The position numbers and the translations under genes were made by a program. The notes under the pieces are model-generated. The model saw nothing but the letters and a program-made list of their open reading frames with translations. It made no database searches and had not been told where the DNA came from. Of a DNA stretch of 49,353 nt, positions 1-49,353 are shown in pieces. Origin of the DNA: Candidatus Moraniibacteriota bacterium (GTDB taxonomy: Bacteria; Patescibacteriota; Minisyncoccia; Moranbacterales; UBA2206); the NCBI GenBank assembly GCA_013334765.1, contig JAAXWW010000003.1, positions 1-49,353 of the forward strand, in the 5' to 3' direction. How positions within the stretch are numbered: position 1 is the stretch's first letter; every line of letters starts with the position of its first letter.

Positions 1-52
1 TGGATAGGTTGAGTTCGGCAATGAGGTAATACCCGATTTCTTTGGCTTTCAT
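1..52 (-). CDS. N-terminus of a truncated CDS (MKAKEIGYYLIAELNLS...)
   Basis: ATG at 52-50 on the minus strand, open to the window edge; only about 17 codons visible. Confidence 0.35.
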   Translation of the reverse strand, partial: MKAKEIGYYLIAELNLS

Positions 53-138
53 GGGAGAGATAGATATTGGTTAATTCGACTCCCTAGCCTAGCATAGGGG
101 TGTCCAATATGTATCTCATCTTATTCATGCGCGGGTTC

Positions 139-179
139 ATAAAAAGCCGGCTGCCTTCTTCGGATAGCCGGCTTTTTAT
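139..179. terminator. Bidirectional intrinsic terminator downstream of the HtrA-like gene
   Basis: AAAAAGCCGGCT...AGCCGGCTTTTT perfect inverted repeat with A/T tracts on both sides. Confidence 0.9.
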
Positions 180-196
180 GAAATTTGCGAGCGATG

Positions 197-1375
197 CTAA
201 AGAGTGATGGGAACAGTCATTTCCTCCCCGTTGCGTATCAGGGTCAGCTCTATCCGGTCTCCGGTCTTGTGCCCATAGATGATGTCCGAAAGGCTTTTTC
301 CTGAAGCTATCTTTTCTCCGGAAACCGCGGTTATGATATCCCCCATCCTGAGCCCGGCTTTGTCAGCCGGCGAATCGGCTATTATGGCGAGCCCCTGCTG
401 GCCTGAGGCGGAATAGATCAGCGCGCCGGCTGTGACTTTCAGCCTGTTGGCGAGTGCGTATGTTTTGGTGATCGGAACATAATAGATTCCGAGATCAGCA
501 TTGTTGGCGATGTCCTTCCTGATTTCCTTGTCTATGATCGTCCTTACCTTGTTCGAAGGTATCTGGAAGGAAACGGTTTTCCCGTCGATCTGGGTTTCAC
601 CATTTATGCCTATCACTTGACTTGAGTAGTCGACAACCGGACCTCCTATGAAAATTTCGAGGTTGTCGATATCGGATTCGAACACTCCCTCGAGCTTCTC
701 GGAAGAAGAGATTGATTTTCCGGCTATGTTGAAAGCCGGGTTGAAATCGCGCAGTATTCCCGAAGCGAAGCTGTTGCCGTATTCGCCGAAGCTGTTGCCG
801 ATCGTCACTATTTTTTCCCCTGCTTTGGCATCATCCGAATTGCCGAACGAAACCACGGGCAGATTAGCAGCTTCTATCTTGAGGAAGGCCAGGTTGCTGT
901 ATGAATCGACATCCAGAAGCGTCGCGTCATAGGAATTGCCGTCTCCCGTAAGAACCACATATTTGAAACTCTTCGGATCAGTTTCATTGAGATATGTCAT
1001 GATCATCCCGTCGCTTGTGACTATGACTCCGGTCCTGTTCTTAGGAAAAGGCGCTTGCTGCTGATTCTTTGCCTGAGTCACGGCTTTCCGGTCCGGATCA
1101 GGGAAATATGCGATATTCACCACCGAAGAAGCGCTTTGGCTGGCGATCTTATTGAGAGAGCTCTCTTCCTTTATGTACACCTGCTCGGTCTTGTTGATGA
1201 CCGTCACGTCATCGGAAAGGCTGCTCAGGAATTTGCTCTTGGAAAAAAAGTCCGTTGATTGGAGATGCGGGAAAATGAACCTATCGGCAGTTATCCCGCT
1301 TATTCCGGATAGCAGGATGACGATTGCCGCTAAGGATATTTTTTTCGAGATGCTCATATTTTTTGAAAAAATCAA
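197..1375 (-). CDS. HtrA/DegP-like protein with PDZ domain, predicted catalytically inactive
   Basis: N-terminal TM; trypsin-like fold motifs (GVIVTSDGMIMT, IGNSFGEYGNS, GGPVVD..VIGING) and C-terminal PDZ (SPADKAGLRMGDII); catalytic H, D and S positions substituted. Confidence 0.85.
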   Translation of the reverse strand: MIFSKNMSISKKISLAAIVILLSGISGITADRFIFPHLQSTDFFSKSKFLSSLSDDVTVINKTEQVYIKEESSLNKIASQSASSVVNIAYFPDPDRKAVTQAKNQQQAPFPKNRTGVIVTSDGMIMTYLNETDPKSFKYVVLTGDGNSYDATLLDVDSYSNLAFLKIEAANLPVVSFGNSDDAKAGEKIVTIGNSFGEYGNSFASGILRDFNPAFNIAGKSISSSEKLEGVFESDIDNLEIFIGGPVVDYSSQVIGINGETQIDGKTVSFQIPSNKVRTIIDKEIRKDIANNADLGIYYVPITKTYALANRLKVTAGALIYSASGQQGLAIIADSPADKAGLRMGDIITAVSGEKIASGKSLSDIIYGHKTGDRIELTLIRNGEEMTVPITL

Positions 1376-1382
1376 TGCTTAT

Positions 1383-2123
1383 TTATATCACAGGGGTCCA
1401 TTTCGAAGTGAGAAGCACGAGCAGTATCAGGAAAGAGAAGAAAATAGCGTTGGCAACCACCCTTTTCCGGCTCAGAAGATTGAGAAAATAGCTTTGGACA
1501 GTGTCCCAAAGCATATAATAGAGTATAAGAGCGATCACTCCCGTCGTCAAATAGCCGAAAGGCCAGAAGTTCATGGTCCAGATCATTTCCGCCATCAGCA
1601 GTCCCAGGAGGAAGCTATAGGCGAAAACGAGGCGTTTGTCCTCGCTTTTTATTATGGAAAAATGCTGATAAGTGACCAGCGAAGTCACGACCAGATAAGA
1701 TAACATCAGCAAGTAAAGCGGAACCATGAAATTGAGATAGATGCCATAGAACCCGGCATAGGTGAAGAATATGACCGTGGAAGTAGCTGCCATATTCATG
1801 CCCCTGGCAGTCTGATCACCCTCATATCTTTCAAGGCGGTATATGCCAAGAAGCATCATGTAGTACATGAATGTCGTCAGGAATATGAATATCTGCTGTT
1901 CATAGGGAAGGCCCACCAGATAGAGCAGTGCTGCCGATGAGATGACGAAGAGGACCGGCAATATGGAGAATCTCAGTTTCTTGCCCAGCTTGCGGCCCTC
2001 TTGAAAGGCGAAAAAAATCAGGAAGAGGATGACCGCGAAGACGTATTCGTGCTTAATGACGATGAACTCGAGACCGAGAAGGAAGGTAATGCTTGAAATC
2101 AGGATAGCCAGCTTTAAAAACAT
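1383..2123 (-). CDS. Polytopic membrane protein, about 7 TM segments, unknown function
   Basis: ORF of 246 aa with repeated hydrophobic segments. Confidence 0.75.
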   Translation of the reverse strand: MFLKLAILISSITFLLGLEFIVIKHEYVFAVILFLIFFAFQEGRKLGKKLRFSILPVLFVISSAALLYLVGLPYEQQIFIFLTTFMYYMMLLGIYRLERYEGDQTARGMNMAATSTVIFFTYAGFYGIYLNFMVPLYLLMLSYLVVTSLVTYQHFSIIKSEDKRLVFAYSFLLGLLMAEMIWTMNFWPFGYLTTGVIALILYYMLWDTVQSYFLNLLSRKRVVANAIFFSFLILLVLLTSKWTPVI

Positions 2124-2136
2124 AATGAGGATTTGA

Positions 2137-4755
2137 TTATTGGACTTTGAATTCTAGTTTTCCCCGCGCGACTTCGACTTTGACCTTGTCCGAATCTTTT
2201 ATCTTGTTCTCGATGATGAGAAGGGCGAGGCGGTTCATGATTTCGTTCTGGATAATCCTTTTGAGCGGACGCGCGCCATAAGCAGGATCGAATCCTTTTT
2301 TCGCCAGATATTCCTTGGCTTCTTTGGAAAGTTTCAGCTTTATGTTCTTCTGATCCAGCCTTTCCTGTATCTTCTCAAGCTGCAGGCTGACGATTTTCCT
2401 GAGCATCGACGGCGTGATCGGATGGAATATTATGGTCTCATCCATCCTGTTGAGGAATTCGGGCTTGAAATTCTCACGGAGAGTCCGCAGGACCTTCTGC
2501 TTCATTTCGTCTTCCGCGATCATTTCATTGCCCTTCTCTTCGGAAAATCCGAGCCCTGATTTGTATATGATATCGGAACCCAGATTGGAAGTCATTATGA
2601 TCACAGTGTTTTTGAAATTGACCTTGCGTCCCTTGGCATCCGTAAGATTGCCTTCGTCAAGGATCTGGAGCATCATGTTGAACACTTGAGGATGGGCTTT
2701 TTCGATCTCATCGAAAAGTATGACCGAATAAGGTCTTCTTCTCACCAGTTCCGTCAGCTGTCCGCCTTCCTCGTATCCAACATAGCCCGGAGGGGATCCG
2801 ATCATTTTCGAGACGCTGTGCGATTCCATATATTCGCTCATATCCACCCGGATCATTGCCTGTTCGTCGTTGAAAAGGAATTCAGCCAGGGCTTTGGCTA
2901 GTTCCGTTTTTCCAACTCCAGTGGGTCCCAGGAAGATGAATGATCCAATCGGCTTCTGCATCTCCGAAATGCCTGAGCGCGATCGCCTGATGGCGTTCGA
3001 AACGGCCGAGATGGCCTCTTCCTGTCCGACAACCCGCTTGCCGATCTCTTCTTCCATGCGCACCAGCTTATGCGCTTCGTTTTCGAGTATTTTCGACACC
3101 GGGATGCCTGTCCAGCGAGCTACTACCTTGGCGATGTCCTCCTCGGTCACCTCTTCCTTGAGGATCGGATTCTTGCTCTGGATCTCTTCCAGCTTGTTCT
3201 TTTCGGCAATCGTCTTCTTTTCGATCTCGGGAATCTTTCCATAGCGGATTTCGGCAACCTTGTCGAGTTCCAATTTCCTTTCCGCGATTTCAGCTTCAAG
3301 CCTCAGCTTGTCTATTTCTTCCGAATGCTTGCGGATATTGATGATCAGTTCCTTCTCGGCTTTCCATTGAAGGAGTATCTTGCCTTCCTTCTCTTTTATT
3401 TCAGCCAGCTTCTTGTTGAGCTCCCGGATCTTCTTCTTGGCATCTTTCCCCGTTTCCTTTTCAAGCGCTTTTCTTTCGATTTCCATCCTGCGGATGAGCC
3501 TTTCGGCTGAGTCTATCTCGACCGGCATGGAATCGATTTCCATCCGAAGAGCGCTTGTGGCCTCGTCGATGACATCCACTGCCTTGTCAGGAAGGAACCT
3601 GTCGGTTATGTATCTGTCGGAAAGGATCGCTGCTTCCCTGATAGCAGCATCCGTTATCTTGACGCCATGATGGACTTCGTAGCGCTCTTTGAGCCCGCGA
3701 AGAATCGCGATCGTATCGTCGATAGTCGGCTCTCCGACCAGGATCGGCTGGAATCTTCTTTCAAGCGCCGCGTCTTTCTCGATATATTTCTGATATTCCT
3801 TGGTTGTCGTGGCTCCGATCATGCGCAGCCGTCCTCTTGAAAGGGCAGGTTTCAGCATATTCGAAGCGTCCAGAGCCCCCTCGATCGCTCCCGCTCCGAC
3901 CAATGTGTGCAACTCGTCTATGAATAGGATGTATTTCCCCGATGCCCGATCGACTTCGTTTATGATCGCTTTGAGCCTGTCTTCGAATTCGCCTCGGAAT
4001 TTCGTTCCGGCAAGAAGCGACCCGAGGTCAAGCGACATGAGCTTCTTGTCTTTCAGCGTTTCCGGGACATCTCCGTCGGCAATCCTCTGCGCCAAGCCTT
4101 CGACGATGGCCGTTTTTCCTGTTCCGGCCTCTCCGATGATGACCGGATTGTTCTTAGTCCTGCGGCTCAGTACCTGCATGACCCTTCTTATTTCATTATC
4201 GCGCCCGATCACCGGATCGAGTTTCTTTTCCCTAGCAAGCTTGGTGAGGTCGATAGTGTATTTGTCCATGACCTGGAACTTGCTTTCTGGATCAGGGGAA
4301 TCGACTCGCTGAGTTCCTCTTATTTCAGACATGATTTTCAATACACCTTCATAGTTCAGCTTGCTGGCTTCCAGGAATTTCTTAGCTTTCGTGTTCGTGT
4401 CAAGAAGGGAAAGGAACAGATGCTCGGTTGAAATGTATTCGTCGCCGATCTTGCCCGCTTCCTTTTCAGCATTGTTGAGAACCATGACCAGTTCGGGAGT
4501 TATGAATATCTGCATCGCGCCGCCTTCGATAGGAGGAGCCTTATACTTCCCGATCTGCTTCATCGCGTCCGCCTTCATCTTTTCGAGATCGATTTCCATT
4601 TTCTTGATCATGGTCGGAACAATGGAATCATCCTGCGTTATGAGCGCATAAAGCAGATGGAAGACATCCACCTGCTGCTGGTTGTTTTCAAGGGCTATTT
4701 CCTGAGAGCGCCTCAGGACGTCCTGAGATTTGGTTGTAAGTCTTCCTAGGTCCAT
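2137..4755 (-). CDS. clpB: ATP-dependent chaperone ClpB (Hsp100)
   Basis: Clp-N repeats, two Walker A motifs ([16 protein letters not shown]), coiled-coil middle region, C-terminal NRMDE and YGARPLKR motifs. ORF track starts at 4794; start at [11 protein letters not shown] (4755) preferred. Confidence 0.93.
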
Positions 4756-4774
4756 ATGGCGGATTTTTCCGGTT

Positions 4775-6148
4775 TTACTGAGCTCTTTCTTCAAGCGTCA
4801 CATTCAGACTCTCTTCCTGGCCTTTGTGCCAGATCTTGAGGGATATCGTGTCGCCTTTCTTGTATTTCGAAATGAGATCCGAAAGGCTGTTTTCCTTATC
4901 TATCTTGGTTCCGTTTATTTCCAGGATGACATCGTTCTCGACTATTCCGGCTTTGTCAGCAGGAGAGCCTGGAATGACAGCGAAATCAGTTATGGCGTCC
5001 CCTCTCACAACCAATGCGCCATAGCTATATGGAAGGCTTATCTGTTTCTGAAGCGCGGTGTCAACCGGGATATACCTGATTCCGATATAGGGAACGGATA
5101 TTTTGCCAGTAGTCTTGACTTCCTCGACTACCTTCTCGATCTGTTTAGACGGAAGGGCAAAGCCTATGTTCTGGGCTCCTTGCGCCATCGCCACATTGAC
5201 CCCGATGACTTGCCCATTGATATCCAGAAGAGGGCCGCCTGAATTTCCCGGATTGATAGCTGCGTCAGTCTGAACGATATTGGACAGGTTCTCGGTATCG
5301 GAACTGCCGATACCTCCGCCGGCGGTCAGGTTCCTTTTCAGTCCTGAAATGATCCCCTTGCTGACAGTATTGGAAAATTCACCCAGCGAATTGCCGATAG
5401 CGATAACAGTCTGACCGATTTTCAAGGAATCGGAATCCCCGAAGCTGAGAGTCGGATAATCGTTCCCGTCGATCTTTATTATGGCAATGTCATTAGTCGG
5501 ATCGATTGCTAGGACTTTGGCAGGATGTTCCTGGTCGTCCGATGTTATGACTGTGTAGTCAGCTGAAGTGTCGGAAACGACATGCTTATTGGTCACTATC
5601 ATCCCATCGCTGGTTATGAGGAAGCCGCTGCCGCCGCCGATGGTCTCTTTCTGTGCCGCGCCCTGGTTCGATCCGGGATCATTCTGGCTTTGAGGGGTAG
5701 TGGTTGAACCGGACGAACCGCTTCCGCCGCCGAACGGATCAAAGAAGTTCGGGAAATCGAACGGATTGGAAAAGAAATCCTGAACCTTAGGAACATCCTT
5801 TGAAATGACGATGCTTACCACGGCCGGAGACGCGTTGTTGACCACATCGATAACAGCCGAGTCCTCTTCGACTATCTTTTCCCTTGATACCTGGACGTTG
5901 CTTTGATTGTTTGAAGACACGTGGAACAGCTTGTCTGATATTTTAGAGAAAAACGAATTGCTGCCTACGCCGGCAACGAATCCGAAAAACGAACCGAACA
6001 CCGAGGAAACGACTATCGTCAGCACGATCATTCCAGCCAGAAAATACTTTCCTTGCGTCAATCCGCCGATTCGCTTTTTGGCGATCGGTTCGTCCTGATA
6101 TTCTTTTTTGTTATCATCCAGGTTTTCCATATGTTTGAAGTCCTTCAT
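4775..6148 (-). CDS. HtrA/DegP-family serine protease with PDZ domain
   Basis: Intact triad motifs [28 protein letters not shown] domain; N-terminal TM. Confidence 0.95.
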
Positions 6149-6243
6149 GCCGCATTAAGATACGGCTGAAGAAAGCGAGTTTATTGATTGATAGCATCTG
6201 TACCGCCCTTTCAGAAAGAGCGGAAAAAAACTACCAAGCCTTG

Positions 6244-6441
6244 CTATTCGACTGAGATGGCGCCAGTCGGGCAGCTGTCGGCTACCCCCTTGCAATCGCA
6301 CTCGATGCATTCTTCGGCGATGACATGCGATTTCCCGTTTTCCAGCTTGAAAACTTTCGGACAAAGCGACTCGCATGTCCCGCAGCCGATGCACAGTTCT
6401 TCGCTCACTTTTGCTTTTGGCATATCTTTTTTTCTGCACAC
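6244..6441 (-). CDS. Ferredoxin (4Fe-4S)
   Basis: CIGCGTCESLCPK ... CIECDCKGVADSCPTGAI. Confidence 0.85.
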   Translation of the reverse strand: MCRKKDMPKAKVSEELCIGCGTCESLCPKVFKLENGKSHVIAEECIECDCKGVADSCPTGAISVE

Positions 6442-6525
6442 TTTCCGGGTATCGGAATGAGCCAGAGTTTTAAAAATTTATTTTCAAAATATATTCTTCG
6501 TCAAAAATATTTTCCGCGCTTTCCT

Positions 6526-7575
6526 CTAGAAAAGGACAGAGATGTCATCGGGGGAATTCCTGTCCAAGTTTTCTTCGAAATTCTTCAATTGCCTGTCTTT
6601 GAAATCGACGCCCCCTGTTTCGTTGTTCCAATACGCACCCTTGAGGAGAACGTTCACCTTCAGGTCTTTTTCCTTCTCAGTAAGCCATTCTGGCAGGTTC
6701 TTAGCCCTCACGAATACCTGTTTGAGCTTCACCTTATCCACTCCGTCCTGAGTGCTTTTATCTTCAAGAAGGACGATATGGAAACCGAGGCCGCTCTCAA
6801 TTATACCGCTTTTCTCCCCTTTGTTCAAGAGGAATACCGTTTTGGATATCTCCGGAAGCATCTGATCGGCAGTGAACCATCCCAAATCGCCCCCGTTTTG
6901 GGCGCTTTCGCCTTCCGAATACTCCTTGGCAGCATCTTCTAAAGATTTTCCGCTATCGATGTCAGCCAGGACTGCTTCTATTTTTTCCTTGGCTTTCCTG
7001 TTTGCCGGATCGTTCTGCCGGATGTCTTCAGCCAGCCTTTCCCTATACAGATCCGGCTTCACTATGTTCTTTTCAAAATCGGCCATGGTCCAGCCATAGA
7101 GCTTCTTGAGATTGTCAGTCACCTGCTGCTCGCTCCCGTATTCCTGCATCTTTTCTTTCACGCTCCCCGAGACATCCTTATCGGAAACACGGATGCCTCT
7201 TTTTTTGGCTTCGGTTTCAACGATCCTGTTTTCAATCAGTTTGTTGAGGATATTCTTCTCCTTTATCCTGAGACGTTTCACTCCCTGGTCGGTAGTGAAG
7301 TCCACGCGCATCCCGATAGACGAGAAATCCTGAGCTTCATAGAATCTCCTTGCTGCCAAAAGATCGGATTCGAGCTTGCCGACAGTGACAATATCGGTTC
7401 CCCATATCGCAGCCGGATAAGGGAACACCTTCGCAGTCGCCCTGGTTACGGAATTGTTCATCCCGAATCCATAGATAAGGATTCCGATCATGAAAACCCA
7501 GATGAAAAACAGGACGAAAAAGGAGATTGCCAGCCTTATGATGTCGATGTTTTTTTCTGCCATTTTTTTTCTCAT
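6526..7575 (-). CDS. SurA/PrsA-like peptidyl-prolyl isomerase (parvulin), membrane-anchored
   Basis: N-terminal TM, SurA_N-like region, parvulin core (EYSEGESAQNGGDLGWFTADQMLPE... SGLGFHIVLLEDK). Confidence 0.88.
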   Translation of the reverse strand: MRKKMAEKNIDIIRLAISFFVLFFIWVFMIGILIYGFGMNNSVTRATAKVFPYPAAIWGTDIVTVGKLESDLLAARRFYEAQDFSSIGMRVDFTTDQGVKRLRIKEKNILNKLIENRIVETEAKKRGIRVSDKDVSGSVKEKMQEYGSEQQVTDNLKKLYGWTMADFEKNIVKPDLYRERLAEDIRQNDPANRKAKEKIEAVLADIDSGKSLEDAAKEYSEGESAQNGGDLGWFTADQMLPEISKTVFLLNKGEKSGIIESGLGFHIVLLEDKSTQDGVDKVKLKQVFVRAKNLPEWLTEKEKDLKVNVLLKGAYWNNETGGVDFKDRQLKNFEENLDRNSPDDISVLF

Positions 7576-7585
7576 TTTTTTGCGT

Positions 7586-7987
7586 TCAATATTTGAAAAA
7601 ATAATCCAGCCATTTTTCCGGATTAGACACCTTGACGATGATTTCCTGACGATTAGTCTCAGCTCCCGCTACTTCCCGGGTCTTGACCTGCTCCGGCTGG
7701 ATAACGACCGCGGCTTCGCCTGGGCGCTGCAGATTGAGCTTATCCTTGGCTTCCTTTTCCTGATAGTCGCTGCTTCCAAGATATGACAGCTTGTCGGAAA
7801 GGATAGCATTGTCTTTCTGGATCCTTTCCACTTCTTTCTGGAGAGAGCTTATCTCCTGTTGGATCTGCCTTTTGCGATAGTTCTCTTTGAATATGGCAAA
7901 AGAAATAAGGGCTATCGCCACGAAGCCCAGAAACAGGACGATCCTGGGAAGCCAGAATCCTTTTTCCTTGTCGTTTTTCATAGCCAT
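7586..7987 (-). CDS. Septum formation initiator-like protein (FtsB/DivIC)
   Basis: Single TM followed by coiled coil (KRQIQQEISSLQKEVERIQKDNAILSDKLSYL..YQEKEAKDKLNLQRPGE). Confidence 0.8.
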   Translation of the reverse strand: MAMKNDKEKGFWLPRIVLFLGFVAIALISFAIFKENYRKRQIQQEISSLQKEVERIQKDNAILSDKLSYLGSSDYQEKEAKDKLNLQRPGEAAVVIQPEQVKTREVAGAETNRQEIIVKVSNPEKWLDYFFKY

Positions 7988-7999
7988 AAGAATGGGATC

Positions 8000-8119
8000 C
8001 TAAAATTTGCTGGCTGTAAAAAGAGGAACCAGAGTGAAAGCTATCATCGATATGACAGCTATGAAAGAAACCGCCACCCAGATGATATAAAGTTTTTTAT
8101 GTCTTCTTTTGAGGCTCAT
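8000..8119 (-). CDS. 39-aa single-TM microprotein (MSLKRRHKKLYIIWVAVSFIAVISMIAFTLVPLFTASKF)
   Basis: Read directly; below the 60-aa track cutoff; basic N-terminus plus one TM; fills the lepA-ftsB gap. Confidence 0.6.
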   Translation of the reverse strand: MSLKRRHKKLYIIWVAVSFIAVISMIAFTLVPLFTASKF

Positions 8120-8178
8120 ATTGTTGATTTGATTATAACAGAATCAGTGCCTTTGGGCAAAACGCAGCTTAGCGGCTG

Positions 8179-9984
8179 CTATTTCTTGAGAACCGCCAAA
8201 AAGGCATCGGACGGAATGGAGACTTTTCCGATATTCTTCATTTTTTTCTTGCCTTTTTTCTGCTTTTCGAGAAGCTTCTTCTTTCTTGAGACATCCCCTC
8301 CGTACAATTTGGCGATAACGTCTTTCCGGAAAGCCTTGATTGTCTCGCGCGCGATTATCTTGCCTCCGATGGCGGCCTGAACGGCAATATTGAAGTTCTG
8401 CCTCGGAATGGCGTCCTTCAGTTTTTCAACCACTCTTTTGCCCTCATTGAAAGCCTTCTTTTCAGGAACGATGCGCGAAAAGGCATCGACTTTCTCTTCC
8501 GCTACCAGGATATCCAATTTCACGAGTTTGTTCTGACGATAATCCAAAAATTCATAGTTCATGGACGCATACCCTTGAGACGCGCTCTTGATATCGTCAT
8601 GAAGATTGGTGATGACATCAGTGAGAGGAGAATTGAACTCGAGTATCATGCGCTCAGAATCGAGATATTCCGTGTTGAGGTATTCGGCCCGGGTGTTCTT
8701 TATGACTTCCATGATGGCACCGAGATATCCGGACGGTGAAACGATTTCCAATTTGGCGTACGGCTCGAAAATCGCTTCGAAAGTCGACGGGTCAGGAAGT
8801 TCCGAAGGCGAATATATCTTCTTCCGCTCCTCGCTGCCGATCGTCTTGATCTCATAGACCACGCTCGGCGTCGTAATGGTCGGGCTGATATCGAATTCGC
8901 GCTCAAGCCTCGATTGGATTATTTCCAAATGAAGGAGTCCCAAGAAACCGCACCGGAAGCCGCGCCCGAGAGCCAGGTTGCTTTCCGGATCGAAAACGAA
9001 AGCGGCATCATTAAGCTTGAGCTTGTCCAAGGCATCCCGCATCAGGTTGTAGTCATCGCCTTCGATAGGATAGAAAGACGCATAAACCATCGGGCTGACT
9101 TCCTTGTATCCCGGAAGCGGCTGCACTGCTTCCTGAGACGGATCCTTCAAGACTCGCGGATGGGTTATGGTGTCTCCCACCCTGCAATATTCGACGCTCT
9201 TGAGCCCAGTCGCTATATATCCGATTTCTCCGGTCAGAAGGATGCCTGATTTCTGAAGATCAGGTTTGAAATATCCCACCTCGACCACGTCGCTCTTCGT
9301 GTCGGTCGCCATCATGTATATCTCATCGGACGGCTTTATTTCGCCGTCGATAACGCGCACATAAGCGACTACGCCTTTATAGGTATCGTATTTGGAATCG
9401 AAGACCAGTGCGCGGAGAGGTTTCTCCTTTTCGCCCTTGGGGCTCGGGATTATTTCCACGATCTTCTCCAGAAGCTTGTCCACTCCTTGACCGGTCTTTC
9501 CCGAGACTTCCAGGATATCCTCTTCTTTGCATCCGATGATATGGACGATTTCCCTTTTCGTTTCCGCGACATTGGCATTGGGAAGATCGATCTTGTTGAC
9601 CACCGGGATGATTTCTAGGTTGTGATCGATCGCCTGATAGAGATTGGCAAGCGTCTGCGCCTGAACGCCCTTCGTGGCATCCACCAGAAGGACCGCCCCT
9701 TCGACTGCCGCGAGGGAGCGCGAAACCTCATATCCGAAATCGACATGCCCCGGCGTGTCGATAAGGTTCAATATGTATTCGCTGCCATTCTGGCGATAGT
9801 TCATCCTGACCGGCTGCATCTTGATGGTTATGCCTCTCTCCCTTTCCAGATCCATCTGATCCAGAAGCTGTTCTTTCATCTTCCTGGTCTCGATTGTCCC
9901 GGTCATTTCCAAAAGCCTATCGGACAAGGTCGATTTTCCGTGGTCGATATGGGCGATGATGCAGAAATTCCTGATATTTTCCAT
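8179..9984 (-). CDS. lepA: Elongation factor 4 (LepA), translational GTPase
   Basis: MENIRNFCIIAHIDHGKSTLSDRLLE, DTPGHVDF, NKIDLP, LepA-type C-terminus. Track start at 10026; 9984 preferred. Confidence 0.95.
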   Translation of the reverse strand: MENIRNFCIIAHIDHGKSTLSDRLLEMTGTIETRKMKEQLLDQMDLERERGITIKMQPVRMNYRQNGSEYILNLIDTPGHVDFGYEVSRSLAAVEGAVLLVDATKGVQAQTLANLYQAIDHNLEIIPVVNKIDLPNANVAETKREIVHIIGCKEEDILEVSGKTGQGVDKLLEKIVEIIPSPKGEKEKPLRALVFDSKYDTYKGVVAYVRVIDGEIKPSDEIYMMATDTKSDVVEVGYFKPDLQKSGILLTGEIGYIATGLKSVEYCRVGDTITHPRVLKDPSQEAVQPLPGYKEVSPMVYASFYPIEGDDYNLMRDALDKLKLNDAAFVFDPESNLALGRGFRCGFLGLLHLEIIQSRLEREFDISPTITTPSVVYEIKTIGSEERKKIYSPSELPDPSTFEAIFEPYAKLEIVSPSGYLGAIMEVIKNTRAEYLNTEYLDSERMILEFNSPLTDVITNLHDDIKSASQGYASMNYEFLDYRQNKLVKLDILVAEEKVDAFSRIVPEKKAFNEGKRVVEKLKDAIPRQNFNIAVQAAIGGKIIARETIKAFRKDVIAKLYGGDVSRKKKLLEKQKKGKKKMKNIGKVSIPSDAFLAVLKK

Positions 9985-10077
9985 CTTTTTGGGCTTAAAA
10001 ATCATACTGATAACTGATGATTGCATAACTCCCCCTATTCTAGCAAGTATTTCGGATAATTGGAACTATCGCGATAA

Positions 10078-10124
10078 AAAAAGCCCTGCCCAGAAAAAAC
10101 TATTTTCAGTCTTCTGGGCAGGGC
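10078..10124 (-). terminator. Intrinsic terminator of the 10143-10550 gene
   Basis: GCCCTGCCCAGA/TCTGGGCAGGGC stem with T-tract on the minus strand. Confidence 0.9.
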
Positions 10125-10142
10125 AATATGAATATACGAGAA

Positions 10143-10550
10143 TCAATGAATCGTGGCATTGCTCGTAAATACGACGCGTACGTCGGGGCAAAGAAGATTC
10201 CTAGAACAATAATGGTCAAGTATCCATACACCATCAAGAACCAGCAACACCGGCATGCAGAAGCACTCGTAGAATTTTTCGCGTGGCGTATATATTGTCC
10301 CAGGAAAAATCAGCACCGAATATTCCCAGTCTCGAGGAATGCCTGCATGAATAAGTCCCAGCATATGAAGCTGTCCAGCAGGAACGAATCCCGCATTCAG
10401 CACACGACTCATAAAAGCGACATATTCCATGGACGGATTTTTGTCTGAGAAAAAGTTTCTGATAAAAAGCCGTTCTCCTCCTGTTATCCCTTGATTTTTA
10501 AGGAGCATCCTATCTTCGCATTGAGACGGGAGAGGATGTTCATGCGGCAT
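10143..10550 (-). CDS. Orphan small protein A (135 aa), paralog of the 10736-11209 product
   Basis: SD GAGGAGGG upstream of ATG, own terminator; shares GF-x-x-AGQLH...G[IV]P-x-x-W...F-x-GT[IL]-x-TPR with its neighbour. Confidence 0.72.
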   Translation of the reverse strand: MPHEHPLPSQCEDRMLLKNQGITGGERLFIRNFFSDKNPSMEYVAFMSRVLNAGFVPAGQLHMLGLIHAGIPRDWEYSVLIFPGTIYTPREKFYECFCMPVLLVLDGVWILDHYCSRNLLCPDVRVVFTSNATIH

Positions 10551-10661
10551 TTCGTGGTCCCTCCTCTACTTATTTTCGCAATAATTGCTTCCTTTTGTTG
10601 ATAATATCATAATGGGATAAATTTTTTATAAAGATTTAGTGCTTCCGACTGTTTTAGAAAT

Positions 10662-10710
10662 AAAAAATCCCCCACTCTCTCAGTTCCGTTGGAACTTTGA
10701 GAATGGGGGT
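10662..10710 (-). terminator. Intrinsic terminator of the 10736-11209 gene
   Basis: CCCCCA...TGGGGG extended stem preceded by A-tract on plus (T-tract on minus). Confidence 0.82.
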
Positions 10711-10735
10711 ATGATGCAGCAAGAGGGGGCGCTTG

Positions 10736-11209
10736 CTACATTATCTTGTTGCTGGTGAGCACTATCCGAGATTCCGGACCGACAGGGCACGAAGACCTAT
10801 GGAAGCCTATCTCAGCCCTGCCTCCATGATGAGTAATGATCGGGATGAAAATTGTCTCAAACATTTGGTCCCGAGGGGTCCAGAGAGTGCCCGCGAAAAA
10901 CAGCGTGAACATTTTCCATTCCTCAGGAACTCCCGTCTCAAGCAATGCTTCGGCATGAAGCTGTCCGGCAGCAAGGAATCCCATTCCCTTGATGCTGCTG
11001 ACGAGATCCGCTTGGGACACGACGCAGCCAGGCAAACAAGGCGAGATCACGAGCTGTTCGCCATCGATGGGCCTTCTGTTCATCATGAAAATAGGACATT
11101 CGCAGTCTGGTAAGGGAGGCATTTTTGTCCCCGCCGCACTTTCCGGGTTGTAAGACACGGGAGCATTGATCACCTCGATACCCGATGCGAAAAGATGAGA
11201 TGAAGGCAT
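10736..11209 (-). CDS. Orphan small protein B (157 aa), paralog of the 10143-10550 product
   Basis: GAGGGG SD, own terminator, alignable C-terminal half with protein A; Cys-containing N-terminal extension. Confidence 0.72.
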   Translation of the reverse strand: MPSSHLFASGIEVINAPVSYNPESAAGTKMPPLPDCECPIFMMNRRPIDGEQLVISPCLPGCVVSQADLVSSIKGMGFLAAGQLHAEALLETGVPEEWKMFTLFFAGTLWTPRDQMFETIFIPIITHHGGRAEIGFHRSSCPVGPESRIVLTSNKIM

Positions 11210-11332
11210 GATATCCCCTCTTTGCTATATTATTTGAATGAACATCCCCTAAGCCCTGTGCGTGAAGTATATAGAAAGGAAGATTAATTTTTCATAAAAT
11301 AAAGATAAAATATTTCTAAAATCCGCTGTGAA

Positions 11333-11376
11333 AATAAAAAAGCGCCCGGAAGTTTGAATCATTGAGCTTCCGGGCG
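11333..11376 (-). terminator. Intrinsic terminator of the 11395-11778 gene
   Basis: CGCCCGGAAG/CTTCCGGGCG stem plus T-tract on minus. Confidence 0.9.
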
Positions 11377-11394
11377 AAAAATATAGCGGCTAGT

Positions 11395-11778
11395 TTACCG
11401 CTTGAAGATAAGAAAAGTACGTACACCCGGAACATCAGCTGTCCCTCTGAGCCAACGCGTGCCATTGAAATAGATTCGGCAAAGACGCATACCCTCGCAT
11501 ACCAAGCATAAATTATCCTTTCTGAATCCATGAAGGGGTGCGTCATCCGCGTTGATAAGATTCAGAAAATCATGGACATCCTGATCGGAAAAGCACAGCG
11601 CTCCCCCATTCATCTCTCCTTTTGCTGTGTCATGAATCGTGCCCGGAACAACAAAAACAAGCTCGCAATCGAGAATATGCCTTTTCTGCCGGGTTATCGT
11701 ATTCACAGGTTCGGACACCGCACCGGGAAACATTATTCCAGCTCCAGCCAAATCAACGTTCGTGTAGCAGGGTTCCAT
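11395..11778 (-). CDS. Orphan small protein C (127 aa)
   Basis: GGGAGGAG SD, sigma70-like promoter, own terminator. Confidence 0.7.
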   Translation of the reverse strand: MEPCYTNVDLAGAGIMFPGAVSEPVNTITRQKRHILDCELVFVVPGTIHDTAKGEMNGGALCFSDQDVHDFLNLINADDAPLHGFRKDNLCLVCEGMRLCRIYFNGTRWLRGTADVPGVRTFLIFKR

Positions 11779-11822
11779 ATCTTATCTCCTCCCTAACTAT
11801 GTATAGAAAAAACTACCATCAT

Positions 11823-11850
11823 CCTATACCAGAAAGATAGCTTTTGTCAA
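11823..11850 (-). promoter_or_regulatory. Sigma70-type promoter for the 11395-11778 gene
   Basis: TTGACA - 16 nt - TATAGG on the minus strand. Confidence 0.75.
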
Positions 11851-11857
11851 GCATAAT

Positions 11858-11893
11858 ACAAAAAGCCCTTAGTACCTAAAAAGCACTAAGAGC
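11858..11893 (-). terminator. Intrinsic terminator after murJ
   Basis: GCTCTTAGT/ACTAAGGGC stem followed by TTTTT on minus. Confidence 0.8.
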
Positions 11894-11914
11894 CTGGTTT
11901 CATACGAATCAAAA

Positions 11915-13561
11915 TCATATCCCGCTCACCTCGCCCATATCTTCGGTGATAACCTTTTTGGCTTTGAAGATCCTGGCGGTGAAGGATTTCTTGAAGCGCA
12001 TATATTCCTCGAGATTCATGATCTGGCAGATGGCAATGAAGATCGACAGTCCGACTCCAGCAGAAACAGTCAGTTGCAAAAATACGCCTATGAAAGTGTC
12101 CATGTCGACAAGTCCGGCCACGATATATTTGAAAATCTGGACTCCGACTCCGGCCAAAAACGATGCGATGGCAATCTTGCTTATCGAAGAAACTATCCTC
12201 TTGTCATCCAGGTAGTCGAATTTCATCCTGAGGGCGAAAAGCAGGAAGAACATCTGGAAAAGATTGGAAATTGAGAAAGCAATCGTGAGTCCCAGGATAT
12301 TATATTTTCCAATAAGAAGAAGCACGGCTCCTATGTTGACCACTTCAGAAGCGATCGCTATATAGAAAGGGGTCTTGGTGTTCTGCATCGCATAGAATGT
12401 CCTGGTGAGAAGCGGGATGACGCTTTGAGCGAAAAGGCTCATAACGAAAATGCCAAGACATTCGAAAGTGAGCGTGGTGTCTTCCCAATCGAATTTTCCT
12501 GACCCGAGGGTCACGCGGACGATCTGCGCCCGAAGGATGAGCATGAAAATGCTAAGCGGTATGACGAAGAAAAGGACTTGCCGGAATGTTTCCGAAAAAG
12601 CGGAAATGAAATCTTCCTCCTTGTCTTTCGTGGCAAGACTCGAAAGAGTCGGAAAGACAGCGATTGCAAAAGACACTCCGAATATTCCCAAGGGGACGCT
12701 TTGAAGATTCTGAGCGAAACTGAAAATGGCAAGCGTTCCGGCGTTCAAAGTGGAAGCGAAAATAGTGATGATGAAAAGATTGGCCTGCGTGACTGCGATT
12801 CCAAGCGTACGCGGAATCATCAGCTTTCCAACATGACGTACATCTTTGTTCGAAAAATATTTCTTGACAGCAGGAATATATCTGAAGCCCAGGTTTTTTG
12901 CTGCCGGAAGCTGGACAGCCAGATGAAGAAAAGCCCCCAAGACCACTCCCCAGGCGATTCCGATCGGTCCCATGAATCTCACCAAAACCAATACGCCGAA
13001 GATGATCCCGATATTATAGAAAATCGGAGCAATGGAATAAACCAGGAACCTTTTATATGAAGTCAGTATGCCGCCGACTATGCCTCCAAGTCCGAGAAAT
13101 AAAGGGCTCAGGAACATTATGCGAGTAAACCTGACAACCAGGTCTATTTTCTCCGGAGGGAAGCCTGGGGTAATGATCTTCATCAGGAACGGAGCAAAAA
13201 CGAAGCAGACTAGCGAGACAATGACAATGAAAAATACTGCCAGATTGATGACTCCATTGGCCAAATCCCACGCCTCATCATCTTTGTCCTGCGAAATAAG
13301 ATTGGTGAAAACCGGAATGAAAGCGGCGCTCAATGCTCCGAGAATGAGGAAATTATAGATAAGGTCAGGGATACGGAAAGCCGCATCATATGCATCCAAC
13401 ACGTCTCCGGCTCCGAAAGTCGATGCCAGGAAGTGATCCCTGAAAAGACCGAGTATTCTTGAAGCCAACCCGGCGACAGTAATCACCAGAGCTGCCGAAG
13501 CGACCGACCCGGACGGGCTGGAATTCAGGAACAACCTATTATTGAAAAGTTTTTTTATCAT
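11915..13561 (-). CDS. murJ: Lipid II flippase MurJ (MviN family)
   Basis: Polytopic MviN-type protein: ALVITVAGLASRILGLFRDHFLASTFGAGDVLDAYDAAFRIPD. Confidence 0.93.
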   Translation of the reverse strand: MIKKLFNNRLFLNSSPSGSVASAALVITVAGLASRILGLFRDHFLASTFGAGDVLDAYDAAFRIPDLIYNFLILGALSAAFIPVFTNLISQDKDDEAWDLANGVINLAVFFIVIVSLVCFVFAPFLMKIITPGFPPEKIDLVVRFTRIMFLSPLFLGLGGIVGGILTSYKRFLVYSIAPIFYNIGIIFGVLVLVRFMGPIGIAWGVVLGAFLHLAVQLPAAKNLGFRYIPAVKKYFSNKDVRHVGKLMIPRTLGIAVTQANLFIITIFASTLNAGTLAIFSFAQNLQSVPLGIFGVSFAIAVFPTLSSLATKDKEEDFISAFSETFRQVLFFVIPLSIFMLILRAQIVRVTLGSGKFDWEDTTLTFECLGIFVMSLFAQSVIPLLTRTFYAMQNTKTPFYIAIASEVVNIGAVLLLIGKYNILGLTIAFSISNLFQMFFLLFALRMKFDYLDDKRIVSSISKIAIASFLAGVGVQIFKYIVAGLVDMDTFIGVFLQLTVSAGVGLSIFIAICQIMNLEEYMRFKKSFTARIFKAKKVITEDMGEVSGI

Positions 13562-13597
13562 GACTTTGAGGATAATCTATTTGCGACCTGGCGGATA

Positions 13598-16414
13598 TTA
13601 TTTGAAAACATTCTTGATATCCATGATATTGCCCGACCCTGAATCATTTTTCTTCCTGAAAGCCATCCCGATGAAGTTATCCAATGACAAATCGCTCTTG
13701 TTCTCCAGGCCGGCTTTTCCTTGAGGCAGCTCAGAAAGGCTGTCGGAATTCTGTTCGGGGAATTTCCAGATGTTTTCATAGAAATCAGGATAAACGATCT
13801 TGGAAGAGAAATCCGATTTGACGCTTCCCGATTGCTTCTGAACCAGCAATGAATATGTATCAGCCGGTTTCGTAGTCAGATTAGTATCTATCTTGAAAGG
13901 CAGGAGATAGGAATAAGTGATTGCTGCTGTTTCCCTGGGACTTACATAGACCCAGTTTCCAAAAACTGTCTTGCCTGAATCTTCCGATATCCTTGTTCCG
14001 CTTTCTTCATCTATGGTTGTGGAATCTTCCTCCATCTGAAGCTGCGAGTCCTTTTTGAATCCAAGAGCCGCATAGTCGACAGGCGGCGAATCGAATTCCC
14101 TGGTCTGGCCGCTCACGCTTATGAGTTTCGATCCCTTTGGGACATACACGCGCATATAATCCGCATTCACCTTATTCCACCATTCATATTCCGCGTCGCC
14201 TCCATTATGATGCCTGGTAATCGTCACTTTGTCCACAATCGAGCCGTCGTCCTGAATTTCGGCTTCGTGCTCTATTTTCTGATCGACCACTCCGTCGGTC
14301 TTGTATCCGTTGATATTGGTATTTATGACTGAGAGATAATCCTTATCAGTATCGAGGATTTCTCCGGACCAGCCGTTATCGGAAAGTATCTTCTCGATAT
14401 CATAGTTCCTGGAATAGATCAGAATATGCTTTTCATTCAGGCTGTCGACCAGGATGTTCATAGTCTTGGTTATGTCAGAGACATTCCTGGCATTGAAAAT
14501 GCGGTCGAGGATCTTCGGAGCGAGATCGGCCAGGATTTTCTTAGGCTGGTTGAGATCCTTGTCATAGTCGACCTCGACTTCCTGCTGGATAGTTTCCAGG
14601 AAATTATCCTTATCGACAGTAACTCCGTAGTCCGGCATTTCGATCGGTCCGGTAATTTCAAGAAGTCTCTGCATGACTGTCGGGGTCATTGTGATCACTC
14701 CGTCGACAGTCGGACCTCCGGTCTTTTCATAGAACCACGCCGCCTTTTCGGCTGATTTCGGAAAATCAGGAAACCAATTGCTGTCATGGAGGCTCCAAGC
14801 AGCGCTTATTTTCTGAATCGGAGCGGGCGGAATTATCTTTTCCCTCAATTGCCCATCCGGATTGAAAATTCCGTCCACGAAGAATTTCTTTATATGCCCA
14901 TTGAATATATCAAGGGTCGCATATGTCCCGATGAATCCCCCGGTTGCGCGCATCTCCTGGTTGTTCTGGAAAAGAAACAGGTATTTCCGAGGACCGTTTC
15001 CGCCGAGTATATCAGCGAATATGCGGCTTTCCTGATTATAGCTCGCGAGGAAGCTGTTTATGTCAGGAAGTTTCTTTTTGAGTTCCGTGAATTTGGATCT
15101 TTGCGCTTCGGGGATATCATCCAGATTGACCTTATCAAGATTGCTTTCCAGGTCTTTCATGCTGGACGAAATCTCCTCGACTTTCTTGTTGGATTCATTG
15201 AACATATCAAGATATGAGACGGAGTCGTCGGAATTGAGCGGATTCTTGATGCCATTGAGCGAATCAAGAAGATCCGTCGTCAAAGAACCGATCTTGGAAA
15301 TGTCTTTGCCGGCCGCCGCCAGATGCGCCCCTGTTGAAAGTTTTGAAAGAAACGGGATGAAACGGGATGATTCGATGATGACCGCTCCCAGACTGTTGAC
15401 ATCGTTTGAAATTTCACTGAAATGGCCGTATGCCTCATCGAACTTGAGAGACGCAGCATTGAAATCCCGATCCTTCATCCCATCCTTGGCTTGAATGAGA
15501 TTGGCATATGCGATATTCCCATCGTTCATAGCCATGCTTTTTATCTTCATTCCCCTAGAGAAAAGATTCATGCCGAAAATAGCAATCAATATCACAAAAG
15601 ACGCCGCAGAAAAAACGCCAAGATGCTGCTTCGGCGAATATTTCGAGAAAGCATAGGAATAAGCGGGAGGGGCAAATATGCTTCCTGTCATATCAGAAAC
15701 TCCCTCGGCGGTTCCGAGAATCATTCTCTTCATGCCCGAAAGGACTCTTCGCAACACCTTGAACGTGCCGGATATTCCAAGCGAAACAGCTTGAACAAAT
15801 CCGAGCGATAGCGCCAGCACCGCCTTGAACAATCTCACCGGAACAAGAAGCGAGGCATAGACCCCGGACATATCAACGGGCGTTCTTTCATGCCTAGTGG
15901 GTTTCTCGAAAGATAATCTGTTTTCATAGAAATCATTTGCGGTCGCCTTTGGCTGATTGCCGAAATAGTCATCCTCTATCGGATTCATCCTGGAGCTATC
16001 GAACCCCGACAGCCTTTCTTCTATGAGATAATCCTCATCCTCTTGAAAATAATATTCTTTTTGGGGAGTCGGGTTCGGGGCTGTTTTTCTAGGGGCATAT
16101 TCAAAAGACTCCGGGACGCTGTATTTTCGAAATAATTCCGATGTGCTGCTTCTTTTCTCTTCTTCTATGAAATTCCGGAAGCGATCCGCTTCCGCTTTGG
16201 CATGGTCGAAAACCGGCAGCGAGACATCATTGACCAGCCTCGCGCTTCTTTGCGGACGGATGACAGCCTTTTCCTTCCCGGGAGCATTGGATCCTATTTT
16301 CATGACCGGCCTCACCCTTCCAATCCTTTCCAAATCCAAATTCCCCGCTTCGTCTACGGGCCGCACATCGAACATCTGGGGGATTATTTTCTTTTTTATT
16401 TTTCTTTCCGGCAT
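13598..16414 (-). CDS. DUF4012-domain membrane protein
   Basis: Large extracellular region with RKYLFLFQNNQEMRATGGFIGTYA...DGVITMTPTVMQRLLEITGPI, typical of DUF4012. Start at MPERKIKKK (16414) preferred over track start 16453. Confidence 0.85.
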   Translation of the reverse strand: MPERKIKKKIIPQMFDVRPVDEAGNLDLERIGRVRPVMKIGSNAPGKEKAVIRPQRSARLVNDVSLPVFDHAKAEADRFRNFIEEEKRSSTSELFRKYSVPESFEYAPRKTAPNPTPQKEYYFQEDEDYLIEERLSGFDSSRMNPIEDDYFGNQPKATANDFYENRLSFEKPTRHERTPVDMSGVYASLLVPVRLFKAVLALSLGFVQAVSLGISGTFKVLRRVLSGMKRMILGTAEGVSDMTGSIFAPPAYSYAFSKYSPKQHLGVFSAASFVILIAIFGMNLFSRGMKIKSMAMNDGNIAYANLIQAKDGMKDRDFNAASLKFDEAYGHFSEISNDVNSLGAVIIESSRFIPFLSKLSTGAHLAAAGKDISKIGSLTTDLLDSLNGIKNPLNSDDSVSYLDMFNESNKKVEEISSSMKDLESNLDKVNLDDIPEAQRSKFTELKKKLPDINSFLASYNQESRIFADILGGNGPRKYLFLFQNNQEMRATGGFIGTYATLDIFNGHIKKFFVDGIFNPDGQLREKIIPPAPIQKISAAWSLHDSNWFPDFPKSAEKAAWFYEKTGGPTVDGVITMTPTVMQRLLEITGPIEMPDYGVTVDKDNFLETIQQEVEVDYDKDLNQPKKILADLAPKILDRIFNARNVSDITKTMNILVDSLNEKHILIYSRNYDIEKILSDNGWSGEILDTDKDYLSVINTNINGYKTDGVVDQKIEHEAEIQDDGSIVDKVTITRHHNGGDAEYEWWNKVNADYMRVYVPKGSKLISVSGQTREFDSPPVDYAALGFKKDSQLQMEEDSTTIDEESGTRISEDSGKTVFGNWVYVSPRETAAITYSYLLPFKIDTNLTTKPADTYSLLVQKQSGSVKSDFSSKIVYPDFYENIWKFPEQNSDSLSELPQGKAGLENKSDLSLDNFIGMAFRKKNDSGSGNIMDIKNVFK

Positions 16415-17526
16415 TTGTATATCTCCAAAGTTTCTTTCGCCATTTTCATCCAATCGTATTTTTTAACCTGCTCGAATCCTTTTGCTATCAAATCCTCACG
16501 CAGTTTCTTATCGGTTGAGATCTTCTCGATCGCTTCGGCCATCTGATTCACGTCATTGCCATCGAAAAAGTGAGCGCTTTCCCCTAACACTTCCTTCATG
16601 CAAGGATGATCCGAAGAAATCACCGGGACACCCCTCGCCATCGCTTCCAAAGGCGGCAATCCGAATCCCTCATAGAGCGATGGGAAAACGAACGCTTCCG
16701 CCGATGCGAAAAGAATATCCAATTCATCATCAGGAACAAATCCAGCGAATATGATACCACTGAATGTCGGCCGATCAATCGATCTCTTCAAGCGGGCATA
16801 GAAATAATCCTCCTTGCCCACAAGAACCAGTTTCAAATAGGAAATCTTCTTTTTTGCCAGCAAAAAAGATTCTATCAGCCGCTCCAGATTCTTGTGAGGA
16901 TAGGCGTTTCCGACATACATCATATACGGCTCAATTATACCATATTTCTTGAGCACATCAGCACTGTTTTCCAATTCGGCGGCATGATGATTTTGGGCCG
17001 CTTCATAAGTGACAGAAATCTTGCCTTCCGAAATAGCAGGATAGTTTTTCAGGATGTCGTTTTTGGTGAAATTGGAGACGGTTATTATGCTCTCGGAACG
17101 CACCAGCGCCGACCTTATTATTATTTTGTATGCCAAGAATTTCAACCAATAGAAAAGCGGGTTAAGAGTCGTATTCCTCATAGTCGGAAAATGGATGAGT
17201 ATGAGGTCATGAACCGTCACCAAGAATTTCCGCCGATAAAAAAGCGGCACATTGAAATGTGGAAAGTGCATGAGATCAAGATTATATTCACCAAGAAGTC
17301 TCGGGAAAGCCAGCTGCTCGGAAAAAGTATACCAGCGGTAGTCCGCCAAGACCTTCTTGAATTTTGGATTCCGGGGCACGTATTCGTCGAAATTTTCACG
17401 CCGCAGGAAAATGAAATAATCGTTTTCATGATCGATCATTTCAAGATTCTCAACAAGTTTTTGAGTATAACGCCCCAGCCCCTTGCCGAGGGAGCCGAAA
17501 AAGCGCGCATCGATTCCTATTTTCAT
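16396..17526 (-). CDS. Glycosyltransferase family 4 (group 1)
   Basis: GKGLGRYTQKLVENL, PSLYEGFGLPPLEAMARGVPVI. Confidence 0.9.
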   Translation of the reverse strand: MKIGIDARFFGSLGKGLGRYTQKLVENLEMIDHENDYFIFLRRENFDEYVPRNPKFKKVLADYRWYTFSEQLAFPRLLGEYNLDLMHFPHFNVPLFYRRKFLVTVHDLILIHFPTMRNTTLNPLFYWLKFLAYKIIIRSALVRSESIITVSNFTKNDILKNYPAISEGKISVTYEAAQNHHAAELENSADVLKKYGIIEPYMMYVGNAYPHKNLERLIESFLLAKKKISYLKLVLVGKEDYFYARLKRSIDRPTFSGIIFAGFVPDDELDILFASAEAFVFPSLYEGFGLPPLEAMARGVPVISSDHPCMKEVLGESAHFFDGNDVNQMAEAIEKISTDKKLREDLIAKGFEQVKKYDWMKMAKETLEIYKCRKEK

Positions 17527-17549
17527 GGCTCAATTATACCACGGAAGGC

Positions 17550-18713
17550 TCAGGCTTGTCTTATTGTTTCAAGCGTTTTCTTGGCTGTTTTTTTCCAATC
17601 GAATTCACTGGCTTTTTCAATGCCTTTTTGAGCGAAATGCCTGTATATTTCCTTGTCCGAAAGCGTTTCAAAGATAGCGCGGCTTATTTCATCCGGCTTG
17701 TCAGGGTCGATAAGGATCGCTGCATCGCCGCATATTTCAGGCATGGAAGAATTATTGGAAGTGATGACAGGGACGCCGCACTTCATCGCCTCAAGCGGAG
17801 GAAAGCCGAAGCCCTCGAAAAAAGAAGGATAAACGAAAAGCGAAGCCAGATTATATACATATGCCTTGTCAGCATCGTCAATGAAACCCGGAACGATTAT
17901 TTTTTCTTTGAAGGATGATTTCCCTATTTCTTCGAATATTTCACCACTGAGCCAACCCTTTTCTCCGGCCAGCACCAATGAATATTTCTTGATTTCTTCA
18001 TTCCCGGCTTCAATAGCTTTCCGTTGCAGATCGTCGAAAGCGCGGATAATTCCAATGATGTTCTTCCTCGGCTCTATGGTGCCGAGATAGAGGATGAATT
18101 TGAAAGGCAGCTTGTATTTCTCTTTCACCTCGATAAGCTGCCCGTCATTCCTGTCCAAAACCCTGAATTCATCCGCGACCGAGCTATGGATGACAGATAT
18201 CTTCCGGGAATCAATGCCATAGATGGCGCCGATATCTTTCCTGGTCGAATCGGAAACGGCTATTATCTTTTCCGCCCTTCGGCAGATCCTTTTGGGATTG
18301 ACGAACATGTGCCACCACCGCCTTTTCCTGGAGAAAAACCGTCCGTATCTTTCAAAAGACAGGTCGTGGATAGTCGCGACCAGCTTGGCTTTCCTGCTGA
18401 CGCTTCCGAAAATTATGTTGGGCATGAAAACCACGTCTGCTCCGCCGGCAAGCAGGTCTATTTTCGGCCAGGAAAAATACCAGAAAAGGAAATTGAGGAG
18501 CTTATTAGGCAATCTCATTTTCCTGATACTGACATTGGGATATCCGGAAAAAAGGGAAAGATCGACTTCCGGATCGGAAAACGAGTTCAAAAAAAGAACA
18601 TACTCGTTCTCTTTGTCGATTTCGAAAATGTTCCGCAATAGATTGGTCGTGTATTCTTCGACACCTGTGCGTCTTCCGCCAGTCAGGCATCTGATATCGA
18701 TGCAGATTCTCAT
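17550..18713 (-). CDS. Glycosyltransferase family 4 (group 1)
   Basis: RRTGVEEYTTNLL, LGTIEPRKN, PSFFEGFGFPPLEAMKCGVPVI. Confidence 0.9.
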   Translation of the reverse strand: MRICIDIRCLTGGRRTGVEEYTTNLLRNIFEIDKENEYVLFLNSFSDPEVDLSLFSGYPNVSIRKMRLPNKLLNFLFWYFSWPKIDLLAGGADVVFMPNIIFGSVSRKAKLVATIHDLSFERYGRFFSRKRRWWHMFVNPKRICRRAEKIIAVSDSTRKDIGAIYGIDSRKISVIHSSVADEFRVLDRNDGQLIEVKEKYKLPFKFILYLGTIEPRKNIIGIIRAFDDLQRKAIEAGNEEIKKYSLVLAGEKGWLSGEIFEEIGKSSFKEKIIVPGFIDDADKAYVYNLASLFVYPSFFEGFGFPPLEAMKCGVPVITSNNSSMPEICGDAAILIDPDKPDEISRAIFETLSDKEIYRHFAQKGIEKASEFDWKKTAKKTLETIRQA

Positions 18714-18720
18714 ATGATAA

Positions 18721-19332
18721 TCAGTCTTGGCTGAAATAATGCTTTAGCATGACTGCCCAGAAAGCCAGGAATATTCCGAAAGCGAAAGATATCGCCAAAA
18801 GGATCCCCGGATCCATATGGTATTTGACGGTTACCGGATCCTGCGACAGTATCTGGAACCATTCCGCGTCCTGCTGGTCCTTGTTGAGGGCATTGGCATT
18901 GTCATTGACTGATTTCAGGATGGCGGCCGATATCTTCTTGGAAGTCGCGGTATCCGGAGCGGAAAAGCTCACTAGAACAAGCTGTGATGACATCTTTTCC
19001 GGCTTCACGGCTTTGGAAAGCTCGCGGATGGTCATCTTGGAAGTGTCTATTCCGGCATTCTTGTATATATCTTCCGCGATACGGGGCGATTTCAGCCATT
19101 CGACCACGGTTTCGGTGAACTTGTCATCAGCCTGCAAGCGGTAGAAGTTGTCATATCGGAACTGATCGGTTTTCTGGGTTCCTGTACGGGTAATATTGAG
19201 CGTCAATGAGCTGTCATACCTCACCGGGCGGGTATAGACATACCCGAAAGCCGCCAGGATGATCATGACTATCACAGCCAGAAACAGCCTTGAATTATTC
19301 TTGATTATTCGGATGTATTCCTTCAGTTCCAT
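18721..19332 (-). CDS. Wzz-like polysaccharide chain-length determinant
   Basis: Two terminal TM segments flanking a periplasmic region, in a glycosyltransferase operon. Confidence 0.75.
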   Translation of the reverse strand: MELKEYIRIIKNNSRLFLAVIVMIILAAFGYVYTRPVRYDSSLTLNITRTGTQKTDQFRYDNFYRLQADDKFTETVVEWLKSPRIAEDIYKNAGIDTSKMTIRELSKAVKPEKMSSQLVLVSFSAPDTATSKKISAAILKSVNDNANALNKDQQDAEWFQILSQDPVTVKYHMDPGILLAISFAFGIFLAFWAVMLKHYFSQD

Positions 19333-19341
19333 AGTTTCTGA

Positions 19342-20442
19342 TTATTTGCTTTTATGCTCGGCGTACTTCTCTTCCACGTATTTACTTATATTAGCCTTAA
19401 ATATCTCCCTGTCAAACTTGAGGACCTTGCTCCTGATGTATTCCGGATCGAAATCGGAATCGTTCAGTTTCATGACTGCTTCCGAAACTGCCTCCGGAGT
19501 CTGGGAATCGAAAAATATCCCGCTCTTTCCCTCTTCGATATGTTCCGGGATGTCTCCGCCCCGATACGCGATTATCGGACGCCCGGATGCCATGGCCTCG
19601 ATCGCCACGATTCCGAAATCCTCTTCCTGTGGGAAGATGAAAGCTTTGCATTTGGAATAGTATCCGGCAAGCTCTTCATCCGGAACGCGGCCCAGGAATT
19701 CGATATTCGCTCCGGCCATTTTCATGAGCCTTTTCATTTCAGGACCGCGCCCGATGATTTTCAGCTTGATTCCCAGCTTGTTGAACGCCTTGATGGCGAT
19801 ATCGAAACGCTTATAGGCGATGAGCCTTCCCACCATCAGGAAATAGTCGCCTTTCTCCTGGCTTACAGCGAAGTTGCCGACATTGACCGGCGGATGGATG
19901 ACAGTGCTTTCTTTTTTGTAGTACTTCTTGATCCTTTTCGCCACGAAATTGGAATTCGATATGAGATGATCAACCCTTTCGGCGCTCACCCGATCCCAAA
20001 TGCGGATATAGTTCATGGCAAACGGAACCAGCTTTTTCACGATGCTCGGAAAATAGAAGTCCTTGGTATATTTCTGGCAATCATCCCAGGCATAGCGCAT
20101 CGGGGTGTGCATATAGCAGATATGAAGGGTTTCCGGACCTGTTATTATCCCCTTGGCATAGCTCGACGAATCCGAGAGGACGATATCGTATTTGGAAAAA
20201 TCGAACTGCTCGATTGCGACAGGCATGAGCTGGGGAAAGATCCGGTGGCGGTTCTTGGCAAAAGGCAGTTTCTGGATGAAAGAAGTGCGGATGTCCCTGT
20301 CGGCAAAAACCCCGTGCATAAGTTCGGGGCTGTATACGAGTGTGTATATCGGCGCATCCGGGAAAAGTTCCGTGAAGCATTCCAGGACCCTTTCGGCTCC
20401 GCCGTATTGCACCAGATAATCGTGGACCAAGGCTATTCTCAT
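19342..20442 (-). CDS. Glycosyltransferase family 4
   Basis: MRIALVHDYLVQYGGAERVLECF; FPQEEDFGIVAIEAMASGRPIIAYRGGG-type motif. Confidence 0.9.
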   Translation of the reverse strand: MRIALVHDYLVQYGGAERVLECFTELFPDAPIYTLVYSPELMHGVFADRDIRTSFIQKLPFAKNRHRIFPQLMPVAIEQFDFSKYDIVLSDSSSYAKGIITGPETLHICYMHTPMRYAWDDCQKYTKDFYFPSIVKKLVPFAMNYIRIWDRVSAERVDHLISNSNFVAKRIKKYYKKESTVIHPPVNVGNFAVSQEKGDYFLMVGRLIAYKRFDIAIKAFNKLGIKLKIIGRGPEMKRLMKMAGANIEFLGRVPDEELAGYYSKCKAFIFPQEEDFGIVAIEAMASGRPIIAYRGGDIPEHIEEGKSGIFFDSQTPEAVSEAVMKLNDSDFDPEYIRSKVLKFDREIFKANISKYVEEKYAEHKSK

Positions 20443-20447
20443 ATTGG

Positions 20448-21863
20448 CTATAGGTTCCTTCTTTTCTTGAATAATGTTCCGACCGTCTTCAGGCATATGA
20501 CAATGTCCATAAGCAGCGACCAGTTCTCGATATAATAGACATCCAAGCGGTATTCGTCTTCGAAATCAAGGTCGGATCGGCCGGAAACCTGCGCCATTCC
20601 GGTCACTCCCGGCTTTATGGTAAGCAGCCTCCTGTGATAGTCCATATATTTCTCGACTTCCCTTTTCTGATGAGGACGCGGTCCGACCATGCTCATCGAT
20701 CCGAAGAGGACATTGAAAAACTGAGGCAATTCATCGATGGAATATTTTTCGATGAATCTTCCGACTCTTGTTTTCCTAGGATCGTCTTTTATCTTGTAGA
20801 GCGGTCCTTTCCGCACGCTCTGTTCGGCAATCAGCGATTTTTCCAGTTCAAGCGCCTTTTCAAGATTGCCATTCTCTTTCGTGACGCAACAATCCCATTT
20901 CATGTAGCGGAACTTGTAGACGAAGAATCTCTTGCCGTCATTGCCTACCCGTTCGTTCTTGTATATGATCGGACCGGCGCTGTCGAGCTTCACCGCAATG
21001 GCAGTCAGAAGCAGTATCGGCGAAGTGAGGATGATTCCGACAGAAGAGAAGATGATATCGAATGTCCGCTTGGCGATCCTGCCCCAGCCATCAAGCGGGG
21101 TATTCCTGACTTCGATGATCGGCTCTCCGTTCAGCAGTCCGATTTCGAAACGCGAAGTCTGAAGGGTGGTCGGGATATATTTGTATGTTATGTTATGGAT
21201 CGCGCAGTAGTCGATCAGCTTTTCCTGCTCGTCATCAGTGACTGACGGCTCGCAAAGGATTATCTCATCGATTCCGCGCTCTTCCTTTATGGCTTTTATG
21301 ACTTTCAGATGGGCTGTCTCGATCTCATCGATGATCTTGTATCCGAGATTCTTCTTCTTCCTGAGAATCCAGGAAATGGCATCCATCTTGGAATTCTTTC
21401 CGATGAGAAGCACCCGATGGACCCCTATGCCCCTGGAACGCAAGAGCCACTTCTGGATAAGCTGCAGGAGATACCTGGCAATGATCACATACATGGCAGC
21501 GAAGCCCCAGGCCGCCAGGATTATGAAGCGGGAAGAGAACCATTCGCGCTTCAGGAATATCGCCACGATGACTACCATAAGACCGATGGAAGTCGCCATG
21601 AAAATATGAAGGGTTTCCCTCAGTATCTTCCTTGTCGCGCGGATATCGTAAAGCCCCTCGATGGCATATATCAGTATGAAAACAGGCGCCACTATGAGGA
21701 CGATCTTCATGTATGCATCGAAAGAGAAGGTATAGAGCTTGGGCTTCAGTTGGATAACTTGAGGGACATTTCTGACAGCAAAAGCAGTGACAGCAGCAAG
21801 CACGATCATGAGAAAATCGACTGGCACCTGAATAGCGCTGAAAAACAACTCTGATTTCTTCAT
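20448..21863 (-). CDS. Polyprenyl glycosylphosphotransferase (bacterial sugar transferase, WcaJ/WbaP type)
   Basis: N-terminal TMs; KRTFDIIFSSVGIILTSPILLLTAIAVKLDSAGPIIYKNERVG; SIDELPQFFNVLFGSMSMVGPRP. Confidence 0.93.
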   Translation of the reverse strand: MKKSELFFSAIQVPVDFLMIVLAAVTAFAVRNVPQVIQLKPKLYTFSFDAYMKIVLIVAPVFILIYAIEGLYDIRATRKILRETLHIFMATSIGLMVVIVAIFLKREWFSSRFIILAAWGFAAMYVIIARYLLQLIQKWLLRSRGIGVHRVLLIGKNSKMDAISWILRKKKNLGYKIIDEIETAHLKVIKAIKEERGIDEIILCEPSVTDDEQEKLIDYCAIHNITYKYIPTTLQTSRFEIGLLNGEPIIEVRNTPLDGWGRIAKRTFDIIFSSVGIILTSPILLLTAIAVKLDSAGPIIYKNERVGNDGKRFFVYKFRYMKWDCCVTKENGNLEKALELEKSLIAEQSVRKGPLYKIKDDPRKTRVGRFIEKYSIDELPQFFNVLFGSMSMVGPRPHQKREVEKYMDYHRRLLTIKPGVTGMAQVSGRSDLDFEDEYRLDVYYIENWSLLMDIVICLKTVGTLFKKRRNL

Positions 21864-22035
21864 AATATTGAATTAGGCCGAAAAAAAACACGAAACAACC
21901 TCCTTACTCACTTGCTGGAATTATACAACAATTTCCATTGATAGTTAAGCCGGGTTTTTATTTCGTGTCTTTTTTTGAGATTTTCAAAGTTAGCATTTAT
22001 CAAGGCAAATCTATAAGCCGGATTCTGTATCTCGC

Positions 22036-22053
22036 CTCCGTCAACTGACGGAG
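22036..22053. repeat. Palindromic hairpin CTCCGTCA-AC-TGACGGAG in rnpB (same pattern as TCCGCCAGCTGGCGGA)
   Basis: 8-bp stem; tccgYcaRctgRcgga-like with compensating changes. Confidence 0.5.
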
Positions 22054-22231
22054 CGGGACGACAGTCATTTATCTGGACCTGCCATTGCTGGCGGTCTCAA
22101 GCGGCACTCACCGACACAAAGCGCTCAAAGCTCCAATTTGGGGCCCTCAGCGCTTCGTACCAGTGCACGACCTTGCATCCAGGCAGGGATTTAGCCGTTT
22201 CACCCTCGACGTTTCCGCCGAGGCTTATCCA

Positions 22232-22247
22232 TCCGCCAGCTGGCGGA
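22232..22247. repeat. 16-bp palindrome TCCGCCAGCTGGCGGA in rnpB
   Basis: Identical to the 16-mer at 32782-32797 in secD. Confidence 0.8.
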
Positions 22248-22454
22248 GGATATCCGACACTTTCGTGTCAGGACGTCTCTGCTCGCACCCCTTAAGTTGC
22301 CCTAGACGGGAGTTACCCGCTGCCCTTTCTCCAGGCACTTGCGTGCCCGAATGTGAATGTCCGGACTTTCCTCCCCATCCCGCCAAGCGGGACGGAGCGA
22401 CTGTCCGATTTGCCTTGATAAATGCTAATTTTCAGTTTGAAGGTACTTTCTCTG

Positions 22455-22483
22455 ATTATACTCCTAAATAAGCATCCGGTCAA
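22455..22483 (-). promoter_or_regulatory. Sigma70-type promoter of rnpB
   Basis: TTGACC - 17 nt - TATAAT on minus, immediately upstream of the RNA. Confidence 0.9.
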
Positions 22484-22521
22484 TGCTGACATCGAAAAAA
22501 TGCTTTCTATAAGCCAAAATA

Positions 22522-23106
22522 TTATTCGACAATGATTCCGAAGGGTTTCAAAAGCGCCAGGAGTCCGGGATATGACAATTTCGCCCCTTTGAGCCTGTTC
22601 TGGGTCGGATCGATATAGTAGTTCTTGGCGGTTCCAAGATCAGCCCTTTCCAAGATCGTGTTCTGGAATATGCTCCCCTGCAAATCGGAATCGGGAAAAC
22701 CGGATTCGGTCAGATCGGTTCCCATGAAATCCGTTTCCCTTATCATGCATTCGGAAAAAGCGGTCCGTCTCATCTTAAGATCCTGGAAACTGCAAAATTC
22801 AATCAGGGAATTTTTGAATGACCAGTCGATCAGCAGTGATTTTATGGTCAGAAAAAGAACTCCGATTATTTTGCAGTTGTCGAATGCGACATTCTGAAAG
22901 CCGCAATTGTCGACTTTGATATTGGAAAGGTCGGTATCCTCGAAAACGCAATCAGAAAACAGCGAGCCGGAAAAATCGCATTTGCCGAAATCGCATTTCT
23001 TGAAAGTGCAACCATGGAATTCCTTATTGCTAACATCCTGTCCTGGGCAGATTGCTTTCTGGAATGTTTCGTTTTCAAAGTTTTGCTTATCGAATTCGGT
23101 CCTCAT
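22522..23106 (-). CDS. Pentapeptide repeat protein
   Basis: Tandem A(D/N)LXX-like pentapeptides with F/C centres (FHGCTFKKCDFGKCDFSGSLFSDCVFEDTDLSNIKV). Confidence 0.88.
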   Translation of the reverse strand: MRTEFDKQNFENETFQKAICPGQDVSNKEFHGCTFKKCDFGKCDFSGSLFSDCVFEDTDLSNIKVDNCGFQNVAFDNCKIIGVLFLTIKSLLIDWSFKNSLIEFCSFQDLKMRRTAFSECMIRETDFMGTDLTESGFPDSDLQGSIFQNTILERADLGTAKNYYIDPTQNRLKGAKLSYPGLLALLKPFGIIVE

Positions 23107-23110
23107 AAAT

Positions 23111-23416
23111 CTATTCTGTTCTTTCCAAAATTATCCTCTGTTCGAACCCGCCACGATCTTCGGCCTTATTGAAGCGGACTTCTTCGATATCATTCAAATC
23201 GACGCCTTTAAATTCGCAGATCGCACGCACGACTTCAAGGACATCAGCAGCTTCTTCGATGGATATGTCCTCCAAAAATTCGCCGACTTCTTCATGAAGT
23301 TTGGCCCGAAGCGCATTTTCATATTCCGCATCACCAGCGATATGAGTTATGGCTTTTGCGCCCTTGCTCCTGATGATATCAGGGATCTTGTCCCTGACTA
23401 ATTTGTTGAACTCCAT
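23111..23416 (-). CDS. MazG-like / phosphoribosyl-ATP pyrophosphohydrolase-like protein
   Basis: MEFNKLVRDKIPDIIRSKG...LHEEVGEFLED..IEEAADVLEVVRAI. Confidence 0.85.
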   Translation of the reverse strand: MEFNKLVRDKIPDIIRSKGAKAITHIAGDAEYENALRAKLHEEVGEFLEDISIEEAADVLEVVRAICEFKGVDLNDIEEVRFNKAEDRGGFEQRIILERTE

Positions 23417-23430
23417 AAAGATATGGATTA

Positions 23431-26058
23431 TTAGAACGCTCCAAGATTTCCCAATAGCTCTCTTTGAGTTTCGAGTTTTGATTTATACTCTTCCATCCTG
23501 TTCCTGCTTTCTTCTATGATTTCCTTTGGTGCGCCGGTCAGGAATTTTTCGTTTTTGAGGGTGTTTTCGATGCGGGTGATGGAACTTTCAAGGTTCTTTA
23601 TCTCATTTTGAAGCCTCGTTTTCTCTTTCTCAACATCAATGAGCTTTGCGATATCCAAATCCAGGGCGATATCCCCTTCCGAAATACGCATGAAATTTCC
23701 TGATTCCGAAGCAGATCCGACGATCTTGACCCTAGCAAGCCGCTCGATGATTTCCTTGCCTGAGACTTCCGCGCCATAGGCATCGATCGCCATGGCCGCA
23801 TCGATCCTGTAGCTAGACCTTATATTCCTTATGCGGGTGATTATATTCTTAAGATTATCGAATTCTGCCGAGACATTCTCATCAATGAGACTCTCGTCCG
23901 CTTTCGGCCAAGCCGAAACCATCAGCAGTTTCTTTCCAGCATGAAAATCCTGGAATATCTTTTCAGTAATGAATGGGATGAACGGATGCCAGAGCTTCAA
24001 TATCTTATCGAAGACATATCCCAACACCTTGGCATTCTTCTCGATCTTGTTGATTTCGACATACCAGTCAGCCAGGATATCCCAGGTGAAAACGCGGAGT
24101 TTTTCTTGCGCAAGCGATATGTTCTTCGCTTCTATGAATTTGGTCGTTTCCTGGATCGTTTTTTGCAGTTCGGAAACGACCCATCTGTCGGAAACGGTTT
24201 TCAGGTCTTCGGTGGATATTTCTTCAACGATATTGAAATTTTCATCTGACTGGTTGGAATAGCGATAGATATTCCACAGCTTGGTCGTGAAATTCCTGAA
24301 ACGCTCGATCTTTTCTTCATAGAGTCTTGCATCCTGTCCTGGCGTAGTGTCCATAACAAGGCTGAGACGCAAAGCATCCGCTCCATATTTATCGATCATC
24401 GGCAGCGGATCGATTCCGTTCCCGCGCGACTTGGAAAACTTATGCCCTTCCTTATCCCGGATGAGGCCGGTGAAATACAGGTTCTTGAATGGGACGTTTC
24501 CTGTTTTGTATAGTCCGAACATGATCATGCGCGCAGCCCAGAAAGGCAGGATATCGCGCCCCATTATCATCATATCGGTCGGATAAAACTGCTTATAATC
24601 CTTTCCTTCAGGAAACCCTAGAGTAGTATATGGCCATTGACCAGAAGAGAACCAGGTATCAAAAGTATTCTCATCCTGAACCCACTCGCCCGTCGTAGCC
24701 TTGGCGGAGTCGGGATTGCCCGTCATAGCCTTGGCGGAGTCAGGATTGCCCCCATCCGGAGCTTCAAGTCCGACATATATCTCTTCTCCTTTATACCAAA
24801 CCGGGAATTGCGGACCCCACCAGATCTGTCTTGATATGCACCAATCGTTCAGGTTTTCATACCAGTTGATCAGGATATTCTCGAAATTCTTCGGATATAC
24901 ATTGATTTTACCTTCCTTTAAAGCTTTGATCGCTTCTTTTTTCAAGGAGTACTTTTTTGCGTCGACATTCACGAACCATTGCTTGGAAATCAGCGGCTCG
25001 ATGACTGTCTTGCATCTTTCGCATATGGATTTGTTTATCTTCAAATCTTCTTCCTTTTCCAGAAGCCCGAGATCGGAAAGATCAGCAAAGACATTTCTCC
25101 TTGCCTCCATCACTTTCTGTCCGGCATATTTTCCACCAAGATCGGTAATCTCTGACATCTCATCAATGACTTGCAGCTCTTCCAGCTTATGGTCTTTCCC
25201 GATTTGCCAGTCCAATGGATCATGTGCCGGAGTAATCTTCACTGCTCCAGTCCCGAATCCCATTTCGATCCGATAGTCGGAAATTATCGGAATCTCACGA
25301 TTCATAAGAGGCAGCATCGCCGTCTTTCCAATGAGATCCTTATATTTCTCATCTTTCGGATTGACTGCAATAGCAGTGTCGCCCAGCATCGTTTCCGGAC
25401 GCGTTGTGGCTACCGATATGAACTCATCGGAATCCTTGATCGGATATTTGATGTAACAGAGTTTGCCGTCTTCTTCCTTATGCAGAACTTCAACATCGGC
25501 AAGGGCCGTCCCGCAGCTCGGACACCAATTGATGATCCTGTTTCCCTTATATACCAATCCGTCCTCATACATCTTGACGAAAGTCTCAAGAGCGATCTTC
25601 AATCCATCCGGATCGAGGCTGAACTTTTCCCGCGACCAATCAGCACTGATTCCGATCCGTTTTTCCTGGGAACGCATATACCCGGATCTATCCATGCAGA
25701 ATTCATATACTTCATCATAGAACTTCTCCCGTCCGATTTCGTCACGCGCGATTCCCCGCTCTTTTTTGATTTTCTTTTCATAGACAACCTGAGTTTGAAT
25801 TCCGGCATGATCTTTCCCTGGAAGAAGCAAAGTTTTCTTCCCGTTCATCCTTTCATATCGGCCGAATATATCCATAACAGTATATCCGCTGGCATGACCA
25901 ACATGCAGCTCGCCATTAGCATTCGGCGGCGGCAGAACATTGCAATATCTTTCCGAAGAATCGATATTATCCGGATTGAAAAAGCCGGATTCTTCCCAGA
26001 GCTTATAAATATCGTCTTCCGATTCGGAAGGATTGTAGTTTTTAGGGATTTCTTTCAT
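23431..26058 (-). CDS. valS: Valine-tRNA ligase
   Basis: PPPNANGELHVGHA (HIGH-like), KFSKSRGN (KMSKS), C-terminal coiled coil. Confidence 0.95.
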   Translation of the reverse strand: MKEIPKNYNPSESEDDIYKLWEESGFFNPDNIDSSERYCNVLPPPNANGELHVGHASGYTVMDIFGRYERMNGKKTLLLPGKDHAGIQTQVVYEKKIKKERGIARDEIGREKFYDEVYEFCMDRSGYMRSQEKRIGISADWSREKFSLDPDGLKIALETFVKMYEDGLVYKGNRIINWCPSCGTALADVEVLHKEEDGKLCYIKYPIKDSDEFISVATTRPETMLGDTAIAVNPKDEKYKDLIGKTAMLPLMNREIPIISDYRIEMGFGTGAVKITPAHDPLDWQIGKDHKLEELQVIDEMSEITDLGGKYAGQKVMEARRNVFADLSDLGLLEKEEDLKINKSICERCKTVIEPLISKQWFVNVDAKKYSLKKEAIKALKEGKINVYPKNFENILINWYENLNDWCISRQIWWGPQFPVWYKGEEIYVGLEAPDGGNPDSAKAMTGNPDSAKATTGEWVQDENTFDTWFSSGQWPYTTLGFPEGKDYKQFYPTDMMIMGRDILPFWAARMIMFGLYKTGNVPFKNLYFTGLIRDKEGHKFSKSRGNGIDPLPMIDKYGADALRLSLVMDTTPGQDARLYEEKIERFRNFTTKLWNIYRYSNQSDENFNIVEEISTEDLKTVSDRWVVSELQKTIQETTKFIEAKNISLAQEKLRVFTWDILADWYVEINKIEKNAKVLGYVFDKILKLWHPFIPFITEKIFQDFHAGKKLLMVSAWPKADESLIDENVSAEFDNLKNIITRIRNIRSSYRIDAAMAIDAYGAEVSGKEIIERLARVKIVGSASESGNFMRISEGDIALDLDIAKLIDVEKEKTRLQNEIKNLESSITRIENTLKNEKFLTGAPKEIIEESRNRMEEYKSKLETQRELLGNLGAF
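24689..24744. repeat. Two tandem copies (30-bp period) of palindromic repeat CCCGTCGTAGCCTTGGCGGAGTCGGG inside valS
   Basis: Copies begin at 24689 and 24719; translate in frame as GNPDSAKAMTGNPDSAKATTG. Confidence 0.85.
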
Positions 26059-26059
26059 G

Positions 26060-28474
26060 CTATTTTCTCACTTCCGCCCCGATTTCTTTTTCAAGGCTTG
26101 TGGTTATCTTTTCCATCACCCTATCCACGTCCTTGCTTTCAAGGGTCCTTTCGTTCGAGCCGAGATCGATATGGAAGGCGAAACTGTTGCTGCCGTCTTT
26201 AGCGAAAATATCGAAAAGCTCGGACGAAATAACCAGCTCGCCTCCGGCTTTCTTGATAATCTCGGTTATTTTGGCAACCGATATCCCCTTGTCGACAAGC
26301 ATGGAGATATCGCGGGTGACAATGGGAAAGCGGCTGATAGCAGAATAGGTTTTTTCCTTTCTGGAAACCTTGAGAAGTTTTTCCAAGTCGAGTTCGAAAA
26401 TTGCCACTCTCTTTCCGATTTTGAAATTAGCGACAATTAGCGGGCTCACTTCTCCGATATATCCTATTTTTTCTTTCGTCCCTTCGACTTTGATTTCTGC
26501 CAAGCGTCCCAAATGCCAAGTCCCGAGAGTCGAATCGGTCGGGGTCGGATCGAAGTTGTCATAATAGAAATCCGAAACGCCGAGCTGAGACAAGAAGTCA
26601 TCACATATTCCTTTGACTGAGAAAAATGTTTCAGCATCCTTATCACTGTCCAGAACTTTCGCCACGATCAGCATCCGCTTCTCTTCCGGCATCCCTCCGT
26701 TGGTCCAATAGGCCCTTCCGATTTCGAAAATCCCGAACGAAGAAAAATTCTTTATATTCTCACGGATATTCTTGAGGATGTTCGGAATGAGACTGACTCT
26801 CACATATTCCTGATCGGGATTCATCGGATTCTGAAGCTCATAGTGCTTGATTTCTTCAAGTCCGGTGTCAGCCGCGTCCTTCTTGGAATAGAAAGAATAA
26901 TTATATATTTCATCCAACCCGAAAGCAGAAAGGGCATTGCGTATGCGCCTTTCAAGAATCGACATCTCGTTGACCTTTCTCGAAGCGGGAGTTTCCGCCA
27001 TGATCCGAGGCTGCACCTTGTCATATCCCCAGACTCTTCCGATTTCTTCAATCAGATCCTCCTGAGTTCCAAGATCAAGTCTGAAAGTCGGAATGAGACA
27101 TTTCAAATCATTGCCCGATTTTTCAGTTGCGATTCCCAATGAATTCAATATTCTGACAATATCTTTTTCCGGAACGGTTTCGCCAAGAAGCCTTTCGACA
27201 TAGCCAAGATCCAGTTCGATTTTCCATAGCTTCACCGGTTCAGGATATATGTCGATAGTCTCTTTGATTTCTCCTCCGGCTATATGCTTCAAAATCTCAA
27301 CTAGGCGTACCATGGCTTTTTCCGCCATGTTCGGATCGATATCTTTCTCGAAACGGCTGGATGAATCAGTCTGGATTCCAAGTCTGGTCCTAGTTTTCCT
27401 GATCAAGACAGCATCGAAGCTCGCGGCTTCCAAGAATATGTTCTTGGTATTATCGGAAATTCTAGAATGAAGCCCACCCATGATTCCGGCTAGCGCCAAG
27501 GCTTTTTCGTTGTCGGTTATCAATAAGTCATCGCTGTTAAGCTCTATTTCAGCACCGTCAAGAAGGGTCAGTTTCTCATTGTCTTTCGCTTCGCGAACGA
27601 TGATGTTTCCGGAAATCTTTTCGAGATCGAACGCATGAAGCGGATTACCGAGTTCCAGCATGACATAGTTGGTCGCATCGACCACATTATTGATCGGGCG
27701 GATTCCTGAAATCCTAAGACGGTTCTGCATCCATGATGGAGAATCTTTGATTTCGACATTCTCCATCAGCACTCCGACATATCTCTTGCAATTGTCATTC
27801 TTGATTTCGACATTTATTTTCTTTCCTTTTTTTGTCTTTCCTTCAAGCTCAAGCCCATCGAAATCATAGTCGAATTCGATGCCTTCAAGAGCCGTTATTT
27901 CCCGCGCCACTCCGACATGGCTCATAGCATCATGCGCCCGGTCGGGAAGAACCTTGATTTCGAAAATATCATCCGATTCGACACCGAGATATTCAGCGAA
28001 AGGGATCCCAATTTCGGTTTCAGCTTCAAGGATTTTTATGCCATCATGACTCGTTCCCAATCCGAGTTCGTCTTCAGCGCAAAGCATCCCAGAAGACTCC
28101 ACGCCGCGAATCTTCGCTTTCTTGATTTCAATCCCGCAGGGTAATTTTGCGCCAGGAAGAGCGACCGGGACTATGTCTCCGATCTTGATGTTCGAAGCTC
28201 CGCAAACTATACGATGCAATTCTTCCTCGCCCGTCGAAGCCTTAGCGAAGGCGGGTCTTTTGCCTGTTATATCTACTTCAACCACCTGCAATCTGTCAGC
28301 ATCAGGATGCTTTTTAAGCGAGATTATCTTTCCAACGACAACACTATCGAATCCGCCTCCGATCTTTTCCAATCCCTCTACTTCCAAAGCACGCATGGTC
28401 AATTCCTCACGCACCTCTTCCGCGGATTTTTCAGTTCCTGATAATTCTTTTAGCCAGTTGAATGAATATTTCAT
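26060..28474 (-). CDS. pheT: Phenylalanine-tRNA ligase beta subunit
   Basis: EMAP-like OB region (HPDADRLQVVEVDI...IVCGASNIKIGDIVPVALPGA), B5 and FDX-ACB regions. Confidence 0.95.
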   Translation of the reverse strand: MKYSFNWLKELSGTEKSAEEVREELTMRALEVEGLEKIGGGFDSVVVGKIISLKKHPDADRLQVVEVDITGKRPAFAKASTGEEELHRIVCGASNIKIGDIVPVALPGAKLPCGIEIKKAKIRGVESSGMLCAEDELGLGTSHDGIKILEAETEIGIPFAEYLGVESDDIFEIKVLPDRAHDAMSHVGVAREITALEGIEFDYDFDGLELEGKTKKGKKINVEIKNDNCKRYVGVLMENVEIKDSPSWMQNRLRISGIRPINNVVDATNYVMLELGNPLHAFDLEKISGNIIVREAKDNEKLTLLDGAEIELNSDDLLITDNEKALALAGIMGGLHSRISDNTKNIFLEAASFDAVLIRKTRTRLGIQTDSSSRFEKDIDPNMAEKAMVRLVEILKHIAGGEIKETIDIYPEPVKLWKIELDLGYVERLLGETVPEKDIVRILNSLGIATEKSGNDLKCLIPTFRLDLGTQEDLIEEIGRVWGYDKVQPRIMAETPASRKVNEMSILERRIRNALSAFGLDEIYNYSFYSKKDAADTGLEEIKHYELQNPMNPDQEYVRVSLIPNILKNIRENIKNFSSFGIFEIGRAYWTNGGMPEEKRMLIVAKVLDSDKDAETFFSVKGICDDFLSQLGVSDFYYDNFDPTPTDSTLGTWHLGRLAEIKVEGTKEKIGYIGEVSPLIVANFKIGKRVAIFELDLEKLLKVSRKEKTYSAISRFPIVTRDISMLVDKGISVAKITEIIKKAGGELVISSELFDIFAKDGSNSFAFHIDLGSNERTLESKDVDRVMEKITTSLEKEIGAEVRK
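28230..28255. repeat. Palindromic repeat CCCGTCGAAGCCTTAGCGAAGGCGGG inserted in frame in pheT
   Basis: About 22/26 matches to the valS repeat; encodes RPAFAKASTGE. Confidence 0.85.
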
Positions 28475-28481
28475 GATCTTA

Positions 28482-28514
28482 AATTCGAAATCCGAAAAAC
28501 GAAATCCGAAACAA
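28482..28514. repeat. Left inverted repeat of the four-helix-bundle cassette
   Basis: Contains two direct copies of CGAAATCCGAAA; 14-bp core GAAATCCGAAACAA. Confidence 0.75.
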
Positions 28515-28543
28515 TATTAAAATTCGAATAATTAAATTATAAA

Positions 28544-28909
28544 CTAGCACGACTTTCTCATTATGGAACTGAATATCTTCATCAACTCGGTAGCCTCTCC
28601 AGTCAATCTTAATCTTTCTTTTTCCAGCTCGATAATATTCCCGGAGTCTATAAGCGTTAGCCAATACCTGCTCTCCTTAGCCTCTTTTCTTGATATCTTT
28701 ATCCTCATCAAAAAATCTTTCTTACTCAGTGACTCATTCGCTTCGATATAGTTAGCACCAACAGACCCGGAAGAACGTATGACCTGTTTCCCATCCTCTA
28801 TGTTGGCGATAGTTCTGGGTATCTTCTTAACAAACAGCCTGACGTCTTTTGAAAATCCAAGGGTTCTATCTTCCAGATCGAATTGTTTTTTATCTTGTAT
28901 TTCTGTCAT
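28544..28909 (-). CDS. Four-helix-bundle protein (23S rRNA intervening-sequence protein / S23-like)
   Basis: IRSSGSVGANYIEANESLSKKDFLMRIKISRKEAKESRYWLTLI is the family signature. Confidence 0.92.
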   Translation of the reverse strand: MTEIQDKKQFDLEDRTLGFSKDVRLFVKKIPRTIANIEDGKQVIRSSGSVGANYIEANESLSKKDFLMRIKISRKEAKESRYWLTLIDSGNIIELEKERLRLTGEATELMKIFSSIMRKSC

Positions 28910-28916
28910 TCCGGTT

Positions 28917-28948
28917 TGTTTCGGATTTCTGATTTCGTGCTTCGTATT
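28917..28948. repeat. Right inverted repeat of the four-helix-bundle cassette
   Basis: TTGTTTCGGATTTC core is the reverse complement of the left core. Confidence 0.75.
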
Positions 28949-28950
28949 TA

Positions 28951-30000
28951 TCAGAACTGACGAATGAATCTCAAATCGCCACTATGGAAGAGTCTGACGT
29001 CATCGATTTTGTATTTCATCATGGCGAGTCTCTCAAGCCCGAAACCCCAGGCGAATCCAGTATATTTGCCGCGCGGATATCCAGCGGCCTCAAAAACGTT
29101 CTGATTGACCATGCCAGCGCCGCCGAGTTCCAGCCAGCCGCCATATCGGCAAGCCTTGCAGCCTTTGCCATGACAGACCGTGCAGGTGATATCGAATTCG
29201 AATCCCGGTTCGACGAACGGGAAATAGCTCGGACGCAGGCGCACCTTGACGTCCTGTTTGAAAAGCAAGGAAAAGAATTCCTGGGCGACGAATTTCAGGT
29301 TTCCGACATTGATGTTCTCTCCCACGACCAATGACTCGAACTGATAGAAAGTGTGCTCATGAGTCGAATCAGTCGCTTCTGAACGAAAAACTTTTCCGGG
29401 AACTATGATCTTGAATGGCGGAGTGTGCTGTTCCATATACTTCACCTGCGCAGCCGAAGTCTGTGATCTCATGGATAATCTTTCTTCGCTTCCATTTTTT
29501 TTATTTTTAGCAGCCTGTTTCAGCCAGAAGGTATCCTGCATGTCGCGAGCCGGGTGATGCTCCGGAATATTCAAGGCATCGAAGTTATAGAACTCGGTTT
29601 CGATTTCCGGACCATCGGAAACCTCGAATCCCATGGCAGTGAAGATATCCTGGATGTCGTTGACGATAAGCGAGATGGGGTTGAGATGTCCCGCACCCCT
29701 CTTATTTCCGGGAATGGTGATGTCTATTTTTTCACTTTCGAAATCGAACCCCTTGTTCCTAAGCGCGGTCCTTTTCACTTCGATAGCATCGGAGATTTCT
29801 TTCCTTGCGCCATTCGCCAGAGGCCCGACGACTTTCTTATCTTCAGCTGAAAGAGAACCAAGGCTCTTCATGATTTCCGTGAATTCGCTTTTCCTTCCGA
29901 GATATTTCTTTTCCAAATCGAAAAGTTCCGCCTCATTCCCAGCGGTTTCCAAATCGACGAAAAACTGCTTTCTTATGCCCTCGATCTTTTCTTTTTGCAT
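28951..30000 (-). CDS. pheS: Phenylalanine-tRNA ligase alpha subunit
   Basis: GHLNPISLIVNDIQDIFTAMGFEVSDGPEIE; HPARDMQDTFWL; GFAWGFGLERLAMMKY. Confidence 0.96.
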   Translation of the reverse strand: MQKEKIEGIRKQFFVDLETAGNEAELFDLEKKYLGRKSEFTEIMKSLGSLSAEDKKVVGPLANGARKEISDAIEVKRTALRNKGFDFESEKIDITIPGNKRGAGHLNPISLIVNDIQDIFTAMGFEVSDGPEIETEFYNFDALNIPEHHPARDMQDTFWLKQAAKNKKNGSEERLSMRSQTSAAQVKYMEQHTPPFKIIVPGKVFRSEATDSTHEHTFYQFESLVVGENINVGNLKFVAQEFFSLLFKQDVKVRLRPSYFPFVEPGFEFDITCTVCHGKGCKACRYGGWLELGGAGMVNQNVFEAAGYPRGKYTGFAWGFGLERLAMMKYKIDDVRLFHSGDLRFIRQF

Positions 30001-30033
30001 AGGTATATTCTACTTTCAATGCGGAAAAAAGTC

Positions 30034-30070
30034 AAAAAAGCAGGGATGATGTACTGATACATCATCCCTG
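30034..30070 (-). terminator. Intrinsic terminator of the zinc-ribbon microprotein gene
   Basis: CAGGGATGATGTA/TACATCATCCCTG stem plus T-tract on minus. Confidence 0.9.
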
Positions 30071-30079
30071 TATTCATAA

Positions 30080-30271
30080 TCACTCACCGCGACGAATTTT
30101 GCCTGTGCCACAACACGCATGGCAACATTTTGTCCAGATAATCATTCCCTGAGCAGAACAAATAGGACATTCAGTCTTCTTAACAGGGTCTCCCTTACAC
30201 GCCCAGCAGATTTCATATCTGTCAAAAACTTCGCCCTTGCCGCTGCACTTTCCACAAATTTCCATTATCAT
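30080..30271 (-). CDS. DnaJ-type zinc-finger microprotein without J-domain
   Basis: CGKCSGKGEV, CWACKGD, CPICSAQGMI, CHACCGTGKI motifs; GGGAGG SD 7 nt before ATG. Track start at 30277 uses TTG. Confidence 0.85.
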   Translation of the reverse strand: MIMEICGKCSGKGEVFDRYEICWACKGDPVKKTECPICSAQGMIIWTKCCHACCGTGKIRRGE

Positions 30272-30340
30272 GAACAATCCTCCCTCTGATTACCCATGAT
30301 TGACTTTAATGCAATGTACTCTCAAAAATACGCCGACAAC

Positions 30341-30586
30341 TTACATGCCCAGCTTCTTCTTCGCCTCCGCGTACTGCGCTTCGGTTATCTGTCCTGTCTT
30401 TCTCATCATCTTCATGGCAGAGAGCATCTTGTCGCGGTTCTTCGGAGCGAACGCTTCGCGCATCAGCTTCTCGCGTTCTTTCGGATTCATCTTCTCGATC
30501 CTTTTCATCGCGATGCGCTGAAGCATGTTCATCTTCGGCTTGTTATCATCATCTGATCCTGAATTTTTGCTGAATGGATTCCACAT
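30341..30586 (-). CDS. Small basic protein with SHOCT-like C-terminus
   Basis: MMRKTGQITEAQYAEAKKKLGM. Confidence 0.6.
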   Translation of the reverse strand: MWNPFSKNSGSDDDNKPKMNMLQRIAMKRIEKMNPKEREKLMREAFAPKNRDKMLSAMKMMRKTGQITEAQYAEAKKKLGM

Positions 30587-30592
30587 AATCTT

Positions 30593-30705
30593 AGTTATTA
30601 GTTAATTAGTTGAATAAGTTATTAGTTGCATGGAAATGAGTGATGAAAACATATTTCACCCTAATTAACCAATAAACTAATTAACCAATCACCTTTTTTG
30701 TAAAT
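30593..30705. repeat. AT-rich inverted-repeat region between secF and the 81-aa gene
   Basis: TTAGTTATTAGTTAATTAGTTG... opposite ...CTAATTAACCAATAAACTAATTAACCAATC. Confidence 0.55.
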
Positions 30706-31582
30706 TATAGCTTGTCACTAAAAGCGCTGAGGCGATGAAAATGGACGAATACGTCCCGAACGTCACTCCGACCAGAAGAGCGAGAGCGAAATATTTTACC
30801 GATTCTCCTCCGAAAAGATATATGGCAAGAAGGGTCACGATAACAGTGAGTGATGTGTTGATAGAGCGCACTAATGTTTCATTAAGGCTCCTGTTCACTA
30901 TTTCCGGGAAAGTCTCTTTCGATGAGCTGCGAATCAGGTTCTCACGGGTCCGGTCATAGACTACGATCGTGTCATGGACTGAAAATCCGAGGATAGTGAG
31001 AAGCGCCGCGATGAACGGAACGCCCACTTCGATATCGAAGAAATGACCCAATACCGCGAAGACTCCGATGGTTATGAGGACATCGTGAATGAGCGCGATA
31101 ACTGCGCCTGCCCCGTATTTCCAAGAAGCCACCGGCCGGGAAACTTTCCTGAAAGCCCAGGCGACATATGCCATTATCCCGACTACCGCCCAGAAGATCG
31201 CCAGAAGCGAATTCTTGCGAAGGTCATTGGAAACGGAAGAATTGATATAATCGACTCTGGTTTGCGCCACATCAGGATGCTTCGCTTTCAGCTGCTCGAA
31301 AACCGCCTGATTGACATTGTCTTCCTCTGAAGCGTATCGGACAAGCATCGTGTCAGAACCCGACAACTGCAATGTCAGGCTTTTAAGATTGAGGTTTCCA
31401 AGATCACTGCTGACTTCTTGGGTTGTTGGCAGCCCGCTTGGGAATTTCAATTCCATGAGCGTTCCTCCATTGAAATCGATCCCGAATTTGAGACCCCAAA
31501 TCAGAATAGCCGCAATACTCAGCAAAGTAACCGTTCCGGAAAAAATATAAGAATATTTAGTTTTCGAAATTATATTTAACAT
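30689..31582 (-). CDS. secF: Protein translocase subunit SecF
   Basis: FGIDFNGGTLMELKF; GFSVHDTIVVYDRTREN. Confidence 0.95.
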   Translation of the reverse strand: MLNIISKTKYSYIFSGTVTLLSIAAILIWGLKFGIDFNGGTLMELKFPSGLPTTQEVSSDLGNLNLKSLTLQLSGSDTMLVRYASEEDNVNQAVFEQLKAKHPDVAQTRVDYINSSVSNDLRKNSLLAIFWAVVGIMAYVAWAFRKVSRPVASWKYGAGAVIALIHDVLITIGVFAVLGHFFDIEVGVPFIAALLTILGFSVHDTIVVYDRTRENLIRSSSKETFPEIVNRSLNETLVRSINTSLTVIVTLLAIYLFGGESVKYFALALLVGVTFGTYSSIFIASALLVTSYNLQKR

Positions 31583-31585
31583 AAA

Positions 31586-33295
31586 TTATTTTTCAATGTT
31601 TTCCTTATTTTTCCTTTTGGCACCGATGAGCCACAATTTTCCCTCCATCCATTCTCCGACCAGGAACTCGAGTATGGTTTTCGAAATCACGACCGCAGTG
31701 AACATGGAAACCAACACCCCGACAACCAGAGTGACTGCGAATCCTTTCACGAATCCGGTTCCGAGATTGATAAGGATGAAAGCGGTGATAATCGAGGAGA
31801 TATTCCCGTCCCGGATCGAAGTCCAGGCGCGCTTGAAGCCTTCTTCGATAGCGCTGGCTACGTTCCTTCCGTTGCCGATTTCTTCTTTGGTGCGTTCGAA
31901 GATGAGGATATTGGCATCCACCGCCATACCGATCGACAGGACGAATCCGGCGATTCCCGGAAGCGTCAGCGTGATCGACCACGGCGTCAAGCCGGAAAGC
32001 TTGAAAATGGATATCATAAGCCCGGTATATATGAGCAAAGCGACTGAAGCGATAAGCCCCAAGAAGCGGTAATAGATCAGCATGAAAATGACGACGAAAG
32101 CAAGCCCGATGATTCCCGCTTTCATACTCTGCGCCAATGAAACGGCCCCCAGGGAAGCCTCGACGCTCTGCTGGGAAATCAGGCTTATCGGCACAGGCAG
32201 CGCGCCCTCATTCAGCCTCTTTACCAGGTTCTTCGCCTCATCAAGCGTGAAGTTTCCGGAAATCTGAGCTCTTCCGGTCGATATTTCTTCGTTCACATTC
32301 GGAGCGCTGACGATTTCGTTGTCCAGATATATGGCAACCGGCTTCCCGACATTGCGTTTGGTTATCTCATCGAAAAGCCTGGTTCCTTCGGAATCAAACT
32401 GTAAGGAAACGACCGGTTCAGAAAGGCCCTGACTTTGATATTCAACAACTGCGCTCTTGAGATTTTTTCCAGTAAGGCCTGTCGAAACCCAGGTCGCCAT
32501 AGGTTGCGGCTGAGTCTTTTTGGCAATCAGGATATGGACCGCATGGACTTCAAGATTATCGCCCTCTCCGCGCTGCTCTATTTTCTTTATGATATGCCAC
32601 CCGAACTGCGTTTCAACTAAATCAGGATATATCTGTCCGTCTTGAAGGTTCGAATCAAAAAGGACCTTGTCGAATTCAGGCACGAATTCTCCTTTCCCCA
32701 CAAAACCCAAATCTCCGCCGTCGTCCTTCGAACCAGGATCTTCGCTGTTGCTCTTTACAAGTATTGCGAAATCTTCTCCTCCGCCAGCTGGCGGATTCGC
32801 CCTATTGAGAATTTGCTGGGCTTTTTCCTTAGCCTGAGCATTTTCCCGATCCAAGACATCTTGAGGAATCTGCTCCGGCTCAGTCGCCTGCTGTTCTTTG
32901 AATTCCAAAAACGGCGTGTCCTTGATCATGCTTTTCGCCTGATCGATATCCTTGATGCCTGCCAATTCTACAATGAGACGACTTTCCGAACCTGATTTGG
33001 TGGTATATACGACCGGCTCAGCCACTCCGAAAGCGTTCACTCTCCTTTCAATAGTATCTTGGATAGCAGAAAGCGCGTCGGCTTTCTTGTCGTCGCTTAT
33101 CTGGCTCAAATCCGGAGCATATTCCAAGTGAATCCCGCCTTGGAGATCCAAACCGAGGTTTATGTGAGCCTTATTGAGAAAAGCATAAAAACGCGGCATC
33201 TTCGAAACCGCTTTCGGATATGAAATCAGCCCGACTACAAGGGCTAGGAAAATAACCAAAACAAACTTAACTGCAATCTTTCTTCTCAGTGTCAT
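31586..33295 (-). CDS. secD: Protein translocase subunit SecD with an internal parvulin-type PPIase domain
   Basis: LGLDLQGGIHLEY; GMAVDANILIFERTKEE; internal SEDPGSKDDGGDLGFVGKGEFVPEFDKVLF...ETQFGWHIIKK. Confidence 0.95.
   Translation of the reverse strand: MTLRRKIAVKFVLVIFLALVVGLISYPKAVSKMPRFYAFLNKAHINLGLDLQGGIHLEYAPDLSQISDDKKADALSAIQDTIERRVNAFGVAEPVVYTTKSGSESRLIVELAGIKDIDQAKSMIKDTPFLEFKEQQATEPEQIPQDVLDRENAQAKEKAQQILNRANPPAGGGEDFAILVKSNSEDPGSKDDGGDLGFVGKGEFVPEFDKVLFDSNLQDGQIYPDLVETQFGWHIIKKIEQRGEGDNLEVHAVHILIAKKTQPQPMATWVSTGLTGKNLKSAVVEYQSQGLSEPVVSLQFDSEGTRLFDEITKRNVGKPVAIYLDNEIVSAPNVNEEISTGRAQISGNFTLDEAKNLVKRLNEGALPVPISLISQQSVEASLGAVSLAQSMKAGIIGLAFVVIFMLIYYRFLGLIASVALLIYTGLMISIFKLSGLTPWSITLTLPGIAGFVLSIGMAVDANILIFERTKEEIGNGRNVASAIEEGFKRAWTSIRDGNISSIITAFILINLGTGFVKGFAVTLVVGVLVSMFTAVVISKTILEFLVGEWMEGKLWLIGAKRKNKENIEK
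32782..32797. repeat. 16-bp palindrome TCCGCCAGCTGGCGGA in secD
   Basis: Exact match to rnpB 22232-22247; encodes NPPAGG. Confidence 0.8.
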
Positions 33296-33345
33296 AATGC
33301 TATTCTAGACTTTTTTCCGTATTTTGCAACTTTTCGCCGGAAAAC

Positions 33346-33597
33346 TTATGAAAAAGTGGTTACGATCCTATCCGATTCCGCTTCTATCTCTTTCCAGCGG
33401 GATTCGAGATTGTGCTTCATCTGCTCGATATTCTCATTCTTGTCCAAAAAACCCTTATCCAGCTTGTCCTCGATAATGTCATCGACCAGGCTCCTGTATT
33501 CGTCGAAGGTCCTGACCTTTTCCAATTCCGCAGCTTCTTTTATCTCCCTAAATAAGCCGCTTTCTGTCGGTTCTCCTCCCATATAGATATCAGTCAT
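33346..33597 (-). CDS. Hypothetical small acidic helical protein (83 aa)
   Basis: Intact ORF in a coding gap with coiled-coil-like composition. Confidence 0.55.
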   Translation of the reverse strand: MTDIYMGGEPTESGLFREIKEAAELEKVRTFDEYRSLVDDIIEDKLDKGFLDKNENIEQMKHNLESRWKEIEAESDRIVTTFS

Positions 33598-33608
33598 ATG
33601 TTTTGATA

Positions 33609-34094
33609 TTACTGATTACATCTATATGATAGCTCATTTCCTGTTTTTTGTAAGAATTCGTGAGCATCCTTGAGCGTCTTCCGGATATTTTCATATGCCA
33701 AATGATCCATGGCGTCAGTATACGAAAACCACCCGGAAGCATTATGTTCATGAGAAATGACGATATTTTCAGTTTTCGTTTCAGCCAAATAGAAGACCAC
33801 TCTTTTGATGATGAATATTCCCCTGCCGGATTCGATCCTGTCCGCCCTTTCCCGTCCCTTGGACAGATAGGAGTATCCGTTTTTCGATTTGAATCCGGAA
33901 GCAATCTCGAGATCACCTATTCCAGATTCCTCTTCCGTCTCCCTTCTAAGTGTCTCTTCCTCGCTCTCCCCATGTTCTGGATGGCCTTTGGGAAATCCCC
34001 AATAATTATTGCAAAGAAGGAGATAGCGGATATCCTCCCCCTCTTTTCGGTAAACCACCGTCCCGACTGATTTTTCAAAAGCTAATAGTTTCAT
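33609..34094 (-). CDS. Nudix hydrolase
   Basis: GHPEHGESEEETLRRETEEESGI Nudix box; true start most likely MKLLAFEKSVG (34094), because the track's N-terminal extension overlaps the ncRNA region. Confidence 0.88.
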   Translation of the reverse strand: MKLLAFEKSVGTVVYRKEGEDIRYLLLCNNYWGFPKGHPEHGESEEETLRRETEEESGIGDLEIASGFKSKNGYSYLSKGRERADRIESGRGIFIIKRVVFYLAETKTENIVISHEHNASGWFSYTDAMDHLAYENIRKTLKDAHEFLQKTGNELSYRCNQ

Positions 34095-34125
34095 ATCACG
34101 AACTTCATATGTGTATGTCAGTTTA

Positions 34126-34154
34126 TTGACATAATTGCAAATTACTACTAGCTT
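34126..34154 (+). promoter_or_regulatory. Sigma70-like promoter for the plus-strand RNA
   Basis: TTGACA - 17 nt - TAGCTT; perfect -35, weak -10. Confidence 0.55.
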
Positions 34155-34159
34155 TAGCC

Positions 34160-34445
34160 TACCATGCAGGCGCGTACTGGCCAAACGCCTATGCTTCTCC
34201 GAAGCCATCCCGGGCAACGGTTTCGGAGCCGACTAAAAACTTAGCCGGGTTCGACAGGTCGGCTGTTGCAATGACCGCAGGATTCGCGGGGTGAGCCTAG
34301 TGAAGGCCTCCGTAGAGTACTTGCGCCTTTGCATCCATGCCGTCGGAATCCTGACACAGCAAGTCATGCGGATTAGAAGTATCCGCGTGTTAAACAGCAT
34401 AATAGCTGACTTGCAAAAGTGTTAGGGTTCCGGCGGTCTTTTTTT
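34160..34445 (+). ncRNA. Structured non-coding RNA, family not assigned
   Basis: No credible ORF; hairpins GCAGGCG/CGCC(TA)TGC, CTCCGAAGCC/GGTTTCGGAG, AGCCGAC/GTCGGCT and a long interrupted 3' helix (CCGTCGGAATCC-TGACAC-GCAAGTC with GACTTGC-GTGTTA-GGGTTCCGGCGG), then TTTTTTT. Confidence 0.72.
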
Positions 34446-34875
34446 ATTTCTCGCCACGCCTTCGTAACGATTCGAATGATTCGACAAATTTCTTATTTCT
34501 TGAAGACGCTTTCATCTTACTGAATTCCTCTGAATAGATCCAGCGGAATTCATCGTGTTCATGGCTGAGCTTCACCTCTGATTCTGAAACCTCTGATACA
34601 TAACCTATCGTTATCCAGAATTCACCTTTGTAATCCAGCGCCGATATCACATCCAAAATATCAACGTTATTAACGTTAAGGCCTGTTTCCTCTTTTATTT
34701 CACGAATAATCGCATCCCTAGCATCCTCTCCGAAATCGATTCCTCCGCCCGGAAGATCCCAAAAAAGCGGATGAGATGGAGCAGTTTCAGATCTCCTGAT
34801 AACTAGTATCTTCCCGTCATCGCGAAAAATGACAGCCTTCTGCGATACTCCGATTGTCTTATTATTATTTTCCAC
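34444..34875 (-). CDS. Nudix hydrolase
   Basis: [24 protein letters not shown] Nudix box; probable GTG start at 34875 overlapping the end of secA. Confidence 0.87.
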
Positions 34876-37501
34876 AGCACTTCTTATATTTCTTTCCGCT
34901 TCCGCAGGGGCAAGGATCGTTGCGGCCGATTTTGTCTGCATTGATTATCGGAGATTGTTTCATATTGCTGGCACCCTTGTCCGCCGAAGCTCCAGCGGAG
35001 GAGGAGAACTGTTCTATATCTTCAGCTCCTTGATAATTGAGATTCTTCTCATTGATGACGGATTCGGTTTCCGGAGTGACAATTGAGATCCTGAAAATGG
35101 TGCTCACGATGGTCGAACGGATATTCTGCATCAGGAAAGAGAACATATTGAAAGCTTCCCGCTTGTATTCGACCAGCGGATCCCTCTGAGCATAGCCGCG
35201 AAGCCCGATCGCTCCACGAAGATAATCGATTTCGTCGAGATGTTCCATCCACATGGTGTCCATCGTCTGCAAAATGATGCTCTTTTCGATAGAACGCATG
35301 GAAAGGCTTCCGATTTCCTGTTCCTTTTTGTTATATGCTTCCTTGGCAAGCCCTAGGATATACTCCGTCATGCCGCTTATGATCTCAGCGTTGTTCTTCC
35401 TTTTGTCATTGCCGATTTCCTGAAGCTTGCCCAGGATCGATTCGGAAACCGGAATAATGCTCCTGATGTTCTGATACACCTCTTCGGCATTAACCCGTCC
35501 TTCAGGATCGATGAGATAGGTCGAAACGATCCGTTCCATTTCCTCATTGATATATCCTAGCATCTCATTCTTGAGATCATCCGTCTCCAGGATCTCGCGG
35601 CGTTTCTTGTATACCACTTCCCGCTGCTTGTTCATCACGTCGTCATATTCCAGAACGTGTTTCCTGATATCGAAATTGAATCCTTCGATCTTGGACTGGG
35701 CATTCTCGATGGTTCTGGAAATGAGCTTGTTCTGGATCGGCTGATCTTCGGGAAGCCCGAGCGTGTTCATGATGCTTATGAGCTTGTCTCCGCCGAAACG
35801 GCGCATAAGTTCATCTTCAAGCGACACGAAGAACTGCGAAGCTCCCGGATCGCCTTGGCGGCCGGCACGGCCTCGCAACTGATTATCGATGCGCCTTGCT
35901 TCATGACGCTCCGTTCCAAGCACGAACAACCCTCCAGCCTCCTTCGCGCCCTCGCCGAGCTTGATATCGGTTCCGCGGCCTGCCATGTTGGTCGCGATCG
36001 TCACGGCGTTTTTCTCTCCGGCTCTTGCGATTATCTGGGCTTCCTTTTCATGATTCTTGGCATTCAGGACTTCGTGCTTCACTCCCATGCGATCAAGAAG
36101 CGCGCTCAGGTATTCCGATTTCTCGATCGCGATCGTTCCGACCAGAACCGGCTGCCCGTTCTTATTAAGCTCCTTTATTTTTTCAGCTATAGCCTTGAAT
36201 TTGCCTTTTTCGCTCTTGTATATCATGTCCGGGAAATCCTTCCTGACTATCTGCCTGTTGGTCGGGATTTCCAAGACGTCCATTTTGTATACTTTGAAAA
36301 ACTCTTCCGCTGAAGTGGTTGCTGTTCCAGTCATTCCGGAAATCTTGCCATACATCCTGAAATAGTTCTGGAATGTTATCGTCGCCAGCGTCCTGGATTC
36401 CTTCTGCACCCTCACTCCTTCCTTGGCCTCGATTGCCTGGTGAAGGCCTTCGCTATACCGCCTTCCGTGCATGAGGCGTCCCGTGAAGTCGTCAACGATG
36501 ATAACCTCGCCGTCTTTCACGACATAGTCCTTGTCGAGCTGATATATCACCTGCGCCTTCAATGCCTGTTCCAGGTGATGCACATAGCTTATCTTTCCTG
36601 CTTCATATATATTCCCGATCCCCAACCACGATTCGATTTTCGTTATGCCGCTTTCGGTTATCGTGACAGACTTCGACTTTTCCTCGACTTCATAGTCCTC
36701 TTCTTTCTTGAGTCTCGGAATGAGCGTTGCGAACTGCTGATACATCTTGGTCGATTCCGTGTCCGGAGCCGAGATGATGAGCGGAGTCCTGGCTTCGTCG
36801 ATAAGGATGGAGTCGACCTCGTCAACGATCGCGTAGTTGTGTTCGCGCTGCGTCATCTGATTGAGCGACTGCACCATGTTGTCGCGCAGATAATCGAAAC
36901 CGAATTCGTTGTTCGTGCCGTATGTGATATCCGCCTGATAGGCTTCGCGGCGGGTGACCGGATGAAGGTTTTCCATTTCAACACTCACTTCGTCCTCATC
37001 GAAGACCTTGGGTTCGTATATGTATGAAGCGTCATGGATGATGCAGGCCGTCCTGATTCCCAGGAAATTATAGATAGCACCCATCCAGTTGCAGTCGCGG
37101 CGCGCCAGATAGTCATTGACTGTTATGATGTGCGCTCCTTTGCCAGAAAGCGCGTTGAGATATGCCGCCGCGATAGCGGTGTGCGTTTTCCCTTCTCCGG
37201 TTTTCATCTCGGCGATCTTGCCATGATGAAGCGTCATGGCTCCGATCAGCTGGACATCGAAAAGCCGCTTGCCGTCGACCCGCTTGATGGCCTCCCGCGC
37301 CACCGCGAAGGCCTCCGGAAGAAGAGCATCCAGCGTTTCGCCTTTTTTGATCCTTTCGCGGAATTCATCCGTCTTGGCGCGAAGCTCCGGATCGGACAGC
37401 TTCGTCATGGAATCTTCGAGCGCGTTTATCTTGTCCACGATCGGTCGCAACCTGGCGACTTCCCGTTCGTTGGAACCGAAAATCTTCTTGAAAATGGTCA
37501 T
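34865..37501 (-). CDS. secA: Preprotein translocase subunit SecA
   Basis: [41 protein letters not shown]-terminal [17 protein letters not shown]. Confidence 0.97.
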
Positions 37502-37587
37502 ATTTTTGTCTAGATAAAAATGGTGGCTAACTAGGCTATTATATCCGAAAAAAGCCCTTTAGTCAAAGGAAGAGGATATTCAATGAA

Positions 37588-37614
37588 TTGACTTGGACTA
37601 TTTTCATATAAAAT
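37588..37614 (+). promoter_or_regulatory. Promoter-like sequence for the plus-strand small gene
   Basis: TTGACT then TATAAAAT with a short (about 15 nt) spacer. Confidence 0.4.
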
Positions 37615-37639
37615 AACCATCAAAACAAGGAGGGTTCCC

Positions 37640-37828
37640 ATGGAACCGAATCATGCTGAAACCGAGACTGCAGCAGTGCCAAAGAAAGTGCATCCTGATG
37701 CTCGAGGATTCCAGCAACGCTTTCCGGATGGATGCGGATTTGCGCCTGGAACAGCGGACGATCGTCTTAAGGATGGCGAATGGCATCAATATTCCCCTGA
37801 TGCTCACGAATGGACAAGCAATTCCTAG
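37640..37828 (+). CDS. Orphan 62-aa hydrophilic protein, the only supported plus-strand CDS
   Basis: AAGGAGGG SD 6 nt before ATG, upstream promoter-like element, own plus-strand terminator. Confidence 0.62.
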   Translation: MEPNHAETETAAVPKKVHPDARGFQQRFPDGCGFAPGTADDRLKDGEWHQYSPDAHEWTSNS

Positions 37829-37854
37829 ATGCCACCTTACCGTCTCACTTCAAT

Positions 37855-37891
37855 GGGCGTGCGTTAAAAATAACGCGCGTCCTCATTTTTT
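37855..37891 (+). terminator. Intrinsic terminator of the plus-strand small gene
   Basis: GGGCGTGCGTTA-AAAA-TAACGCGCGTCC (two G-U pairs) then ATTTTTT on plus. Confidence 0.85.
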
Positions 37892-37898
37892 AATCATA

Positions 37899-39083
37899 TT
37901 ACTTGATAACATACGGGAAATCGTCCGAGAGCTCGCCGGAATAATAGAATTCGTAGGCCAGGGAGCCGAAAGAATAGTCGCCGTCGCCGATAGTGATTTT
38001 CGACCCGCCCACTTGCGGATCGGGCTTGGGTTTGGACTGGGAAAACCCGACATTGAAAAGCGTGCCGACGATTTCGGGGCGATACTGGATGTCATATCCG
38101 GCGTTCTTCCATTGCGTCATTATTTCCTTGAGATACATCGCCGCATAGAGATAGGAATAGTAATGATCCTTGTCATTCGTGAGCCGGTCAAAGCGTTCTT
38201 TTGGAATATCGCCCGTCGCGAAATCCAGGACATGCTCGTATCGGCTTCCGAGATAATATGGCGAGGACGGATCTTTCAGGTGGTTCTCCGTGTCGATAGC
38301 CGTCTTCTCTTTCACGCCCATGACGCCCAAGGAAATCTGCGTCGCGTTGCTGAGTATTTTCAGCGGTTCGAAAACTTTCTTGAAAAGTTCCCGATCGGAA
38401 TGGAAAAGGCGCAATTGTTCAACGATCAGGTTGGAAACGATAAGCCTCGGTTCGATTCCGGCAATTTCAGCGGCTTTGTCGATCTTGTCTTTGTCCTTTA
38501 TGACGGAATCGCGGATAGTCTTCCATTCGTCTTCGTTGGCCCAAGTGAAAGCGTTCGGATTGTTCTCAACCGGGAAAGAAGCGCCAAGAACCTGCTGGCT
38601 TGCTGCTCCATCAGGCTGATCGCATGAAGAAATCCTGTTTTCAAAATCGCTGTCATTTTTGAGTCGCAGACTGACTGCCAGAAGCATCTTGGAAGCCAGC
38701 ACGTCGCTCTTGGTGTCCTGATACGTTTCGGATATCTTCCCTGCGTTCGAAAAGGAAAGCCCGGAAATGACATTCAGCTTGCACGCGTTACGGCTTTTCA
38801 ATTCATCGAATCCGCTCGGCTTCGCGTCATCCGGCTTCAGTTTTCCGATCGTCGAACCGACCAGCGAATTCGCTCCCGCTTGAGCTTCCAAGACATAGGA
38901 CAAGCGGCTGGCACTCTCATTGAAAACCGAGCTGTTGCTGTCCACTCCTCCTTTGGTGTTCGTTATGCCGTATTTGATGGCGAAAAAGCCGACGAAAAGA
39001 AGGAGCCCATACGCGAAGAGGGCTCCTAGAGTGATCGTCAAGACACGTTTCGCTATTTTTTTCTTAGTTCCTGAATCTTGCAT
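37899..39083 (-). CDS. Membrane-anchored exported protein, possibly lysozyme/transglycosylase-like
   Basis: N-terminal TM; region AAEIAGIEPRLIVSNLIVEQLR...ATQISLGVMGVKEKTA... resembles lytic-enzyme helical folds; weak. Confidence 0.6.
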   Translation of the reverse strand: MQDSGTKKKIAKRVLTITLGALFAYGLLLFVGFFAIKYGITNTKGGVDSNSSVFNESASRLSYVLEAQAGANSLVGSTIGKLKPDDAKPSGFDELKSRNACKLNVISGLSFSNAGKISETYQDTKSDVLASKMLLAVSLRLKNDSDFENRISSCDQPDGAASQQVLGASFPVENNPNAFTWANEDEWKTIRDSVIKDKDKIDKAAEIAGIEPRLIVSNLIVEQLRLFHSDRELFKKVFEPLKILSNATQISLGVMGVKEKTAIDTENHLKDPSSPYYLGSRYEHVLDFATGDIPKERFDRLTNDKDHYYSYLYAAMYLKEIMTQWKNAGYDIQYRPEIVGTLFNVGFSQSKPKPDPQVGGSKITIGDGDYSFGSLAYEFYYSGELSDDFPYVIK

Positions 39084-39441
39084 TCTCGTCGATAACCATT
39101 TTTTTCTTAAGCGACCTTCCGCCGCGCTCCCTGAGGTCTTTTATCTTGTCTTTTTCCCGAACGATCTGCTGATAAATCTCATCCAGCGCTGTGTCAGTCG
39201 AACCTTCTATGCTTTCGGTCGTTTCTTCCGCCCGATAGAGGCTATATGGCGTTTTCACCATGATCTCGACGCGGAATTTCCCTTTCTTGTCAAGATCGAT
39301 TTCGACTTCTATTTCAGAAATCCTCTCCAGCAGTTTCGTGATCCTGTCTAGCTTCTTGTCAATATAATCCTTGGTCCTGTCATCGACACCCACTCCCTTA
39401 TACATCATTCTTATTGGCACTTCCGTCTTTGTTTTGTCCAT
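39064..39441 (-). CDS. raiA: Ribosome hibernation factor HPF/RaiA family
   Basis: VDDRTKDYIDKKLDRITKLLERISEIEVEIDLDKKGKFRVEIMVKTP...ESIEGSTDTALDEIYQQIVREKDKIKD. Confidence 0.85.
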   Translation of the reverse strand: MDKTKTEVPIRMMYKGVGVDDRTKDYIDKKLDRITKLLERISEIEVEIDLDKKGKFRVEIMVKTPYSLYRAEETTESIEGSTDTALDEIYQQIVREKDKIKDLRERGGRSLKKKMVIDENARFRN

Positions 39442-39467
39442 ATGGTTTTGGATTAATTGATTACATT

Positions 39468-39496
39468 GTCCGTCCGTAGCTTCAGCGAAGGCGGAC
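39468..39496. repeat. Intergenic copy of the palindromic repeat, GTCCGTCCGTAGCTTCAGCGAAGGCGGAC
   Basis: Same core as the pheT/valS copies; outer pairs changed together (GTCCG/CGGAC instead of CCCG/CGGG). Confidence 0.75.
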
Positions 39497-39528
39497 CCTA
39501 AACCGAAACATTAATTTTTTTCAAAAAA

Positions 39529-40470
39529 CTAGAACCCGACATACCTGATTTCCTCTTTGAGCTGGATATGGAATTTCTCCCGCACCTTCTGCTTTATCAT
39601 GCTAGTCAGTATTATGACATCTTCAGCCTTCCCGCTTCCCGAATTGACTATGAAATTGGAATGCTTCTCGCTGACTTCCACTCCTCCGATCTTCTTTCCT
39701 TTGAGCCCTGCTTCCATAACGAGCCATCCGGCAGGAACCTTATTGTCTTTGACCTTGGCTCCGGTGTCTCTCTCGAACCTTTCGATGAGCTCCTGATCCT
39801 CCACAACCGGATTCTGGAAAACGCTCCCAGCGCTGAATCCTGAAGGGTGGATCGTCTTTCTTTTTTCGATGATGTCCTTGACTTGGGTTTCGATTTCTTC
39901 TTTGTTTCCTTTTTTAAGAGCCAGAACTACGGAAAATATTATGCCCTTTCCGTTTTTTTTGAAAGCGCTGTTCCTGTATTCGAAACTGCAGTCTGAATTC
40001 CCGCAATTCTTTATTTCAGCGCTGAACGTTCCGTCCTTTTCTATTTCCAATATTTTCACGTTCTCGATGATATCGCTCATCGAACCCCCATATGCCCCGG
40101 CATTGCCATAGACCGCTCCGCCGACTGTTCCCGGAATTCCGGCAGCCCATTCCATTCCGGTGAGCCCATTGGACGCGGCCAAGCGCACTGCTTCGGAAAG
40201 CATCAATCCGGCGCCGCAAGTGATCTTCTCGCCGGAAACACTGCCAGAAACATTCGTCATCCTGATAACCAGGCCATCGAAGCCGTTGTCGCTGATCAGA
40301 AGGTTGCTTCCGCCGCCCATGACAAAGAACTCAAGGCTGTTTTCCTTGGCGTATGACAGGGCTTCTTTCATTTCATCCTCATTGCCAACTTCCGTAAAAT
40401 ACTTTGCCGGACCGCCTATCCTGAAAGTGGTGAACGGGGCTAATACAACGTCTTTTTTAATCTCTATCAT
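39529..40470 (-). CDS. murB: UDP-N-acetylenolpyruvoylglucosamine reductase
   Basis: FTTFRIGGPAKYF, GGGSNLL, GIPGTVGGAVYGNAGAYG, SAGSVFQNP; start at MIEIKKDVV preferred. Confidence 0.95.
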   Translation of the reverse strand: MIEIKKDVVLAPFTTFRIGGPAKYFTEVGNEDEMKEALSYAKENSLEFFVMGGGSNLLISDNGFDGLVIRMTNVSGSVSGEKITCGAGLMLSEAVRLAASNGLTGMEWAAGIPGTVGGAVYGNAGAYGGSMSDIIENVKILEIEKDGTFSAEIKNCGNSDCSFEYRNSAFKKNGKGIIFSVVLALKKGNKEEIETQVKDIIEKRKTIHPSGFSAGSVFQNPVVEDQELIERFERDTGAKVKDNKVPAGWLVMEAGLKGKKIGGVEVSEKHSNFIVNSGSGKAEDVIILTSMIKQKVREKFHIQLKEEIRYVGF

Positions 40471-40513
40471 AAGTCCTTTCCGGTTAGTTTTTAGTATTTC
40501 ATCCCTACTTTGA

Positions 40514-43261
40514 TTATACACCCTTTTGCTTGGTTTTTCCATTGTCTTTCCTCATCTCCTCCCAGAAAAACACTGCCAGAAACGACCCGAAAACAACCAT
40601 CCAGTCCTTCCAATCTATCGGTGACATATGCAGGTATTTCTGCAGGACCGGGAGGTGCATGAAAAGGATCAGGATGGTCACGGAAATGAACACCGACCCA
40701 ACAGCATACTTGTTTTTGAAAAATCCTAATTTGAAAGGAGACAGTTTTTCACTCCTGGATTGGAGCAGATTGGCCATCTGCGTCATGGAAAGAACCGCGT
40801 AAGCAGCCGTGGTCGATTTCACATAAAGAAGATCGTTGTCTGCTATGCTTTGCCCGAAATGCCACCCGCCTCGAAGCATCGACCATAGAAAGGCCGTAAC
40901 CGCCCCGACCGCCATGATTATTCCCAAATAGAAAATCCTCCTGAATCCGCTCAGTCCCATAATGGACCTTTTGGAATTCAGCTTGGTTTTCGACATCCCA
41001 GGCTCTTCCGGCTCCAATCCGAGAGCGAAAGAAGGAAAGACATCCGTTCCAAGATCGACTGCCAGGATCTGTATGGCTGAAATCGGCGAAGGAATCTGCA
41101 GAAGCACTCCGAAAACCACCGTGAAAAGCTCGCTGGCGTTGGACGTGAAGACATAGTGCACGAATTTCTTGAGGTTCTGGAAAATCGTGCGTCCTTCCCG
41201 GATCCCCTTCACGATCGAGGCAAAATTGTCATCCATAAGGATCATATCGGATGCTTCTTTCGAAACGTCCGTTCCGATCATTCCCATCGCTACTCCGATA
41301 TCGGCACGTTTCAAGGCCGGCGCATCATTGACCCCGTCTCCTGTCATGGCGATCGTCTCGCCGTATTTCTTGAGGATCCCGGCAATCCGCAACTTCTGTT
41401 CAGGCGCAATCCGAGCAAAAACACATGTACCGTTTTTGATGCTAGTATAAACATTCTTGTCGCTAAGAGTATCGAGCGTACGCCCGTTGATAACAACCTC
41501 CTTGTTCTTTTCACTCTTGACCAAACCTATTTTTTCCGCAATCGCCCTGGCTGTCACTTCATAATCCCCCGTGATCATTATCACCTTTATACCGAGATTG
41601 ACGCATTCCGAAATCGCACTGCCAACATCCGCGCGCGGCGGATCGATCATCGCCATCATGCCGACCCAAACAAGATCCTTCTCTGTCTTATCCATATCCT
41701 TCTTCTCATCGAAACCGTCACCCAGATCGCGATAGGCAAAAGCCAGGACACGAAGAGCTGAAGCGGACATGCTGTTATATATCTCACGCGTCTTGGCTTT
41801 CTCTTCTTCAGTGAAAAGCGAAATTTCATTACCGATCTTCTTGTGAGTGGAAAGGCCGATCATGACATCCGGAGAGCCTTTCGCATATGACATGGTCTTA
41901 GAGTTCTTGTAAACCACGCTCATCCTCATCCTTTCCGAAGAAAAAGGATTTTCCGTTATCTTCTTCTCGCCGATCTCATAATATTTCTCTTCGGAATCGA
42001 ATTTCTTTCCCGCAACGATCATCGCGCCTTCCGTCGGATCGCCGAGGATCTTGTAGCTGCTCCCTTCTTTCACTAGGCTGGCGTCATTGCAAAGCGTTCC
42101 GATCCTGAAAAGCATTTCCAAGTTATCGGTTTTCTTCGGATCGATTTTCTTTCCGGAAGAATAGAAATCCCCTAGCGGCTCGTATCCGACACCGCTCAAA
42201 TCGATGATCTCGTCGTTGACGACCGCTTTGGTGACAGTGAGCTCGTTTCTTGTTATAGTTCCAGTCTTGTCGGTGCAGATCGTCGAGACCGATCCGAGCG
42301 TTTCGACGGCATTGAGCTTTTTCGCCAAGACATTGAACTTGAGAAGCTTTTTCATTCCGAACGAAAGCGCCACCGAAACGGCCGCGGGAAGGCCTTCCGG
42401 AACAACGGAAACCGCCAATGCCAGCGCGAAAAGGAAATTCTTGTAGAGCGACATCTTGAAATACTGGCCGCCGACAAGAACGACGACGCCGATGAAAACA
42501 GAGAGTATGGTCACGTTGCGCCCGAGAACCCGCATCTGCTTCTGAAGAGGTGTCGGGTCATCGGACACGTTCTCGGCCATATGCGCGATGTGCCCGAGTT
42601 CGGTATCCATCCCGGTTCCGGTCACTAAGAACCTGGCTTCTCCGGTCGCGACCGTCTCTCCCATAAAAACCAGATTGGTCATATCGGCAAGCGCAAGGCC
42701 TTCCTCATCAATAGCTCCCGATTCCTTTTTGCGAGGTTTCGACTCGCCGGTGAAAATGAAGCTGTTCACCTTGAGATCATAATCCTCCAGAAGATATCCG
42801 TCAGCCGGAACGCTATCACCGGAAGTGACGAAAACGACATCGCCAGGAATCACCATTTTCCTATCGATTTCCTTTTTTTCCCCATCACGGAAAACCACCG
42901 CTTTGTCAGTGGCGAACTTCCTTATGCTGTCCAGGATCCTTTCGGCTTTGAATTCCTGAAAAAAACCGATGACCGCGTTCAGAAAAACGATAGCCAGGAT
43001 TATCGTCACGTCGCGCAATTCCCCAAAAAGGAACGACAATCCGGCTGCCACAAGAAGGATCCAAACCAGCGCGTCATTGAATTGCCCGACAACCAGCTTG
43101 AGCCACTTCCAATCCTGCTTTTTCTTGATGATATTCTGTCCGTATTCCTTGATTCTCGCTTTCGCTTCATCCGAACTCAACCCGTCAGCGCCAGCCCTGA
43201 ATCTCTCGAATGCTTCATCGGATGTCAGGTTATATATTTTCTTGTTTTTTTGTTTCGGCAT
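40514..43261 (-). CDS. P-type cation-transporting ATPase (SERCA/PMR-like)
   Basis: DKTGTITRNELTV, TGDGVNDAPALKRADIGVAMG, N-terminal cation ATPase domain. Confidence 0.95.
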   Translation of the reverse strand: MPKQKNKKIYNLTSDEAFERFRAGADGLSSDEAKARIKEYGQNIIKKKQDWKWLKLVVGQFNDALVWILLVAAGLSFLFGELRDVTIILAIVFLNAVIGFFQEFKAERILDSIRKFATDKAVVFRDGEKKEIDRKMVIPGDVVFVTSGDSVPADGYLLEDYDLKVNSFIFTGESKPRKKESGAIDEEGLALADMTNLVFMGETVATGEARFLVTGTGMDTELGHIAHMAENVSDDPTPLQKQMRVLGRNVTILSVFIGVVVLVGGQYFKMSLYKNFLFALALAVSVVPEGLPAAVSVALSFGMKKLLKFNVLAKKLNAVETLGSVSTICTDKTGTITRNELTVTKAVVNDEIIDLSGVGYEPLGDFYSSGKKIDPKKTDNLEMLFRIGTLCNDASLVKEGSSYKILGDPTEGAMIVAGKKFDSEEKYYEIGEKKITENPFSSERMRMSVVYKNSKTMSYAKGSPDVMIGLSTHKKIGNEISLFTEEEKAKTREIYNSMSASALRVLAFAYRDLGDGFDEKKDMDKTEKDLVWVGMMAMIDPPRADVGSAISECVNLGIKVIMITGDYEVTARAIAEKIGLVKSEKNKEVVINGRTLDTLSDKNVYTSIKNGTCVFARIAPEQKLRIAGILKKYGETIAMTGDGVNDAPALKRADIGVAMGMIGTDVSKEASDMILMDDNFASIVKGIREGRTIFQNLKKFVHYVFTSNASELFTVVFGVLLQIPSPISAIQILAVDLGTDVFPSFALGLEPEEPGMSKTKLNSKRSIMGLSGFRRIFYLGIIMAVGAVTAFLWSMLRGGWHFGQSIADNDLLYVKSTTAAYAVLSMTQMANLLQSRSEKLSPFKLGFFKNKYAVGSVFISVTILILFMHLPVLQKYLHMSPIDWKDWMVVFGSFLAVFFWEEMRKDNGKTKQKGV

Positions 43262-43281
43262 TTTGATTGCAAAACAGCTGC

Positions 43282-44646
43282 TTAGCTATTGTTTCCCAAA
43301 TCTTTCGTCACTTCCCAGACATTCCCCGCGCCGATCGAGATGATGATGTCGTCCGGTCCGATTTTGTCTTTCAGGGATTCGATTGCTTCCGGAATCGTCG
43401 GGATATGTTCGGCTTTGCCTCGGCTATAGGTGTTTATGAGATCGACTAGTTCCTTCGAGCTCACTCCGCCTTGCGCTTCGCGCGCGCTGCCATAAATGTC
43501 GATCACGATCACGCTGTCGGCCGAATCGAAACTCTGCGAGAACTCCTGAAGAAGCGCCTTGGTGCGGGTGAAGGTGTGCGGATGAAAGACCGCAATGATG
43601 TTCTTTTCCGGATATTTTTCCCTTGCGGCCTTGAGCGTCGCTTTGATTTCTTCGGGATGATGGGCATAGTCATCGATCAGGATCGCCCCGTTCCTTTCTC
43701 CGATCAGCTCGAATCTTCTTGATGTTCCTTTGAAATTCCAAAGGGCTTCCTGCACTTTTTCCATGTCCAGCTTGAGCTTATGGCAGACTGCCACGACCGC
43801 GGCCGCATTCAGGATGTTGTGATTGCCCACGAGCCCGACACTGAATTCTCCAAGGCTTTCGCCGTTGCGGATGATTTCAAACGCGCCTGATTCTTTTTTA
43901 TTGATCTTATAATTGCAATCTTCAGAAAATCCATAGGTCAGCACATCGCAAGCCGCGCTTTTGGCGACTTCTAGCGTATCGGTCGAGTCACCCCAGACAA
44001 CCAGGAATCCGAACTTCGGAATCCTGGCAACGAAGTCCGAAAATGCTTTCTTATAGTCAGCGAAAGTCAAGAAGAAGTCCGGATGATCATAGTCGCAACT
44101 GGTCAGAACCGCCGCTTTCGGCTCATAGAGCCTCAGCTTGTTCTGATATTCATCCGTCTCAGCCACGAAAAACTCGCTCTTGCCGATCATACTGTTCCCG
44201 CCCCAATTGATGACTTTCCCTCCGATTATCGCGCTCGGATCCATACCGCAACTCCTCATTGCTTCAGCCAAAAGAGCTGAGGTGGTTGTTTTTCCATGCG
44301 TGCCGCTCACTGCTATGCCGTATTTGTTATTGAAAATCCCAGCCAGGGCTTCAGCATATGTTACGACTTGTTTTCCTGATTCGAAAGCGGCTTTCAGCTC
44401 GTCATTGGTTTCCGGCCTGAAAGATGACCCGTATACGACCATATCCGCGTCCTCGGGAATATTTTTCGGATTGAATTCATGGCTTATGCTCATTCCTTCA
44501 TCCGCAAGGACGCTGTTGAAAAAATGATCGCCCTCGTCGGAACCGCTGACTTCCACGCCGGAATATTTCAATATCCTTGCCAAAGCTGATGTTCCCGCGC
44601 CCTCTATGCCGATGATATGCGCTTTTTTGATTTTCATTAAATCCAT
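43282..44646 (-). CDS. murC: UDP-N-acetylmuramate-L-alanine ligase
   Basis: GIEGAGTSALARIL, SGTHGKTTTSALLAEA, DDYAHHPEEIKATL, FHPHTFTRTKALL. Confidence 0.96.
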   Translation of the reverse strand: MDLMKIKKAHIIGIEGAGTSALARILKYSGVEVSGSDEGDHFFNSVLADEGMSISHEFNPKNIPEDADMVVYGSSFRPETNDELKAAFESGKQVVTYAEALAGIFNNKYGIAVSGTHGKTTTSALLAEAMRSCGMDPSAIIGGKVINWGGNSMIGKSEFFVAETDEYQNKLRLYEPKAAVLTSCDYDHPDFFLTFADYKKAFSDFVARIPKFGFLVVWGDSTDTLEVAKSAACDVLTYGFSEDCNYKINKKESGAFEIIRNGESLGEFSVGLVGNHNILNAAAVVAVCHKLKLDMEKVQEALWNFKGTSRRFELIGERNGAILIDDYAHHPEEIKATLKAAREKYPEKNIIAVFHPHTFTRTKALLQEFSQSFDSADSVIVIDIYGSAREAQGGVSSKELVDLINTYSRGKAEHIPTIPEAIESLKDKIGPDDIIISIGAGNVWEVTKDLGNNS

Positions 44647-44656
44647 ATGGTTTCCA

Positions 44657-45760
44657 TTATTCTTCGATCATCCCCAAAACCCCGTCCGCGATCTTTTCCG
44701 CTGCGTCCGGATGATAGAAAGAGGCGATATTGACTGAAAGCTTGTCGCGAAGTTCTTGGTCATTCATGAGATCGTTTATGTTCTTGAGAAGCAGGTGTTC
44801 GCCCAGGTTGTCTTCTTCAAGAACCACACAGGCTCCGACCTGAGCCAAGGCGAAAGCGTTCATCCGCTGATGATCATTGGCGGAAGTCGCAAGCGGAATT
44901 ATTATCGATGGCTTTCCATTAGCCGCGATTTCGGAAATGGATGTGCCGCCGGACCTGGAGATAACGAGATCGGCTACCGCATAAATATCATTGATGTCAT
45001 CCCCGATGAAAGGCAACGCCCAGTATCCGTCGTGTCCGGTCTTGAATCCCAGCTCGCCAGCCCTATGGGATACTTCTTCGAAATTGCCCTGGCCCGTCTG
45101 ATGGATGACCTGATACCGGCTCAGGATTTCCGGCAGGATATCAAGGATCTTGTCATTGATGCTTCTGGCTCCCTGCGATCCGCCTAGGATGAAAATGGTT
45201 TTCTTGGATTCCAAGAGGTGATATTTTTCCCGTGCCACTGCCGCGCTTCCCTTGTTTATATCGTCCCTGACCGGAGTTCCTGTCAGAACCGTTTTAGATG
45301 AAAGGAAATACCTTTCGGCTTCGGCATATGAAATGGCGATACGATTGGAAAGCTTGTCCAGCATCGAATTGGCCACGCCCGGCCTGGCATCGGACTCATG
45401 GATGAAAATCGGAATCCGATAAAGCCAGGCAGCCACCACTACCGGGAAAGAAGCATGCCCGCCCTTGGAAAAGACCGCGTCTGGCATGTAATAGAGCAGG
45501 AGCGCCAGGCATTGGATGACTCCAAGCGGAACCTTCACCGCATCGACCAGATTATGGAATGAGAAATAGCGGCGCATCTTTCCGACCAGGATGTTCCTCA
45601 TTAGGATGCCTTCCTTGCCGATGATATCCTGTTCCAGCCTTCCGCTGGGACCGATGAAGATGAATTCGGCATCCGGCCTTTTTTCCTTTATCTTTTTCGC
45701 TACTGCCACGAGCGGGGTCAGATGTCCTCCTGAAGCTCCCCCTGTCAATACTATTCTCAT
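44657..45760 (-). CDS. murG: UDP-GlcNAc:undecaprenyl-PP-MurNAc-pentapeptide GlcNAc transferase
   Basis: LTGGASGGHLTPLVAVA, HESDARPGVANSML, GGSQGARSIND, SRSGGTSISEIAANGKPSIIIPL. Confidence 0.96.
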   Translation of the reverse strand: MRIVLTGGASGGHLTPLVAVAKKIKEKRPDAEFIFIGPSGRLEQDIIGKEGILMRNILVGKMRRYFSFHNLVDAVKVPLGVIQCLALLLYYMPDAVFSKGGHASFPVVVAAWLYRIPIFIHESDARPGVANSMLDKLSNRIAISYAEAERYFLSSKTVLTGTPVRDDINKGSAAVAREKYHLLESKKTIFILGGSQGARSINDKILDILPEILSRYQVIHQTGQGNFEEVSHRAGELGFKTGHDGYWALPFIGDDINDIYAVADLVISRSGGTSISEIAANGKPSIIIPLATSANDHQRMNAFALAQVGACVVLEEDNLGEHLLLKNINDLMNDQELRDKLSVNIASFYHPDAAEKIADGVLGMIEE

Positions 45761-45791
45761 AAATTTGGTGAAAAAATTATATAATTTTCGA

Positions 45792-46904
45792 CTATTGTTC
45801 CTTTGAAAATTTGGAAATATTAAGGAGTATCCCGACTGCTGTCAGAAGGAATATGATCGATGTCCCTCCATAGCTCACGAACGGGAGCGGAATGCCCGTA
45901 AGCGGGATGAGTCCTGAAATGGCAGAAATGTTTATGAAGGCTTGGAAAATTATCCAGGACACTATCCCGATCGCGGTCAGCTGGGAAAATTTGTCAGGGG
46001 CGTTCTTGGCTATTCTGTATCCCCTTATGGCAAAGAAAACGAAAAGGGAGACCAGGAAGATGCCGCCGACCATGCCGAGTTCTTCAGCTATTATGGCGAA
46101 TATCGAATCGCCGACCGGTTCCGGCAGATAGTTGAATTTCTGGATGCTGTGCCCCAGCCCCAATCCGAATACTCCGCCGGAACCTATCGCAAGGAGGGCC
46201 TGATTGATCTGATAGCCCACGCCGCGGGGATCCTCTTCGGGATGAAGGAAAACCAGGAAGCGGCTCATGCGGTATGATTCGTATTTCACAAGCAGCACGA
46301 GAGCGATCAGCCCTGTCGTTCCCATGAACGCCAGATGGGATATCCTCGCACCGGAAGAGAAGAAAATAGCCATGGCGATGATGATAATCACGCCTAGCGT
46401 CCCCATATCCGGCTGCTTGATCAGGAGGAAGCTCACTACCGCTATGACTGACAGGAAGGGAAGCAAGCCCTCATAGAAATCCTCGACCATTTCCCTTCTT
46501 GCTTCCAGCCAGGCTGCCAGATAGAGGATTATGGAAAGCTTGAGCATTTCTGATGGCTGAAAGGAAAAAGGGCCGAGCCTCATCCATCGGCTGGCGCCGT
46601 ATATTTTGGTGCCGAATCCTGAAATGAAAACCATGATCAGGAAGATTATGCTTGTCAGGAAAAGAGGGAAGGAAATCTTCCTCCAGAAATTATAATCTAT
46701 TTTCTGCACCACATACATGATCATGAGGCCTGGGATGACTCCGTAGAGAAGCTGGTGCTTGAAGAAGAAATACGGGTCTCCGAAACGGGCTCTCGAGTAA
46801 GCGATCCCGGCAGAAGCGATCATGGTCAGCCCGAAAGCGACCAGCATTAAAAGCGCTATCAAGAGAGGCCGGTCCGATTCTTTTTGGGTTATCCTGTTAT
46901 GCAT
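45792..46904 (-). CDS. ftsW: FtsW-type SEDS peptidoglycan polymerase
   Basis: 10-TM SEDS protein; FQPSEMLKLSIILYLA, LPEPVGDSIFAIIAEELGM, PLPFVSYGGTSII. Confidence 0.93.
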   Translation of the reverse strand: MHNRITQKESDRPLLIALLMLVAFGLTMIASAGIAYSRARFGDPYFFFKHQLLYGVIPGLMIMYVVQKIDYNFWRKISFPLFLTSIIFLIMVFISGFGTKIYGASRWMRLGPFSFQPSEMLKLSIILYLAAWLEARREMVEDFYEGLLPFLSVIAVVSFLLIKQPDMGTLGVIIIIAMAIFFSSGARISHLAFMGTTGLIALVLLVKYESYRMSRFLVFLHPEEDPRGVGYQINQALLAIGSGGVFGLGLGHSIQKFNYLPEPVGDSIFAIIAEELGMVGGIFLVSLFVFFAIRGYRIAKNAPDKFSQLTAIGIVSWIIFQAFINISAISGLIPLTGIPLPFVSYGGTSIIFLLTAVGILLNISKFSKEQ

Positions 46905-46907
46905 CGG

Positions 46908-47570
46908 TCAGTTCTTATTTTTTGATTTCCCATTCCTCCATTTCTCTATTTCCCCATGATTACCACTCAGCAGGACATCAGGAACCTTCAATCCATCAAA
47001 TACTTCCGGCTTGGTATATTGGGGGTATTCCAGATATCCTTCTTCGCTATGGGATTCGAATTTCAGGCTTTCCTCGTTTCCCAGCACTCCAGGAACGAGC
47101 CTTGAGACTGAATCAGCGACAACCATGGCGGAAAGCTCGCCGCCGGTCAGCACGAAATCCCCGATGGATATTTCCTCGTCCGCGACATGTTCAGCCACTC
47201 TTTCATCGACTCCCTCATAGCGTCCGCAAATCATGATGAGCCGGTCATATTCAGAAAGCCTTCTTGCCTCCGCTTGGGTATATCTTTTTCCTTTGGCGGA
47301 AAAAAGGATCGTCCTAGTTTTCATTTTTTTCCCAGATGGATCTTTCTTGATGGATTCGACCGCTTCGGATATCGGTTCGATTTTCAAAACCATTCCGGCG
47401 CCTCCGCCATACGGCGTATCGTCCACTTTCCTGTGCTTGTCAGAGGTGAAATCACGGAGATCATGGATATTTATGTTGATGCTTTCCTTTTTTTGAGCGC
47501 GCGAAATTATCGATTCGTTGAAATATGAATCGAATATATGGGGAAAGATTGTGATGATATCTATTCTCAT
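46908..47570 (-). CDS. trmD: tRNA (guanine-N1)-methyltransferase
   Basis: MRIDIITIFPHIFDSYFNESII, DDTPYGGGAGMV, ICGRYEGVDERV, SIGDFVLTGGELSAM. Confidence 0.96.
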   Translation of the reverse strand: MRIDIITIFPHIFDSYFNESIISRAQKKESININIHDLRDFTSDKHRKVDDTPYGGGAGMVLKIEPISEAVESIKKDPSGKKMKTRTILFSAKGKRYTQAEARRLSEYDRLIMICGRYEGVDERVAEHVADEEISIGDFVLTGGELSAMVVADSVSRLVPGVLGNEESLKFESHSEEGYLEYPQYTKPEVFDGLKVPDVLLSGNHGEIEKWRNGKSKNKN

Positions 47571-47616
47571 AGCAAAAACGCATCAGCGCAATATATGCAT
47601 AATAGCAAAATAAAAC

Positions 47617-47647
47617 AAAAAAGACCAGCAGAAAAGCGGTCTTTTTT
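47617..47647 (-). terminator. Intrinsic terminator after the KH-domain gene
   Basis: AAAAAAGACC...GGTCTTTTTT. Confidence 0.85.
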
Positions 47648-47692
47648 GGTGAAAATCTCCAGGCGGGACTAGCCCGCTAAGAGAATAATATG

Positions 47693-48004
47693 CTAGATAT
47701 TGATGTCTCCTACAACCTCGTCGATGCTTTTTCTTTCCTCTCTTCTTTCTGAACCTTGCGGCTCATTGATCTTGAGGTTCACGCGAGCGTTGTTCCTGGC
47801 TCCGATGACCCTGAGAAGAGTCCTCAAAGCCTTGGCTGTTGCTCCTTCGCGGCCGATAACCATTCCCATGTCTTCGGGATTCACATCAAGAGTGATGAGA
47901 ACTCCCATCTCGTCGATTTTCCTTTCGACTTTCACGTCTTCCGGGTGGCTCACGATTTGCTTGACGATGTATTCCACAAAGTCCTTGTCAGTTTGTCCTT
48001 CCAT
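47693..48004 (-). CDS. KH-domain RNA-binding protein (KhpA-like)
   Basis: MGMVIGREGATAKALRTLLRVIGARNNARVNLKI. Confidence 0.88.
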   Translation of the reverse strand: MEGQTDKDFVEYIVKQIVSHPEDVKVERKIDEMGVLITLDVNPEDMGMVIGREGATAKALRTLLRVIGARNNARVNLKINEPQGSERREERKSIDEVVGDINI

Positions 48005-48197
48005 ATTGGTAATTCTAGATTAAAGGTTACAGATAAAAGAAGCAGAGGAATGATATAAGATCGACCTTCCTTCTATTCCGACATCCGCATTGCAAAAATT
48101 GCATGCTTCCTGCTCCGTCCATATTATAGCTCTTATCAATATTTTTGTCAAAAAATATCCGCCCCGAAAAATCCTTTCAAAAACCGGGAAAAAACTC

Positions 48198-48836
48198 TCA
48201 AGACAGCCTCATTTCCTTCCGGATCGTCTTGTATCCCGGGATGCTTTTTCCGACCAGATTCCAGAACCGCTCCGAGTGATTGAACTCCTTGAGATGGCAA
48301 AGCTCATGCGCCACCACGTAATCGAGATATTTCTCAGGCAGGAACGCGATCTTGTAGTTATAGCTCAGCGCTCCTTTTATTGAGCAGCTTCCCCATCTGG
48401 TTTTCTGGTTCTTGATGGATATTTTGCTGTATGAAAATCCGTATATCCCGTTGATTTCCTCGACTTTTTTCTTGATGATCCTTCTGGCTTCATACTTCAT
48501 CCGCCTGTATTCGGCATCGGTTCCGTGGGAAAAAATCGATGTTTCTTCCTTTTCCTTGAATCCTTCCAATTTGTCGATTATCCAGTCGGACTTCTCAATC
48601 AGGAACTTCTCAGCACGGGAAACATATGACGCGCCGGGAACAGTCAAAGATATCCTGCCGCCAGGACGAAGAGATAGGCTGAGGCTCCTCGCCCGCCTAT
48701 TTATCCTTAAGGTATAGAAAAAGTTTTCATCATTCAGGACGATCTTCCTTTTTTCGATCATATATCGCTTGACATTATCATATCGCACATGATCCGCCTC
48801 CGCGTTTTGCGATATATTTCTTCCATTATACATCAA
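48198..48836 (-). CDS. YgjP/M48-like zinc metallopeptidase (DUF45)
   Basis: TRWGSCSIKGALSYNYKIAFLP..LDYVVAHELCHLKEFNHSERFW. Confidence 0.9.
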   Translation of the reverse strand: MMYNGRNISQNAEADHVRYDNVKRYMIEKRKIVLNDENFFYTLRINRRARSLSLSLRPGGRISLTVPGASYVSRAEKFLIEKSDWIIDKLEGFKEKEETSIFSHGTDAEYRRMKYEARRIIKKKVEEINGIYGFSYSKISIKNQKTRWGSCSIKGALSYNYKIAFLPEKYLDYVVAHELCHLKEFNHSERFWNLVGKSIPGYKTIRKEMRLS

Positions 48837-48862
48837 AAAACAGCCCCGCCATAGCGGAGCTG
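48834..48862 (-). terminator. Intrinsic terminator after the HU gene
   Basis: CAGCcCCGC/GCGGaGCTG stem, T-tract on minus. Confidence 0.85.
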
Positions 48863-48887
48863 CTTTGAAAACTTGGTTTTCCTGTCC

Positions 48888-49169
48888 TTAGAGAACGGCC
48901 TCCTTGGCAACCTTAGCCAAGCGGAATTTCACGACTGTCTTCGCAGGGATGTTGATTTTTTCTCCTGTTGCAGGATTGATTCCTGTTCTTGCTTTCCTTT
49001 TGGCTTTCACCATCTTTCCGAATCCCGGAATGGTGAACTCTCCGCTCTTCTTCACTTCAACATAAGCGAGGCTTGCTAGCTGGTCCATAAGACCTACAAC
49101 CTCTTTCTTCGCGAGACCGGACTTTTCTGCCAGTGCTCCGATGATTTGTGACTTCGTCATCTTTGCCAT
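48888..49169 (-). CDS. HU-family DNA-binding protein
   Basis: MTKSQIIGALAEKSGLAKKEVVGLMDQL..FTIPGFGKMVKAKRKARTGINPATGEKINIPAKTVVKFR; start at 49169 preferred over track start 49259. Confidence 0.93.
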   Translation of the reverse strand: MAKMTKSQIIGALAEKSGLAKKEVVGLMDQLASLAYVEVKKSGEFTIPGFGKMVKAKRKARTGINPATGEKINIPAKTVVKFRLAKVAKEAVL

Positions 49170-49301
49170 TTTGTTTAGCTTTAGATTATTTATTACCCCT
49201 ATGTATTTAATATAAGGATTTTCAAAAATTTTACAAGTGCCTTTTTTGCGGAAAGTCAATAGCCATGGACTCCGGAGGGAAAACGGCTGGCATCCGGCGG
49301 T

Positions 49302-49353
49302 TCACAGTCCCAGGCTTTCCAGGAATTTTTCCAGCTCTTTCCCTTTCATGACC
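49302..49353 (-). CDS. C-terminus of a truncated CDS (...VMKGKELEKFLESLGL)
   Basis: Open frame from the window edge to TGA at 49304-49302. Confidence 0.4.
   Translation of the reverse strand, partial: VMKGKELEKFLESLGL

Follow-up and report, generated by a model that had tools for sequence, protein, structure and literature searches.

The pheS–pheT operon of this genome carries a compact insert, which is probably a mobile element that acts at the DNA level, has no known transposase and encodes, as its sole gene product, the protein that recognizes its own ends. The corresponding junctions of most relatives are empty, and similar elements sit at unrelated sites in many phyla. The core letter of their ends co-varies with the protein, and copies that lack an open reading frame (ORF), here called solos, are found in both orientations. 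Taken together, these observations point to one insertion of a mobile element. No description of intergenic, heptamer-ended elements with a four-helix-bundle (4HB) gene was found in the open-access literature. They are apparently a widespread, undescribed kind of mobile DNA.

Layout of the element

The window, the whole stretch of DNA that was analyzed, comprises 49,353 nt from a Candidatus Moraniibacteriota bacterium (genome G000; 0.97 Mb). The element is about 470 bp in size and is arranged with its host genes as follows.

28951..30000, minus strand: pheS, the upstream host gene (PF01409, PF02912), whose TGA adjoins the element
28480..28950, minus strand: the complete element, which separates pheS from pheT and runs from its 5′ end (28950) to its 3′ end (28480) (from the arm ends and the junction comparison)
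28916..28950, minus strand: 5′ arm, TAA followed by ATACGAA, GCACGAA, ATCAGAA, ATCCGAA and ACAA, directly adjoining the pheS stop codon
28544..28909, minus strand: 4HB ORF of 121 aa, S23/IVP (profile match to TIGR02436)
28515..28543, minus strand: inner spacer of 29 nt from the ORF stop to the 3′ arm (from the sequence)
28480..28514, plus strand: 3′ arm, inverted, TAA followed by ATTCGAA, ATCCGAA, AAACGAA, ATCCGAA and ACAA (from the sequence)
26060..28474, minus strand: pheT, the downstream host gene, 5 nt beyond the element (PF03483, PF17759, PF03147 and others)

An earlier note on this DNA had placed the gene immediately between the pheS stop and the pheT start, and this is confirmed. The pheS stop codon (28951–28953) lies directly at the element edge, at 0 nt, and the pheT ATG at 28474 is 5 nt away. 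The same note described imperfect inverted repeats of about 32 bp with a 14-bp core. The repeats are indeed inverted (28480–28514 and 28916–28950, 80% complementary) and the core is exact in both, but each arm is 35 nt long and is not a generic repeat, being built of four heptamers and ACAA. The layout of the 5′ arm recurs in anchored relatives. In the whole 0.97-Mb genome, the 14-mer GAAATCCGAAACAA occurs exactly at 28501–28514 (plus strand) and 28916–28929 (minus strand) only, and its reversed control pattern gave 0 matches. No rRNA family was matched within the window; the element sits between protein genes. The window also holds a bacterial RNase P class A RNA (RF00010, 123 bits) at 21998–22416 on the minus strand.

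The only ORF of the element scores 71 bits against TIGR02436 (cut-off 24) and 50.4 bits against PF05635 (cut-off 33.8). Both scores exceed the curated cut-offs, which bears out the assignment as a four-helix-bundle, IVP/S23-like gene. In agreement with the earlier note, no recognized transposase is encoded. The AlphaFold2 model of the 121-aa protein has a pLDDT of 92.5, with helix 4 formed by residues 93–120. The predicted fold resembles the S23/IVP crystal structures 2rld and 2gsc (TM-score of the model to 2rld, 0.71/0.78). The function of these proteins has been called unknown (PMC4990558). Residues R15, Q42, N53, E56, K75, E76, E79, E105, and E108 are nearly invariant in the 4HB family, and the spacing of these polar and acidic residues could let many of them face the bundle core. 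Ca. Moranbacteria/Moraniibacteriota (Patescibacteria) are among the named organisms with the nearest relatives of the protein.

Empty and occupied junctions

The gene pheS was matched in 31 of 32 related genomes. Where pheT comes next, the gap between the two is 0–36 nt in most of these relatives. Across the 31 genomes, a 4HB gene at this junction is present in the window's genome alone, and the check for empty sites that the earlier note had proposed thus finds most relatives bare. Other inserts do occur. The junction of G016 holds an ORF of the GxxExxY family (L056) within its own inverted arms, and those of G039 and G043 hold ORF-less inverted solos of ~95 nt. Some other genomes have short, unrelated inserts at this junction. 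A Nudix hydrolase-like ORF (L063), without obvious inverted arms, is seen at the pheS–pheT junction of G014.

A second variable site, seen in two genera, is the junction of a MacB-like ATPase and its permease. Here G019 has a 4HB element and G031 a GxxExxY cassette (L306), G016 and G007 have solos, and G030 and G023 have remnants. The junction is short and empty in G024, G032, and G029. Operon gaps such as these two are used repeatedly by different elements. The window's genome has a second, more distant PF05635 protein (L017; G000 C1:273987-274301), flanked by comparable ATPase and permease genes.

The relatives include no nearly identical strain pair, and the element boundaries are therefore known to a few nt only. 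At the compared junctions and solo sites, where no near-identical empty site was available, no consistent target-site duplication was found by eye. The proposal of a mobile cassette could have failed on either of two counts, namely if gene and flanks were found in all relatives or if the repeats were absent around other copies. Gene and flanks are in fact missing from relatives, and the repeats do surround other copies. In-frame stop codons interrupt some 4HB copies (L025/L154 of G035, L155, L245), consistent with decay after insertion.

Distribution of the 4HB relatives and their arms

Relatives of the 4HB protein are present in 33 of 55 related genomes, with up to 7 copies per genome. In one-per-species genomes, a query built from the first three members found at least 534 relatives in many phyla. 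The best 80 of these share 59–74% identity and come from Patescibacteria, Planctomycetota, Nitrospirota, desulfobacteria, Omnitrophota, Cloacimonadota, Armatimonadota, and others. Nearly all relatives are from metagenome-assembled genomes, in which some phylum labels may be mis-binned. An origin confined to Patescibacteria was dropped because relatives were found across many phyla. We also considered phages and plasmids as a vehicle. No 4HB relative was confirmed in the IMG/VR viral contigs. Weak matches (33–34%) occur in two phage records, and 9 plasmids carry matches of 33–41%. With no match in IMG/VR and none above 41% in phages or plasmids, such a vehicle was rejected.

Most relatives share a common layout: four NNNCxAA heptamers, ACAA, ~10 nt, the 4HB ORF from ATG to stop, ~25–40 nt, and the same array inverted. 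The core letter, which precedes AA, can be G, T, or C (CGAA/CTAA/CCAA). The period-7 autocorrelation of the arms is 0.493, against 0.335 in shuffled sequences. Strict four-heptamer arrays on at least one side were called at 172 of the 210 related loci (shuffled rate 0.015), and the strict caller found no arm at 38. The same kind of flanks thus surrounds other four-helix-bundle genes, in many phyla, as had been anticipated. That an ordinary conserved gene is flanked by repeats through chance has next to no probability. Arrays on both sides are found at 113 of 210 loci, against a shuffled rate of 0.0002, and the junctions are empty in relatives.

The two ends are similar in plan and unlike in their slot preferences. 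Of 62 anchored elements, 43 have the 5′ arm joint 10 nt before the ATG. Slots −4 to −2 of the 5′ arm often hold GCA, and slot −2 of the 3′ arm is TAT in 24 of the 62. The more distant PF05635 proteins L017 (G000) and L326 (G030) are flanked by arms built of different heptamers (GTATNNN; GTAAGAA), which suggests that the heptamer-arm rule extends over the wider S23/IVP family.

Solo copies and their orientation

Four-heptamer patterns were searched in the 55 genomes. G049 contains 26 CTAA arrays and one detected 4HB copy, which is of the CTAA type. Many of these arrays are paired as ORF-less solos of about 120–145 bp. The solos of G017 use the words AGTC, AGAC, and GGTC, which are those of its resident 4HB arm (L044) and do not occur in the listed G049 arrays. 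In both genomes, as is characteristic of MITEs, the solos share core and words with the arms of the resident 4HB copy; the copy in the window is an ORF-bearing one.

The arm signatures, read by eye, allowed 17 solos to be oriented. Ten of them lie with their neighbors and 7 against. Where both neighbors are clear, the ratio is 3:3. ORF-bearing elements behave differently: 105 are co-directional with both neighbors, 19 are mixed, and 0 are antisense to both (105:0 versus 3:3; Fisher p = 9e-5). The simplest reading of solos in either orientation and ORF copies in sense only is insertion at the DNA level either way, followed by survival in sense. If ORF-bearing copies survive only where they are transcribed in sense, then the protein is presumably made and needed.

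Two further observations concern solos. Between two tRNA genes of the window's genome (C7:3327-3357; L020, L423) lies an ORF-less, truncated solo of four CGAA heptamers, and a different palindromic array, CATGTTTCGTGTTTCATG, is found in the nearby tRNA spacer. The complete genome G009 has 13 CGAA-array matches and no detectable 4HB. These may be orphan solos, or their source may have been lost or gone unrecognized.

Arrays of sites and the base-paired stem

The core letter agrees between the two arms in 105 of 114 callable elements. A second caller gave agreement in 57 of 87, where permutation gave a mean of 19.5 and a maximum of 33. The variable NNN positions match within an element in 358 of 744 cases (0.481), and the permutation expectation is 0.483. 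A base-paired stem would keep these positions complementary; they match no more often than permutation predicts, and the stem is thus not the conserved feature. As read from the sequences, selection has kept inverted arrays of sites, such as transposon ends have, and not RNA pairing.

These results bear on the relation to the intervening sequences (IVSs) of 23S rRNA in Leptospira, Coxiella, and Brucella and to the rRNA insertions of CPR bacteria. Among described elements, the rRNA IVSs come closest. They encode the same TIGR02436/PF05635 family, with terminal inverted repeats around one ORF. In Coxiella, RNase III cuts the 23S IVS, whose ends form a 28-bp stem and whose S23 ORF is preceded by heptamer repeats (PMC4990558). 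PF05635 ORFs have been detected within 16S/23S insertions of CPR bacteria (PMC11270868). A classical IVS that moved into mRNA would have arms that pair in the RNA and would be excised from the polycistronic transcript by RNase III. The shared protein family, the inverted repeats around an S23 ORF, and the Coxiella precedent favor this explanation, which we nevertheless judge improbable. The variable heptamer positions match within elements no more than between them, and solos lie in both orientations. In addition, the window's element is located between protein genes of an operon and not in rRNA. The reading of an RNA stem as the conserved feature was rejected on the within-element pairing tests. 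The arms here are not kept as a base-paired stem, solo copies are formed, and co-evolution of protein and ends is not described in the IVS papers compared. Since two defining features of IVSs, rRNA location and a maintained stem, are missing, we did not file the element as an IVS. The rRNA IVSs may themselves be one special form of the heptamer-ended class.

Co-variation of the protein and its sites

Mapped on the protein tree, the core letter requires 14 changes, where shuffles require 42. For the 50 rows with both labels, the core letter changes 6 times and the host phylum 21 times, which indicates that the arms follow the protein from one phylum to another. The trees rest on a protein of 120 aa and are weakly supported. 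Positions 118, 110, and 114 are associated with the core letter at z = 5.9, 5.4, and 5.1, respectively, where the family-wise 99% limit is 4.2. For these scores, 101 variable columns were examined, and trait evolution was simulated on a tree built without the tested positions. A comparison of 65 close pairs that differ in core with 75 same-core pairs ranked columns 111, 118, 110, and 114 at the top. Independent pairs on starred branches numbered 2 only, and the simulation and the matched pairs were used instead.

In the AlphaFold2 model, residues 110, 114, and 118 are spaced i, i+4, and i+8 along helix 4 and form one face. The typical 110/114/118 triplets are M-G/S-R for the G core, M-G-E or T-G-T for the T core, and K-S-E for the C core. 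There is an apparent simple code, with Arg118 accompanying the G core and Glu or Thr the T core. Arginine with a G core is what direct base reading predicts. The 4HB protein is thereby a predicted reader of the heptamers through these three residues of helix 4. The earlier note had regarded the gene as cargo of the cassette. It does lie within the element, but the co-variation of residues with the core letter suggests that it is not passive and probably encodes the end-recognition protein.

We propose the following mechanism. The ends would be the two inverted arms, each with four 7-bp sites, around one S23-type 4HB gene. Helix 4 of the protein would bind the heptamers in double-stranded DNA, as the co-evolution suggests, and the protein would bring the two ends together. 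It would then cause or enable the element that encodes it to transpose, and would do the same in trans for solos. ORF-bearing copies would persist only where the host operon transcribes the ORF in sense.

Sites that co-vary with a protein and stand at a fixed 10 nt before its ORF would also be expected of a DNA-binding autoregulator that is spread by horizontal transfer, with arms and solos as operators and not as transposon ends. We give this explanation little credence, as the downstream inverted array is just as regular as the upstream one. Furthermore, each solo is a complete unit with two arms, the solos are scattered over intergenic sites and lie in either orientation, and whole units are absent from orthologous junctions.

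Candidates for the mobility enzyme

Within a DNA-level mobile element of this kind, either the 4HB protein itself catalyzes movement or it recruits a host factor. Reverse transcriptase was undetected in several 4HB carriers, among them G003, G008, G013, G015, G019, and G041. Y1 transposase (PF01797) was undetected in G000, G015, G018, G023, and G041, and both were undetected in G015, G018, and G041. The only reverse transcriptase match in G000 is on another contig and not beside the 4HB gene. Each of the two enzymes was rejected as a partner because it is undetected in several 4HB-carrying genomes. 4HB and GxxExxY proteins each occur in 33 of 55 genomes and together in 23, where about 20 are expected. 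GxxExxY as a nuclease required in trans was rejected on account of this co-occurrence.

The 4HB protein might instead be an accessory or passenger, with a host recombinase or the transposase of another element acting in trans on the heptamer ends. We hold this to be possible and on balance doubtful. The element contains no known transposase motif, the existence of solos implies that ends can be acted on in trans, and G009 has many arrays and no 4HB match. Against this, the ends co-evolve with 4HB residues, so that at least recognition resides in the 4HB protein. There is also no obvious partner, given that reverse transcriptase and Y1 transposase are undetected in several carriers and that GxxExxY co-occurs at about the expected level. 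A rather speculative version of the preferred reading, to which we assign a minor probability, is that the 4HB protein is a recombinase of a new class of transposase, with residues 110/114/118 on another face of helix 4 reading the ends. The nearly invariant polar and acidic residues are a tentative lead toward such an activity.

Comparison with known mobile elements

Insertion sequences and MITEs are likewise small, with inverted ends, scattered copies, and ORF-less derivatives that share their ends with an ORF-bearing copy. In contrast to them, the present elements lack a known transposase, and their ends are four heptad sites with a core letter specific to each element. In REP/RAYT and IS200/IS605 (Y1) systems, too, short intergenic palindromes are linked to a single protein. 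However, Y1 transposase is undetected in G000 and several other carriers, and the element contains no catalytic HUH protein.

The accessory protein Avd of diversity-generating retroelements (DGRs) has the same fold (TM-score 0.70/0.76 to 8ub7, a DGR RNP; similar to 4dwl). Unlike in DGRs, neither a reverse transcriptase nor a template/variable repeat pair lies beside the 4HB gene, whose neighbors are pheS and pheT. G019 has 7 4HB copies, and a reverse transcriptase is undetected there.

A parallel in arrangement is given by the GxxExxY (TIGR04256) cassettes, in which ORFs lie in periodic inverted arms at the same junctions (pheS–pheT in G016 and MacB in G031). They differ in protein family, which we take to be PD-(D/E)XK, and in arm words (ACTAATT/ACGAAT or TGATT at about 10–11 nt). 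A GxxExxY-family ORF in periodic inverted arms is also present in the window's genome (L135; G000 C1:151909). These cassettes are apparently a parallel class, likewise undescribed.

Implications

The finding gives S23/IVP proteins a testable function, namely the reading of heptamer DNA ends. It would explain why the same gene occurs with the same flanks in so many phyla, and it would account for many of the repetitive intergenic palindromes of Patescibacteria. If the 4HB protein is a recombinase, a transposase would be the ancestor or a relative of the rRNA IVSs and possibly of Avd. The elements would add to mobile DNA a kind that moves without a recognized transposase.
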